Source: Polyangiaceae bacterium (GTDB taxonomy: Bacteria > Myxococcota_A > Polyangia > Polyangiales > Polyangiaceae). From it: a DNA stretch of 48,579 nucleotides. The notes below the pieces were generated by a model. The model saw nothing but the letters and a program-made list of their open reading frames with translations, did no database searches and was not told the origin of the DNA. The first letter of the stretch is position 1; every line of letters starts with the position of its first letter. The DNA lies in the NCBI GenBank assembly GCA_025937835.1, contig JAICQO010000046.1, positions 1 to 48,579 of the forward strand. Reading direction: 5' to 3'. Of this stretch, positions 1 through 48,579 are shown piece after piece. A program made the translations under genes and the position numbers.

Positions 1-10
1 GAGCCACCCG

Positions 11-51
11 CGCGCCATGCCAACCTCCGGAGGCGGAGGTTACCACGCGCG
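11..51 (-). terminator. Hairpin downstream of prkA
   Basis: A perfect inverted repeat AACCTCCG-GAGG-CGGAGGTT lies at 22-41, and GC-rich flanks (GCGCG/CGCGC) can extend the stem. It starts about 45 bases after the prkA stop, in the position expected for a transcription terminator on the minus strand. There is no clear U-run, so factor-independent termination is inferred only. Confidence 0.5.
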
Positions 52-85
52 GGCGGCCCCGGGGCAGGCCCTGACGACGCCGAGC

Positions 86-2179
<2,094 letters not shown>

Positions 2180-2266
2180 TCGATGTCGCCTCGAGGGTGG
2201 AAACACGAGTTAACCACATCGCACGCGATTGGTCACGGACCGCGGGCGCTTCCCCGCGCCTCGGCT

Positions 2267-3301
2267 TCAGTGCTTGGGCTTGGGCTTGGGCTTCGTCTGG
2301 CGGGCTTCCAGATCGGCGAGGGCTTTCGCGAGATCGTTCGGCGACCACGCCTTCTCCCCCGCGCTCGGTCCGCTCGGTCCGCTCGGGCCGGCCGCGCCGG
2401 CTTCCATGCTCGGTTCGCCGCGGCGCTTCGCGCGCGTTGCGCTGCGCTGGTTCGGTCCGGGCGACGAAATGGCGGTCACGAACGCCTTCATGCGCTCCGG
2501 CTCGTCGTTGCCGTTCACGTCGACGATCGTGATCTTTCCGGCGCCCTGGCCGAGGTCGTTACGGAAGTCGTACACGGCGCCCACCACGGTCAGCTTGCCC
2601 TGCTGCACGCGGCCACCGAAATGTTCGACCGCATGCGCCACCTGGTTCCGGACGTTGGCGACCACGGCTTCGGCCCAGGCCGCGTTCTCGTCCTTTTCGG
2701 TGAGCTCGGGGAGCTTCAGGTGCTCGAGCTCGGAGCGGACCGGCTTGCTCAGCTTGGACAGCTCGCCTTCCATCGCGGCCTTGACCGCGCCGCAGCCGGT
2801 GTGGCCGATCACGAACAGCACCGGCGTATTCAGGTGCTCGACGCCGTACTCGACCGAACCCTGGGCGTTCTCGAGCTGGTTGCCGATGTTCTTGATCATG
2901 AACACGTCGTTCTCGGGCGTCTCGTCGATGGCCGACGTGTGAACGCGCGAGTCGGAGCAAGTGACGACGGTGGCGCGCGGCTTCTGCACGTCGCGGTACT
3001 CGGCGAACACCTTCACCCCGAGCGCGGCATGCGACTTGTTGTCACGCAGCACCTCGCCCATGAAAGAACGCGCGACCGCCAGCGGATCGTCGGGAGAAGA
3101 CTCCCACGCGAACGGTACCGCGTACTTCGCCTCACCTGTACCTCCGTGCGCCCCGGAGTCTTGCGGCGCGACGGATGCCGCCGGCTTGTCGGCTTGCTCT
3201 TTGGCCTTGGCGGCGGGCTCGGAAGCAATCGCCTGGTTACAACCAGCAGCGAGCGCGAGCAGCAGCGCCGAAAAACCGAGCCGACCGAGAGACGAGGCCA
3301 T
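2267..3301 (-). CDS. Lipoprotein beta-class carbonic anhydrase
   Basis: The 344-residue product interconverts CO2 and bicarbonate. Zinc ligands are visible as CSDSR (Cys115, Asp117, Arg119) and HTGC (His167, Cys170), the beta-class signature. The N-terminus MASSLGRLGFSALLLALAAG ends in a lipobox (LAAGC, Cys21), so the enzyme should be lipid-anchored outside the cytoplasm. After the catalytic core there is an extra tail of about 60 residues containing GPSGPSGPS and ending in KPKPKPKH, which is not part of the fold. The upstream region to ppk1 (3302-3483) is a divergent promoter region. Catalytic class is secure; the substrate-side role, such as periplasmic CO2 capture or pH control, is inferred. 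Confidence 0.93.
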   Translation of the reverse strand: MASSLGRLGFSALLLALAAGCNQAIASEPAAKAKEQADKPAASVAPQDSGAHGGTGEAKYAVPFAWESSPDDPLAVARSFMGEVLRDNKSHAALGVKVFAEYRDVQKPRATVVTCSDSRVHTSAIDETPENDVFMIKNIGNQLENAQGSVEYGVEHLNTPVLFVIGHTGCGAVKAAMEGELSKLSKPVRSELEHLKLPELTEKDENAAWAEAVVANVRNQVAHAVEHFGGRVQQGKLTVVGAVYDFRNDLGQGAGKITIVDVNGNDEPERMKAFVTAISSPGPNQRSATRAKRRGEPSMEAGAAGPSGPSGPSAGEKAWSPNDLAKALADLEARQTKPKPKPKH

Positions 3302-3483
3302 GCGGTCATGGAACGACCGGTCGGCGCTCGCCTTGAGACGCTCGGTCCCGAGATCGACGAATTCATTTCACGCAGTCGCCGACGCCGAACGCCGGGCCTG
3401 GCACGAGTGACGATTCAGTGACGGACCGACGGGCAGCTCGCTCGGCGTGTAAGATAACGACTTCCAGGTTCGGGTTGCCGCCC

Positions 3484-5724
3484 ATGTCGTCCTCGCCGGA
3501 GCCCAGTCGACCCGCCGCAGCGCCAGCCGCTGTTCCGCTCGCCGTCGTCCCGACCCGGCTCGACGAGCCCGCGCTCTACATCAACCGCGAGCTGTCGTGG
3601 CTCGAGTTCAACGCGCGCGTGCTCGCCGAATCGAACGAGCCCAACGTCCCGCTCTACGAACGGCTGAAATTTTCGGCGATCTTCACGGGCAACCTCGACG
3701 AGTTCTTCATGGTGCGCGTGGCGGGGCTGAAGGCCCAGCTGTACGGCGAGTTCGACGAGGTTCCGTCGGACGGCCTCACGCAAGAGCAACAGCTCGCGGC
3801 GATCAGCGCCCGCGTGCACGAGCTCGTCGCGGAACAGTATCGGATCTGGAACACGACGCTGCGCAAGGAGCTCCGCGCCGCGGGTGTCGCGCTGCTCGGC
3901 CCGGACGAGCTCGGTCCGCGCGAGCAGGCGGGGCTCGACGAGCATTTCTGGAAGGACATCTTCCCGGTGCTCACGCCGATCGCGATCGATCCGGTCCATC
4001 CGTTCCCGCACGTCCGCAACAAGAGCATCAACGTCGGCGTGATCTTCGAGAAGCGGCTGCACACGAGCGAGCCCACCTTCGGGCTGGTGCAGGTGCCGAC
4101 GATGTTGCCGCGGCTGATCCGCGTGCAGCACGAAGGCGAGCGGCGCGCTTTCGTCTCGCTCGAGGATCTGATTTTCCGCCACGCCAAGGCGCTGTTTCCG
4201 CAGATGAAGGTGGCAGGGAAATACGCCTTCCGCGTCACGCGCAACTTCGACATCGAGCTCGACCAGGAAGAGGGCGAAGATCTGCTGATCGCGCTGCAGG
4301 CCGAGCTACGGCGCCGCGAGCGCGGCCACGCGGTGCGGCTCGAGGTGATGGGCGACGCGCCCGAAGAGTCGATCCAGTGGCTGTGCCGCGAGCTCGACGT
4401 GAACCCCGCGCAGGACGTGTACGTGGTGCCGGGCCCGCTGTTCCTCGGCGACATGACCGTGCTCACCGCCAACGACGAGCGCCGCGATCTGCGCGACGAG
4501 CCCTTCACGCCGCAGTACGTGCCGCCGCTGCGCGACGCCGACGACTTCTTCGAGACGCTGAAGACCCGGGACGTGCTCCTGCACCACCCCTACGAGTCGT
4601 TCGAGGCCGTGATCGACTTCTTGTCGCAGGCGGCCGAAGACCCGCGTGTGCTGGCGATCAAGCAGACGCTTTACCGCACGGGCGGCGAGTCTCCGATGGT
4701 GCGCGCGCTCCAGCGAGCCGCCGAGCTCGGCAAACAAGTGACGGCTCTGGTCGAGCTCAAGGCGCGCTTCGACGAGGAGAGCAACATCCAGTGGGCGCGC
4801 GCGCTCGAGCGCTCGGGCGTGAACGTGATGTATGGCCTGCTCGGCTTCAAGACTCACGCCAAGGTGCTCTTGGTCGTGCGTAAAGAGCGCACGGGCCTGC
4901 GACGCTACGTGCACCTCGCCACCGGCAACTACAACCAGCAGACCGCCCGCCTGTACGAGGACCTCTCGCTGTTCACGGCCCGCGAGGACATGGGCGAGGA
5001 CGCGACCTCGTTCTTCAACATGCTCACCGGCTACAGCGCGCCCTCGCGCTGGAACCGCATGATCGTCGCGCCGCTCGGCCTGCACGAGGCGGTGCTGGGG
5101 CTCATCGCACGCGAGACCGAGCACGCCCTGAACGGCCGCCCCGCAGGCATCGTGGCCAAGATGAACTCGCTGGTCGACTCGGACGTGATCGCGGCCCTCT
5201 ACGCCGCATCGCAGGCCGGGGTCGAGGTGGAGCTTCTGGTGCGCGGCATCTGCTGCCTGCGCCCGGGCGTGCCCGGCGTCAGTGAGCGCATCAAGGTCTA
5301 CGCCGTGGTCGATCGCTTCCTCGAGCACGCGCGGATCTTCCACTTCAAGAACGGCGGCCAGGACGAGGTCTTCTGCTCCAGCGCCGACTGGATGCCGCGC
5401 AATTTCCGCCGCCGCGTCGAGGTCATGTTCCCGATCGTCGACGAGGCCCTGCGCGCGCGCGTGATCCATGAAATCCTCGGCACGATGCGCGTTGACCAGC
5501 AAAAAAGCTGGACCCTGTCGTCGAACGGTAGCTACGCGCGCCGCGAGCCCGGCCCGGTCCGCAGCCAACAACGCTTCATCGACCTCGCCCGCGAACGCGC
5601 CAAAGAAAGCGAAGCCCTGCTCGGCCTCACCAAGGCGACCCTCGTTACCCCGGCAACCCGCGCGCTCGACAAGCTCCGCCGCAGGGACACCAAAAAGCGA
5701 AAAAAGAAGCGTCGCGAGGAGTGA
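3484..5724 (+). CDS. ppk1: Polyphosphate kinase 1
   Basis: The protein reversibly polymerises the ATP gamma-phosphate into inorganic polyphosphate. Family landmarks run in order: N-terminal YINRELSWLEFNARVLAE, the middle domain, then the two catalytic phospholipase-D-like domains. LGFKTHAKV carries the histidine expected to be autophosphorylated (residue 458 from this start), and the late block FCSSADWMPRNFRRRVEV is diagnostic. Length (746 residues) fits the family. The reading frame opens at 3418, but ATG 3484 is preferred because the extra 22 residues look non-conserved. The C-terminus is a basic tail (RRRDTKKRKKKRREE). Its 3' end abuts the long hairpin at 5738. Confidence 0.97.
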   Translation: MSSSPEPSRPAAAPAAVPLAVVPTRLDEPALYINRELSWLEFNARVLAESNEPNVPLYERLKFSAIFTGNLDEFFMVRVAGLKAQLYGEFDEVPSDGLTQEQQLAAISARVHELVAEQYRIWNTTLRKELRAAGVALLGPDELGPREQAGLDEHFWKDIFPVLTPIAIDPVHPFPHVRNKSINVGVIFEKRLHTSEPTFGLVQVPTMLPRLIRVQHEGERRAFVSLEDLIFRHAKALFPQMKVAGKYAFRVTRNFDIELDQEEGEDLLIALQAELRRRERGHAVRLEVMGDAPEESIQWLCRELDVNPAQDVYVVPGPLFLGDMTVLTANDERRDLRDEPFTPQYVPPLRDADDFFETLKTRDVLLHHPYESFEAVIDFLSQAAEDPRVLAIKQTLYRTGGESPMVRALQRAAELGKQVTALVELKARFDEESNIQWARALERSGVNVMYGLLGFKTHAKVLLVVRKERTGLRRYVHLATGNYNQQTARLYEDLSLFTAREDMGEDATSFFNMLTGYSAPSRWNRMIVAPLGLHEAVLGLIARETEHALNGRPAGIVAKMNSLVDSDVIAALYAASQAGVEVELLVRGICCLRPGVPGVSERIKVYAVVDRFLEHARIFHFKNGGQDEVFCSSADWMPRNFRRRVEVMFPIVDEALRARVIHEILGTMRVDQQKSWTLSSNGSYARREPGPVRSQQRFIDLARERAKESEALLGLTKATLVTPATRALDKLRRRDTKKRKKKRREE

Positions 5725-5737
5725 CGGCCCACCCGCG

Positions 5738-6014
5738 GCTTTTGTCGCCAAGGCGCCATGCCTCGCCAAGAGTCGCCATGTTTTTTTTGGGGGTCCCGAT
5801 GCGCGTCGCGGGATTCGTAGAGACGGCTTGGTGAGCTACTGCCGCGAAGGCGCAAAGGCTCGCAGGTTTTTTTGCGCTCTGAGCGGCTATGCAAAGCTAA
5901 GAAGAGGCTCTCCACCGCAGATTCGCCGTCTCTTCGACGCCCTTCGACGCGCACCGCGACCCCCCAAGAACCTGGCGACTCTTGGCGTCTGCCTGGCGCC
6001 TTGGCGACAAAAGC
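5738..6014. repeat. Long imperfect hairpin with T/G-run core, copy 1
   Basis: This 301-base convergent gap between ppk1 and the nhaR-like gene contains no gene. Arms of about 70 nt (5738-5806 and 5945-6014) are inverted copies: GCTTTTGTCGCCAAGGCGCC on the left pairs with its complement ending at 6014, then CGCCAAGAGTCGCCA, then a T8G5 run (5781-5793) answered by C6AAGAA, then GCGCGTCG. The loop of about 138 nt has a second, weaker inverted repeat (GTAGAGACGGC near 5817 versus GCCGTCTCTTC near 5925) and a GCGAAGGCGCAAAGGC segment. It could be a bidirectional terminator or a MITE-like element. It shares the T/G core with the elements at 10579 and 42889. Confidence 0.85.
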
Positions 6015-6025
6015 GCCCACCGCCG

Positions 6026-6925
6026 TCAGGCGAATACTTCGAGTCGAGCTGCTTCGGAGATCGCGACGATGGCCGCGTTCTTGAGCTTGCGTTCGATGGA
6101 GATGGCGTAGAAACGCTCCGTGACTGCGGGGACGCGACCGATCACCTGCACGCCGAACTGCGAGCACACGTCTTTCTCGAGGATCGTGGACGCGGGGAAC
6201 ACGCCCACCCCGTCGGCGCCGAAGGCCTTGAGCAGCGCGCTGTCCTCGAACTCGGCGGCGACCAGCGGCTTGATCGCGTTTTGGTCGAACCATTGGTTGA
6301 GAGCGCGGCGGAGGGTGAGATTTTCGAGCGGTAGCAGCAGCGGTGCGCCCTCGAGCGACTGGGGGAAGCCGCGGCGGTATTTGCGGGCGAGCGATCGGGT
6401 CGCGAAGAAGCTGACTCCGCTCTCACCGAGTAGGTGGTTGAAGGCGCGGACGGCGCTGCCGGGCGGGACGGGCGCGTCGGCGATCACGAGGTCGAGCGCG
6501 TGGAACGCCAGATCCGCGAGCAAGCGTTCGTGCGAGCCCTCGTGGCAAACCAGGCGCACCGGCTCGGGCAGGTTCAGCGCGGGCTGGAGCAAGCGGCGCA
6601 CCACCAGCTTGGGCACCGCGTCGGCGATCCCGACGTCCAGCCGCAGCGGGCGCCCACTGGCGCGCCCCTTGACGGTGTCGACCATCTCGCGGCCGAGCGT
6701 GAAGATTTCCTCAGCGTAGCGGTACACGACGCGACCGAGCTCCGTGAGCGTGAGCTTGCGTCCGACGCGCACGAACAGCTTCTCGCCCAGGCGCTCCTCG
6801 AGCGCGTGGATCTGCGCACTCAGCGTCGGATGCGACAGCTTGAGCTCTCGCCCCGCCGCGACCAAGCTTCCCTCCCGGGCCACGGTCCAGAAGTAGAGCA
6901 GGTGGTGGTAATTCAGCCATTCCAT
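6026..6925 (-). CDS. nhaR: NhaR-like LysR family transcriptional regulator
   Basis: At 299 residues this is a full-length LysR regulator. The N-terminus WLNYHHLLYFWTVAREGSLV, followed by LKLSHPTLSAQIHALEERLG, is the winged helix-turn-helix typical of NhaR, the activator of Na+/H+ antiporter genes in enterics. The effector domain keeps NhaR-like features (VADAP region, FFATRSLARKY, WFDQ). The divergent neighbour is a TerC/Alx-type membrane protein rather than nhaA, so it may control that gene in response to Na+ or alkaline pH; this is inference. ATG at 6925 fits the family's N-terminus exactly. Confidence 0.88.
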   Translation of the reverse strand: MEWLNYHHLLYFWTVAREGSLVAAGRELKLSHPTLSAQIHALEERLGEKLFVRVGRKLTLTELGRVVYRYAEEIFTLGREMVDTVKGRASGRPLRLDVGIADAVPKLVVRRLLQPALNLPEPVRLVCHEGSHERLLADLAFHALDLVIADAPVPPGSAVRAFNHLLGESGVSFFATRSLARKYRRGFPQSLEGAPLLLPLENLTLRRALNQWFDQNAIKPLVAAEFEDSALLKAFGADGVGVFPASTILEKDVCSQFGVQVIGRVPAVTERFYAISIERKLKNAAIVAISEAARLEVFA

Positions 6926-6952
6926 GGGTCAAGGAAGCATGCGTCGGTTTTC

Positions 6953-6990
6953 TCTACAGATCCTGTAATTCTTTCGTCATTGTCTACAGA
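6953..6990. promoter_or_regulatory. Probable LysR operator between nhaR-like gene and terC
   Basis: The 91-bp divergent intergenic region holds a palindrome TACAG-ATC-CTGTA at 6955-6967, which has the T-N11-A form of LysR-family binding sites. The octamer TCTACAGA occurs twice, at 6953-6960 and 6983-6990, with starts 30 bp apart (about three helical turns). This fits a regulator tetramer contacting two half-regions. No binding is demonstrated. Confidence 0.55.
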
Positions 6991-7016
6991 ACGGCCGAAG
7001 CTAAAAAGACTCGCCC

Positions 7017-8012
7017 ATGCCGCACCTCCACTCGATCGGCTCGCCCCTGCTCTGGATGGGGTTCCTCGTGTTCGTACTGGGGATGCTGGCGCTCGATCTC
7101 GGCGTCTTCCACCGGAAGGTGCACACGATCAGCCTGAAGGAGGCAGGAGCCTGGAGCGCGGTTTGGGTCTCGCTCGCAGCGCTGTTCAACCTCGGCATCT
7201 ATCACTGGTTCGGCTCGGAGCGGGCCCTCGAGTTCACGACCGGCTACCTGCTCGAGAAGGCGCTGGCCGTGGACAACATCTTCGTGTTCGTCGTGATCTT
7301 CGCGACCTTCGCGATCCCCGCCGTCGACCAGCACCGCGTGCTGTTCTGGGGCGTGATCGGCGCGCTCTTGATGCGCGCGCTGTTCATCGTGCTCGGCGCG
7401 ACCCTGATCCAACGCTTCCATTTCACGATCTACGTGTTCGGCGCGCTGCTCGCGGTGACGGGCATCAGGCTGCTGCTCCAGAAGCAGGAGCAGATCCATC
7501 CCGAGCAAAATCTGGCGGTTCGATTATTGCGCAAGGTGTTGCCGGTCACGCACGAGCTCCACGGGCATCACTTCACCGTCGTGAAGAACGGCAAGCGGCT
7601 CGCCACGCCGCTGTTACTTTCGCTGGTCGTGGTCGAAGTCTCGGACGTGATCTTCGCGGTCGATTCGATCCCTGCGATCTTCGCGGTCACGACCGATCCG
7701 TTCATCGTCTTCACCTCGAACATTTTCGCGATCCTCGGGCTGCGTTCGATGTACTTCCTGCTCGCCGGGATCATCACCAAGTTCCACTATCTGAAGGTGG
7801 GCCTGTCGGTGGTGTTGATTTTCGTGGGCGCGAAGATGCTGTTGATGGACGTCTACAAGCTGCCGATCGTCGTGTCCCTCGGGGCAATCGCCGGGCTCTT
7901 GGGAGCCTCGGTGGTCGCGTCGTTGCTGTGGCCAAAGACGGCCCAGCCGTTGGCTTCGGACAACCTGGACCACCCGGATAGCTCCGCCGGTGCGCCGCGG
8001 CTCAATACGTAG
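7017..8012 (+). CDS. TerC/Alx family integral membrane protein
   Basis: The 331-residue polytopic protein begins with a helix (LLWMGFLVFVLGMLALDLGVF) and contains the conserved acidic membrane motifs of the TerC/Alx family: ALAVDNIFVFVVIF and VVVEVSDVIFAVDSIPAIFA. Family members export Mn2+ or other metals, insert with newly made exoenzymes, or respond to tellurite or alkaline stress. Eight to nine membrane helices can be counted. The last helix (LPIVVSLGAIAGLLGASVVA) is encoded inside the antisense overlap with the next gene. Divergence from an NhaR-like regulator suggests Na+/pH control. Confidence 0.93.
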   Translation: MPHLHSIGSPLLWMGFLVFVLGMLALDLGVFHRKVHTISLKEAGAWSAVWVSLAALFNLGIYHWFGSERALEFTTGYLLEKALAVDNIFVFVVIFATFAIPAVDQHRVLFWGVIGALLMRALFIVLGATLIQRFHFTIYVFGALLAVTGIRLLLQKQEQIHPEQNLAVRLLRKVLPVTHELHGHHFTVVKNGKRLATPLLLSLVVVEVSDVIFAVDSIPAIFAVTTDPFIVFTSNIFAILGLRSMYFLLAGIITKFHYLKVGLSVVLIFVGAKMLLMDVYKLPIVVSLGAIAGLLGASVVASLLWPKTAQPLASDNLDHPDSSAGAPRLNT

Positions 8013-9403
8013 TCGAACCAGCCGAGGTCGCGCGCGGGGTCCACGCGCTCTGGCAGCCACTCCCAGCGCGGCGGTAACACTGGTGCGCGTTGCTCGGAGC
8101 GAAATCGGAACGGCGAGTGCGGCATCGACGCGAAGGAAAACAGCGCCGCGCCACCGCGCTCGGCTTGATACCACTGCGCGGCGTGAAGGTACGGCGCGAA
8201 GCGCACGTGGGCCGAGCTCGGACGGAAGATCAGCCCCGCCACCTTGCTTCCCTCGGGGATGCTCCGCAGCACGCTCTCGAGGCCGGCGTATTCCGAGCTC
8301 GCTCCGCGAAAAGCCTGCCCCACGGCACCGAGCCAACCCAACCAGAGCGCGGCTGCGAGCGCCGCGACGACCTTTTCCATCCGCGCCGAGACCGTTGGCA
8401 GCGCGGCCACGGCGAGCAGCGCCACGATCACCGGCACGCGGCCGTTGATCGGCCACACCCAGCGATAAGAAGACGGCAGCACGAAGTACGCACCCGCGAG
8501 TCCCAGCACGAGCAGGCGCAGGCGCCATTCGGGAGCCGGAGCCTCGCGCAAGCGTCCCGCAGCGCAGGTGAACGCCAGAATCGCCACGAAACCGAGCAAG
8601 CAGGCGCTGCCCCAGGGCTCGACCAGGACGTCCGTGAGCCAGAGCGGGACCTGTTTCAGCGCTGAAGCGAAGTCTTGAAACCGAGCGCCGGCTGCAGCGG
8701 GACCTTCGGCGTCTTCGAGGCCGACGAGGACGCGTCCGGATTGCTGGAGCAACAGCCAGACTGCGGCAAGCAGCAGCGACGGCACCAGCCAGAGCGCGCG
8801 CCGCAGCACGAGGCCGAGGTCGCGCTCGACGAAGAACAAGCCAGCGCCGGCCGCCAGCACCAGGTACGGCGCGACGTGCGTGTAGAAGGTGAGGCACGCG
8901 AGGATCAGGAAGGCAACTTGGACGCTCCGCGGAGCGCCGCGGCGGATCCGCACCGCAAGTGAGAGACCTGCGAGCAGGAGCGGCAGCGCGGCCACGAAGT
9001 TCAGAAATCCGAGCAGCGTGTGAGCGCTGTAAGCGAACGGCAGTGAGAGCAGCGCGTAGCTCGACGGTTTTCCGAGCGCGCGGAGCAATGCCCGGAGCGC
9101 ATAGGGCAGCGCCACGATCGACAACCCCAGCACGCTCTTGACGCCGAGTAGCGGGCCGACGGCGTACGAAAAGAGCCCGGCGAGGGCGTAGACGGACCAG
9201 TACGGGGTGGAGAAACGCGAGATCTCGAACAGCTCCCGGAAGCGCGCGCCCGGGTCGTCGAAGTCGTAGAGCACGCGCACCGCCGCCACGTGCTGCGGCA
9301 GATCCTGACTCGGGATGTAGCGGAACCAGAACAGCGGCAACGCGGCGGAGCACGCGATCAGCGCAAACGAGGCTTCCCACAGCCAGAACCGCGCCGGTCT
9401 CAC
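7853..9403 (-). CDS. Polytopic membrane protein of unknown function
   Basis: This 516-residue protein starts at GTG 9403 and has about ten hydrophobic segments across residues 8-370, then a soluble C-terminal part. The region FWFRYIPSQDLPQHVAAVRV after the first helix and the long loops resemble glycosyltransferase-C-like or mannosyltransferase-like membrane proteins, but I cannot assign a sugar donor or a catalytic motif beyond that Asp. The soluble tail containing WFDYVLSRG and NGWAVFG looks like a genuine domain end. Its last 160 bp lie antisense to the 3' end of terC, and its start is only 36 bp from the divergent methyltransferase. Function unknown. Confidence 0.75.
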   Translation of the reverse strand: MRPARFWLWEASFALIACSAALPLFWFRYIPSQDLPQHVAAVRVLYDFDDPGARFRELFEISRFSTPYWSVYALAGLFSYAVGPLLGVKSVLGLSIVALPYALRALLRALGKPSSYALLSLPFAYSAHTLLGFLNFVAALPLLLAGLSLAVRIRRGAPRSVQVAFLILACLTFYTHVAPYLVLAAGAGLFFVERDLGLVLRRALWLVPSLLLAAVWLLLQQSGRVLVGLEDAEGPAAAGARFQDFASALKQVPLWLTDVLVEPWGSACLLGFVAILAFTCAAGRLREAPAPEWRLRLLVLGLAGAYFVLPSSYRWVWPINGRVPVIVALLAVAALPTVSARMEKVVAALAAALWLGWLGAVGQAFRGASSEYAGLESVLRSIPEGSKVAGLIFRPSSAHVRFAPYLHAAQWYQAERGGAALFSFASMPHSPFRFRSEQRAPVLPPRWEWLPERVDPARDLGWFDYVLSRGAPAELSGWSRLSEANGWAVFGHSNDATTEAPKSPAIAPRDTTIGSL

Positions 9404-9439
9404 CCCCCGAGCCTAACCCAATGCTATGCCGGCCCCCGC

Positions 9440-10603
9440 ATGCACTTCTTCGCAACCGCGGCCAAGGGCACGGAGCCGGCCTTGCGCGACGAGCTCCGTG
9501 AGCTCGCGTTTCGCGGTGTGCGGGCCGACCGGGGCGGAGTCCATTTCGAGGGTGCCTGGGACGAGGGCTACCGCGCCTGCCTCTGGTCGCGGATCGCGCT
9601 CCGGGTGTTCACGCCCGTGGGCTCCTTCGACGCCCGGAACGAGCGCGCGTTCTACGACGCCGTGCGCGACATCGATCTGAGCCTCGCGCTCGGTGAGAGC
9701 CAGACACTGATTGTCGGCGCGAGCTCGCGCAACAGTCGCATCTCGCACACGCAATACCTGAGCCAGCTCACCAAGGACGCCATCGTCGATCGCATCCGCG
9801 ATCGCAGCGGGAGGCGCCCGAGCGTAGACCGCCGAGATCCAGACGTGCACGTGTTCGTGCACCTCGCCAACGACTTCGCGACCCTGTACCTCGATCTCGC
9901 GGGCGAGCCGTTGAGCCGCCGCGGTTACCGCGATCCGAACGCCGAGGCGCCGCTGCGCGAGACGCTCGCGGCGGCGGTCGTGCGTTACTCGGGTTGGGAT
10001 CGCAAATCGCCGCTGTGCGATCCGCTGTGTGGCTCGGGCACGCTGTTGATCGAGGCGGCGCTCGCCGCGTGGAACGTAGCTCCCGGCCTCGCGCGGCAGC
10101 GCTTCGGTTTCGAACGCTGGGCAGGCTTCGACGCTGCGGGCAAGGCGCGCATGGCCGAGCTCCGCGGCAACGCCCGCGCGCTGCGGCGCCGCGAAGCGCC
10201 GGCGATTTTCGGCAGCGATGCCTCGCCCGAGGCGCTCGAAGCCGCGCGCGCCTCGGCCAAGCGAGCTCGGGTGGAGCTCGAGCTCTCGCTATGCGCGCTG
10301 CGCGACTTCGAGCTGCCCGACACTCTGCCGCCCGGCACGCTCGTCACCAACCCGCCTTACGGCCACCGCATCCAGCGCAGCTCGACGTTGCCGCGCGAGC
10401 TCTCCGAGCTCATCGACGCGCACCCCGATTGGCGCGCCGCGCTGCTCCTCGCCGAAGACGACCGCTCCACGCGAACCCACCGCCGCCCCGACCAAGTCCG
10501 TCAGGTCTTCAACGGCGACATCGATTGTGTCGTCCGTGTCTACGCTGAAAAGACCCTTGCCGGCGCGGAGAGAGCCGGGCAACAAGAAGGTCGGAAGGGG
10601 TGA
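9440..10603 (+). CDS. THUMP-domain RNA methyltransferase (RlmL/YpsC type)
   Basis: The N-terminus MHFFATAAKGTEPALRDEL is the ferredoxin-like/THUMP start of 23S rRNA guanine-N2 methyltransferases. The Rossmann methyltransferase follows, with SAM motif DPLCGSGTLLIEAA and catalytic NPPYG. It probably methylates a guanine in rRNA or tRNA using S-adenosylmethionine; the exact base is unknown. Length is 387 residues, single methyltransferase domain, without the RlmK half found in enteric RlmKL. ATG 9440 was chosen over an upstream in-frame start at 9290 because conservation begins there. The last eight residues (QQEGRKG region) are encoded by the left arm of the hairpin at 10579, so this tail is probably not functional. 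Confidence 0.9.
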   Translation: MHFFATAAKGTEPALRDELRELAFRGVRADRGGVHFEGAWDEGYRACLWSRIALRVFTPVGSFDARNERAFYDAVRDIDLSLALGESQTLIVGASSRNSRISHTQYLSQLTKDAIVDRIRDRSGRRPSVDRRDPDVHVFVHLANDFATLYLDLAGEPLSRRGYRDPNAEAPLRETLAAAVVRYSGWDRKSPLCDPLCGSGTLLIEAALAAWNVAPGLARQRFGFERWAGFDAAGKARMAELRGNARALRRREAPAIFGSDASPEALEAARASAKRARVELELSLCALRDFELPDTLPPGTLVTNPPYGHRIQRSSTLPRELSELIDAHPDWRAALLLAEDDRSTRTHRRPDQVRQVFNGDIDCVVRVYAEKTLAGAERAGQQEGRKG

Positions 10604-10751
10604 AGATCGCGAAGGGATTTTTTGGGGGGCCAGCCGGGGCCGTTTGGGTGTCGGGCACGCGAGCGGCCGCATCTGGTGAGTCCGCGATGACGCCCCAGAA
10701 AACACAAAAATACCCCCTTTCGATCTTCCCCCCTTCCAGTCTTCTTGTTGC
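10579..10751. repeat. Long imperfect hairpin with T/G-run core, copy 2
   Basis: It lies in the convergent gap between the methyltransferase and the 10781 lipoprotein gene. The left arm (10579-10632) reads GCAACAAGAAG, then GGAAGGGGTGAAGATCG, then GGGATTTTTTGGGGGGCC. The right arm (10692-10751), read on the minus strand, gives GCAACAAGAAG, GGAAGGGGGGAAGATCG, and GGGGGTATTTTTGTG before CTGGGGC. The loop is about 60 nt. The left arm overlaps the last 25 nt of the methyltransferase gene. Role may be bidirectional termination, or it may be a non-autonomous mobile element. Confidence 0.82.
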
Positions 10752-10780
10752 ATCCCCGTCCACGACGAGAAGTGCCGTGC

Positions 10781-11335
10781 CTACGGGGAGCTAGGCTCGA
10801 ACTCGATGGGGTTGGAGGGGGCGCCGGCGTGGATGGCGCCTTCGCCGATCCAGTAGACGTAGCGGTTGCCGCACGAGCAATCGAGGAGCGTGTCGAGGGC
10901 GATCACGGCGCCGGGCTCGGTGATCAGCACGAAGCCGTCGGTGTCGTACTCGGTCACGCTTCGGAAGCTGACGGTGGTGTCGTCGAATCGTTCGAGGACG
11001 TCGTCTTCCAGGCCCTCGCCCTCGAGCGACACGATGGGCGCGCCGTCCGGCACACTGACGAGAATGTCGAAGTAGCAGGCGTAACCGGTGCGGCGCGTGT
11101 CGCAGGTGGTGCTGATGCGGTAGCGACCGTCCCCCTCGTACTCGGCGAAGACGCCGACGCCGACGCCCGGATCGAGCTCGAACGCTTCACCGGTGTCGAG
11201 CGTGCTGCGCCGCACTTCTCCACCGCAGTCGAGCGCGGTATCGGCGACGCAGGCGACGTCGTCGACGTCGGATTCACAGGCGGACAGCGAGAGCGCGCAG
11301 AACGCGCCGAGCGTGAGAGCAAGGCTTCGCTTCAT
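10781..11335 (-). CDS. Small predicted lipoprotein
   Basis: The 184-residue product starts MKRSLALTLGAFCALSLSAC, a clear lipoprotein signal with lipobox LSAC. The mature part is acidic and contains paired cysteines (DVACVADTALDC, TTCDTRRTGYACYF, DCSCGNRYVYW), suggesting disulphides. I recognise no family. Its ATG overlaps the stop of the upstream DUF6600 gene by four bases (ATGA), so the two are translationally coupled and probably act in the same envelope compartment. Confidence 0.78.
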   Translation of the reverse strand: MKRSLALTLGAFCALSLSACESDVDDVACVADTALDCGGEVRRSTLDTGEAFELDPGVGVGVFAEYEGDGRYRISTTCDTRRTGYACYFDILVSVPDGAPIVSLEGEGLEDDVLERFDDTTVSFRSVTEYDTDGFVLITEPGAVIALDTLLDCSCGNRYVYWIGEGAIHAGAPSNPIEFEPSSP

Positions 11336-12624
11336 TTGGAGCGGCGCATCTTCGGAGCGGTGTGAGGGCGAACGGGGGACATGCGGGGAGCGCGCTCGCG
11401 GCCGCCCTCGAAGTGACGGCGCACGGGCGCGGCATCGATCCGGCGCTCGGGGCGCGCGGGACGCTGCTGCGGGCGCACGTGACGCTCCGGTGGCGCGGGG
11501 GGCCGCGATGGGGGGCGGCTGCGCTCGACGTCGTTCGAGCGCTCGCGAACTCGAGCGCGCGGCGCGTGGAAGTCGGGGGCCGGGGCGGGCCGCCGGTCGA
11601 TGGCGCGCTCGGCTGGGCGCGGTGCGTCTGCCGGCCTCACGGCGCGCAAGCGCTCGCGCGGCAAGGAGTGGTACGGAATGCGCGCCTCCGACGGCGAGGG
11701 GCCGTTGCGCGTGGTCGGCGGAGCGCGGCGGCGCGGCTGGGCCGGCACGTAGCGCGCGGAGCTTCTGGCGATGCGGGAGACGAGCACTCGGTCGCGCACG
11801 ATATAGTGATCGACGTGGCGGTGAAATGCGTACGCGCTCGGGCAGAAAACCCAGGGCGTCGGGTAGCCCCACCAGAGCGACACCGAAACGCCCCCGAACC
11901 AGCCATAGTCGGGGGGCATCGGCGCCCAACCAACGTAAGCGTAGGACCCGGTGGGCACACGCCACATGACCCAGGCCGGGGCGTAGCGGTAGCCCGGCAC
12001 CCAGATCCATCCGGAGTCCGAAACGTAGGCCCAGCGACCGTAATGGAAAACGACCGAGCCGAAGGGATAGTCGCTGGCCCAGACCCACTGGCCCGCGGTG
12101 TCGAGCTCCCAGTGCCCGTTCGTCACGTACGGTGAGAAGCCGTCACCGACGATGTCCCGCCGCGGCACCCAAACCAACCCGTAGCTCGGGTGTTGGATCC
12201 AGTGCCCGTATGGATCGAGCGTGGGGCGAAAATCACTCAGCGCGCGCGGATCGGTTTCGCTCGGCTCTTGCTGAGCCTGCTGCCCAAGCAGCGGCGAGGG
12301 AGCGAGCGATTGCATTTCCGCCGCAGTCGGCGCGGGTGCCGGCAGCGCTGAGTCGGCCCCGGTGCTTTCGAGCGGAACCGCTCCGGGAGGAGGGACCGGC
12401 CCAGTGGGCGCAGCGGCGGGCGTCACTGGCGCGGGTGGCGCGTTCGGCGCGGGTGGCGCGTTCGGCGCGGGTGGCGCGTTCGGCGCTTGCGCCCAGGCCG
12501 GAGCTGCGGAGACCCAGGCGCCGGCCAGCAGCGCGAGCGCGAGCAAGCGTCGCAGGCTCTGTCCGGTCAGGGATGGAAAATGCCGCTCTACCAGGAAGTT
12601 GAGCCAGGACATCGCACAAATCAT
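11332..12624 (-). CDS. Exported DUF6600-type Trp/Tyr/Pro-rich protein
   Basis: After a signal peptide (SLRRLLALALLAGAWVSAAP, cleavage after AWA) comes a NAPPAP repeat linker. A block of short aromatic repeats follows: YGHWIQHPSYGLVWVP, GHWELDTAGQWVWASDYPFG, YGRWAYVSDSGWIWVPGY, WVMWRVPTGSYAYVGWAPMP. This is the DUF6600 repeat pattern seen in secreted myxobacterial proteins. The C-terminal 130 residues are Arg/Pro-rich and unstructured. Start choice is uncertain: ATG 12624, or ATG 12612 four codons in. Function unknown; probably extracytoplasmic. It is the first gene of a two-gene operon with the coupled lipoprotein. Confidence 0.82.
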   Translation of the reverse strand: MICAMSWLNFLVERHFPSLTGQSLRRLLALALLAGAWVSAAPAWAQAPNAPPAPNAPPAPNAPPAPVTPAAAPTGPVPPPGAVPLESTGADSALPAPAPTAAEMQSLAPSPLLGQQAQQEPSETDPRALSDFRPTLDPYGHWIQHPSYGLVWVPRRDIVGDGFSPYVTNGHWELDTAGQWVWASDYPFGSVVFHYGRWAYVSDSGWIWVPGYRYAPAWVMWRVPTGSYAYVGWAPMPPDYGWFGGVSVSLWWGYPTPWVFCPSAYAFHRHVDHYIVRDRVLVSRIARSSARYVPAQPRRRAPPTTRNGPSPSEARIPYHSLPRERLRAVRPADAPRPAERAIDRRPAPAPDFHAPRARVRERSNDVERSRPPSRPPAPPERHVRPQQRPARPERRIDAAPVRRHFEGGRERAPRMSPVRPHTAPKMRRSK

Positions 12625-12906
12625 GGGGCGCCCTCGGGTCATCGGCAACGCGCGGTCTCCTCGCTCGCTCGCGAGTGCTGCAAGGCCGCGGAGGTTTGGA
12701 CGAAACGAGCGCGCCGAAACTTCAGAAGCAGAGCTGCGCGCTCGGTAGTGCGAACAGAAACGGACACCAACCGCGCAAACGCACCAGACTTCTCGAAAGC
12801 TAGCCTTGCACCCGACCTTTGACTTTGTGTATTCAAGGCACCCCGAAACCGGCGCCTTCATCAGTGACAGGTCGCCCTGCGTCTCGGCGTTCCTGCGCTC
12901 TTGTCG

Positions 12907-13866
12907 ATGAAGGCGATTTTGGTGCTGACTCTTCTGGTCGCCTGCGGCTGTGCCGAGGTGCGAGCTCGGAAGGTGGCGCGCGATGGCAACGCTCTTTACC
13001 GCGAGGGGGAATACGCCGCTGCGGTCGAGAAGTACGCGCAGTCCGAGGAGTTGTACCCGGACCTGGCCGTGGTCGCGCTGAACAAGGGCCTCGCGTGCCG
13101 GCAGATGCTGCTGCCCGGGGCGAAGACCAAAGAGAACGACAAGGCCGCGGACTGTGCCCTCCGGGCCTTCGAGCGTCTCGCCAAGCTGAACCCGGAGGAC
13201 GCGCGCGCCGACCAGCTCTACGTGCAGACGCTGTTCGACGGGGATCGCTACCAGGAGCTGGAGACTCGCTACAAGAAGCAGCTCGCCGAAAAACCGAACG
13301 ATATCGGCGCGCTGAACGGGCTGATCCAGGTCTACACGCGCTGGGACAAGTGGAACGCCGCGCTCGAGACGATCATCCGCCGCGCGGACGTCCAGAGCAA
13401 CGATGCCGAAGCGCAGTACGCGGTCGGCGCGTTCATCTGGACGCGGCTGTTCACGCTCGGCGGCGGCGCCGACAAGAGCGCCTACGATCCGCGCGTGGAA
13501 GCCGTCGCGCCCGAGCCGAAGCGCCAGGGTCGCCGGGGCAAGAAGAAGGCGGAGCCCGAGCCGCCGAAGCCCGAGAAGCAGGCGCCCGCCTTCAACGTCG
13601 GCGACATCTACGGCGCCCAGCGTATCGCGCTCGCCGATCGCGGCATCTCTTTCCTCGAGAAGGCGCTCGCCATCCGTCCGACTTATCGCGAAGCGATGAC
13701 GTACATGAACCTGCTCTACCGGCAGAAGTCCTTCGCTTACTTCGACAAGCCGCAAGAGTGGCAGAAAGCCATCGACGCCGCCGAGATCTGGCGCAAAAAA
13801 GCGATGGAAGGTCACACCCAGCCCGCGGCGCCGGCACCTCTGCCCCCTGCTTCGGCCGCGCCCTGA
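12907..13866 (+). CDS. TPR-repeat lipoprotein of the TonB locus
   Basis: ATG 12907 gives MKAILVLTLLVACGCAEVRA, a short lipoprotein signal. Two to three tetratricopeptide-like repeats follow (for example DGNALYREGEYAAAVEKYAQ, and FLEKALAIRPTYREAMTYMN). A charged low-complexity insert (RRGKKKAEPEPPKPEKQ) splits the repeats. It ends three bases before the tonB-like gene and is presumably the periplasmic or outer-membrane scaffold of that system. The 282-bp gap upstream (12625-12906) is a divergent promoter region with no convincing gene. Confidence 0.85.
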   Translation: MKAILVLTLLVACGCAEVRARKVARDGNALYREGEYAAAVEKYAQSEELYPDLAVVALNKGLACRQMLLPGAKTKENDKAADCALRAFERLAKLNPEDARADQLYVQTLFDGDRYQELETRYKKQLAEKPNDIGALNGLIQVYTRWDKWNAALETIIRRADVQSNDAEAQYAVGAFIWTRLFTLGGGADKSAYDPRVEAVAPEPKRQGRRGKKKAEPEPPKPEKQAPAFNVGDIYGAQRIALADRGISFLEKALAIRPTYREAMTYMNLLYRQKSFAYFDKPQEWQKAIDAAEIWRKKAMEGHTQPAAPAPLPPASAAP

Positions 13867-13869
13867 GCC

Positions 13870-14607
13870 ATGGCATTCGAAGCGCTCCTCAAGCAGGCGG
13901 ATGCACGGCCCTCGAAGTGGCGCCGGATCGCGCTGATCGTCTCGATCGCGCTGCACGTGCTCGCGCTGATCGCCGGCGGCATCCACTCGATCTGGAACGT
14001 GGAAGAGCTGCCGCTCCCGGCAATCCAGGTGACGCTGGCGGCAGAGCTGCCACCGCCCCCGCCGCCGCCTCCGCCGCCCAAGAAGAAGACCAGCAGCAAC
14101 ACCCAGCAGACCAAGCCCCGCCCCGACCCGAAGCAGATCGTTCAACCGACCGAGACGCAGAAGGTCGAAGAGAAGCAGGAAGAAGCCGCCGACTCGGGTG
14201 ACGACCAGGGCGAAGAGGGCGGCGTCGAAGGCGGCGTGGCCGGCGGCGTCGTGGGCGGTGTCGTGGGCAACCAGCCGCCTCCGGCCCCTCCGAAGCCGAC
14301 CGGGCCGAAGCAGCTCAGCAGTGTTCAAGGCAGGAAGCAGCTGGCCGTGAACACGCAGGTCCCGCCGTACCGCATGAACCCGCCGCGCGCGCTGCAGGGC
14401 ATGAAGTTCGTCGCGGCCTTCATGGTTTGCGTGAACGAGCGGGGCGGCACCATGGGGCTCAAGCTCACGCGTAGCTCCGGCAACCCGACCATCGACAACT
14501 TGATGAAGCGAGCCGTCGGCTCGTGGAAGTACAGGCCGTTCGTCGAGAACGGCGTGGCCATGAAGTTCTGCTGGAACCCCGTTTACGTTCACGACGAGCG
14601 CAACTAG
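13870..14607 (+). CDS. TonB family energy-transducing protein
   Basis: This 245-residue protein has the TonB plan. It has a cytoplasmic N-terminus and one membrane helix (IALIVSIALHVLALIAGG). A periplasmic spacer follows with a ten-Pro run, a KKKTSS stretch and a Gly/Val repeat (GGVAGGVVGGVVG). The C-terminal domain resembles the TonB_C fold (MKFVAAFMVCVNERGGTMGL and WKYRPFVENG). It would couple the ExbB/ExbD proton channel to an outer-membrane partner. No TonB-dependent receptor is in the window, so the cargo is unknown. Confidence 0.88.
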   Translation: MAFEALLKQADARPSKWRRIALIVSIALHVLALIAGGIHSIWNVEELPLPAIQVTLAAELPPPPPPPPPPKKKTSSNTQQTKPRPDPKQIVQPTETQKVEEKQEEAADSGDDQGEEGGVEGGVAGGVVGGVVGNQPPPAPPKPTGPKQLSSVQGRKQLAVNTQVPPYRMNPPRALQGMKFVAAFMVCVNERGGTMGLKLTRSSGNPTIDNLMKRAVGSWKYRPFVENGVAMKFCWNPVYVHDERN

Positions 14608-14655
14608 CGCCCGTTTCGCTACCGTCCCTATTCCACGACCTGAGAGAACTCGAAC

Positions 14656-15387
14656 ATGGATTTTTCACTACTCGGCCTTTGGTCCCAGATGGGGGTGGTC
14701 GCGAAGCTCGTCGTGATCATCCTGCTCGGCATGTCCGGATTCGCGATCTGGATCGCCATCGACCGCCTGATCCTGTTCGGCAAGGGGCGGAAGGGCTCGA
14801 TGGGCTACCTCGCGGCGCTGCAGCCGTTGATCGGCGCGCAGGCGAACCTCGAGCAAGCCGCATCGCTCGGCGAGATGTACAAAGAGGCGCCGCTCGCGCG
14901 AGTGATCGGCACGGGGCTCTCGGAGTTCCAGACCGGCCTCTACCAGCTCGGCGCGGCCGCCAGCGACACGATCGAGATGGAGCTCTTGCTCCACGGCGTG
15001 GGGCGCAGCATGGAGCGCGCGCGCAAGCGGGAGCTCGCCGGGCTGCAGCGCGGCCTGCCGGTGCTGGCGACGATCGCCTCGTCGGCGCCGTTCGTCGGGC
15101 TGTTCGGCACGGTGTTCGGCATCATCACCGCCTTCGAGCAGATGGCCGATCCGTCCAAGGGCGGCGGCGGCGGTCTGGCCACGGTTTCCGCCGGTATCGC
15201 CGAAGCCTTGCTCACCACCGCCGTCGGCCTCGCGGTCGCGATCGTGTCGGTGTGGTTTTACAACTTCTTCACCAACCGCGTCGAAGAGCTCGGCACCTTG
15301 ATGGAGGACGCGAGCGGCGAGCTCTCTGACCGGTTGATGCACGGGAGCCGCGTCGGTCGCGCAGCCACCGTGCAGGGTGCGGCATGA
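14656..15387 (+). CDS. MotA/TolQ/ExbB proton channel family protein
   Basis: The protein has 243 residues and three membrane helices: one near residues 15-35 (VVIILLGMSGFAIWIAIDRL) and a C-terminal pair containing LPVLATIASSAPFVGLFGTV and GIAEALLTTAVGLAVAIVSV, the core of the TolQ/ExbB family. It forms the pentameric channel around an ExbD dimer and converts proton-motive force to movement of TonB. The stop codon overlaps the next start (ATGA, 15384-15387), indicating tight coupling with the first ExbD. Confidence 0.93.
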   Translation: MDFSLLGLWSQMGVVAKLVVIILLGMSGFAIWIAIDRLILFGKGRKGSMGYLAALQPLIGAQANLEQAASLGEMYKEAPLARVIGTGLSEFQTGLYQLGAAASDTIEMELLLHGVGRSMERARKRELAGLQRGLPVLATIASSAPFVGLFGTVFGIITAFEQMADPSKGGGGGLATVSAGIAEALLTTAVGLAVAIVSVWFYNFFTNRVEELGTLMEDASGELSDRLMHGSRVGRAATVQGAA

Positions 15388-15875
15388 ACGGAGAAGCAGC
15401 GCGGCGCATGGCGCGCTTGCGCGCGCTGCGCCAAGTATTCGCCGACGATCACGAGGAGCAGGCGCTCCCGGGCGTCAAGTCCGACATCAACGTCACGCCG
15501 CTGGTGGACGTGGTGCTGGTGCTGCTCATCATCTTCATGGTCGTGACGCCGATGATCGCGAGCGGCGTCGCGGTGGACCTGCCAAAGACCGCGCATCACC
15601 AGCGGAAGCCGGACGACGGCAAGGACATCATCGTCTCGGTTACGCAGGACAAGCGCTACTACGTCGGCACGACACGCGTGAACCGCATCGAGGATCTGTC
15701 GGCCGCGATCAAGAACGAGCGCCGGCGCTTCCCGGAGAAGACGATCTTCGTGAAGGGTGACTCGCGCGCGCCGTTCGGGACCGTGCGCGAGGCGATGCAG
15801 GTGCTCCAGGCCTCGGAAATCTCGGACGTGGTGCTCGGTACGGAAGAGCTGCAGAAGCTCGGCGGAGGGACCTAG
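15384..15875 (+). CDS. ExbD/TolR family protein (first copy)
   Basis: The family signature is present: a cytoplasmic basic N-terminus, then SDINVTPLVDVVLVLLIIFM, with the membrane aspartate that carries protons, and a periplasmic domain ending VVLGTEELQKLGGGT. At 163 residues it is longer at the N-terminus (about 30 residues) than the second copy. Translation is coupled to the exbB-like gene by a four-base overlap. Confidence 0.92.
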   Translation: MNGEAARRMARLRALRQVFADDHEEQALPGVKSDINVTPLVDVVLVLLIIFMVVTPMIASGVAVDLPKTAHHQRKPDDGKDIIVSVTQDKRYYVGTTRVNRIEDLSAAIKNERRRFPEKTIFVKGDSRAPFGTVREAMQVLQASEISDVVLGTEELQKLGGGT

Positions 15876-15877
15876 CC

Positions 15878-16282
15878 GTGGCGATGGATGTCGGGAAGAA
15901 GAAGCGCGGGGTTTCTTCGGAAATCAACGTCACTCCGTTGATCGACGTCGTGCTCGTGCTGTTGATCATCTTCATGGTGCTCACGCCCTCGATGCTGAAG
16001 CACCTGACCGCGAACGTGCCGAAGAAGAGCGAGGACGCTGCCCCGACGGTCAGCGAATCGACGATCGTCGTCGAATACACCGCCAAGCGCGAGCTCAGCG
16101 TGAACACCGAGCCGGTGGCCGTCGAGGCGCTCGCCGAAAAGCTGGCCGAACGGTTGAAGAGCGCTCGCCAGAAGGTCGTGTTCTTCAAGGCCGAGGACGA
16201 AGCGCCGTACGGCGAGGTCGTGAAGCTGATGGACGTCGCCCGCGGCGCCGGCGCGCAAACCCTGGCCGTCGTCACCCAGTGA
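15878..16282 (+). CDS. ExbD/TolR family protein (second copy)
   Basis: This 134-residue ExbD has INVTPLIDVVLVLLIIFM with the membrane aspartate, and a periplasmic domain containing KVVFFKAEDEAPYGEVVKL. It begins two bases after the first exbD at GTG 15878, with ATG 15884 as an alternative. It is clearly diverged from the first copy outside the membrane helix, so the two may form a heterodimer in the channel. The 1:2 gene composition (one ExbB, two ExbD) recalls the AglR/AglQ/AglS motor of Myxococcus gliding. Confidence 0.92.
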   Translation: MAMDVGKKKRGVSSEINVTPLIDVVLVLLIIFMVLTPSMLKHLTANVPKKSEDAAPTVSESTIVVEYTAKRELSVNTEPVAVEALAEKLAERLKSARQKVVFFKAEDEAPYGEVVKLMDVARGAGAQTLAVVTQ

Positions 16283-16327
16283 GCGGGAGCGGGAGCGGTT
16301 AGCGGACGCTTCCCCGCAAAAACACGA

Positions 16328-16355
16328 AAGCGCGGCGAGTTTCCTCGTCGCGCTT
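16328..16355. terminator. Hairpin terminator in convergent junction
   Basis: AAGCGCGGCGAG (16328-16339), loop TTTC, and CTCGTCGCGCTT (16344-16355) form a 12-bp stem with a single G-T pair. It sits between the second exbD and the convergent lipoprotein gene and could serve both strands. It is short and unlike the long T/G-run hairpins. Confidence 0.65.
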
Positions 16356-16395
16356 CGTCTCCCACTCGCGCGCATCCCGGCGCGCGGGGGACCTC

Positions 16396-17196
16396 TCACA
16401 TCTTGCCAGCGCTGCCGGCCGATGCCTTTTCGCCGCCGCCGCTTCCACCGCCGCCGCCGCCGTTCGACGACGTCGTTCCCCCGTTGTCGCTAGCTGCGCC
16501 GCCGCCGGTGGCTCCGCCGCCGCCCCTGGCCATGGGCGCCGCTCCGCCGGTAGCAGCCGGTGCGCCGCCGGTCGCTGCCGGCGCACCGCCGGTCGTCGCC
16601 GGAGAACCGCCGGTGGCAGCGCCGCCGGTTGCAGCGGGCATGCCGCCAGAGCCTCCGCCACCGGAGCCACCCGCAGGCGGCGCGGGCTCGGGCGGGTTGA
16701 AGTTGAGGAACAGCGCCGAGACCTCTTCGATGACCGCAGCGTCCGGATCGACGTTGATCGTCGGGTCCTTATCGCCGGCCTTCTTGTCGGTCGAGAACGC
16801 GTAGTTCGCGACGACGTTCGTGACGTCCATGTCACCGACCTTGGACGTCTGCTTGTAAGCGCCCGTCGCGCTCGCGGTCACCGCACCACCGTCTTGGTAG
16901 CCGCCCGGCATGTCGATGCGCTGGAACCAGCGGGCCTTGATCTGCGTGATCTTGATCGGATTGCCGCTGGCGTCCATCATATCGCTGTCGACCGTCTCCG
17001 TCTGGATCGGGATCGGAGTCGGCAGCGGCCTGCCCGCGATCGACACCTGGATCGCGGACCACGCACCCGGGTTCGACCGGTCCAGTTTGTCGTTGCTCAG
17101 GTTGATGTTCACGGACAAAACGGTCGCGTCGTCGGAGCAACCAAACAACACCGGAGTGAGTAAGGTTCCCAAGTACGCCAGGTGGCGGAGCTTCAT
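16396..17196 (-). CDS. Lipoprotein with Gly/Ala-rich tail
   Basis: ATG 17196 gives MKLRHLAYLGTLLTPVLFGC, a lipoprotein signal with lipobox LFGC. The folded part covers about residues 21-180. The last 85 residues are low-complexity, with repeats of the type GGAPAATGG (encoded by CCGGTGGCAG-like units). The order (fold first, linker at the C-terminus) is the reverse of the other Gly-rich lipoproteins in the window. Family not recognised. The 156-bp gap to moeA is the divergent promoter region. Confidence 0.75.
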   Translation of the reverse strand: MKLRHLAYLGTLLTPVLFGCSDDATVLSVNINLSNDKLDRSNPGAWSAIQVSIAGRPLPTPIPIQTETVDSDMMDASGNPIKITQIKARWFQRIDMPGGYQDGGAVTASATGAYKQTSKVGDMDVTNVVANYAFSTDKKAGDKDPTINVDPDAAVIEEVSALFLNFNPPEPAPPAGGSGGGGSGGMPAATGGAATGGSPATTGGAPAATGGAPAATGGAAPMARGGGGATGGGAASDNGGTTSSNGGGGGGSGGGEKASAGSAGKM

Positions 17197-17352
17197 GGGG
17201 GGGGATACTAGGTACAGCCCACCGCAGAGATCAACTGGACTCGTCGCTCGGTCCGCCGCTCGCGGGCGGCTCCGGGCCGGCTCGAACCGGAAACTCCTGG
17301 GGGGCCCGTTCCGCCATTTCCAGCGTGCGGACGATGCTACGCTGCAGGCGCA

Positions 17353-18549
17353 ATGCTCGAGCTCGAGGAGGCCAGGCAGCGCGTGCTCGATGCCTGCGGG
17401 GCGGCTCTTTTGCCGGCCGAGCCGGCGGCGCTGGCTGACGCGTTGGGACGCGTCCTGCGCGAAGACCTGGTCGCCACGACTCCGCTCCCGCCATTCGATT
17501 ACAGTGCGATGGATGGGTATTGCCTCGACTCGGCCAGATTGTCGGGGTCTCCGCCCTTCGAGCTGACCGTCGCAGGGGTGTCCCGGACCGGTCACCCCTG
17601 CCCTCCCCTGCCCGAGGGTGCAGCGCTGCGCATCTTCACGGGCGCTCGCCTGCCCGATGGCGCCGACGCGGTCGTGATTCAGGAGAACACGGAGCGCAAC
17701 GGCGACCTCGTTCGGCTGCTCACCACCCCTCGGACAGGAGATCACGTCCGCCGGCGCGGCGAAGACCTGGAAGCAGGGCAGCCGGCGCTCAGCGCGGGCA
17801 CGCGCCTCGGCCCGTTCCAGCTCGGGCTCGCCGCGGCGCTGGATCGCGCCCGCGTGCTCGTGTCGCGGCGGCCGCGCGTCGTGATCCTACCGAGCGGTGA
17901 CGAGCTGCGCGCGCCCGGGAGCCCCGGCGCGCTCGACTCGATCCCGGAGTCGAACGGCGTGGTGCTGCAAGCGCTGAGCTCGCTCGCAGGCGCGCTCTCC
18001 GAGCTCGGGCCACGCTTGCCCGACCAGCTCGAGCCGGCAGCACGCGCTTTCGGCGAGGCCTTCGAGCGCGCCGACCTCGTGGTCACGGTGGGCGGCATGA
18101 GCGTCGGCGATCACGACCTGGTGCGACCCGCGCTCGAGCGCGCGGGAGCGAGCCTCGACTTCTGGAAGGTCCGGATCCAGCCCGGCAAACCCGTGGCTTT
18201 CGGGCGCGGCGGCAACGCCTTCGTGCTCGGACTGCCGGGCAATCCCGTGTCGGCGCAGATCACGTTCTCGCTCTTCGGCATGCCGCTGCTGCGCGCTCTG
18301 TGCGCGGACCGCGCGCCCCTACCGGAGCGCATCACCGTCACGCTGGGGCACGACCTCGCGCGCAAACCGGGCCGCCTCGGCGTCTACCGCGCGCGTCTGT
18401 TCGGCAGCGAGGCCTGGCTCGACGGCAACCAGTCGTCCGGCGCGACGACCTCGCTCGCGCGCGCGGCAGCACTGGTGTTCGTTCCGGCGGAGAGCGCGCA
18501 CTGCCCGAGCGGCACGCGCCTCGAAGCGATCCGGCTCGATGACGTCTGA
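17353..18549 (+). CDS. moeA: Molybdopterin molybdenumtransferase
   Basis: MoeA inserts molybdate into adenylated molybdopterin. The 398-residue protein carries the expected elements: FDYSAMDGYCL near residue 50, FTGARLPDGADAVVIQEN, TVGGMSVGDHDLV for the pterin-binding domain, and GLPGNPVSAQITF followed by the small C-terminal beta domain. Its last 11 bases overlap the start of mobA. ATG 17353 fits the family's N-terminus. Confidence 0.95.
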   Translation: MLELEEARQRVLDACGAALLPAEPAALADALGRVLREDLVATTPLPPFDYSAMDGYCLDSARLSGSPPFELTVAGVSRTGHPCPPLPEGAALRIFTGARLPDGADAVVIQENTERNGDLVRLLTTPRTGDHVRRRGEDLEAGQPALSAGTRLGPFQLGLAAALDRARVLVSRRPRVVILPSGDELRAPGSPGALDSIPESNGVVLQALSSLAGALSELGPRLPDQLEPAARAFGEAFERADLVVTVGGMSVGDHDLVRPALERAGASLDFWKVRIQPGKPVAFGRGGNAFVLGLPGNPVSAQITFSLFGMPLLRALCADRAPLPERITVTLGHDLARKPGRLGVYRARLFGSEAWLDGNQSSGATTSLARAAALVFVPAESAHCPSGTRLEAIRLDDV

Positions 18550-19132
18550 CCCGACGTCCGAGCCGCCGCTGATCGGTCTGTTCGTCGGCGGGAAAGCCCG
18601 CCGCTTCGGCGGCATCGCCAAGGGCTGGCTCCAGACACCCGAAGGCACGAGCATCGCGGAGCGAACGATCGCGCTGGCGCACCAGGCGCTACCCGATGCG
18701 CAGCTGGTGCTGGTCGGTGACGCGAGCGCTTACGAGAAGCTCGGCATCGAGGCCATCGCGGATACGCCACCCGGGATTGGCCCGCTCGGCGGGCTCTCCG
18801 CGCTACTCACGGAGAGCGAGCGGCGCGGTTCACGAACGGCGCTGGCGCTGGCTTGCGACATGCCGTTTCTCTCTGCCGAGCTGATCCGGAGGCTGTGCGA
18901 GCACGCGCCCGCAGCTCCCGTGCTCGCGCCGCGACCGCCCGGACAACCCTGGTACGCGCTCACCGCTCGTTACGCGGTCGGCGTGCTGCCCGTGTTTCGG
19001 GCGATGATCGCCGAGCGCGAGCACAAGCTCCAGCGCTTGTTCGAGCGCGTTCCAGGAGCCGCCATGCTGCCGCTCTCCGAAGCGGAGCTCAGAGAGCTCG
19101 TGGATTGGGACACCCCGGCCGACGTGCGCTAG
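18539..19132 (+). CDS. mobA: Molybdenum cofactor guanylyltransferase
   Basis: This 197-residue nucleotidyltransferase has the MobA signature in a slightly divergent form: FVGGKARRFGGIAKGWL at the GTP-binding loop (usually LAGG with RMG), LGGLSALL, LACDMPFLS with the metal-binding aspartate, and a C-terminal WDTPAD. It adds GMP from GTP to molybdopterin-Mo to make the bis-MGD type cofactor. It overlaps moeA by 11 bases, and its TAG stop shares the palindrome CTAG (19129-19132) with the convergent moaCE gene. Confidence 0.92.
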   Translation: MTSDPTSEPPLIGLFVGGKARRFGGIAKGWLQTPEGTSIAERTIALAHQALPDAQLVLVGDASAYEKLGIEAIADTPPGIGPLGGLSALLTESERRGSRTALALACDMPFLSAELIRRLCEHAPAAPVLAPRPPGQPWYALTARYAVGVLPVFRAMIAEREHKLQRLFERVPGAAMLPLSEAELRELVDWDTPADVR

Positions 19133-20487
19133 CCGACCGAGCCGGGCAGGCGCGCATCTTCCCAGCCGATCCAGGACGAGCCGGACGGATCGTGCTCGCG
19201 CTTCCAGATCGGAACGCGCTGCTTCACGCGATCGATGAGCTCACGGCAGGCCCGGAACGCTTGCTCGCGATGCGCGGCGCTGGCAGCGCAGATCACGGCC
19301 ACGTCGCCGATCGATAGCGCGCCCACGCGGTGAAAGACGCACAGCCGTGTCCCGGGGATCTCGTCCTCGAGCTCGATCGCGATCCGCTCCATCTCTTTCA
19401 CGGCCATGCTCGCGTACGCCTGATACTCGAGCAGCTGCACGGGGCGGCCCAAGTTGTGGTCGCGCACCGTGCCGATGAACACCGCGATGCCACCGGCGTC
19501 CGCGCGCGAAACGCGCCGCACGGCCTCGTCCACCGATAGCGGGGCTTCGCTGATCGAAAAGCGCTCGACCGGCCCGGCGACGGGCGCTGTCTTGCGAAAA
19601 TCACCGCTCTTGCCTCCGGATTTTTCGAGCAGCTGCGTCGAGCCGATCACCATCGAGCGATCGAAGGCCTTCAGCATGTCGTAGACGGTGAGCGCGGCGG
19701 CGGTGGCCGAGGTCAGCGCCTCCATCTCGACGCCGGTTCGATCGAACGCCTCGACCGAGCTCTGGATCCGAACCGAGCGCTGCGCGGGCTCGAGCTCGAG
19801 CGCGACCTCGACCCGAGTGAGCGCGATCGGATGACAGAGCGGGATCAGATCCGAGGTGCGCTTTGCTGCCATGATGCCGGCGAGCCGCGCGGTGCCGAGC
19901 ACGTCGCCCTTCGGCGCGTCGGCGCGAAGCAGGCGTTCGAAAGCCTCGCTGTTCATGCTCACGCGGGCCGTCGCCACGGCTCGCCGCGCGCTGGCCGGCT
20001 TCTCCGAAACCGAGACCATTCGCGCGCCGCCGCGGGAGTCGAGGTGCGTCGAGTACGCGCTCACGCCGACGATCTCCTGATAGGCCTCGTTCAGACGCTC
20101 GCTGGCTCCCTTGCGCGCCACCTTGACCAGGGCGTAGCGATCGAGCGCAGAGAGTGCACTCCAGACCGCAGGCGTCAGCGGCCGCTCGCCACCCAGGGCG
20201 GAGAGCAGCGACTCGGGCGCCGCGCCCGACGGCGGATCCAACTCCGGCGAAATCGCCTGCGCCATCGGGCGCGCGCCTGCAAGGACCTCGGCCACCACGC
20301 GCGTGTCGACCTGCGGCACTCTGCCCAGCTCGACGAGCGTCTCCCGCAGCTGCCGCGACAGGCTCTTCCAGCCGTCCAGTGATGGGCGAAGTCCGGCGAG
20401 GTCGGCCGCGCGACGTGCCGAGAGCGGCATCAGCTCGAGCTCTCGACCGATCCGTTCGAAGGCGTAGACGCTCACCCGGCCGAGCAT
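19129..20487 (-). CDS. moaCE: NarE-like / MoaC / MoaE three-domain fusion
   Basis: Three parts are visible in 452 residues. Residues 1-142 resemble the nitrate-reductase-associated protein family: FERIGRELELMPLSARRAADL, then LRPSLDGWKSL, then LTPAVWSALSALDRYALVKV. Residues 146-303 are MoaC, cyclic pyranopterin monophosphate synthase, with KRTSDLIPLCHPIALT (209-224) and GVEMEALTSATAAALTVYDM. Residues 309-450 are MoaE, the large subunit of molybdopterin synthase, with FIGTVRDHNLGRPV, FHRVGALSIGD, AHREQAF and the active-site lysine in VPIWKREH. ATG 20487 is likely (GTG 20475 possible). It is divergent from moaA by 30 bp. MoaD, the sulfur-carrying small subunit, is not in the window. Confidence 0.88.
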   Translation of the reverse strand: MLGRVSVYAFERIGRELELMPLSARRAADLAGLRPSLDGWKSLSRQLRETLVELGRVPQVDTRVVAEVLAGARPMAQAISPELDPPSGAAPESLLSALGGERPLTPAVWSALSALDRYALVKVARKGASERLNEAYQEIVGVSAYSTHLDSRGGARMVSVSEKPASARRAVATARVSMNSEAFERLLRADAPKGDVLGTARLAGIMAAKRTSDLIPLCHPIALTRVEVALELEPAQRSVRIQSSVEAFDRTGVEMEALTSATAAALTVYDMLKAFDRSMVIGSTQLLEKSGGKSGDFRKTAPVAGPVERFSISEAPLSVDEAVRRVSRADAGGIAVFIGTVRDHNLGRPVQLLEYQAYASMAVKEMERIAIELEDEIPGTRLCVFHRVGALSIGDVAVICAASAAHREQAFRACRELIDRVKQRVPIWKREHDPSGSSWIGWEDARLPGSVG

Positions 20488-20517
20488 AACGCATCCGCGC
20501 GTGCTAGTTCTGGGCTC

Positions 20518-21540
20518 GTGACTGAGGCTCTGGAGCAGAGCTTGCTCGATCGGCTGGGGCGGCCCGTCCGCGACCTGCGCGTGAGCGTCACCGACCGCTG
20601 CAACTTTCGCTGCCGCTACTGCATGCCGCGCGAGCACTTCGGCGCGGGTCACGAATTTTTGCCGCGCACGCAGCTCCTGAGCTTCGAGGAGCTCGCGCGC
20701 GTCGCCGGCGTGGTGGCGGCGCTCGGCGTGGTCAAGGTCCGGCTCACCGGCGGAGAGCCGCTGCTCCGGGCCAATCTCGAGCGGCTCGTCTCCCAGCTCG
20801 CGCAAATCCCGCGGCTCGAGGTGGCGCTGACCACCAACGGCTCACTGCTGAAACGCTCGGCGCAGGCCCTGGCCGACGCGGGGCTGTCCCGGCTCACCGT
20901 CAGCTTGGACGCGCTGGATCCCGAGATCTTCCGGCGCATGACGGACGCGGACTACACCCCCGGCGACGTGCTCGAGGGCATCGCCGCCGCGGAACGCGCA
21001 GGTCTGTCTCGGATCAAGATCAACACGGTAGTGCGGCGCGGCGTGAACGACAGCGAGGTCTTGCCGCTCGCGCGCCACTTCCACGGCTCGGGCCACGTCC
21101 TGCGCTTCATCGAGTACATGGATGTCGGCGGCACCAACGACTGGTCGCGGCGCGACGTCGTCACGGCCGACGAGATCGTCGCGCGCATCGACAGCGAGCT
21201 GCCGCTCGAGCGGCTCGAGCCGAGCGCCTTCGGTGAAGTCGCCGAACGCCATCGCTACCGCAGCGGCGGCGGGGAGATCGGCGTGATCGCCAGCATCACC
21301 AAGCCCTTCTGCGGCAACTGCACGCGCCTGCGCCTGTCCTCGGAAGGCCGGCTCTACACCTGCCTGTTCGCGACCCGCGGGGAAGACCTGCGCGAACGGC
21401 TGCGCAGCGGAGCAACCGACGCCGAGCTCGCCGAGTTCGTCGCGAACCTGTGGCGGCAGCGGGAAGACCGCTACTCCGAGCTGCGCGTGCCCGAGCGCCG
21501 GCGGCTTCCGCGCATCGAGATGAGCTACATCGGCGGCTAG
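20518..21540 (+). CDS. moaA: GTP 3',8-cyclase
   Basis: This radical-SAM enzyme starts molybdopterin synthesis from GTP. It has an N-terminal [4Fe-4S] motif CNFRCRYC (Cys28, Cys32, Cys35) and a C-terminal cluster at Cys265, Cys268 and Cys282 (FCGNCTRLRL and YTCLF), and ends in the conserved Gly-Gly (YIGG). Length is 340 residues from a GTG start. It is divergent from moaCE, so the two first steps of the pathway share a 30-bp promoter region. Its TAG lies in the palindrome CTAG (21537-21540) shared with the convergent small gene. Confidence 0.96.
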   Translation: MTEALEQSLLDRLGRPVRDLRVSVTDRCNFRCRYCMPREHFGAGHEFLPRTQLLSFEELARVAGVVAALGVVKVRLTGGEPLLRANLERLVSQLAQIPRLEVALTTNGSLLKRSAQALADAGLSRLTVSLDALDPEIFRRMTDADYTPGDVLEGIAAAERAGLSRIKINTVVRRGVNDSEVLPLARHFHGSGHVLRFIEYMDVGGTNDWSRRDVVTADEIVARIDSELPLERLEPSAFGEVAERHRYRSGGGEIGVIASITKPFCGNCTRLRLSSEGRLYTCLFATRGEDLRERLRSGATDAELAEFVANLWRQREDRYSELRVPERRRLPRIEMSYIGG

Positions 21541-21839
21541 CGCTCGCTCGCGTCGGCGCTACGGCCCTTCGCCGACAAGCCGACGTTCAGCGCGGCGCGG
21601 TAGTCGCGCGTGGAGAACCCGGGACAGCGCGCGAGCAGCTGCTCGAGCAGCAACATCCGCGCCTCCGGACCGAAGCCTTCGTCCACCGCGTCACTCAGCT
21701 TGCCGAGCAGGTAGTCACTGACGAGCTCCGAGGCGACGTTGCGCAGCTCCGACTTGGTGACGCTCGAACGTTGAGCCGGAAACGAAGTGAAAACTGTGGT
21801 GGGGGTCACGACGCGCCGATATCGCAACAGCCGTGCCAA
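21537..21839 (-). CDS. Small conserved-looking hypothetical protein
   Basis: This ORF of about 100 codons has a probable start at TTG 21839 or GTG 21809. The core SELRNVASELVSDYLLGKLS followed by GPEARMLLLEQLLARCPGFS is helical, and its composition is that of a real protein rather than of a shadow frame. No family recognised. Its stop codon shares CTAG with moaA. It could be a regulatory or structural partner; nothing in the sequence decides this. Confidence 0.55.
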   Translation of the reverse strand: MARLLRYRRVVTPTTVFTSFPAQRSSVTKSELRNVASELVSDYLLGKLSDAVDEGFGPEARMLLLEQLLARCPGFSTRDYRAALNVGLSAKGRSADASER

Positions 21840-22325
21840 CCACGCGCCCTCGAATTTCGGCTCAGAACGCCAACATTTCGGACCGTGTCCGACACTTCCG
21901 TCGTTTTTGTAGGAGAAATCCGACGAGGATGTCGCCCGCGCGATTTTGCCTTCCCGAGTCTGAGAACAAAGTCAAGGCGCGCTGCGGCAAAGCACCCGCG
22001 GCGCGGAACACCGCGAAGCGCGCACGCCCGTACCAGACGCCACTCGCCGCCGGCCTTCGCGACGAGACGCGACGTGCCCCGAACCGAGACTCGCAATCAC
22101 GTGATTCGAGATTTTTCGCAACACATCGAAGCTCCATTGGCGACGCCGCCGCGATTGCGCGTGTCACTTCCGAGCGCTCCGCAAAATTGCTGCGCGCGTG
22201 TCAAAGGCTCGCACCTTCACCGCTCTGCGCGAGCGCCGACGAACCACGAACGATACGACTCTCAACGACCAGAAAGCAAAACCCTCGTGGCAGATCGAAC
22301 CGCGCGACTCTGAAAATCATCTAAT
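21840..22325. other. 486-bp region without a convincing gene
   Basis: The region separates the small gene at 21537 from the Cys-repeat lipoprotein. It is less GC-rich than its surroundings, and the AT-rich stretch just before 22326 suits a promoter. A palindrome TCGGAC-CGT-GTCCGA lies at 21878-21892 and may be an operator. Open frames here are Arg/Ser-rich and look spurious. Confidence 0.5.
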
Positions 22326-23531
22326 ATGCGCCATGCGCTGACACACTCAGCGCGCCCGAGCTCCGTGAAAAACGCGTTCATCGGATACGTACCGAAGCCG
22401 TCTCGGTCTGCGCTGCGCTGGTTCTGTAGCCTGCTCGCCGCGGGCGCGTTGGGCTCCGCGTGCGGCAACGAGACGGTAGACGATCTGTTCACCGCCAGCG
22501 ATGCGTCGCGCGGCGGCGGCGCGCCGATCGTGCGACCCGAGCCGGCCGGAACCGGCGGCGGGCCGTTCGTATTGCCGAACCTGCCGAGCACGGGGGGAAG
22601 CAGCGTCGCGCTCGGCGACGGCGGCGAACCGTCTCGCTCCGGGAGCTTGGGCGGCCAGACTGGCGTCGGATCGAGCGCAACCAGCGGCGGCGCCGAGCCG
22701 GCAAGCGCTGGCTCGACCTCGAGCGGCGGCTCGGCCACGGGGGGCGTCGCGACGGCGAGCGGCGGCACAGCCGGGGGCGGCGTCGGCGGCAGTGTCGGCG
22801 GTAACGACGATCCGAACGGCAGCCCGAGCAGCGGCGGTGCGCCCGACGCGAGCGAAGGCGGCAGCGACGGCGTGAGCGAGGGCGGCTCGGGCGGCGAAGG
22901 CGGCGCGTCCCCCTGCCCGACCGGCAAATGCGAGTTCGACTGCAGCGTCGACGGAGCGTGCACCGAAAAGGTCACCTGCCCCGACGGCCACGATTGTTCG
23001 GTGAAGTGCGGGCCGGGTGGGTGCGGCGGCGGCGTGCGCTGCCCCAAGGCAGGCAAGTGCACGGTCGATTGCAGCGAGCCCGGTTCCTGCGTCGGCGACA
23101 TCCGCTGCGAGGGCAGCGACTGCCGCGTGCTTTGCCGCGGCGCGGGCTCGTGCCTCGGCGTCGTCAACGGGAACGCCGACACCATGACGGTCGAGTGCTC
23201 CGGTGCCGAGTCGTGTCAGAGCAACGTGACCTGCGGCGGCAAGGTCTGCACCCTGACCTGCTCCGGCGAGGAGTCTTGCGCTGCGGGAGTTTCCGCCAAC
23301 GCTGCGCGAGACACCGTGAATTGCACGGGAGACGGTTCGTGTCAGGGCAAGGTGGAGTGCAGCGCCACCAATTGCACCGTCCATTGCAAGGGACGCGAGG
23401 CGTGTCAGTCGCAAGTCACTTGCAGCGCGACCAGCTGCGATGTCGAATGCGGCGCCTGCGCCTGTTTCGCCGACGTCTACTGCAACGCGAGCCGCTCGAG
23501 CTGCCCGCGCGGCAACCGCACCTGTCGCTGA
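22326..23531 (+). CDS. Lipoprotein with Gly/Ser linker and Cys-repeat domain
   Basis: The 401-residue product has a signal ending in lipobox GSAC (ALRWFCSLLAAGALGSACGN). A Gly/Ser/Ala-rich linker follows to about residue 195. The C-terminal 200 residues contain a cysteine repeat in which blocks such as CTVDCSEPGSCVGDIRC, CRVLCRGAGSCLG, CTLTCSGEESCAAGV and CTVHCKGREACQSQVTC recur about every 20-25 residues. The pattern is roughly C-x3-C-x5-7-C. It resembles the Cys-rich protein at 24981 and is probably a disulphide-stapled beta-solenoid-like surface domain. GTG 22365 is an alternative start. It overlaps the hydrolase gene by 85 bp. Confidence 0.82.
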   Translation: MRHALTHSARPSSVKNAFIGYVPKPSRSALRWFCSLLAAGALGSACGNETVDDLFTASDASRGGGAPIVRPEPAGTGGGPFVLPNLPSTGGSSVALGDGGEPSRSGSLGGQTGVGSSATSGGAEPASAGSTSSGGSATGGVATASGGTAGGGVGGSVGGNDDPNGSPSSGGAPDASEGGSDGVSEGGSGGEGGASPCPTGKCEFDCSVDGACTEKVTCPDGHDCSVKCGPGGCGGGVRCPKAGKCTVDCSEPGSCVGDIRCEGSDCRVLCRGAGSCLGVVNGNADTMTVECSGAESCQSNVTCGGKVCTLTCSGEESCAAGVSANAARDTVNCTGDGSCQGKVECSATNCTVHCKGREACQSQVTCSATSCDVECGACACFADVYCNASRSSCPRGNRTCR

Positions 23532-24361
23532 CCGGCTGCTGGCTGTTTGCGCTGGCCGTTGCGGTCGGCGCTTGTCAGCCACCACGCGAGCCTGCGCCGG
23601 CGTCGATGTCCGCGTGGCAGCCGCCGAGCTCAGTAACGCCCGAGCACGCTCGAACGACCTCGCCACCGGAACTCGCCGGCGCGACGCAAGGGGTGCCGGC
23701 AGAGCAGGCGGACCCCGACGGGTTCGAGCTCGTCGCGCTGCCGGTGCCCGGCTTTCTGGACGCGGTGGTTGCGCTGCCACGCGCGCCAGCGCCGCGACCT
23801 CTGATGGTGGCGACCCACGGCGCTGGCGGAGGCCCCGAGTGGCCGTGCCAGACCTGGGCCGAGCGCGTGCGCGCCAAGCGGATCGTCCTGTGCCTGCGCG
23901 GCAAGGCGCTCTCGCGCGACAACAGCGGCTTTTACTACCCCGATCACCATGCGCTCGGAGCCGAGCTGCTGGCTGCGCTCGACGCGCTGCGAGCAGCGCA
24001 CGCCGCGCGGCTCCGCGACGGCCCCGCGCTTTACGTTGCGTACTCCCAGGGCGCAAGCATGGGGGCGCTCTTCCTCGCCGACCACGGCAAGACGTTCCCT
24101 TCGCTGATCCTGACCGAAGGCGGGCAGCGCGAGTGGTCCGCGAGCTCGGCGCGACGCTTCCAGGCGAGCGGCGGACGGCGCGTGCTCTTCGTGTGCGGCG
24201 GTAAGGGCTGCCGCGATGCCGCGACCGTCAGCGCGCGGCTGCTCGAAAAAGCCGGGGTCGCGGCCAAGGTCGAGTACGTTCCGCACGGCGGCCATACCGA
24301 CGCCGGCGCTGTGGGCAAGCGGCTGGACGAGACCTACGAATGGGCCGTGTCCGAGCTCTGA
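23447..24361 (+). CDS. Alpha/beta hydrolase, probable lipoprotein
   Basis: The fold is read from ATHGAGGGPEWPCQTWAE (oxyanion loop), VAYSQGASMGALFL (nucleophile elbow, serine in YSQGA), and the late HGGHTDAG with the catalytic histidine. It is therefore an esterase, lipase or peptidase of unknown substrate. The hydrophobic stretch GCWLFALAVAVGAC suggests a lipoprotein signal. The only ATG ahead of it is 23447, inside the upstream Cys-repeat gene, giving a 25-residue basic lead; a CTG start nearer 23525 is possible. The two genes overlap and probably form an operon. Confidence 0.75.
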   Translation: MRRLRLFRRRLLQREPLELPARQPHLSLTGCWLFALAVAVGACQPPREPAPASMSAWQPPSSVTPEHARTTSPPELAGATQGVPAEQADPDGFELVALPVPGFLDAVVALPRAPAPRPLMVATHGAGGGPEWPCQTWAERVRAKRIVLCLRGKALSRDNSGFYYPDHHALGAELLAALDALRAAHAARLRDGPALYVAYSQGASMGALFLADHGKTFPSLILTEGGQREWSASSARRFQASGGRRVLFVCGGKGCRDAATVSARLLEKAGVAAKVEYVPHGGHTDAGAVGKRLDETYEWAVSEL

Positions 24362-24385
24362 AGCGACGAGGGTCGCGTTTCGAGC

Positions 24386-24994
24386 TCAGAACAGGAACGA
24401 GACTCCGAGCGAGAAGGTCGGGTAACCGATACGCAGCGTGAGCGCCACGCTGTCCGAGAAATGCAGCCGCCCTCCCGCGTACAAGACGAACGGCGAGACG
24501 CCGAGGTCGCCGTGCGCGTGGCGGAGCAAGAGCCCCGGCTCACCGAACACGGACCAGCGCGGGGACAGCCAGAAGTTCCACTGCATCACGACCGGCAGCA
24601 GATAGTAGACGGAGTTGCCCGAGCCGCTGACTTCCGTACAAATGCGCGTCCCGTTCAACCCGGGCTCGAATTCCTCGCACTGGCCGCGCGCGTCGCCATC
24701 GTACTCGAGCACGTCCAGCCCGACGCCGAGCGCCACCGAATCGTTCAGTTTGTGAATGAACCCGTCGCGCACGAGCTCGAACGAGGCGCGGAGCCCGAGC
24801 CCGTACCCACCGTCCGCTCCGGGACCGGGCCCCGGCGGATCGAAGGGCCCGAGCACTACGTGCGGCTCGAGCTCGACGGAGTACGGAAACCTGTCGCCCG
24901 GGTTCTTGATCGTGCTCTGCGCGTGCGCGGTGCCGCTCAGAGCGGATAGCGTGACGAGCCCGGCCAGGAGCCCTGCGAGCTTAGCAAGTGCCAC
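24386..24994 (-). CDS. Predicted outer-membrane beta-barrel protein
   Basis: A signal peptide (LAKLAGLLAGLVTLSALSGT, cleavage near AHA-Q) is followed by alternating-residue strands: YSVELEPHVVLGPF, YGLGLRASFELVRDG, NSVYYLLPVVMQWNFWL and a terminal aromatic strand LRIGYPTFSLGVSFLF ending in Phe, as in barrel C-termini. GTG 24994 is preferred because GGAGGGG lies seven bases upstream; TTG 25000 is possible. The gene overlaps the end of the Cys-rich gene by 14 bp, so the pair is coupled. Function unknown. Confidence 0.72.
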   Translation of the reverse strand: MALAKLAGLLAGLVTLSALSGTAHAQSTIKNPGDRFPYSVELEPHVVLGPFDPPGPGPGADGGYGLGLRASFELVRDGFIHKLNDSVALGVGLDVLEYDGDARGQCEEFEPGLNGTRICTEVSGSGNSVYYLLPVVMQWNFWLSPRWSVFGEPGLLLRHAHGDLGVSPFVLYAGGRLHFSDSVALTLRIGYPTFSLGVSFLF

Positions 24995-25502
24995 AGGCAA
25001 ACCCCTCCACGCAAGACACTCGCTGCTCGCCGCCGGCGCAACGAACGTCGCAGCGGCCGGTACCAATGCACGTGACACGGCACGGGCCGTTGCACTCGAC
25101 CTCGCAGCTCGAGACGTTGTCGCACCTCACTTCGCTGCCGGGCCCGACCTCCACCCCGCAACGATCGGCGTCGCTGCAGCGGTAGCGGCAGGACTCGTCG
25201 CAGCGGGCGGCGCAGGAGTTGACGCTAGAGCACTGCATGTCGCAGCGGTCGCCGCAGGCCGCGGAGCACTCATTCATGGAGTGGCAGCGGAAACTGCAGC
25301 CGTCCTCACACACGCCGCCGCAGCGTTGCATGTTGTGACAGTACTGGTCGCACCCGCCGTCTTCGCAGCCGAGGTAGCACTCGTTACCGCTGGCGCACTC
25401 GCAGATATCGCCGTCTTTGCAGCCTTCCTCGCACTGCAGAGTGGTGAAGAGCAAGGCTGCGCCTACGGCGACGCGTCGTAAGAAAATAGGCACGAACTTC
25501 AA
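24981..25502 (-). CDS. Cys-repeat lipoprotein
   Basis: The 173-residue protein has a short signal with lipobox TLQC, then a mature domain with cysteine about every fifth residue. It is built of repeats such as CSFRCHSMNECSAACGDRC, CRYRCSDADRCGVEV and CRVTCIGTGRCDVRC. The repeat (C-x3-C-x5-C, period about 16-20) matches in style the C-terminal domain of the 22326 protein 1.4 kb away. Start is TTG 25502 or GTG 25493. It overlaps the barrel gene downstream. Probably exported and disulphide-rich; role unknown. Confidence 0.72.
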   Translation of the reverse strand: MKFVPIFLRRVAVGAALLFTTLQCEEGCKDGDICECASGNECYLGCEDGGCDQYCHNMQRCGGVCEDGCSFRCHSMNECSAACGDRCDMQCSSVNSCAARCDESCRYRCSDADRCGVEVGPGSEVRCDNVSSCEVECNGPCRVTCIGTGRCDVRCAGGEQRVSCVEGFACGTC

Positions 25503-25632
25503 GCCCCCGCAGCGTTAGGGAAACGGCTCGCGATGTCAACCGCTGGGGGTAGCCCGCCCCGGCGGCCCGATTTTGGGGAAGCGGCTCGCCGAGAGTCGCG
25601 TATGGTTCGGGATTGTAGCTTTGGAGGGTTCG

Positions 25633-28257
25633 ATGCGTGTGATCTCGAGCTGGTGGATCGGGTGGATGGTGTGTGCAGTGGCCGGCTGTTCGTCGCAGCC
25701 AGCCGACGAAGCACTCGAAACGCAAGCGCCGGCGTTGAACCTGCCGAGCGCGGAGATCGGCGAGCCGTTCGAGACGGATCCGGCCGTGCCGGCGCTGGGG
25801 CGATTGGGTCACGGTCCCCGTGTGGCCTTCGACGGGGAAAACTACGCTGCTGTCTTCGAGGACCAGGCGCAGGTCCACGCCGTGCGCATCGCTCCGGAGG
25901 GCCGCGTCTTGGAGCTCGACTGGGTCGCATTCGAGCCCGAGGCGCCGGACGCGTTGCAGCTCTATCCCTCGCTCGCTTACGGCGGTGGAAAGTACCTTGC
26001 GACCTGGAGCGAATCTGCCGGCTCCGGGATCCGCGTTCGCGGTCAGCTATTTTTGCGCGACGCAACGCTCGACGGGGGAGCCTTCGCGATCTCTGGCGAC
26101 GCGGCCAGCTATCCTTCGGCGACCTTCGACGGCACCGACTTCCTGGTGACGTACCAGACGCCCGGGACAGGGGTCTCTTACTGTCGGGTGAGCACGGCAG
26201 GAGCTCTCATCCAAGGCTCCGAGCACGCGATCGACGGGACCGCTACGGCTCTGAATGCCGCGGTCGCCCACGCCGGAACGCTCGGCCTCGTGGTGTGGCC
26301 CGAGAGCGGGGATAGCCCGCGAATCCGCGCCACGCGCATCGCGCCGGACGGGACACCAATGGACACGACGCCGATCTCGATCGCTGACGGCCCGGGCCTC
26401 GCGGAAGTGGCGGTCGCGGGTGCGAACGGGAAGCTGCTGGTCGCCTACCGCAGCGGCACGCAGATCGAGGCGAGGCTGATCGACGCGACCAGCGTCGGCC
26501 CCCCCTTGACGCTCTCGCCCGCTGATTCCGAAGCTGGACTGCCCGCCGTGGCGGCGTCGGGTGACGGCTTCGTCGTGGCCTGGGCCGACTCGCGGGACGA
26601 GCTCTCGATCCGCGGCCTTCGGGTCTCGAGTACCGGCGAGGTGCTCGGTGAGGACGAGCTGCTCGCGAACGGCAAGCCGCGCAGCGTCGCGATTTCCGAA
26701 CCGTTGTCGCTGACGTCCGGGGCAAGCGAGCTCCTCGTCGGCTTCATGGGCGAGGGGGTGCAAGGCAGCGTGTTCAGCCCGGAGCTCGTGATCGAGAACG
26801 GAGATTTTCCGATCAGCGCGGTCCAGAACGCGCAGGGCGCGCAGCAGGTCGCGTGGAACGGCGAGAGCTACACGATCACCTGGATCGACGAGCGCAACGG
26901 CCGCGACATCGAAGACATGGACGCCCGCTTCGTGCGCATCGGTCCCGACGGAGCCCGGCTCGACCCGGAAGGCGTCGTCGTGGCCGAAGCGGGCACGTTT
27001 TCCCTCGCCCAGGTTGGCGGCAAAGCCGGCAGCTGGCTCGCGGCCTGGTACTCGAGCACGGACCAGAGTGTGTTCGTCCGCAGCGTCCAAGGCAAGACGC
27101 TCGGTGCTCCCCACGAGCTCACGACACGCGACGTTGCGACGGCCCCGTCGCTCGCGTTCGACGGCACGAGCTACTTGAGCGTGTACGCAGCGTTCGACAA
27201 GGCCGACGTGGGCGGCACCTATTCGATGTTCGGTCGTCCCGTCGCGGCGGACGGCACGCCGGGCACCGAGTTCCCGATCGACAGCGGCCTCGCGCAGCCG
27301 CCGGGTGTATCGGTGTTCGCTCACGGCGACGGCTACGTGTTCGCCTCGTCGCTCGATCGCGTGACTCTCCGCACTGTGACCGCGACGGGCACGCTCGGCG
27401 AGCCCATCCCATTGCAAGAAGGCGAGGCGTTCCTGGCCGCTGCGAGCAACGGTGAAGAGCTGTTGATCGCCTCGATCGACCAGAGCACCCAGCGTGTCTC
27501 GGCGCGGTTCTTCGCGGACGGCGCGCTGCGCGGCGAGAGCATACCGCTCGCGGACACGAGCAGCGGCTTCCTGCCGGCCGTGGCCTGGGACGGCGAGAGC
27601 TTCCTCGTGGTCTGGGACGAGGACGAGACGCGGGTACCGAAAGCGCGCAGCATCACGCCCGCAGGCAGCGTGTCCAGCGTGCGCGCGCTGGCAGACGCGG
27701 AGTGTTACGGACCCTGGCTCGCCAGCGACGGCGCAGGACAGCTGCTCTTGAGCTGCGTGCGTTACGACGCGTACTACGTGCGCCGCATCGATTCGTACTT
27801 CCTCAGCAACGCGGCCACGCCGAAGGTGCCACCCTCCGGTGATGACGGCGGGCGCGCAGGTAGTGGTGGCGCCGCGCCGAGCGGCGGTAGCGCCGGGGGA
27901 CGGCCCGTGACCACGGCCGGCAGCGGCGGGAGCTCGGAACCGTCGACGAACGGCGGAGCGCCGGATGCCGGCCAGCCGGGCATGAACGACGCGGGTGAGA
28001 GCGGCTTTGCGCCCGGAGCTGGCGGGAGCGGCGGGCGCGTTGCGACGGGCGGGAGCGACGGCAGGGCCGCCAGCGCTGGGCAAAAGGCCACGGGCGGCAC
28101 AGCCGATAGTCCGCCGCCGGCAGACGACGGCGAGGACGACAGCGGCGACGACGGCGGCTGCAGCTGCAGCGTCGGGTCAGACCGGCACGACGCGTCTTCC
28201 GCTTGGCTCGCGGCCTGCCTGGCGCTGGTGCTCGGCGTCCGGCGGCGGCGCAGCTAG
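25633..28257 (+). CDS. Large surface lipoprotein with MYXO-CTERM-like tail
   Basis: ATG 25633 is preceded by GGAGGG and gives MRVISSWWIGWMVCAVAGCS with a lipobox (VAGC). Residues 60-740 are a series of beta-strand repeats of the form xWxGxxYxxxWxDxR (for example VAWNGESYTITWIDERNG and VAWDGESFLVVWDEDE), suggesting a beta-propeller. A Gly/Ser-rich linker follows. The C-terminus GCSCSVGSDR, hydrophobic SSAWLAACLALVLGV and RRRRS form a MYXO-CTERM-like sorting tail, known to be handled by a myxosortase-type protease. Having both a lipobox and a C-terminal sorting tail is unusual. Ligand or enzymatic role unknown. Confidence 0.85.
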   Translation: MRVISSWWIGWMVCAVAGCSSQPADEALETQAPALNLPSAEIGEPFETDPAVPALGRLGHGPRVAFDGENYAAVFEDQAQVHAVRIAPEGRVLELDWVAFEPEAPDALQLYPSLAYGGGKYLATWSESAGSGIRVRGQLFLRDATLDGGAFAISGDAASYPSATFDGTDFLVTYQTPGTGVSYCRVSTAGALIQGSEHAIDGTATALNAAVAHAGTLGLVVWPESGDSPRIRATRIAPDGTPMDTTPISIADGPGLAEVAVAGANGKLLVAYRSGTQIEARLIDATSVGPPLTLSPADSEAGLPAVAASGDGFVVAWADSRDELSIRGLRVSSTGEVLGEDELLANGKPRSVAISEPLSLTSGASELLVGFMGEGVQGSVFSPELVIENGDFPISAVQNAQGAQQVAWNGESYTITWIDERNGRDIEDMDARFVRIGPDGARLDPEGVVVAEAGTFSLAQVGGKAGSWLAAWYSSTDQSVFVRSVQGKTLGAPHELTTRDVATAPSLAFDGTSYLSVYAAFDKADVGGTYSMFGRPVAADGTPGTEFPIDSGLAQPPGVSVFAHGDGYVFASSLDRVTLRTVTATGTLGEPIPLQEGEAFLAAASNGEELLIASIDQSTQRVSARFFADGALRGESIPLADTSSGFLPAVAWDGESFLVVWDEDETRVPKARSITPAGSVSSVRALADAECYGPWLASDGAGQLLLSCVRYDAYYVRRIDSYFLSNAATPKVPPSGDDGGRAGSGGAAPSGGSAGGRPVTTAGSGGSSEPSTNGGAPDAGQPGMNDAGESGFAPGAGGSGGRVATGGSDGRAASAGQKATGGTADSPPPADDGEDDSGDDGGCSCSVGSDRHDASSAWLAACLALVLGVRRRRS

Positions 28258-28293
28258 CGCGCGATTATGCGATAGGCTCAGGGCATCGCCGCG

Positions 28294-30597
28294 TTGCCAC
28301 CGATCCCAGCGCCTTCCAAGGCCGGCGTGCGCCCTGCGCGACGATTGCGGCCGCGGCTCTGGCACGCGCTTCGCCGGCTGTGGATCGGGGCTCGCCGGCT
28401 GCTCCGCGATCCGCGGGGCCTGCCGCGCGCCTCGAGGCTCGCGCTCGCGTTCGGGCAGACGCTGGCGTTGTTGGCGACGGTCTGGATGCTGGCGGTCGCG
28501 ACCTGGGAGATCGCGGCACCGTTCGGCCCGGGGCGCGAAGCGGTCTCCGCCTCTGTCACCCTCGGGGGTGAGAACATGCTGCGCTGGGGGACGGGCCTGC
28601 CCGTCACCGAGCACACGCTCTCGACGCCGACCACCGACAACGTGAGCTTCGAGCACCCGTTCGGCGTGTACTGGACGGCCGCGCTGTTTCGCGCGCTGTT
28701 CGGGCACCACGACTGGGTTTGCCGCCTGCCGGCGCTGCTGTTCAGCACGCTCACGCCCGGCCTGGTTTATGCGCTCGGACGCGCGCTCTACGGGCCTCTC
28801 GCGGGAGGCCTTTCGGCGCTGGCCTTCGTGGCCACGCCGATCGCCCTGACCACCGCGCAGCTGAACGGCTTCGAGGTGCCGCTGCTGTTCGGCGCGCTGC
28901 TCGCCTGCGTCGGAACCGTGCGCATGCGCCAGACCGGGCGCCGCGGCTGGGGAGTCATCGCCTGGCTCGGCATGGCGCTGTCTCTGAACAGCGATTGGCC
29001 GGCGCTCGGCTTCGTCGCGGCGCTGCTGTCGATCTTGCTGATCCGGCTGTTCGTGTTTCGGGCGAACCGGCGCGAGTTCGACGCGGGCGCGCGGCTCTTC
29101 GCCTGGGCCAGCGTGCTGACCGTGACGCTGATCGTCTACTACGCCTGGGTGTTCTTTCACGCGGGGCGCCTGCCCGTCGCGTTCACGCCCGCACCCGATC
29201 TGATCCTGCTCAAGAACGACTTCGGAGCCCAGGCGCTGGCGGCGCGCCGCGAGCTGCTAAATTCGCTGTTTCCGCCGCTGATCCCGGCCGTGACCGCCGT
29301 GGCCGTGCCCGCGATGATCGGGCGCGCGCTGCTGCTCCGGCGCGACGTCGAGCTCGTGCCGCTCGCGTTGTTCGCGATGGGCGCCCTGCAGCTCGCCTGG
29401 TTCAACGGCAAGACCGAGCTCGGCATGGTGCTGCCGCACGCCTTCGCCGGTTTCTTCGCGATCTCGGCAGGCGCGCTGTTCCACGCCGTCACCGGCCTGT
29501 TCGCGTTCGGCAAGAGGCGGCTGTCCCGCGACAGCTTGCCGAGCGTGCGCTTCCCCTGGGTCGCGCTCGGCCTGTTCGCGTTGCCGTTCGGAGTGCTGCT
29601 AGCGGACGCCCTCGACGCGCTCCGCGCATCCCGCAAAGCCGGGACGTCGCTCGCCGCCGAGGGCAGCGCGACGCCGGTCGATCGCCAGCTGGTCGCCGCC
29701 TTCCGGTTCTGGTCGTCGCGGCTCGCAGACGACGCCGCGGTGGTGCTCGATCGCCGCGTGGCTCAGGCGATGTGGATGCCCTGGATTCTCGGGCGCCCGA
29801 TCCGCACCAAGGCCAGCGCCTGGTCACGCAACAAGGATCGGTACGTGGCCCTCGACGCGCGCTACGCGGACTCCGGCGAGCTCCGGACCCGCGCGCAGGC
29901 CTCGGAGCTGCTCGTGCTCGGCCCCTACTTCCTCTTCGATCGCGCGCGCCCGAGCGGGCCAGCCTCGGTGTTTGCCATCGAGCAGCGCGAGCCCACCCTG
30001 TTCGAGCGGCTGTTCGTGTCTACGAACCACGCCATCCGCGAGGTCGTAGCCGATCCATTCCACACCTACGAGGTCCGAGAAGTGCTCGGACAGACCCCGA
30101 ATCCAGCGCCGGGCATTGCTCCGCGGACCTGGGACCAGATCCGCGTAGCCCACAACCTGGCCGTTTCGCTGGGGGACGTCGCGGGCGCGGCGGCGCTCCG
30201 AAAACGCCTGGTCGGTTCGCTCGATACTCGACCCGCGACCGAATACCAGGACGGCACGCGCCTGCTCGGGATCCGCCTGGACCGCGGCGCGTCCGAGATG
30301 CTCCACCTCTATTTCGAATCGCGGGGCCCCGCCGACCAGCGCTTCGTCGTGCGCTCTCGCGCGCCGAACGAGAAGCCGCCGGCGTTGCTGCGTGACGAGC
30401 GCGCTCCGGAGCTCGGAGCCCCCTCCTTCCCGCTGCGGGACAGTTGGAAGATCGGCTACCTCTACGGCCTCGCCATCGAGCTTTCGCCGGCGCGCGCACC
30501 GGAAAAAATCGTGGGCTCCTGGCTCGCGACCAACTCCGACATCCCGATCCTCCCGAAGAACCTGGCTCCCGAGATCACACTGCTGGTTCGTCCATGA
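28294..30597 (+). CDS. GT39/ArnT-like integral membrane glycosyltransferase
   Basis: The 767-residue protein has a basic N-terminus, then about eleven membrane helices. The loop after the first helix contains the GT-C style acidic motif (VSFEHPFGVYWTAALFRA), typical of dolichyl- or undecaprenyl-phosphate sugar-dependent ArnT/PMT transferases. A periplasmic C-terminal domain of about 300 residues follows. It probably transfers a sugar from a lipid carrier to a cell-surface acceptor. Start TTG 28294 or GTG 28327. Its stop overlaps the next start (ATGA), so it works with the sulfatase-fold protein. Confidence 0.82.
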   Translation: MPPIPAPSKAGVRPARRLRPRLWHALRRLWIGARRLLRDPRGLPRASRLALAFGQTLALLATVWMLAVATWEIAAPFGPGREAVSASVTLGGENMLRWGTGLPVTEHTLSTPTTDNVSFEHPFGVYWTAALFRALFGHHDWVCRLPALLFSTLTPGLVYALGRALYGPLAGGLSALAFVATPIALTTAQLNGFEVPLLFGALLACVGTVRMRQTGRRGWGVIAWLGMALSLNSDWPALGFVAALLSILLIRLFVFRANRREFDAGARLFAWASVLTVTLIVYYAWVFFHAGRLPVAFTPAPDLILLKNDFGAQALAARRELLNSLFPPLIPAVTAVAVPAMIGRALLLRRDVELVPLALFAMGALQLAWFNGKTELGMVLPHAFAGFFAISAGALFHAVTGLFAFGKRRLSRDSLPSVRFPWVALGLFALPFGVLLADALDALRASRKAGTSLAAEGSATPVDRQLVAAFRFWSSRLADDAAVVLDRRVAQAMWMPWILGRPIRTKASAWSRNKDRYVALDARYADSGELRTRAQASELLVLGPYFLFDRARPSGPASVFAIEQREPTLFERLFVSTNHAIREVVADPFHTYEVREVLGQTPNPAPGIAPRTWDQIRVAHNLAVSLGDVAGAAALRKRLVGSLDTRPATEYQDGTRLLGIRLDRGASEMLHLYFESRGPADQRFVVRSRAPNEKPPALLRDERAPELGAPSFPLRDSWKIGYLYGLAIELSPARAPEKIVGSWLATNSDIPILPKNLAPEITLLVRP

Positions 30598-32747
30598 CAC
30601 CAGCCGCCGCGCGCGGGCTGGCCGTACGCTTGTCGCTCGCGGCGTACGCCGTAGCCGCCACCGAGGCAGCGCTGATCGCCGCTCGAGTGCCGCCCGGCGT
30701 GAGCACGCCGAGCGGCGTTTTGGCGGTTTTTTCGGCGTCTGCCGTGCTCGCGCTGGGGGCGGCGGTGCTGCTTTGGGCGCTGCTCTCGGGGCTCGAACGC
30801 TCGCTCTCCGAGTGGCGGCGGCGCAGCGGTAGGACCTTCGGCTTCGAGACGAACCTCGCGCTGCTCGTGCTCTTGCCGCCGGTGCTCGCGGTATCGACCG
30901 TCGCGGCACGCTTCTTCTTCGGTGCCTTCAGCAACGTCGAGCTGGCGGGGTTCTTATCGGCGCTCGCTACGCTCGTCGTCGGCGGCGTGGCGCTGCTGGC
31001 TTCGGTGTATCTGCGCGCGCTGCTGGAGCGGGCAAAGCCCGGCAAGAACCAGCGCACCCGCAGCGTGAGCCTTGCAGTGCTGGGCTTCTACTTCGCTCTC
31101 TGGGCGGTGCTCAGCCAGCGTGGGCTCGGGCTGCGTCAGATCGACGCGGGCCTCGCGCTCGCCGCGCTCTCGGGCGCAGCTGGCTTTTTCGCCGGCAGGT
31201 TCGCAGAGCGGCACGTCCCCGCGACGTTGCTCGGGCTTCTCGCCGGGCTCACGCTGGGCCTCGGCCTGCTGACTCGGTCGGCGACGCCGCCGCCCTTCGC
31301 GGCGATGGCGCGCCACGGCAGCTGGTCGAAGGCCGCCGTCACGCGCGCTCGGCTTGGTTTCGACGCCGACCGAGACGGCTTTTCTCCGCGGTTTTCTGGG
31401 GGAGACTGCGACGACGCCAACGCAGCGATTCACCCGGGCGCGCCGGAAATCGCGCGCGACGGTCTCGACAACGACTGCTCCGGTTCGGACGCGCAAGAAG
31501 CGCCGAGCCGGCCGGTTCCCGGGCGTCCCCTGCTGCTTCCCGCGTCGATCCCGGATCCGCTCGATCTGGTGCTGGTGACGATCGAGACCCTGCGCCCCGA
31601 TCATCTGTCGCTGCTCGGTTACGAACGCCCGACCACGCCCAAGCTCTCGGCGCTCGCGGCGGACAGCGTCGTGTTCGAGCGGACCTACGCCGCAGCGCCG
31701 GGCACGCGACTGTCGCTCGCGGCGTTGCTCTCGGGTCGCACGCCCTCGGCGCTGCGCTGGCTACGCCAGGAACCTGCGCGAGCGATGCGCCGGCTCGCGC
31801 CGGAAAATCCCTGGCTGCCCCGAACCCTGCAGCAACACGGATACACCACGCTGGCCGTGCATCCCCGCTTCCGCGCGTTCACCGAGGTCGAGAACGCCGG
31901 CTTCGATCGCGGCTTCGACGTTTACGACACGAGCACGCCGCTCGACTTCGTCGGAGGGACGATGCGCGGCTTCCCCGGACAACGCCAGGTCGACCGAGCG
32001 CTCGAGCTACTCGACCGTACCGCCGGGCGCCCAGCGTTCCTCTGGCTCCACCTGGTCGAGCCGCACTACTCGTACGAGCAGAGCCCTCACGTGCCGAGCT
32101 TCGGCAGCGACGAGATCGCGCTCTACGACGCCGAGATCGCCGAGGCCGATCGCCAGCTCGGCCGCCTCGTGTCGGGTCTCGCAAAACGCCAGCGTCTCGA
32201 GCGCACGCTGCTGGTCGTCACGGGCGACCACGGAGAAGAGTTCGGCGAACACGGACAGCGGTTCCACGCCACGAACCTGTACGAGCCGCAGGTGCGCACC
32301 ATCGCGGTCGTGCGCGTGCCCGGGTTGCCCGCTCGGCGCGTGCGTGAACCGATCGTCCTCACCGATCTGGCCCCGACCCTCGAGCGCTTGCTGCGGTTGC
32401 CGGAGCTCGGCGCGTGGCCGAGTGAGGGTCGCAACCTGCTCGGCCTGTTGCTCGGAGGCGAGCGCCCGAAGCCGCGCTTCTTCCTGGAAAATCTACGGGT
32501 CGAAAACGGAGCGCAGCGCGCGACCGCGCTCGTCGAATGGCCCTTCAAGCTCATCTACGAGGACGAAGGCCGGACGCTCGAGCTCTACGACGTCGAACGC
32601 GATCCCCTCGAGCGGAACAACCTGTACGCCGCGTCCCCGGCCACCAGCAGTAAGCTGTTGGAGCACCTGCACGCACGCCTGGAAAGTGCTGCCTTTCCCG
32701 ATACTGCGCCCGCTCCCCGACCGAGCGACCGGCAAGAAAGGCCGTGA
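30594..32747 (+). CDS. Membrane sulfatase-fold (LtaS/EptA-like) protein with MopE-type motif
   Basis: The 717-residue protein has six to seven N-terminal membrane helices (to about residue 230). A calcium-type binding motif of the MopE kind follows (residues 256-299, FDADRDGFSPRFSGGDCDD and DGLDNDCSGSDA), then a periplasmic alkaline-phosphatase/sulfatase domain. Landmarks are VLVTIETLRPDHLSLLGY, APGTRLSLAALLSG and VVTGDHGEEFGEHG. The first metal ligand is Glu331 where sulfatases have Asp. The CxPSR sulfatase nucleophile motif is absent; Thr371 sits there, as in phosphoethanolamine or LTA-type transferases. It is therefore likely a transferase or phosphatase. ATGA overlap with the GT39 gene. 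Confidence 0.82.
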   Translation: MTPAAARGLAVRLSLAAYAVAATEAALIAARVPPGVSTPSGVLAVFSASAVLALGAAVLLWALLSGLERSLSEWRRRSGRTFGFETNLALLVLLPPVLAVSTVAARFFFGAFSNVELAGFLSALATLVVGGVALLASVYLRALLERAKPGKNQRTRSVSLAVLGFYFALWAVLSQRGLGLRQIDAGLALAALSGAAGFFAGRFAERHVPATLLGLLAGLTLGLGLLTRSATPPPFAAMARHGSWSKAAVTRARLGFDADRDGFSPRFSGGDCDDANAAIHPGAPEIARDGLDNDCSGSDAQEAPSRPVPGRPLLLPASIPDPLDLVLVTIETLRPDHLSLLGYERPTTPKLSALAADSVVFERTYAAAPGTRLSLAALLSGRTPSALRWLRQEPARAMRRLAPENPWLPRTLQQHGYTTLAVHPRFRAFTEVENAGFDRGFDVYDTSTPLDFVGGTMRGFPGQRQVDRALELLDRTAGRPAFLWLHLVEPHYSYEQSPHVPSFGSDEIALYDAEIAEADRQLGRLVSGLAKRQRLERTLLVVTGDHGEEFGEHGQRFHATNLYEPQVRTIAVVRVPGLPARRVREPIVLTDLAPTLERLLRLPELGAWPSEGRNLLGLLLGGERPKPRFFLENLRVENGAQRATALVEWPFKLIYEDEGRTLELYDVERDPLERNNLYAASPATSSKLLEHLHARLESAAFPDTAPAPRPSDRQERP

Positions 32748-32805
32748 AAGTTGCCAAATTTTCGCCCTCGCAAGGACAATGCGCCTTCAAACCTGGAGAG
32801 GCGAG

Positions 32806-33516
32806 ATGAATAAGCTTGGAAGTCTGGTGGTGTTCGGTGCGTTGCTCGTTCCGCAAACGGTGTTCGCGCAGGATCGGTTCGGGAGCGCCGGTCAGTTCGC
32901 GATCAGCGCGGACCGCCTCACGGGCATCTCTCACACCACGATCAAGAGTGAGCTCGGCGCGGTGGAGCGGACGGACAGCCTGACCACGATCACGCTCTTT
33001 ACCAACACGCTCGGAGATCGCACGTCGGTCTACTCGGCGCCACGTCTCGGCGGTGACTACTTCGTGATCGACGGGCTCTCGCTCGGCGCGGCGATTGGTA
33101 TCGTTCACAACACGAGCTCGCGAGAAATGGCGCAAGGCAACGACAGCATCGAAACCGACGGTCCGAGCCGCACTGGCTTTCTGTTCTATCCGCGGGTCGG
33201 CTATGCCCTGATGTTCCAGGACAACTTCGGGTTCTGGCCGCGCGGCGGCCTGACTTACGCGAGCGCGAGCAGCACGACCGAAGGCGACGACGGCGACGAC
33301 GACAGCACCCAGAGCGAGAGCGCCCTGGCCCTCTCGCTCGAAGCGCTCTTCGTGTTCAGCCCGGTTCCACACGTCGCGTTCACCGGTGGCCCGACGCTGG
33401 ATCTCGGGCTGAGCGGCACTTACGAAACGGAAAACCCGCCCATGGGAGACGACCAGGAGTACGACATCAAGGCCACCGACATCGGCCTGCAGCTCGGCGT
33501 CAGCGTGTTCTTCTGA
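32806..33516 (+). CDS. Predicted outer-membrane beta-barrel protein
   Basis: ATG 32806 follows a good ribosome-binding site (GGAGAGG). The signal peptide is MNKLGSLVVFGALLVPQTVF, cleaved after FAQ. The 236-residue protein has strand-like segments (YFVIDGLSLGAAIGIVHN, LFYPRVGYALMFQDNFGFW, HVAFTGGPTLDLGLSG) and ends in LQLGVSVFF with a terminal Phe, as barrels do. An acidic loop (EGDDGDDDSTQSES) lies around residue 165. Its end overlaps the convergent carH-like gene by 17 bp. Confidence 0.75.
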   Translation: MNKLGSLVVFGALLVPQTVFAQDRFGSAGQFAISADRLTGISHTTIKSELGAVERTDSLTTITLFTNTLGDRTSVYSAPRLGGDYFVIDGLSLGAAIGIVHNTSSREMAQGNDSIETDGPSRTGFLFYPRVGYALMFQDNFGFWPRGGLTYASASSTTEGDDGDDDSTQSESALALSLEALFVFSPVPHVAFTGGPTLDLGLSGTYETENPPMGDDQEYDIKATDIGLQLGVSVFF

Positions 33517-34435
33517 TCGGCCGCGCCGCGCGCTCGGCGAGCAGCGCCTCGAAATCGGCGAGGCTTGCGAGCGCCGTCGGCTTCCGCGCTGCTCGCTGGG
33601 CGATGGTCTCGGCGAGCGGGCCCCCCAATACGAGCTCGACCTGCTTCGGCAGCTCCGAGAGCAGCTGATCGATCTCTTCGACGGCTCGCTCCACCTCGAG
33701 CGCCAGCACCGACAGCGCGACCATGCCGGCGCCCGAGCTCCGCGCGGCGAGCGCGATCTGAGCCGCCGGCAGATCGGGCCCCAGGTACAACACGCCGAAG
33801 CCGCGCAGCTTGGCCGTGGCAGCGGCCAGCATCGCGCCGAGCTCGTGGAGCTCACCCGCGGGTGTGGACACCACGATCAACTCGGCGCCCGGATCCGGCG
33901 GCAGCTTGCGCAACAGTTGGCTCGCGTGGTCGCGCACCAAAGCCGAGGCCACGTGCTCACTCGCCGAGCAAAGCCCGCCCTCCGCCCACTCGTCCCCGAT
34001 CCGGACCAGCAACGGCGCGAGTACGTCGAGCACCAGCGTCCGCGCCGAGAACAGCAGCGAGGCGCGATCCAGCAGCTCCTGCGCGTGCGCCGCCTCGAAG
34101 CCGCGCACCGCTTCCAGAAACTCCGCGACGATTTCGGACGCGCTGTCTCCGCCCGCCTCGGAATCGCGCGCCGAGCCCTGTCCCGGCCGCTCACCGGCGA
34201 GCCGCACCAGCGCTTCCCGGTCGAGCGGTACGAGCTGTCCGATGGGGTGGCCGCGATCGACCGCGCGCTTCAGCAACCGGAGCCGCGCGACCTCGGCCTC
34301 GGAGTACAAGCGCGCTCCGCCTTCGCTGCGCGTGGGCGCGGGCACACCGTAGCGCCGCTCCCAGACCCGCAGGGCGTGGGTGCTGATCCCGGCGAGGCGC
34401 GCGACGGTGCCGATCCGATACAGCGGCTCAGCCAT
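33500..34435 (-). CDS. carH: MerR-type B12-binding regulator (CarH/LitR-like)
   Basis: This is a candidate light-sensing repressor of carotenoid genes. Residues 1-70 are a MerR winged helix (YRIGTVARLAGISTHALRVW, then RRYGVPAPTRS). The C-terminal part is a B12-binding module. The helical cap has W-x9-EH (Trp150, Glu160, His161), the CarH motif that senses the adenosyl group. The cobalamin domain has ExHxxG (GELHELG, His197 as lower ligand). Both hallmark motifs are intact, so light-labile adenosylcobalamin sensing is plausible. It is the last gene of the crt operon, overlapping the membrane protein gene by 8 bp, so it should be autoregulated. The 11-bp tandem repeats at 39519-39603 are candidate operators. 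Confidence 0.88.
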   Translation of the reverse strand: MAEPLYRIGTVARLAGISTHALRVWERRYGVPAPTRSEGGARLYSEAEVARLRLLKRAVDRGHPIGQLVPLDREALVRLAGERPGQGSARDSEAGGDSASEIVAEFLEAVRGFEAAHAQELLDRASLLFSARTLVLDVLAPLLVRIGDEWAEGGLCSASEHVASALVRDHASQLLRKLPPDPGAELIVVSTPAGELHELGAMLAAATAKLRGFGVLYLGPDLPAAQIALAARSSGAGMVALSVLALEVERAVEEIDQLLSELPKQVELVLGGPLAETIAQRAARKPTALASLADFEALLAERAARPIRRTR

Positions 34436-35003
34436 GTGCTGCGAGCAGGCGCAGCACGTCCGGTACGCCGCGGTAGTCGTCGAAGAACCAGGCCCACCAG
34501 GCGATCATCATCGTCAGGTGACCGACGAAGATGCCGACGTGGCTCCACATTTCGACGCGGTCGGAGCGGCTGGAGACGTAGCGACGCCAGTGAAAGGCTT
34601 CGTCGATCAGGCTGTACAGAAAAGAGAGCACGGTCAGCACCAGCGCGGGGATCCAGAACGCGCGGCGCTCGGCATACGCCGCGCACAAGAGGACGCAAGA
34701 GCCGATCCCACAAAAGATCGTGATGCCGTGGACCAGGCCTTCGGCGAGCTGGATTTCTTGCTTGTAGATCGTGCGGTGGCCGATCGTGTCGATGGCGATC
34801 GAGACCGTGAAGATCAGCGCCCCGACCGGCACCAGGTAAGCCTCCGCCGGTAGCGCGGCCCCGCCGAAGTGCCCGACGCCGACGAAGGTCGCCGTCGAGA
34901 TCACGAGGCCGACCATCAGCCCGACCCAGGCGACGTACACCCACCAGTCCTCGCGCGAGAACTCGCGCATGCGACCGACGTAGGTCAAGAGCTCAGCGCC
35001 CAT
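34428..35003 (-). CDS. Five-helix membrane protein of the carotenoid operon
   Basis: The 191-residue protein has five hydrophobic segments (for example VYVAWVGLMVGLVISTATFV, LVPVGALIFTVSIAIDTIG, VLTVLSFLYSLIDEAFHW, IFVGHLTMMIAWWAWFF). Histidines near membrane ends (GHFGG, GHRTIYKQE, EAFHWRRY, WSHVG, GHLT) could bind a metal, as in membrane hydroxylase or desaturase families, but the classic HxxxH/HxxHH set is not evident. I do not recognise a family. Position between crtB and the regulator (11-bp and 8-bp overlaps) ties it to carotenoid metabolism or pigment placement. Confidence 0.7.
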   Translation of the reverse strand: MGAELLTYVGRMREFSREDWWVYVAWVGLMVGLVISTATFVGVGHFGGAALPAEAYLVPVGALIFTVSIAIDTIGHRTIYKQEIQLAEGLVHGITIFCGIGSCVLLCAAYAERRAFWIPALVLTVLSFLYSLIDEAFHWRRYVSSRSDRVEMWSHVGIFVGHLTMMIAWWAWFFDDYRGVPDVLRLLAAHG

Positions 35004-35880
35004 TGGACACCTGCAGAGACGCGGCCTTGCGCCGCAGCGGCGCGACGGCGCGCGCGGCGCACTCGCCGACGAGCGCGAGCAGCACCAAGAGCACCTTGTG
35101 GAACCCAGAGACGACGGCGCGCCCCGCGTGCACGTCGTAACCCTGCGCCGCAATGCGCGCGCCGATCGCTGCGTACACCAGCCGCGCCGCGCGCACGGCC
35201 ACGGCGATCCGGAACGGCAGCGCGGAGAGCCCGAGCTCTCCCGAGGCGTAGTAACGATCGGCGAGCGCGAGCAAGCGCCGCAGCGCGAGATTCACGCGCT
35301 CGGACGAGCCCAGCTCGAGCGGTGCGCCAGCGGCCGAGCCGAGCAACTCCGCCGGCAGGTAGACGCGATTTTTGCCCCAATCTTCGGCGACGTCGCGGCA
35401 CACGTTGGTGAGCTGCATGGCGATACCGAGGTGGTTCGCGTGCGTGAGCGCGCGCGCGTCGTGAACCCCGAACACGCGGCACGACATCAGCCCCACCACC
35501 CCGGCCACGCGATGCGCATAGATCAGGAGCTCGGAGAGCGTGCGGATCCGGACCGCCCCCACGTCCGAGCGGAACCCGTCGAGCAGCGCCCGCGGATAGC
35601 TCTCGGGTATGGAGTAGCGGAAGACGACGCGCTGGAACTCGACCAGCACCGGGTCCAGCTGGGGCTGTCGCGCATAGACGGAGCCCAGCTCCGCGGCGAG
35701 CGCGTCGATCCGCGCCGGTTGCTCGGCAGCGGTCGCGTCGTCGACGAGGTCGTCCGCGCGCCGGCAATACGCGTAGAGCACCGCGATGTCGTCGCGGCAG
35801 CTCCGTGGCAAGGCGCGCGCCGCGAGCGCGAAGCTCTTCGAGCCCCGAGCCAACATCGATTGAGCCAGCGCCACGCTCAT
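34993..35880 (-). CDS. crtB: Phytoene synthase
   Basis: CrtB condenses two geranylgeranyl diphosphates to phytoene. The 295-residue product shows the squalene/phytoene synthase motifs: KSFALAARALP, YAYCRRADDLVDD (first aspartate-rich motif), and LTNVCRDVAEDWGKNRVYLP (second motif). Length is normal. ATG 35880 overlaps the crtI stop by four bases, and the end overlaps the membrane protein gene by 11 bp, so translation is coupled through the operon. Confidence 0.96.
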   Translation of the reverse strand: MSVALAQSMLARGSKSFALAARALPRSCRDDIAVLYAYCRRADDLVDDATAAEQPARIDALAAELGSVYARQPQLDPVLVEFQRVVFRYSIPESYPRALLDGFRSDVGAVRIRTLSELLIYAHRVAGVVGLMSCRVFGVHDARALTHANHLGIAMQLTNVCRDVAEDWGKNRVYLPAELLGSAAGAPLELGSSERVNLALRRLLALADRYYASGELGLSALPFRIAVAVRAARLVYAAIGARIAAQGYDVHAGRAVVSGFHKVLLVLLALVGECAARAVAPLRRKAASLQVSNGR

Positions 35881-37361
35881 GCTCCGAGGTCCTCCAGCAC
35901 CAGCCGCGCCGTGGCCTTGCCCGACGCGACGACGCCGGGCACGCCGGCACCCGGGTGAGTCCCAGCGCCGACCAGATACAACCCGGGGATCCGTGAGTCC
36001 TTGTTGTGCGGCCGAAACCAGGCGCTCTGAGTCAGGAGCGGCGCCAGCGAGAACGCCGAGCCCTGATAGGCGAACAGCCCGCGCTCGAAATCGAGCGGCG
36101 TGGTGGCGCGCTGCACGACCACGTGCCGGCGTACATCGGGCATCCAGCGCTCGAGCGCCGCGAGGATCCGCTCGGCATAGCGCGGAGCCAGCGTGTCCCA
36201 ATCGAGCCGAGCGTTGCCGAGGTGCGGCACCGGCGAGAGCACGTAATAGGCGCCTCCGCCGGGCGGCGCGAGCGACGGATCGGTGACCGTCGGCGCGTGG
36301 AGGTAAAGACTGAAGTCCTCCGGCAACGACTCGCCGTGAAAGATCTCGTCGAGCAACGCTCGGTAGCGCGGGCCGAAGAGCACGTTGTGGTGCGCGATCG
36401 GGTAGCTGCGGTCGGTGCCGAAGTACAAGACGAACAGTGACATCGACCACTCGGACCTCTCGAGCTTCTGGCGCATCGCGTCCGCGGCCGGCTGCTTGCG
36501 ATACAGGCGCGCGTAGGTGTGGTGCAAGTCGGCGTTGGAGACCACGGCGTGGAACGGCTCGCGCGAGCGTCCCGCCGAGCTCACGAGGTGGCGAAGGCAA
36601 CCAGCGCTGTGCTCGAGCTCGACCCGCTCCACCGGTGCGTTCAGACGCAGCTCTCCGCCGAGCTCTTGGTAGAGCCGCACCAGAGCTCGCACCAGCGCGC
36701 CCGTACCGCCACGCGGGAAAAAGACGCCCCATTCGCGCTCGAGGTGGTGGATCAGCGTGTAGATCGAGCTGGTCTCGAACGGATTGCCTCCGACCAACAG
36801 CGAATGAAAGCTGAGCGCCTGGCGCAGGTGCTCGTTCTTCACGAAGCGCGCCACGGTGGCGTACACCGAGCGATCGGCGCGCAGGCGCACCAACGACGGC
36901 GCGACGCGCACCATGTCCGAGAAGCGCAGGAACGGCTCGGCAGCCAGCTCGACGTAGCCCTTTTGAAAGACACGCCGCGTGTAGTCGACGAAGCGCTGGT
37001 AGCCCGCCACGTCGTCGGGCGAGAGCCGCGCGATCTCGTCGAGGAAGCCCGCGCCGCCCGTGTAGTCGAGCTCAGTGCCGTCGTCCCAGAGCAGCCGATA
37101 GAACGGCGTCACCGGTAAGAACTCGACGTAGTCTTCGCGGCGCTTGCCAGCGAGCTCGAACAGCTCGTCGATCGCCTGCGGTGCGGTGATCACGGTGGGG
37201 CCCGCGTCGAACACGTAGCCCGAGTCCTCGTGCACGTAGGCGCGCCCGCCGGGCTTGTCCTTGGCCTCGAACAACACCGTGTCCACGCCCGCGGCTTGGA
37301 GGCGGATCGCGGCCGAAAGCCCGCCGAAGCCGCTGCCGATCACGGCGATCGGCTCAACCAC
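35877..37361 (-). CDS. crtI: Phytoene desaturase
   Basis: This FAD-dependent amine-oxidase-fold enzyme converts phytoene to neurosporene or lycopene. The dinucleotide-binding motif IAVIGSGFGGLSAAIRL opens the protein, followed by EAKDKPGGRAYV and DAGPTVITAP. The C-terminal FAD segment GLYLVGAGTHPGAGVPGV is the CrtI-type signature. GTG 37361 is chosen because it puts VVEPIAVIGSG at the start and overlaps the crtE stop by eight bases; an upstream start would extend into crtE. Product is 494 residues, normal for CrtI. Confidence 0.95.
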   Translation of the reverse strand: MVEPIAVIGSGFGGLSAAIRLQAAGVDTVLFEAKDKPGGRAYVHEDSGYVFDAGPTVITAPQAIDELFELAGKRREDYVEFLPVTPFYRLLWDDGTELDYTGGAGFLDEIARLSPDDVAGYQRFVDYTRRVFQKGYVELAAEPFLRFSDMVRVAPSLVRLRADRSVYATVARFVKNEHLRQALSFHSLLVGGNPFETSSIYTLIHHLEREWGVFFPRGGTGALVRALVRLYQELGGELRLNAPVERVELEHSAGCLRHLVSSAGRSREPFHAVVSNADLHHTYARLYRKQPAADAMRQKLERSEWSMSLFVLYFGTDRSYPIAHHNVLFGPRYRALLDEIFHGESLPEDFSLYLHAPTVTDPSLAPPGGGAYYVLSPVPHLGNARLDWDTLAPRYAERILAALERWMPDVRRHVVVQRATTPLDFERGLFAYQGSAFSLAPLLTQSAWFRPHNKDSRIPGLYLVGAGTHPGAGVPGVVASGKATARLVLEDLGA

Positions 37362-38382
37362 CGTACGTCTCCAGGCGCGCAAGCTCCCGCTCGAGCTCCG
37401 CCAGCGCCGGTGAGTCTGTGAACCGCGCCCTCACTCGGGCGAGCGCACGCTCGAGCCGACCACGGATCGCGGCTCTGCCGGCCTCTTCGATCTGCTCGGC
37501 GAGCTGCTCGGCGAGCAGCAGCGGGTCGAGCTCTCCGCGTTGCACCGCCTCGAGCACGCCGCGAAAGCGCAGGTAGCTCAGCCGGTCGCACCGCTCCGCG
37601 AGCCAGGCCCAGACCCAGGTCGGCCGTCCCAGCACCAAGTCTTCCCTGCCCTTGTCGCGGCGGCGCTCCACGCAGATCCCCGTCAGGTCGTCGAGCATCT
37701 GCAGCACCACACCGAGCTCCGCGCCGAGCTCCGCCAGCACCGTCAGCGATGCCGGCTCGGCATCTGCGGCAGCAGCCCCGAGCTCGGCGGCGAGCTCCAT
37801 CAAGCTCCCGGTCTTGAGCCGCGTCGTGGCGAACACCACGTCCGACACCTCGCGCTGCCGCAGCTCAGCGACCCGCACCGACAGATCGAGCGCTTGCCCG
37901 TAGTGGCAGCGCAACACGGCGCGATCGATCGCGCGGCGCAGCGCGAGCTCGACCGGCGCGGCGAAGCCGGCGCGCGCAAGCACGGCGCCGGGCCAGAAAT
38001 ACAGCCAATTTCCGGCGTTCAGCGCGAGCGGCAATCCGACCTGTTGATGCAGACACGGCACGCCGCGCCGGCACTCCGACCCATCCTCGATGTCGTCTAC
38101 GATCAGCGAGCCCAGGTGTAACGCTTCGACGATCAGCGCGAGCTCCCGCGGTGCCTCGCCCTCTCCGCCGGAGAGCTCCCAGCAGATCCCCGACAGCCGG
38201 GCGCGAAACTCCTTGCCCGGTTGGCGCGATGCTTTCGACAGCGGGTCGAACAACGCCCGATCGAGCAGGCGCTGCGGCACGATCAGATCGAGCGGTAACA
38301 CACCCGGTCTGAGCCGCGCTTCGCGATCCAGCGCCTCGGCCAAGAGGGGGACGGCTTCGAGGGACGGCGCGCGGTTTATCAT
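37354..38382 (-). CDS. crtE: Polyprenyl (geranylgeranyl) diphosphate synthase
   Basis: The chain-elongating prenyltransferase makes the C20 precursor. The first aspartate-rich motif is DDIED (within LIVDDIEDGSECRRG). The second is reduced to LDDLTG, lacking the usual final Asp; this DDxxG form occurs in some GGPP synthases. The lead segment EALHLGSLIVDDIED is typical. Length 342 residues. ATG 38382 overlaps the crtY stop by four bases. Substrate length (GGPP) is inferred from operon context. Confidence 0.93.
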   Translation of the reverse strand: MINRAPSLEAVPLLAEALDREARLRPGVLPLDLIVPQRLLDRALFDPLSKASRQPGKEFRARLSGICWELSGGEGEAPRELALIVEALHLGSLIVDDIEDGSECRRGVPCLHQQVGLPLALNAGNWLYFWPGAVLARAGFAAPVELALRRAIDRAVLRCHYGQALDLSVRVAELRQREVSDVVFATTRLKTGSLMELAAELGAAAADAEPASLTVLAELGAELGVVLQMLDDLTGICVERRRDKGREDLVLGRPTWVWAWLAERCDRLSYLRFRGVLEAVQRGELDPLLLAEQLAEQIEEAGRAAIRGRLERALARVRARFTDSPALAELERELARLETYGG

Positions 38383-39518
38383 GCTCGTTCTCCGATCAGG
38401 CGGGTCAGCGAAAACCCTCGTGGCGGGCGACCGCACAGGATGCGCGTGCGATCGAGAGCCGTGGTTTGGTGGGCGTAGAAGCGGCGGATCGTCTCGACCG
38501 GTAAGCGGTAGAACCGCTCGAGCACCGAGTAACGATTGGCGGGTGCGACGCCGCAGAAAAGCAAGCGGTTGAGCCACGCCGCGAAGCGCTGGTTCGAAAG
38601 CTCGCGCTGCGCGAGACGCTCGAGGCGGGCGCCGAGCTCCAGAGGCTCCGACTCCGCGACGGTGAGCGCGTAGCGCACCGCGAGCGGGAACGAATAACCC
38701 GTGGTCGGGTGGAACCAGCCGCCCGCGTAACCGCCGCGAAAGCGGCCCCTTTCTCCGACCTCGGCGAGCGGCGCGCGGCGGGGCAGCGGCAACACCCCCG
38801 TCTCTTCGCGCAGCACGTTCCGTGAGACGATGCCCCGGGAAGCAACGTAGCGCTCGATACCGGTGCGGAGCGCTGCGACGTCCAGCGCCGGCGTGTCCGA
38901 GAAGTACGTGTCCTCGACGAGCAGGCGAGCGCGGCCGAACGGCAACAGATAGACGAAGCGAAAGCCGTCGTTCTGCTCCACGCAGGCGTCCATCAGCACC
39001 GGCGAAGACGGCCCTGAGCCCGGCTCCACCTCGAGCTCGAGGCCGAGGAACTTTTGATAGCCGAGCACGTGCTTTCGCTCGGCGAGCTCCGGGCCGCGCG
39101 CGTCGATCACGACCTTTGCCTCGAGGCGTGCGCCCGACGCGAGCTCCACGTGCTTCACTCCGACGAAAGCCGCGCGCTCCCCCAGGTACAACGTGAGCGC
39201 GCCGCGGGCTGCACGCTCTCCGAGCACGCGCTGCACCGAAGCCGAATCGAGCGCCGCGTAGGGTTCGTCCAGCGTGCGCTCGAGCTCGGGAAAGCGCACC
39301 GACTGCCGCCGCCAGCGCTCGATCACGAACGGCTCGACGAAGGGCATCGCTTTCGCCGGCACGTCGGCCGCGTGAAAGCACCAGGTGTGATTGCCGCCCA
39401 GGGCGGGCCCCTGCTCGATGACGGCGAGCGTCGCGGTCGGCCGGAGCTGGCAAAGCGCCTCCGCAATCAGGGCATTTTGCAGGCCGCCCCCGACCAGGAC
39501 GTAATCGAGCTGGGTCAT
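38379..39518 (-). CDS. crtY: Lycopene beta-cyclase
   Basis: The 379-residue CrtY-type flavoprotein cyclises lycopene ends to beta-ionone rings. The nucleotide-binding start LDYVLVGGGLQNALIAEALC and GGNHTWCFHAADV are diagnostic, and FRGGYAGGWFHPTTGYSFPLA is the conserved C-terminal block. It is the first gene of the operon, with its ATG immediately next to the 11-bp repeats. Together with CrtE, CrtI and CrtB it gives a complete route from isoprenyl units to beta-carotene. Confidence 0.95.
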   Translation of the reverse strand: MTQLDYVLVGGGLQNALIAEALCQLRPTATLAVIEQGPALGGNHTWCFHAADVPAKAMPFVEPFVIERWRRQSVRFPELERTLDEPYAALDSASVQRVLGERAARGALTLYLGERAAFVGVKHVELASGARLEAKVVIDARGPELAERKHVLGYQKFLGLELEVEPGSGPSSPVLMDACVEQNDGFRFVYLLPFGRARLLVEDTYFSDTPALDVAALRTGIERYVASRGIVSRNVLREETGVLPLPRRAPLAEVGERGRFRGGYAGGWFHPTTGYSFPLAVRYALTVAESEPLELGARLERLAQRELSNQRFAAWLNRLLFCGVAPANRYSVLERFYRLPVETIRRFYAHQTTALDRTRILCGRPPRGFSLTRLIGERA

Positions 39519-39603
39519 TTGACTAATTGTTGTCTAAGTTATGTTCCGCTAGGATTGCCTGGTCAAGGCCGCCTGCCAGATTTGTATAAATATTGTCTAA
39601 CTT
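39519..39603. promoter_or_regulatory. Two pairs of tandem 11-bp repeats: CarH-like operator candidates
   Basis: The 74-bp divergent region between crtY and the DUF2141 gene contains two head-to-tail pairs. TTGACTAATTG (39519-39529) is followed directly by TTGTCTAAGTT (39530-39540). TTGTATAAATA (39582-39592) is followed directly by TTGTCTAACTT (39593-39603). The period is exactly 11 bp, the spacing known for direct repeats in the Thermus CarH operator. The first pair touches the crtY start; the second covers the apparent start of the DUF2141 gene. The region is markedly AT-rich against the genome background. Confidence 0.65.
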
Positions 39604-40033
39604 AATATCGAGAGCCTGGATCCTAGGCGCCGGATGTCTCGCGGTCCTCTGCAGCTCCCCCCTCGCAGCCGGAGCCGAAGCCAAGAACCGCATCGAGTTC
39701 CGCGCGCACTTCGAGGAGCGCGGGGGTTCGGTGCGTTGCGGCCTGTTCCAGCGTTCGGGCTGGCTGAAGAAGCCGCTACGCGCGGCAGCAGCGCCGGCCA
39801 ACGCCAGCCCGGCGCTGTGTGTCTTCGAAAACGTGCCGCCCGGCACCTACGGCATATCGGCGTTCCACGATCGGAACGACAACGAGAAGCTCGATACGAA
39901 CCTGATCGGCGTCCCCGTCGAAGACTACGGCGCCTCGAACAACGCGCGCGGCGTGTTCGGCCCTCCGAAGTTCGACGACGCGCGCTTCGCGTACAAGGAA
40001 GGCACGAAGCGCCTGCAGGGCACGCTCGATTGA
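39593..40033 (+). CDS. DUF2141-type exported protein
   Basis: The frame gives a signal-like N-terminus (AWILGAGCLAVLCSSPLAAG) and a 110-residue domain with DUF2141 features: VRCGLFQRSGWL, CVFENVPPGTYGISAFHDRN, then DNEKLDTNLIGVPVEDYGAS. Such proteins are often encoded beside carotenoid genes, which fits the divergence from crtY. No ATG exists ahead of the signal; TTG 39593 is the best start and lies inside the second operator-like repeat pair. If leaderless or atypical, the start may differ by a few codons. Confidence 0.75.
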   Translation: MSNLISRAWILGAGCLAVLCSSPLAAGAEAKNRIEFRAHFEERGGSVRCGLFQRSGWLKKPLRAAAAPANASPALCVFENVPPGTYGISAFHDRNDNEKLDTNLIGVPVEDYGASNNARGVFGPPKFDDARFAYKEGTKRLQGTLD

Positions 40034-40059
40034 GCGCGCGGGTTGCTCGGTTCAGCGCT

Positions 40060-41352
40060 TCAGTCTTCGATCGGCGTACGACTACAGTCGCAGGAGTCGT
40101 CCCAGACGTAGCGCTCGCCAAGCTCGGGCACCTCGAAGTCGTCCCAGCGCAGGCTCGTGAGATCGCTCGGGCCGAAGTCGAGATCGGCCCACTTCGCGGT
40201 CGTGAAACGGTCGTTGGCGGCGGTAAAGGTGAGGTTGCCGCCGTCCGACAGGATCATGCCGTACTCCTTCAATGCCCGGGCCACGACGCGCGCCGCCGGC
40301 TTCAGGCTGCTCTCGTCGAACGAAGCCTTGAGGCGGATCCGCGCGCCATAAGGCGGCGCAGCGTCCGGGCCGGAGGTCGCACCCGTGGAGTGCGTGGCCG
40401 GTCGGACGTAGACGCGCTCGCGCATCAACGCGTTCGGGAGGATGAAGCGAATCGCGTGTGGGATCACCCCGGCCGCGACCTCGTCGGCCGTGAACATGTG
40501 AGCGGCGATCGGCAAACCGGCAGCGTCCGCGCTCGTGCAGCAATCCCCGCGCAGCGTGGGCTCGTAGGATGCGCGGAGGTCCCAGACCGCCTGGCAGCCG
40601 CCCTCGAACGACGACCCCGAGCGGTTGGCTCGCCACATCTCGTAGAGGCGGCAAGAATCGGTGTCGATCACGATCAGGTGACAATCGCCGTCGCTCTCGC
40701 AAGCGTAGTCCGTCTCGCCTTCGATCGCGCCGTCGACCGGCAGCGGCGGTGGTGCGGGATCGCAATCGGGCTCGTAGTAATCGCCGCTCGGCTCGAACTC
40801 CACGCGCGGCGTGGACGAGTCCGCCGTGAGGATCGTGATGCCGTAGAGGTTGTCCGGCTCGTCGCTCGGACCGTCGATGCGGAAGCGCTGCGAGCCGGTG
40901 TGGTTCTCGGACAGGTAACCAATGATCGCGTCGGACTCGTCGTCGAGCGGCGCGGCGTCGATCCGCTGATTCCAGGGATGGTCGGGACCGAACAGCTGCC
41001 CCTTCTCGGCGCCGCACAGGCCGTCGCCGAGCGCCTTCGAGCCGCCGCTGCCCCCGGACTTTCCACCGGTCGAGGCCTTGCCTCCGGTGTCACCGCTCGC
41101 GCTCTTGCCACCGTTCGCCGCGCCGCCACCGCCGCGCCCCGAGTTGCCGCCGCTCGCGCGCCCGCCCGTGCCCGAGCCGCCCGTGCCCGAGCCGCCCGTG
41201 CCCGAGCCGCCCGTGCCCGAGCCGGCCGCCGCACCGCCGGTGTTGCTCGCGCCGTCGTCCCCGTCCTCGTCGTCGCTACAGGAGAACAGCGCGAAAGATA
41301 GCGCCGCCATCAACGAAAGACCGCCCGCAATCCGCACACGCCTCTTCGCCAC
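40060..41352 (-). CDS. Lipoprotein with Gly-rich linker, unknown globular domain
   Basis: The 430-residue product has a lipobox (ALFSC) after AGGLSLMAALSFALFSC, then an acidic patch and a Gly/Ser/Thr linker (residues 34-105) containing GTGGS repeats. The globular domain begins near GLCGAEKGQLFGPDHPWNQR and has several cysteines (DYACESDGDCHLIVIDTDSC, RGDCCTS). The segments HLIVIDTDSCRLYEMW and IPHAIRFILPNAL look like enzyme-core strands, but I cannot name the family. It is convergent with the DUF2141 gene, 26 bp apart. Confidence 0.75.
   Translation of the reverse strand: MAKRRVRIAGGLSLMAALSFALFSCSDDEDGDDGASNTGGAAAGSGTGGSGTGGSGTGGSGTGGRASGGNSGRGGGGAANGGKSASGDTGGKASTGGKSGGSGGSKALGDGLCGAEKGQLFGPDHPWNQRIDAAPLDDESDAIIGYLSENHTGSQRFRIDGPSDEPDNLYGITILTADSSTPRVEFEPSGDYYEPDCDPAPPPLPVDGAIEGETDYACESDGDCHLIVIDTDSCRLYEMWRANRSGSSFEGGCQAVWDLRASYEPTLRGDCCTSADAAGLPIAAHMFTADEVAAGVIPHAIRFILPNALMRERVYVRPATHSTGATSGPDAAPPYGARIRLKASFDESSLKPAARVVARALKEYGMILSDGGNLTFTAANDRFTTAKWADLDFGPSDLTSLRWDDFEVPELGERYVWDDSCDCSRTPIED
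41165..41227. repeat. 15-bp tandem repeat encoding GTGGS units
   Basis: About four copies of a 15-bp unit (GCCCGAGCCGCCCGT on the plus strand) are in tandem inside the lipoprotein gene's linker. They encode GTGGS pentapeptides and could vary in copy number by slippage without shifting frame. Confidence 0.85.
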
Positions 41353-41490
41353 GGATGCGAGTCTACAAGCAAGGGCTCATCGACTGTCTACCGAGTGTCT
41401 GCTTTCCCTAATCTCCGGTCGTACCTGTGCCGACAATCCACGGAGAGCGCCTGACATCCGACCCCTTGCGGATCATACTGCGCGCCCCTC

Positions 41491-42870
41491 GTGGACCAAT
41501 CCGCCTCTGCAAACGCCAAGGTCAGCGTCGGGACGCTGCTGAATCTCGCCTGGCCGATCATCCTGGCGCGCGCCACCCAAGCGGTGATCGGCTTCACAGA
41601 CGCCCTGCTCACGGCGCCGCTCGGAGAGAACGCGCTGGCCGCGGTGACCACCGGCTCGCTCAACGTGCTCTCCGCGATCATCCTGCCGATGGGCACGGTA
41701 TTCATCGTGCAGAGCTTCACGGCGCAGCTCCGCGGCCGGGGAGACCTCGGCGCGGCGCGCCGCTATGCCATCTACGGGCTGTTGCTCGCCGTGCTCTCGG
41801 GCCTGCTCGCGGCAGCGCTCACGCCGCTCGTGCCCGTGCTGCTCGGCAAGCTCGAGTACTCGACCGAGGTCCGCGACCTGATGACGGAGTACGTGTCGAT
41901 CCGCCTGTTGTCGGTCACCGCGGCGGTGGGCACGGAGGCGCTCGGCAACTGGTACGGCGGCCTCGCCAACACGCGACAGGCGATGATCGCCGGCGTCGTT
42001 GCGATGGTCGCCAACGCGATCGGGTCCTATGCCCTGATCGAGCCGCGCTTCGGGTTGCCCGGCTACGGCGTCGCGGGCGCGGCCTGGGCGAGCGTGGCAG
42101 CGAGCTGGCTCGGTTTTGCGGTGATCGGCTACGCCTTCGTCCGCGGCCACGGCCACGATCTGCCGCCCTCCCGCTTCGAGTTCAAGAGCCCGGAACTCTG
42201 GCGAGTGCTCCGCTTCGGCATACCGAACGGCATCAACTGGTTCCTCGAATTCTCGGCGTTCATTCTCTACATCAACGTCGTGATCGGCCACCTGGGCACC
42301 TCGGTTCTGGCCGCGTTCAACGTCGTGATGCAACTGAACTCGATCTCCTTCATGCCCGCGTTCGGAGCGGCGTCCGCAGGAGCCATCCTGGTGGGCGAAG
42401 CCATCGGTGCCGGAAAGAAGGCCAGGGTCGGCTCAATCGTGAGGCTCACCCTGTTCACCAACGTGAGCTGGATGATGTCCGTGGGTCTGATGTACCTGCT
42501 GATGCCCGACGTCTGGATCCGCCTGTTCGTCCCCGACGGCGGCACGTCCAGCGCGTTGCTCGCCGCCGGCACGACGATGCTCATGATGTCCACCATCTGG
42601 CAGCTCTTCGACGCCATGGGCCTCACCCTGAGCGAAGCGCTGCGCGCCGCCGGCGACACCACCTGGACCATGCTCGCCCGCATCGTGCTCGCCTGGTTCG
42701 TCTTCTCCCCCGCCGCCTGGCTCGCCGTCTTCGTCTTCGACGGCGGCATCATCACCGTGATGATCTCCCTCATCGCCTACATCGCCCTGCTCGCGCTCAC
42801 GCTCGTGTGGCGCTTCCGCTCGCGCAGATGGGAAAAGATCGACTTGATCGGCGAACCGGCGCCGCTGTGA
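41491..42870 (+). CDS. MATE family efflux transporter
   Basis: Twelve membrane helices in 459 residues and the MATE/NorM pattern (LAWPIILARATQAVIGFTDA, GNWYGGLANTRQAMIAGVV, NGINWFLEFSAF, AAFNVVMQLNSISFMPAFG) identify a cation-coupled multidrug or metabolite exporter. Halves show the usual internal similarity (LGENALAAVTTG versus LGTSVLAAFNVV). GTG 41491 is the start; an upstream in-frame extension lacks conservation. The 138-bp gap upstream contains TGTCTACC and TGTCTGC close together near 41394-41410, a possible regulatory site. Confidence 0.92.
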   Translation: MDQSASANAKVSVGTLLNLAWPIILARATQAVIGFTDALLTAPLGENALAAVTTGSLNVLSAIILPMGTVFIVQSFTAQLRGRGDLGAARRYAIYGLLLAVLSGLLAAALTPLVPVLLGKLEYSTEVRDLMTEYVSIRLLSVTAAVGTEALGNWYGGLANTRQAMIAGVVAMVANAIGSYALIEPRFGLPGYGVAGAAWASVAASWLGFAVIGYAFVRGHGHDLPPSRFEFKSPELWRVLRFGIPNGINWFLEFSAFILYINVVIGHLGTSVLAAFNVVMQLNSISFMPAFGAASAGAILVGEAIGAGKKARVGSIVRLTLFTNVSWMMSVGLMYLLMPDVWIRLFVPDGGTSSALLAAGTTMLMMSTIWQLFDAMGLTLSEALRAAGDTTWTMLARIVLAWFVFSPAAWLAVFVFDGGIITVMISLIAYIALLALTLVWRFRSRRWEKIDLIGEPAPL

Positions 42871-42888
42871 AGCTCCGGGGGCGGGTGA

Positions 42889-42941
42889 AACAGGAAGGCG
42901 GGGAGATGGGCAGATCAGAGGGGATTTTTTTGGGGGGGCGC
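42889..42941. repeat. Half copy of the T/G-run hairpin element, copy 3
   Basis: AACAGGAAGG, GGGGAGATGGGCAGATC, then GAGGGGATTTTTTTGGGGGGG repeat the left arm of copy 2 (AACAAGAAGG, GGAAGGGG, GAAGATC, AGGGATTTTTTGGGGGG). It begins 19 bases after the MATE stop. No right arm is present: sequence homologous to the island's other end starts at 42942, so the right arm appears to have been replaced. Confidence 0.75.
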
Positions 42942-43077
42942 CGGGTGCGTCGACAGTACTCAGTGCAAACGCTCGACGCGCACGTCGTAGGTATCGATGC
43001 AAGATTTGAAGTCCCGACACGCGATCGGCGCCCGATGGTGGATGGAGAACCGCCCAACAGTTGGCGATAGACCGGGG
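42942..43077. repeat. Left copy of a 136-bp inverted duplication
   Basis: This segment, holding the 3' end and short downstream flank of the secreted-protein gene, recurs inverted at 48263-48398 with only about eight mismatches. It starts exactly at the end of the T/G element and marks the left edge of the accessory island. Confidence 0.88.
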
Positions 43078-43523
43078 ATGTCTGCGTTAAGCGAAAACGC
43101 CACGTACCCGACTTCCCCGGGACACGTGGGATATACGGCATGGCATTCCGAACCGAGCTGTCCGTGCGGCGTGCAGTTCTCGTAGGCAAAGTGCGCCTGG
43201 GGGCCGATTGGCGGTCCATCGGCCCCGGTGACCTTACAGACCTCGCCCCCAAGGGCGCTTGAAATGTTCGGACCTGCTACAAGCTCGAAATCATCACCGG
43301 GCACGACCCGATACAGGTAACACCCAGTCGAACTCGGATTCTCACTCAATACAAGAACCCTAAACCTTGTGCCCGCAGGGACGAGATGAACGTCGTCGCA
43401 AGACGATCCGCACCCAATGGTTGTGCTCCCGAAGAACACCAACGATCCGAGAAGGGCTGACGCGCGTCCGCAAAACAGCACCAAGCAAAGGAAAGACGCT
43501 AGCCAATTGAACGCGCGCGCCAT
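42960..43523 (-). CDS. Secreted Cys-containing hypothetical protein
   Basis: The 187-residue product has a signal peptide (MARAFNWLASFLCLVLFCGR, cleavage near ASA) and about ten cysteines, in pairs that could form disulphides (TTIGCGSSCDDVHL, CYLYRV, ECHAVYPTC, CRDFKSCIDTY). Codon use is less GC-biased than in the neighbouring operons, which fits recent acquisition. The last 38 codons are duplicated at 48267-48380. Family not recognised. Confidence 0.7.
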   Translation of the reverse strand: MARAFNWLASFLCLVLFCGRASALLGSLVFFGSTTIGCGSSCDDVHLVPAGTRFRVLVLSENPSSTGCYLYRVVPGDDFELVAGPNISSALGGEVCKVTGADGPPIGPQAHFAYENCTPHGQLGSECHAVYPTCPGEVGYVAFSLNADIPGLSPTVGRFSIHHRAPIACRDFKSCIDTYDVRVERLH

Positions 43524-43802
43524 TCATCTCACGCGGGAACCTAGCACAGTGGTCCGAGGTCCTGCCGGCGGAGGTCAGGACCCCGATCGCATGTGGTTTA
43601 GCTAGGGATGATGGTATTGCAGGAGCTGTTGGGGCCCGGCCGGGTATTAGAGGGGCACCCTGGTCATGTCGCTACCGACGGGAAAGAGAGGGTCGCGATT
43701 CTGGATGTGAACATCAACCGTTACCCTCACGTGGCCGGTGGCAGCGTAACCGTTCAGGGGTGGTGTTGAGCGGTCGATGTTGAGCGTGCGAATCAGTTGC
43801 GC

Positions 43803-43970
43803 ATGACGAACACGAACGATGATCTGGGCGCCCGCATCGAGCAAATGATCGCGGAGCACATCGCGGTGACTCGGAAACCGGCGCAGGCCGCGATGGAGCG
43901 AGCCTTCGCAAAGGCGGGTGATCAACGTCAACTATTCTTGCCGGTGGACGACAACTATCTGTCGTGCTGA
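43803..43970 (+). CDS. Small helical ORF, possibly a gene remnant
   Basis: ATG 43803 opens a 55-codon frame whose first 40 residues (ARIEQMIAEHIAVTRKPAQA, then AMERAFAKAGD) look like a real amphipathic helix. They resemble the N-termini of small DNA-binding proteins in myxobacterial genomes. The remainder (QRQLFLPVDDNYLSC) looks unrelated. The frame ends one base into the nuclease fragment. It may be the 5' remnant of a gene joined to other DNA. The stretch 43524-43802 upstream holds only a 7-bp hairpin (GGTCCTG/CAGGACC, 43558-43582). Confidence 0.35.
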   Translation: MTNTNDDLGARIEQMIAEHIAVTRKPAQAAMERAFAKAGDQRQLFLPVDDNYLSC

Positions 43971-44603
43971 TGAGCGTGGTGAGGTGAAACAGGAGATCGC
44001 GCTGCAGCTCTGGGCGTAGCCTTCATGCTGCTCGAACGTCGCCCGGGATGCGATGTGCGGCTCGTCGTGGATGACGGCGCCGAGCGTGAGGTTGCCTTCG
44101 ACGCCGACGCCCGCACTCGCGCGAAACGTGTTCTGGACGAGCTGCTTGAGGGCATGCCGCCCGCGGGGCCGTCGACGGCTGGCGAACTTGCCGTACCGGG
44201 TAAGGGTTGCTGGGGGTGTCAGGTCCGCCATATCTGCCCGGCGTATCTCGCAGCAGCACCTCAATGGTGGCAGCAGTATCCCGACGGGGTCGACAGGCTC
44301 TCGAACGATGTCTGGGGCACGGTCCTTGATGTCATCGGGGAGAGACGAGTCGACGTGGTGCTGCGCGACGCAGCAGGACGCCGAGTGCGCATCGACGGGC
44401 TCGATCCTCGGCACGGCCTGACCTCGGTGCTGGTCGGCAAGAGAGTTTGGTTCTTCGGCCTCGAAGCCACCGGGGCAACCCGTGGTTTCGACGGCGGGCG
44501 CTTCCACCCGCGAGCTTTCCACGAGCTGCCACGAGACAGAATGGAACGGCGAGCGTGGGCGCTACAGGTATTCGGTGAAAGCGCAACGGGAGGGCCAGCG
44601 TGA
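43969..44603 (+). pseudogene. PD-(D/E)XK nuclease C-terminal remnant with frameshift
   Basis: The frame before the break reads DERGEVKQEIALQLWA and is followed by a TAG at 44017. Removing one base of frame (a missing base after 44018) continues it as YAFMLLERRPG into the ORF at 44025. QEIALQLWAY is the Q-xxx-Y motif of the Cas4/AddB/RecB nuclease family. CWGCQVRHIC gives the C-x2-C-x5-C part of their iron-sulfur cluster. A C-terminal part of about 100 residues (DVWGTVLDVIGERRVDVVLR) resembles an OB fold. The catalytic D, E and K residues upstream are missing. The gene is both truncated and frameshifted. Confidence 0.75.
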
Positions 44604-44673
44604 CACACCGCCACTAACGTCGCCGTCCGGGCATTGGTTCCTAAGCCTGCCGCTCGCTGTCGCCTGGCAACGC

Positions 44674-44724
44674 ATCGCGACCCGCGTAAGCGATCGCGAC
44701 CCGCGTGAGCGATCGCTCACGCGG
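44674..44724. repeat. Tandem 19-bp repeat ending in a 24-bp perfect palindrome
   Basis: ATCGCGACCCGCGTAAGCG (44674-44692) is repeated with one change at 44693-44711. The second copy runs into a perfect 24-bp palindrome (44701-44724, half-site CCGCGTGAGCGA). It lies 16 bp from the stop of the four-helix-bundle gene and could act as its terminator or as an element end. Confidence 0.9.
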
Positions 44725-44739
44725 CGGCGCGAGCTGCCC

Positions 44740-45066
44740 TCAGCGACGCGAGAGCTTCCAGAGCATGGGGAGGATGCGCTCTAGCAGCGCCGACGCCGCC
44801 TCTGCGTCCTCGCTTTCGATATAGCCCCACGCGACCGCGACTTTCAGGGCCGCGAGCGTTTCATTGGCGCTCCCGGCTGCGGTGAAGAAGCGCGCTCGCT
44901 GGTTTCCGGGATCCGAAAGGTCCGCTTCGGCGATGTTGAGCGCGATGCTGCTCGCGGCGCGCGTCAGCTGATCCGCGAGCGCGCGTTCCCGCCGCTTGAC
45001 CTTCGGCATCACCGAGCGAAGCGCCTCGATCACTTGAAAGCTCAACCCTGCGACTTGCAATGCCAT
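44740..45066 (-). CDS. Four-helix-bundle protein (23S rRNA IVP / Avd-like)
   Basis: The 108-residue product has the pattern of the IVP/S23 family: LSFQVIEALRSVMPKVKRRE, ALADQLTRAASSIALNIAEA, RFFTAAGSANETLAALKVAV, then ASALLERILPMLWKLSRR. Members are encoded in 23S rRNA intervening sequences, as many stand-alone copies in some genomes, and as Avd, an accessory of diversity-generating retroelements. No reverse transcriptase or rRNA is nearby, so this is a stand-alone copy. ATG 45066 matches the family's N-terminus. It is bracketed by a palindrome at 44701 and a branched hairpin at 45125. Confidence 0.85.
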   Translation of the reverse strand: MALQVAGLSFQVIEALRSVMPKVKRRERALADQLTRAASSIALNIAEADLSDPGNQRARFFTAAGSANETLAALKVAVAWGYIESEDAEAASALLERILPMLWKLSRR

Positions 45067-45124
45067 GTTCGTTGCCTCTCTGCTCGCGCTGCTTGCGAGC
45101 CAAGGCCCCCGGCCGGCGCGCGCA

Positions 45125-45189
45125 GGCGGTGTCCGGGCTGCCCCGCAGGGGCACCGGCGGAGCCGGCGCGCAGCGGCCTGGACACCGCC
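45125..45189. repeat. Branched stem-loop cluster upstream of the four-helix-bundle gene
   Basis: The outer arms GGCGGTGTCC (45125-45134) and GGACACCGCC (45180-45189) pair perfectly. They enclose two further perfect hairpins with three-base loops: TGCCCC-GCA-GGGGCA (45139-45153) and CCGGC-GGA-GCCGG (45154-45166). The whole can fold as a three-way or four-way junction in DNA or RNA. Confidence 0.85.
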
Positions 45190-45261
45190 GAGCACGCAGG
45201 CAAAATCAAAAACCCAGCAAGCACCCATTTCCGATCCGGAATGGTGCCTGCGCAAGCCTAA

Positions 45262-46125
45262 GAACCGATCCTGAAACTCATGTTGCCTACTGAAACGCGA
45301 TCAGGCCGCACGCGAATTGAAGCAGAGCGAGGTAGTGAGCGCCGTGCCGTTCCCAGCGTACGAGCAGGCAACGAAAACGGTTGTGCCAGGCGTTGGTGCG
45401 CTCGACGACCCAGCGCCGCGGTTTGCCGCGTACCTTTCCGATCAGCGGCGGCTCGCCGCGACGTCGGATGTGCGCTCGAATCCCGCGAAGTCGAAGCGCA
45501 GGCGCGACGTGCGGGTAGTCGTAGCCCTTGTCGAGACACAGGTGTTCAGGGCGCCGGGGGCCTCGAGGGCCGCGCATGACGACGGCGTCGAGCACCTCGC
45601 CGATGACATTCGCGTCCGGAACGTTCGCGCCGGTGATGAGCGCGGCGATGGGCACGCCGCGCCCGTCGGTCAGGATGTGCCGTTTGACGCCCCTTTTCGC
45701 GCGGTCCGTCGGGTTTGGCCCTGTGAGGTCCCCCCTTTTGGCGCCTTCACCGAGGCGCTGTCGAGCGAGCTCCACTTCAGCGCCGCCCCCCGCCGACCGT
45801 GGTAGTAGCCGACGAGTTCGCGATGTATCGCGGCGAACACGCCGAGCTCCACCCACTTCTGAAAACGCAGGTGGCAAGTCGAGCCTGAACCGAAGTCGTT
45901 CGGCAACGCCTTCCACTGACAGCCCGTCTTCAGTCGGTACAGGATGCCCGCCATCACCACCCAGGAGGGAACGACGGGGCGCCCGCCTCGCGGCTTCGCT
46001 CGCTCCGGCGGGATCAGCGGCTCGATCAAACGCCACAGAGCATCGGGAACGTCGGCAAACTTGGCTTCCACGAACCACGGTAGATCACACTCGATCCGAC
46101 CTTTCAAGAGGTTTTAGGATCGATT
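45262..46125 (-). mobile_element. IS5-family insertion sequence
   Basis: The element of about 864 bp contains one transposase in two frames. Imperfect terminal inverted repeats are GAACCGATCCTGAAACTC (45262-45279) and, on the other strand, AATCGATCCTAAAACCTC ending at 46125. The tetranucleotide CTAA flanks both ends (45258-45261 and 46126-46129), compatible with the YTAR target duplication of IS5 relatives. Exact ends are uncertain by one or two bases. Confidence 0.82.
45287..46107 (-). CDS. IS5-family transposase with probable -1 frameshift
   Basis: The first frame (TTG 46107) gives the IS5 N-terminal domain (DALWRLIEPLIPPE, LYRLKTGCQWKALPNDFG) and the first catalytic Asp in LDSASVKAPKGG. 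The second frame supplies GPNPTDRAKRGVKRHILTDG, the second Asp in CLDKGYDYPH and the Glu in WVVERTNAWHNRFR, completing a DDE set. The frames join at A4G6 (minus strand, 45730-45739). A one-base backward slip there gives a 273-residue product with no stop, as in other IS5-group elements. It is therefore probably functional rather than decayed. Confidence 0.85.
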
Positions 46126-46355
46126 CTAATTTGTCACCTATGTACCCGGTCTGAATCCCCTTTTTTCGTTGACAGCTTTTTTCGCGCCCGCTGGTCCAGA
46201 GCACCTGACTCGCGCGCCATTGCCAATTGCGGCGCCGACGTCACGCACCGTCGGCGTTTCGGCGAGAAATCGACTCACGAAGCGTTCGCAGCGCCGATCG
46301 CCCCGCCAAGCGCCTCTCAGAAGAGCCGAAATCGTGGGTGTATAGGAGATGAATC

Positions 46356-48137
46356 ATGCTCACGCAGCTGCTCGCGCCTGCGCATTCTCCGGGCTCACTC
46401 GCCGGTCGCGTTCGACGACGACCTGAGCGTCCGCGTGCACCGGGCTGCTCCGTCGAACTCCTGCAGGCACTCGATGCGGAGCTCGCGCGTCGAGCTGGAG
46501 AGGCCGGGCGCTTGCGGTTCGAGATGGGGCGCGGTCTCGACATGCTCGAGCGGAGCGGCGGGCATCACGTGCTCGGCTTCTCGTCGATCGAAGCGTACGC
46601 GCTCGAACGCTGCGAGCGCTCGCAGAGCTGGACGCAAAAGGCACGGGGTTTGGCGCGGCGGCTCGAGGCGCTTCCGCTTTTGGCGGACGCGCTGATTTCT
46701 GGCTCGCTCAGCTGGAGCATGGCGGCGGTGTTGGCCACGGTCGCGTCTCCGGACGACGCAGAGTTCTGGCTCGCCGAGGCCTCTCGCCGGACCGTGCGGG
46801 AGATGAAGGCCCTGGTGCTCGAGAAGCGGGGTGTGGCGGAAGAAGGTGAACCCGAAGCAGAGCTGCGCACGCTGACGCTCACCGTTCCGCGCGAGGACGC
46901 CTGGTGCTTCGAGCAAGCAAAGTTGCTCGGCCGGCAGCTCGGGGAGCGCACGAACGCCGACTTCGTGCTCGGCTTGGTCGCCGAGTCTACCAGCACCCTG
47001 TGCAGCGAGCTGCCGAGCAGCGGGATCGAGCTAACCGCCGACGATGCCATGGCCCCGCAGCGCGCCTGGCAGCGCGAGCTCGCACGCATGCGCACGGAAG
47101 CGGAAGAGCGCTGCGAGGCGCACTTCCGTCGCAGCCCTGAACCACGTCCGCACGTCGAGCCGTTGCTCTGGCCCGAGCAGCCGGAGGCCGTCGATCGGCA
47201 GCTGCGGGAGCTTTCGCGGGAATTGGTGGGGCGCGAGGTCGCCTTTGGACGCGCACTCGACGCCTTCTTTGCCGCGGACGGCTGGCGGCGGCTCGGTTAC
47301 GCGACCGCAGCGCAATACGCACGCGAGCGCCTCGGCACGAGCTTGTCCTCAATCAAGGCCAAGCGACGGCTCGTGAAGCGCCTCGGTCAGCTCAGATTTC
47401 TGGCCGACGCCGTAGACCGCGGCGAGCTCGGCTACGAAGCGGCGCGACTCGTCGCAGAGGTTGCCACCGGCACCACGGTCGAAGCCTGGGTCACCCGCGC
47501 CACCCAGCGCACCCTGCGACACCTGCGCGAGGAGATCGACTCGGCCGAGCTGCTGGCGAGGTGGTCCGAGAGCACGGCCGTGCTCCCGCCGAGCGACGCC
47601 GAAGTGCGGCGCGTGGAAGCTCTGGAGCGGGCCGTGGTCACGGGGCAGATTTCTGCGCCGCCGGCTTTACCGAAAATGGCGGGTGCGCCGTCGGCGACCG
47701 TGACCCTGCACCTGCGCGTGAGCGCCGACACGGCGCGGGATTTCCGGTGCTGGGAGGCCATTTATCTGCGCCACCGCGGCTCGGCGTTACGCGCCACGAC
47801 CTTTTTGCGCTTCGCTTGCGAGCTCTTCCTGGATACATGGCGCCCGCGCGGTTTAGACGTGGAATACGCTCACATCTACGAGCGCGATCGCCATCGCTGT
47901 CAGAGTCCCTGTTGCGGCCGTCGCGATGTTACCCCACATCACCTTCGATTCCGCTCCCACGGCGGCGACGACTCGGACGAGAACCTGACCAGCCTCTGCA
48001 CCTGGTGCCACCTCGAGGGCATTCATCGAGGGCAGATCTCTGCGACGCCTCCCGCGTCCAACATCCGCTGGACTTTCGGGCGCAACGCACACACCGTGGT
48101 CGAGGGCAGGCGGCGAACGCGAGCAAGCGACGACTAA
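46356..48137 (+). CDS. HNH endonuclease with duplicated helical module
   Basis: The 593-residue protein ends in an HNH nuclease domain (residues 505-560): IYERDRHRCQSPCC, then PHHLRFRSHGGDDSDENL, then SLCTWCHLEGIHRG, with zinc cysteines and the His/Asn/His set intact. The rest is two copies of one module (about 39-215 and 278-495). LGFSSIEAYALERCERS matches LGYATAAQYARERLGTS, LLADALISGSLSWSMAAVLA matches FLADAVDRGELGYEAARLVA, and LTLTVPREDAWCFEQAK matches VTLHLRVSADTARDFRC. Similar DUF222-like HNH proteins are multicopy in actinobacteria and myxobacteria; role (defence, mobile DNA) unproven. The 226-bp upstream gap has no gene. Confidence 0.85.
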   Translation: MLTQLLAPAHSPGSLAGRVRRRPERPRAPGCSVELLQALDAELARRAGEAGRLRFEMGRGLDMLERSGGHHVLGFSSIEAYALERCERSQSWTQKARGLARRLEALPLLADALISGSLSWSMAAVLATVASPDDAEFWLAEASRRTVREMKALVLEKRGVAEEGEPEAELRTLTLTVPREDAWCFEQAKLLGRQLGERTNADFVLGLVAESTSTLCSELPSSGIELTADDAMAPQRAWQRELARMRTEAEERCEAHFRRSPEPRPHVEPLLWPEQPEAVDRQLRELSRELVGREVAFGRALDAFFAADGWRRLGYATAAQYARERLGTSLSSIKAKRRLVKRLGQLRFLADAVDRGELGYEAARLVAEVATGTTVEAWVTRATQRTLRHLREEIDSAELLARWSESTAVLPPSDAEVRRVEALERAVVTGQISAPPALPKMAGAPSATVTLHLRVSADTARDFRCWEAIYLRHRGSALRATTFLRFACELFLDTWRPRGLDVEYAHIYERDRHRCQSPCCGRRDVTPHHLRFRSHGGDDSDENLTSLCTWCHLEGIHRGQISATPPASNIRWTFGRNAHTVVEGRRRTRASDD

Positions 48138-48262
48138 TAGTGCATCGCCCACACCGGCAAGGAGCACGCGCTGCTTCGACGTCGCGCAGAGCCCTACGGC
48201 AAGGCGCGACAGCGTCCTCCCGAGCGCTGGTCGCGTGGCATTCGTCGGCGCCCGCGGTCACG

Positions 48263-48398
48263 CCCCGATCCATCGCCAACTGTTGGGCGGTCTTCCATCC
48301 ACCATCGGGTGCCGATCGCGTGTCGGGACTTCAAATCTTGCATCGATACCTACGACGTGCGCGTCGAGCGTTTGCACTGAGTCCTGTCGACGGACCCG
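48263..48398. repeat. Right copy of the 136-bp inverted duplication
   Basis: Inverted counterpart of 42942-43077. Identity begins at CCCCG (48263) and ends at ACCCG (48398), after which the sequence becomes IS481-like transposase. About 24 bp of non-coding flank beyond the stop codon are included in the duplication. Confidence 0.88.
48267..48380 (+). pseudogene. 3' fragment of a secreted-protein paralogue
   Basis: The frame reads DPSPTVGRSSIHHRVPIACR followed by DFKSCIDTYDVRVERLH and a stop. It matches the last 38 codons of the 42960 gene with a few changes. No start or upstream part is present between the HNH gene and this fragment. The stretch 48138-48262 shows no other feature. Confidence 0.8.
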
Positions 48399-48579
48399 TT
48401 CGGGATAAGCCGAAAGCAAGGGTACGAGTGGAAGGAACGCTACGAAACGGGCGGAGTACAGGCGCTGGTCGACCGGTCAAGGGCGCCGCATTCGCACCCG
48501 CACGCGGTATCGTCGGATGTAGAGCAACTGCTGCTGGCGGCGCGGAAGAAGCACCCACGTTGGGGGCCGCGAAAGCTGC
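48399..48579 (+). pseudogene. IS481-type transposase, 5'-truncated, running off the window
   Basis: Sixty codons read FGISRKQGYEWKERYETGG, ALVDRSRAPHSHPHAVSSDV, LLAARKKHPRWGPRKL. This is the end of the N-terminal helix-turn-helix and linker of IS481 transposases. The expected first 25-30 residues and start codon are absent; sequence from the inverted duplication replaces them. The DDE domain, if present, lies beyond 48579. Confidence 0.8.

Follow-up and report, generated by a model that had tools for sequence, protein, structure and literature searches.

One gene of the window (the whole 48 579-nucleotide stretch of Polyangiaceae bacterium DNA analysed here, contig JAICQO010000046.1) encodes a NarM domain, a MoaC domain and a MoaE domain in a single protein. 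The active-site residues are conserved, the genome has no other match to MoaC or MoaE, and the join recurs in other genomes. We read the fusion, with moderate confidence, as the working MoaC and MoaE of the cell, carrying NarM as an accessory of molybdenum-cofactor supply that is not dedicated to nitrate reductase. The MoaC part would make cyclic pyranopterin monophosphate (cPMP) from the MoaA product, and the MoaE part would provide the catalytic subunit of molybdopterin synthase, with an unlinked MoaD acting in trans. NarM would most likely be non-catalytic, holding or docking pathway enzymes, intermediates or client enzymes. Catalytic activity of both fused enzymes, the role of NarM as an accessory and whatever advantage tethering may bring are inferences on our part. 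NarM is a little-understood helper thought to serve nitrate reductase only, and the fusion makes its function testable.

Table 1. Cofactor genes of the window and parts of the fusion protein
Feature	Position	Strand	Basis
NarM-MoaC-MoaE fusion gene	19129..20487	-	452 aa open frame; Pfam; orthologous fusions
NarM (Nitr_red_assoc) domain, residues 10-131	20095..20460	-	PF09655
MoaC domain, residues 157-292	19612..20019	-	Pfam 179 bits, E 5.9e-53
MoaC-MoaE linker, residues 301-311	19555..19587	-	AlphaFold2 model; low confidence at 302-306
MoaE domain, residues 312-424	19216..19554	-	PF02391 123.3 bits, E 7.3e-36, cut-off 23.4
moaA (GTP 3',8-cyclase)	20518..21540	+	TIGR02666 375.6 bits, cut-off 284.05; divergent from fusion gene
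mobA-like NTP transferase	18539..19132	+	PF12804 88.7 bits, cut-off 27
moeA (molybdenum insertase)	17353..18549	+	PF03453, PF00994, PF03454; overlaps mobA

The fusion gene and the cofactor genes of its genome

The fusion gene is one intact frame of 452 codons, with its domains in the order NarM, MoaC, MoaE (Table 1). An earlier note made from the letters alone had described these three domains in one protein, and its order and coordinates are borne out by the open frame and by Pfam, where all three domains exceed their cut-offs. Besides the ATG at 20487 there is an alternative GTG start at 20475 (448 aa), which may be the true one because the relative at L002 begins at the corresponding GTG, its only in-frame start. 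The same join occurs in other assemblies, at 49–65% identity over nearly the whole length. These same-frame relatives rule out a chimera or a sequencing error, the latter named in the note as something that could have created the fusion. AlphaFold2 gives the full protein a mean pLDDT of 91 and a pTM of 0.58, so the domains are predicted to be well formed and their mutual packing is left unsettled.

The MoaC domain also exceeds the cut-offs of NCBIfam families TIGR00581 (194.2 bits, cut-off 141.5) and NF006870 (216.7 bits, cut-off 162). The MoaE domain is below that of the stricter MoaE family NF007959 (89.1 bits, cut-off 175). Among the canonical rows of alignment A1, MoaC positions K193, H219, E254, E256, D270 and K273 are present and conserved. 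MoaE positions F337, R342, H406, R407 and K422 are conserved in the same alignment, as is K429 just past the domain. The sole departure among canonical rows is at E256 in L011; odd residues in L010 and L036 are misaligned tails of rows without MoaE, and L047 is a degenerate copy. K193 aligns with E. coli MoaC residue 51 in 1EKR, a residue that is alanine in 4PYA. We take the conserved MoaC positions, K51 of E. coli MoaC included, to be catalytic residues, K422 and K429 to be the catalytic lysines of MoaE, and H406-R407 to be its phosphate-binding H-R pair. MoaD/ThiS families are absent among the Pfam and NCBIfam matches of the fusion protein.

The front domain scores 40.5 bits against PF09655 (E 4.7e-10, cut-off 25), and 42.4 bits in a second scoring against the same cut-off. 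The assignment of residues 1–142 to a nitrate-reductase-associated family, made earlier from pattern memory, was thus right, while the name "NarE-like" given with it was wrong: the family is NarM. The NCBIfam model for NarM, TIGR02664, aligns to residues 15–133 with 43.5 bits and does not reach its cut-off of 110, so we describe the domain as a diverged NarM-like PF09655 domain and not as a TIGR02664 member. In a profile–profile comparison, 18 fused NarM domains matched six free-standing plasmid NarM proteins with a probability of 98.5% (E 1.7e-15); this and the PF09655 scores rule out a chance match. AlphaFold2 models residues 1–145 as helices with almost no strand (pLDDT 94). Searching PDB sequences with the domain gave nothing of weight (one match at E 0.78). 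The best Foldseek E was 5.3 and none of 82 chains had Z ≥2, which does not make the fold new. With no match in the fold search, the activity of NarM is not readable from structure.

In the window's genome, which is 95.8% complete, the fusion gene is the single match to MoaC and the single match to MoaE, so the fusion should supply all molybdoenzymes of the cell. MoaD had been reported as missing locally. That holds for the surroundings of the gene, but MoaD is present in the genome: an 82 aa protein with a C-terminal GG is encoded on contig C91 (TIGR01682, 71.2 bits, cut-off 66.15). Judged from sequence, this MoaD should dock to the fused MoaE in trans. A ThiF/MoeB-like gene that scores below the MoeB cut-offs is on C221. 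The mobA-like gene of the window is convergent with the fusion gene, and their 3′ ends overlap by 4 bases.

Elsewhere in the window, the stretch at 33500–39518 may be a carotenoid cluster under light control: it encodes a MerR regulator with a B12-binding domain, which we take to resemble CarH, and close by a lycopene cyclase and a flavoprotein of the amine-oxidase type. At 22326–23531 and 24981–25502 are encoded two cysteine-rich proteins that, by eye, look secreted and contain repeated motifs.

Distribution and origin of the fused frames

A taxonomic survey of the fusion, proposed in the note, covered 183 genomes of the order, including 108 of the window's family. The three-domain frame was found in five of the 183 (G000, G376, G378, G385 and G343); loci L002, L004 and L003 are G376, G378 and G343 by matching coordinates or sequence and add no cases. 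NarM-MoaC without MoaE in one frame occurs in at least 42 of the 108 family genomes, and also in G315 outside the family. With or without MoaE, NarM-MoaC is in at least 47 of the 108. The frames without MoaE were called from match ends and frame lengths, and these counts are lower bounds. At 18 of 21 NarM-MoaC loci examined, MoaE is the next gene, in a separate frame; at L201, L209 and L212 it was not found directly after NarM-MoaC.

The three-domain state requires three changes on a tree built from 35 NarM-MoaC rows, where a single clade is rejected (p-AU 0.029). That tree was made quickly and is weakly supported; taken by themselves, its starred branches call for only one change. MoaE probably joined NarM-MoaC more than once, two or three times, from adjacent genes. 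A tree of 65 MoaC rows groups 17 of the 20 canonical NarM-MoaC rows together (SH-aLRT 100) and places L033, L036 and L043 elsewhere; L167 and L168, with no usable MoaC match, were omitted. Because MoaE is mostly outside the fused frame and the canonical rows cluster in the MoaC tree, NarM-MoaC is the conserved unit.

MoaC can do without NarM: in a sample of 282 genomes, six members of the family carry a MoaC and give no match to PF09655, although one of the six, G144, shows a stretch that looks NarM-like by eye. MoaC and MoaE share one frame without NarM at L152 (G234), L155 (G159), L160 (G061) and L194 (G328), of which the Pfam scan covered L152 only. In G234 NarM is joined to MobA instead. 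At L164 (G144) a very diverged MoaC is followed in frame by a MoaB/MogA-looking domain (by eye).

Two other accounts of the fusion bear on this history. One is that it channels cPMP from MoaC to MoaE, consecutive steps of the pathway that do share one chain. cPMP, though taken in the note to be unstable, is the most stable early intermediate of the pathway. Channelling as the purpose of the fusion appears weakened by MoaE being mostly a separate next gene whose join was probably repeated: of the 47 family genomes with a NarM-MoaC join, 42 have no MoaE in the fused frame (both counts are lower bounds), and the predicted packing of the domains is uncertain at the pTM given above. We consider channelling highly improbable.

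The other account is a neutral join of neighbouring genes, in which NarM, MoaC and MoaE stay independent and the tether is functionless. It would fit the adjacency of MoaE at most two-domain loci, the probably repeated MoaE join, the existence of MoaC-MoaE joins without NarM, and the frameshift origin proposed for archaeal fusions in the available part of PMC11237513. Yet NarM-MoaC has been kept across the well-supported clade of canonical rows, and every NarM fusion in the 21 genomes described below is to MoaC, a MoaC-like domain or MobA, which random joining would not lead one to expect. A purely neutral join thus seems improbable to us, and we keep to the reading of NarM as an accessory of cofactor supply.

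Settings of NarM and the link to nitrate reductase

A PF09655 match was found in 21 of 282 Myxococcota genomes. NarM is in an intact MoaC fusion in 10 of these, joined to a degenerate MoaC-like domain in two, fused to MobA in two and encoded by a free gene in seven. The two degenerate cases, G006 and G041, have borderline NarM scores (24.4 and 24.3 bits, cut-off 25). The fusion with MobA occurs in both orders, NarM first in G234 (L031) and MobA first in G177 (L083, NarM 29.7 bits). Free narM is directly before mobA in L064, G159, and beside mobA in L074, G149 (convergent in G149). In G239 a free narM is one gene away from a napA-like gene, which scores below the NapA cut-off.

Outside Myxococcota, NarM was found on seven plasmids, six of acetic acid bacteria and one of Agrobacterium. 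On each of the six from acetic acid bacteria, the gene that comes immediately after narM, at a distance of 4 to 95 bases, encodes an FdhF/YdeP oxidoreductase. Downstream, three plasmids have moaA, a MoaD/ThiS gene, moaE and fdhD, and a fourth has an NTP transferase gene and fdhD. Scores were obtained for one plasmid NarM (163.5; NarM cut-off 110) and for two of the narM neighbours (910 and 909; FdhF/YdeP cut-off 582). No nitrate reductase gene was seen in the stretches around narM read on these six plasmids. The Agrobacterium narM is surrounded by amino-acid genes, and no molybdenum gene lies less than 9 kb away. In Myxococcota the data do not support FdhF/YdeP as a constant partner of NarM: G000, G163 and G006 have it, but none was found among the classified proteins of G254 (three) and G196 (two), which are part of each genome's set.

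Other features of these loci were recorded. Just upstream of narM on plasmids of acetic acid bacteria (L219, L222, L224, L225) are cytochrome bd ubiquinol oxidase genes, with a DUF2474 gene in between; subunit II is unlisted in L225. NarM-like genes of family f2 are directly beside protoglobin-histidine kinase sensor genes at L075 (8991–10614), L076 (9508–11094) and L080; the kinase call is from Pfam in L075 and L076, and the neighbour in L080 is similar. Joins of a NarM-like to a degenerate MoaC-like domain are at L047 (994–1866), L046 (775–1881), L166 (1003–1890) and L168 (955–1908). Their MoaC-like domains lack active-site residues, LCHP being LCYP in L047 and L166, and the NarM part of L166 and L168 has no Pfam match and was called by eye. 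G006 (L046) and G249 (L168) have an additional intact MoaC. The protein of NarM and degenerate MoaC is a possible non-catalytic paralogue. G041 (L047, L088; given as 97% complete) has a NasA orthologue at 66% identity, only the degenerate MoaC, and no MoaE match.

In its founding work NarM was reportedly essential to nitrate reductase activity in a cyanobacterium. It could be a chaperone specific to nitrate reductase, the fusion tying cofactor production to maturation of that enzyme. The curated name, "nitrate reductase maturation protein NarM", is in line with this, as are the near-equal counts of narM (119 of 132 genomes) and narB (118 of 132) among picocyanobacteria in the accessible part of PMC9361551.

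So is the window's own genome, where another contig has a nasA-like gene clustered with nirB (1082.6 bits, cut-off 578), nirD (101.4, cut-off 74.65) and a gene for a NarK-like transporter (182.1, below its cut-off of 311.7). The nasA-like protein reaches no NCBIfam cut-off (the best is Fdh-alpha at 497 against 666; NasA is 475 against 1000), and its label therefore rests on the nirB, nirD and transporter neighbours. At L005, whose row is identical to that of G377 from the window's genus, the nasA of a nirB-nirD-transporter-nasA cluster ends right before the NarM-MoaC gene; L007 has nirB, nirD and the transporter.

Across the sample, a NasA, NarG or NapA match is in 13 of the 21 NarM genomes and in 81 of the 261 others (Fisher p 0.005, with relatedness ignored). 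The association is weaker when curated cut-offs are applied to NarG and NapA: 7 of the 21 and 42 of the 261 then have a match (p 0.051). NasA was counted in the 15 genomes with at least 57% identity out of 24 at E 1e-100 or better, dropping nine at 33–40% that included the NarM carriers G177 and G239. Of the 70 genomes counted for NapA, 52 score below the cut-off of the family, as do three of the 20 counted for NarG.

Against a dedicated chaperone, NasA orthologues are in only three of the 21 NarM genomes, which also rejects a strict NarM-NasA partnership in Myxococcota. G163, G196 and G254 have canonical fusions, yet nothing in them matches NasA, NarG or NapA at E 1e-100 or better; of the eight proteins classified from them, one is an FdhF/YdeP, one is an alpha subunit of formate dehydrogenase, and six reach no cut-off. 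Further, six of the seven plasmid narM genes are directly before FdhF/YdeP, and the only MoaC and MoaE matches of the window's genome are fused and must serve all of its molybdoenzymes. We regard a chaperone for nitrate reductase alone as rather unlikely.

We prefer to read NarM as an accessory of cofactor supply because its fusions and most of its neighbours share the molybdenum cofactor and not one client. Its partners are MoaC, MoaE and MobA, the last of these catalysing the last step towards MGD, and the neighbouring clients are NasA, a NapA-like protein and FdhF/YdeP. Counting against this reading are the association with nitrate reductase that remains, the narM locus in Agrobacterium, the f2 genes beside protoglobin kinases, and the names in the literature and databases that tie NarM to nitrate reductase.

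A wider proposal, which we offer tentatively and expect may well fail, is that NarM is a general cofactor-handling domain that would act at several points of the pathway and load many bis-MGD enzymes, FdhF/YdeP included. The recurrent fusion to MoaC and MobA places NarM in the cofactor pathway, and the wider role is predicted from narM adjoining the gene of a non-nitrate molybdoenzyme. If this were true, the name of NarM as a nitrate reductase factor would be historical.

Comparison with known systems

We found no report of NarM fused to MoaC or MobA in the literature searched, outside of which lie most subscription journals; domain databases may list such architectures. The NarM of the window and the plasmid NarM proteins both have the motifs P-x-x-(A/V)-R-(R/Q) and W-x-x-L-x-x-L-x-R-(Y/F), but in the window the domain is fused ahead of MoaC-MoaE whereas the plasmid proteins are free-standing. 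Module 52 of cyanobacteria brings together molybdenum cofactor proteins A and C, MoeA, "MoeE", nitrate reductase and its associated protein, according to the part of PMC5862535 available; these are separate ortholog groups, in contrast to the single polypeptide of the window.

Fusions of MoaC with MoaE and of MoaC with MoaB are described for Archaea, with several origins and perhaps by way of frameshifts, in the part of PMC11237513 at hand. The archaeal MoaC-MoaE proteins likewise join MoaC to the enzyme of the next step. The protein of the window differs in being bacterial and in having NarM first, a domain that goes unmentioned for Archaea in that part of the source. The 146-residue chain of MoaX (PDB 9JBD, an entry named as a MoaD-MoaE fusion) matches the MoaE of the window at 109.6 bits. 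MoaX, by its name, joins both subunits of molybdopterin synthase, whereas in the window's genome MoaE shares its chain with MoaC, and MoaD has a gene of its own.
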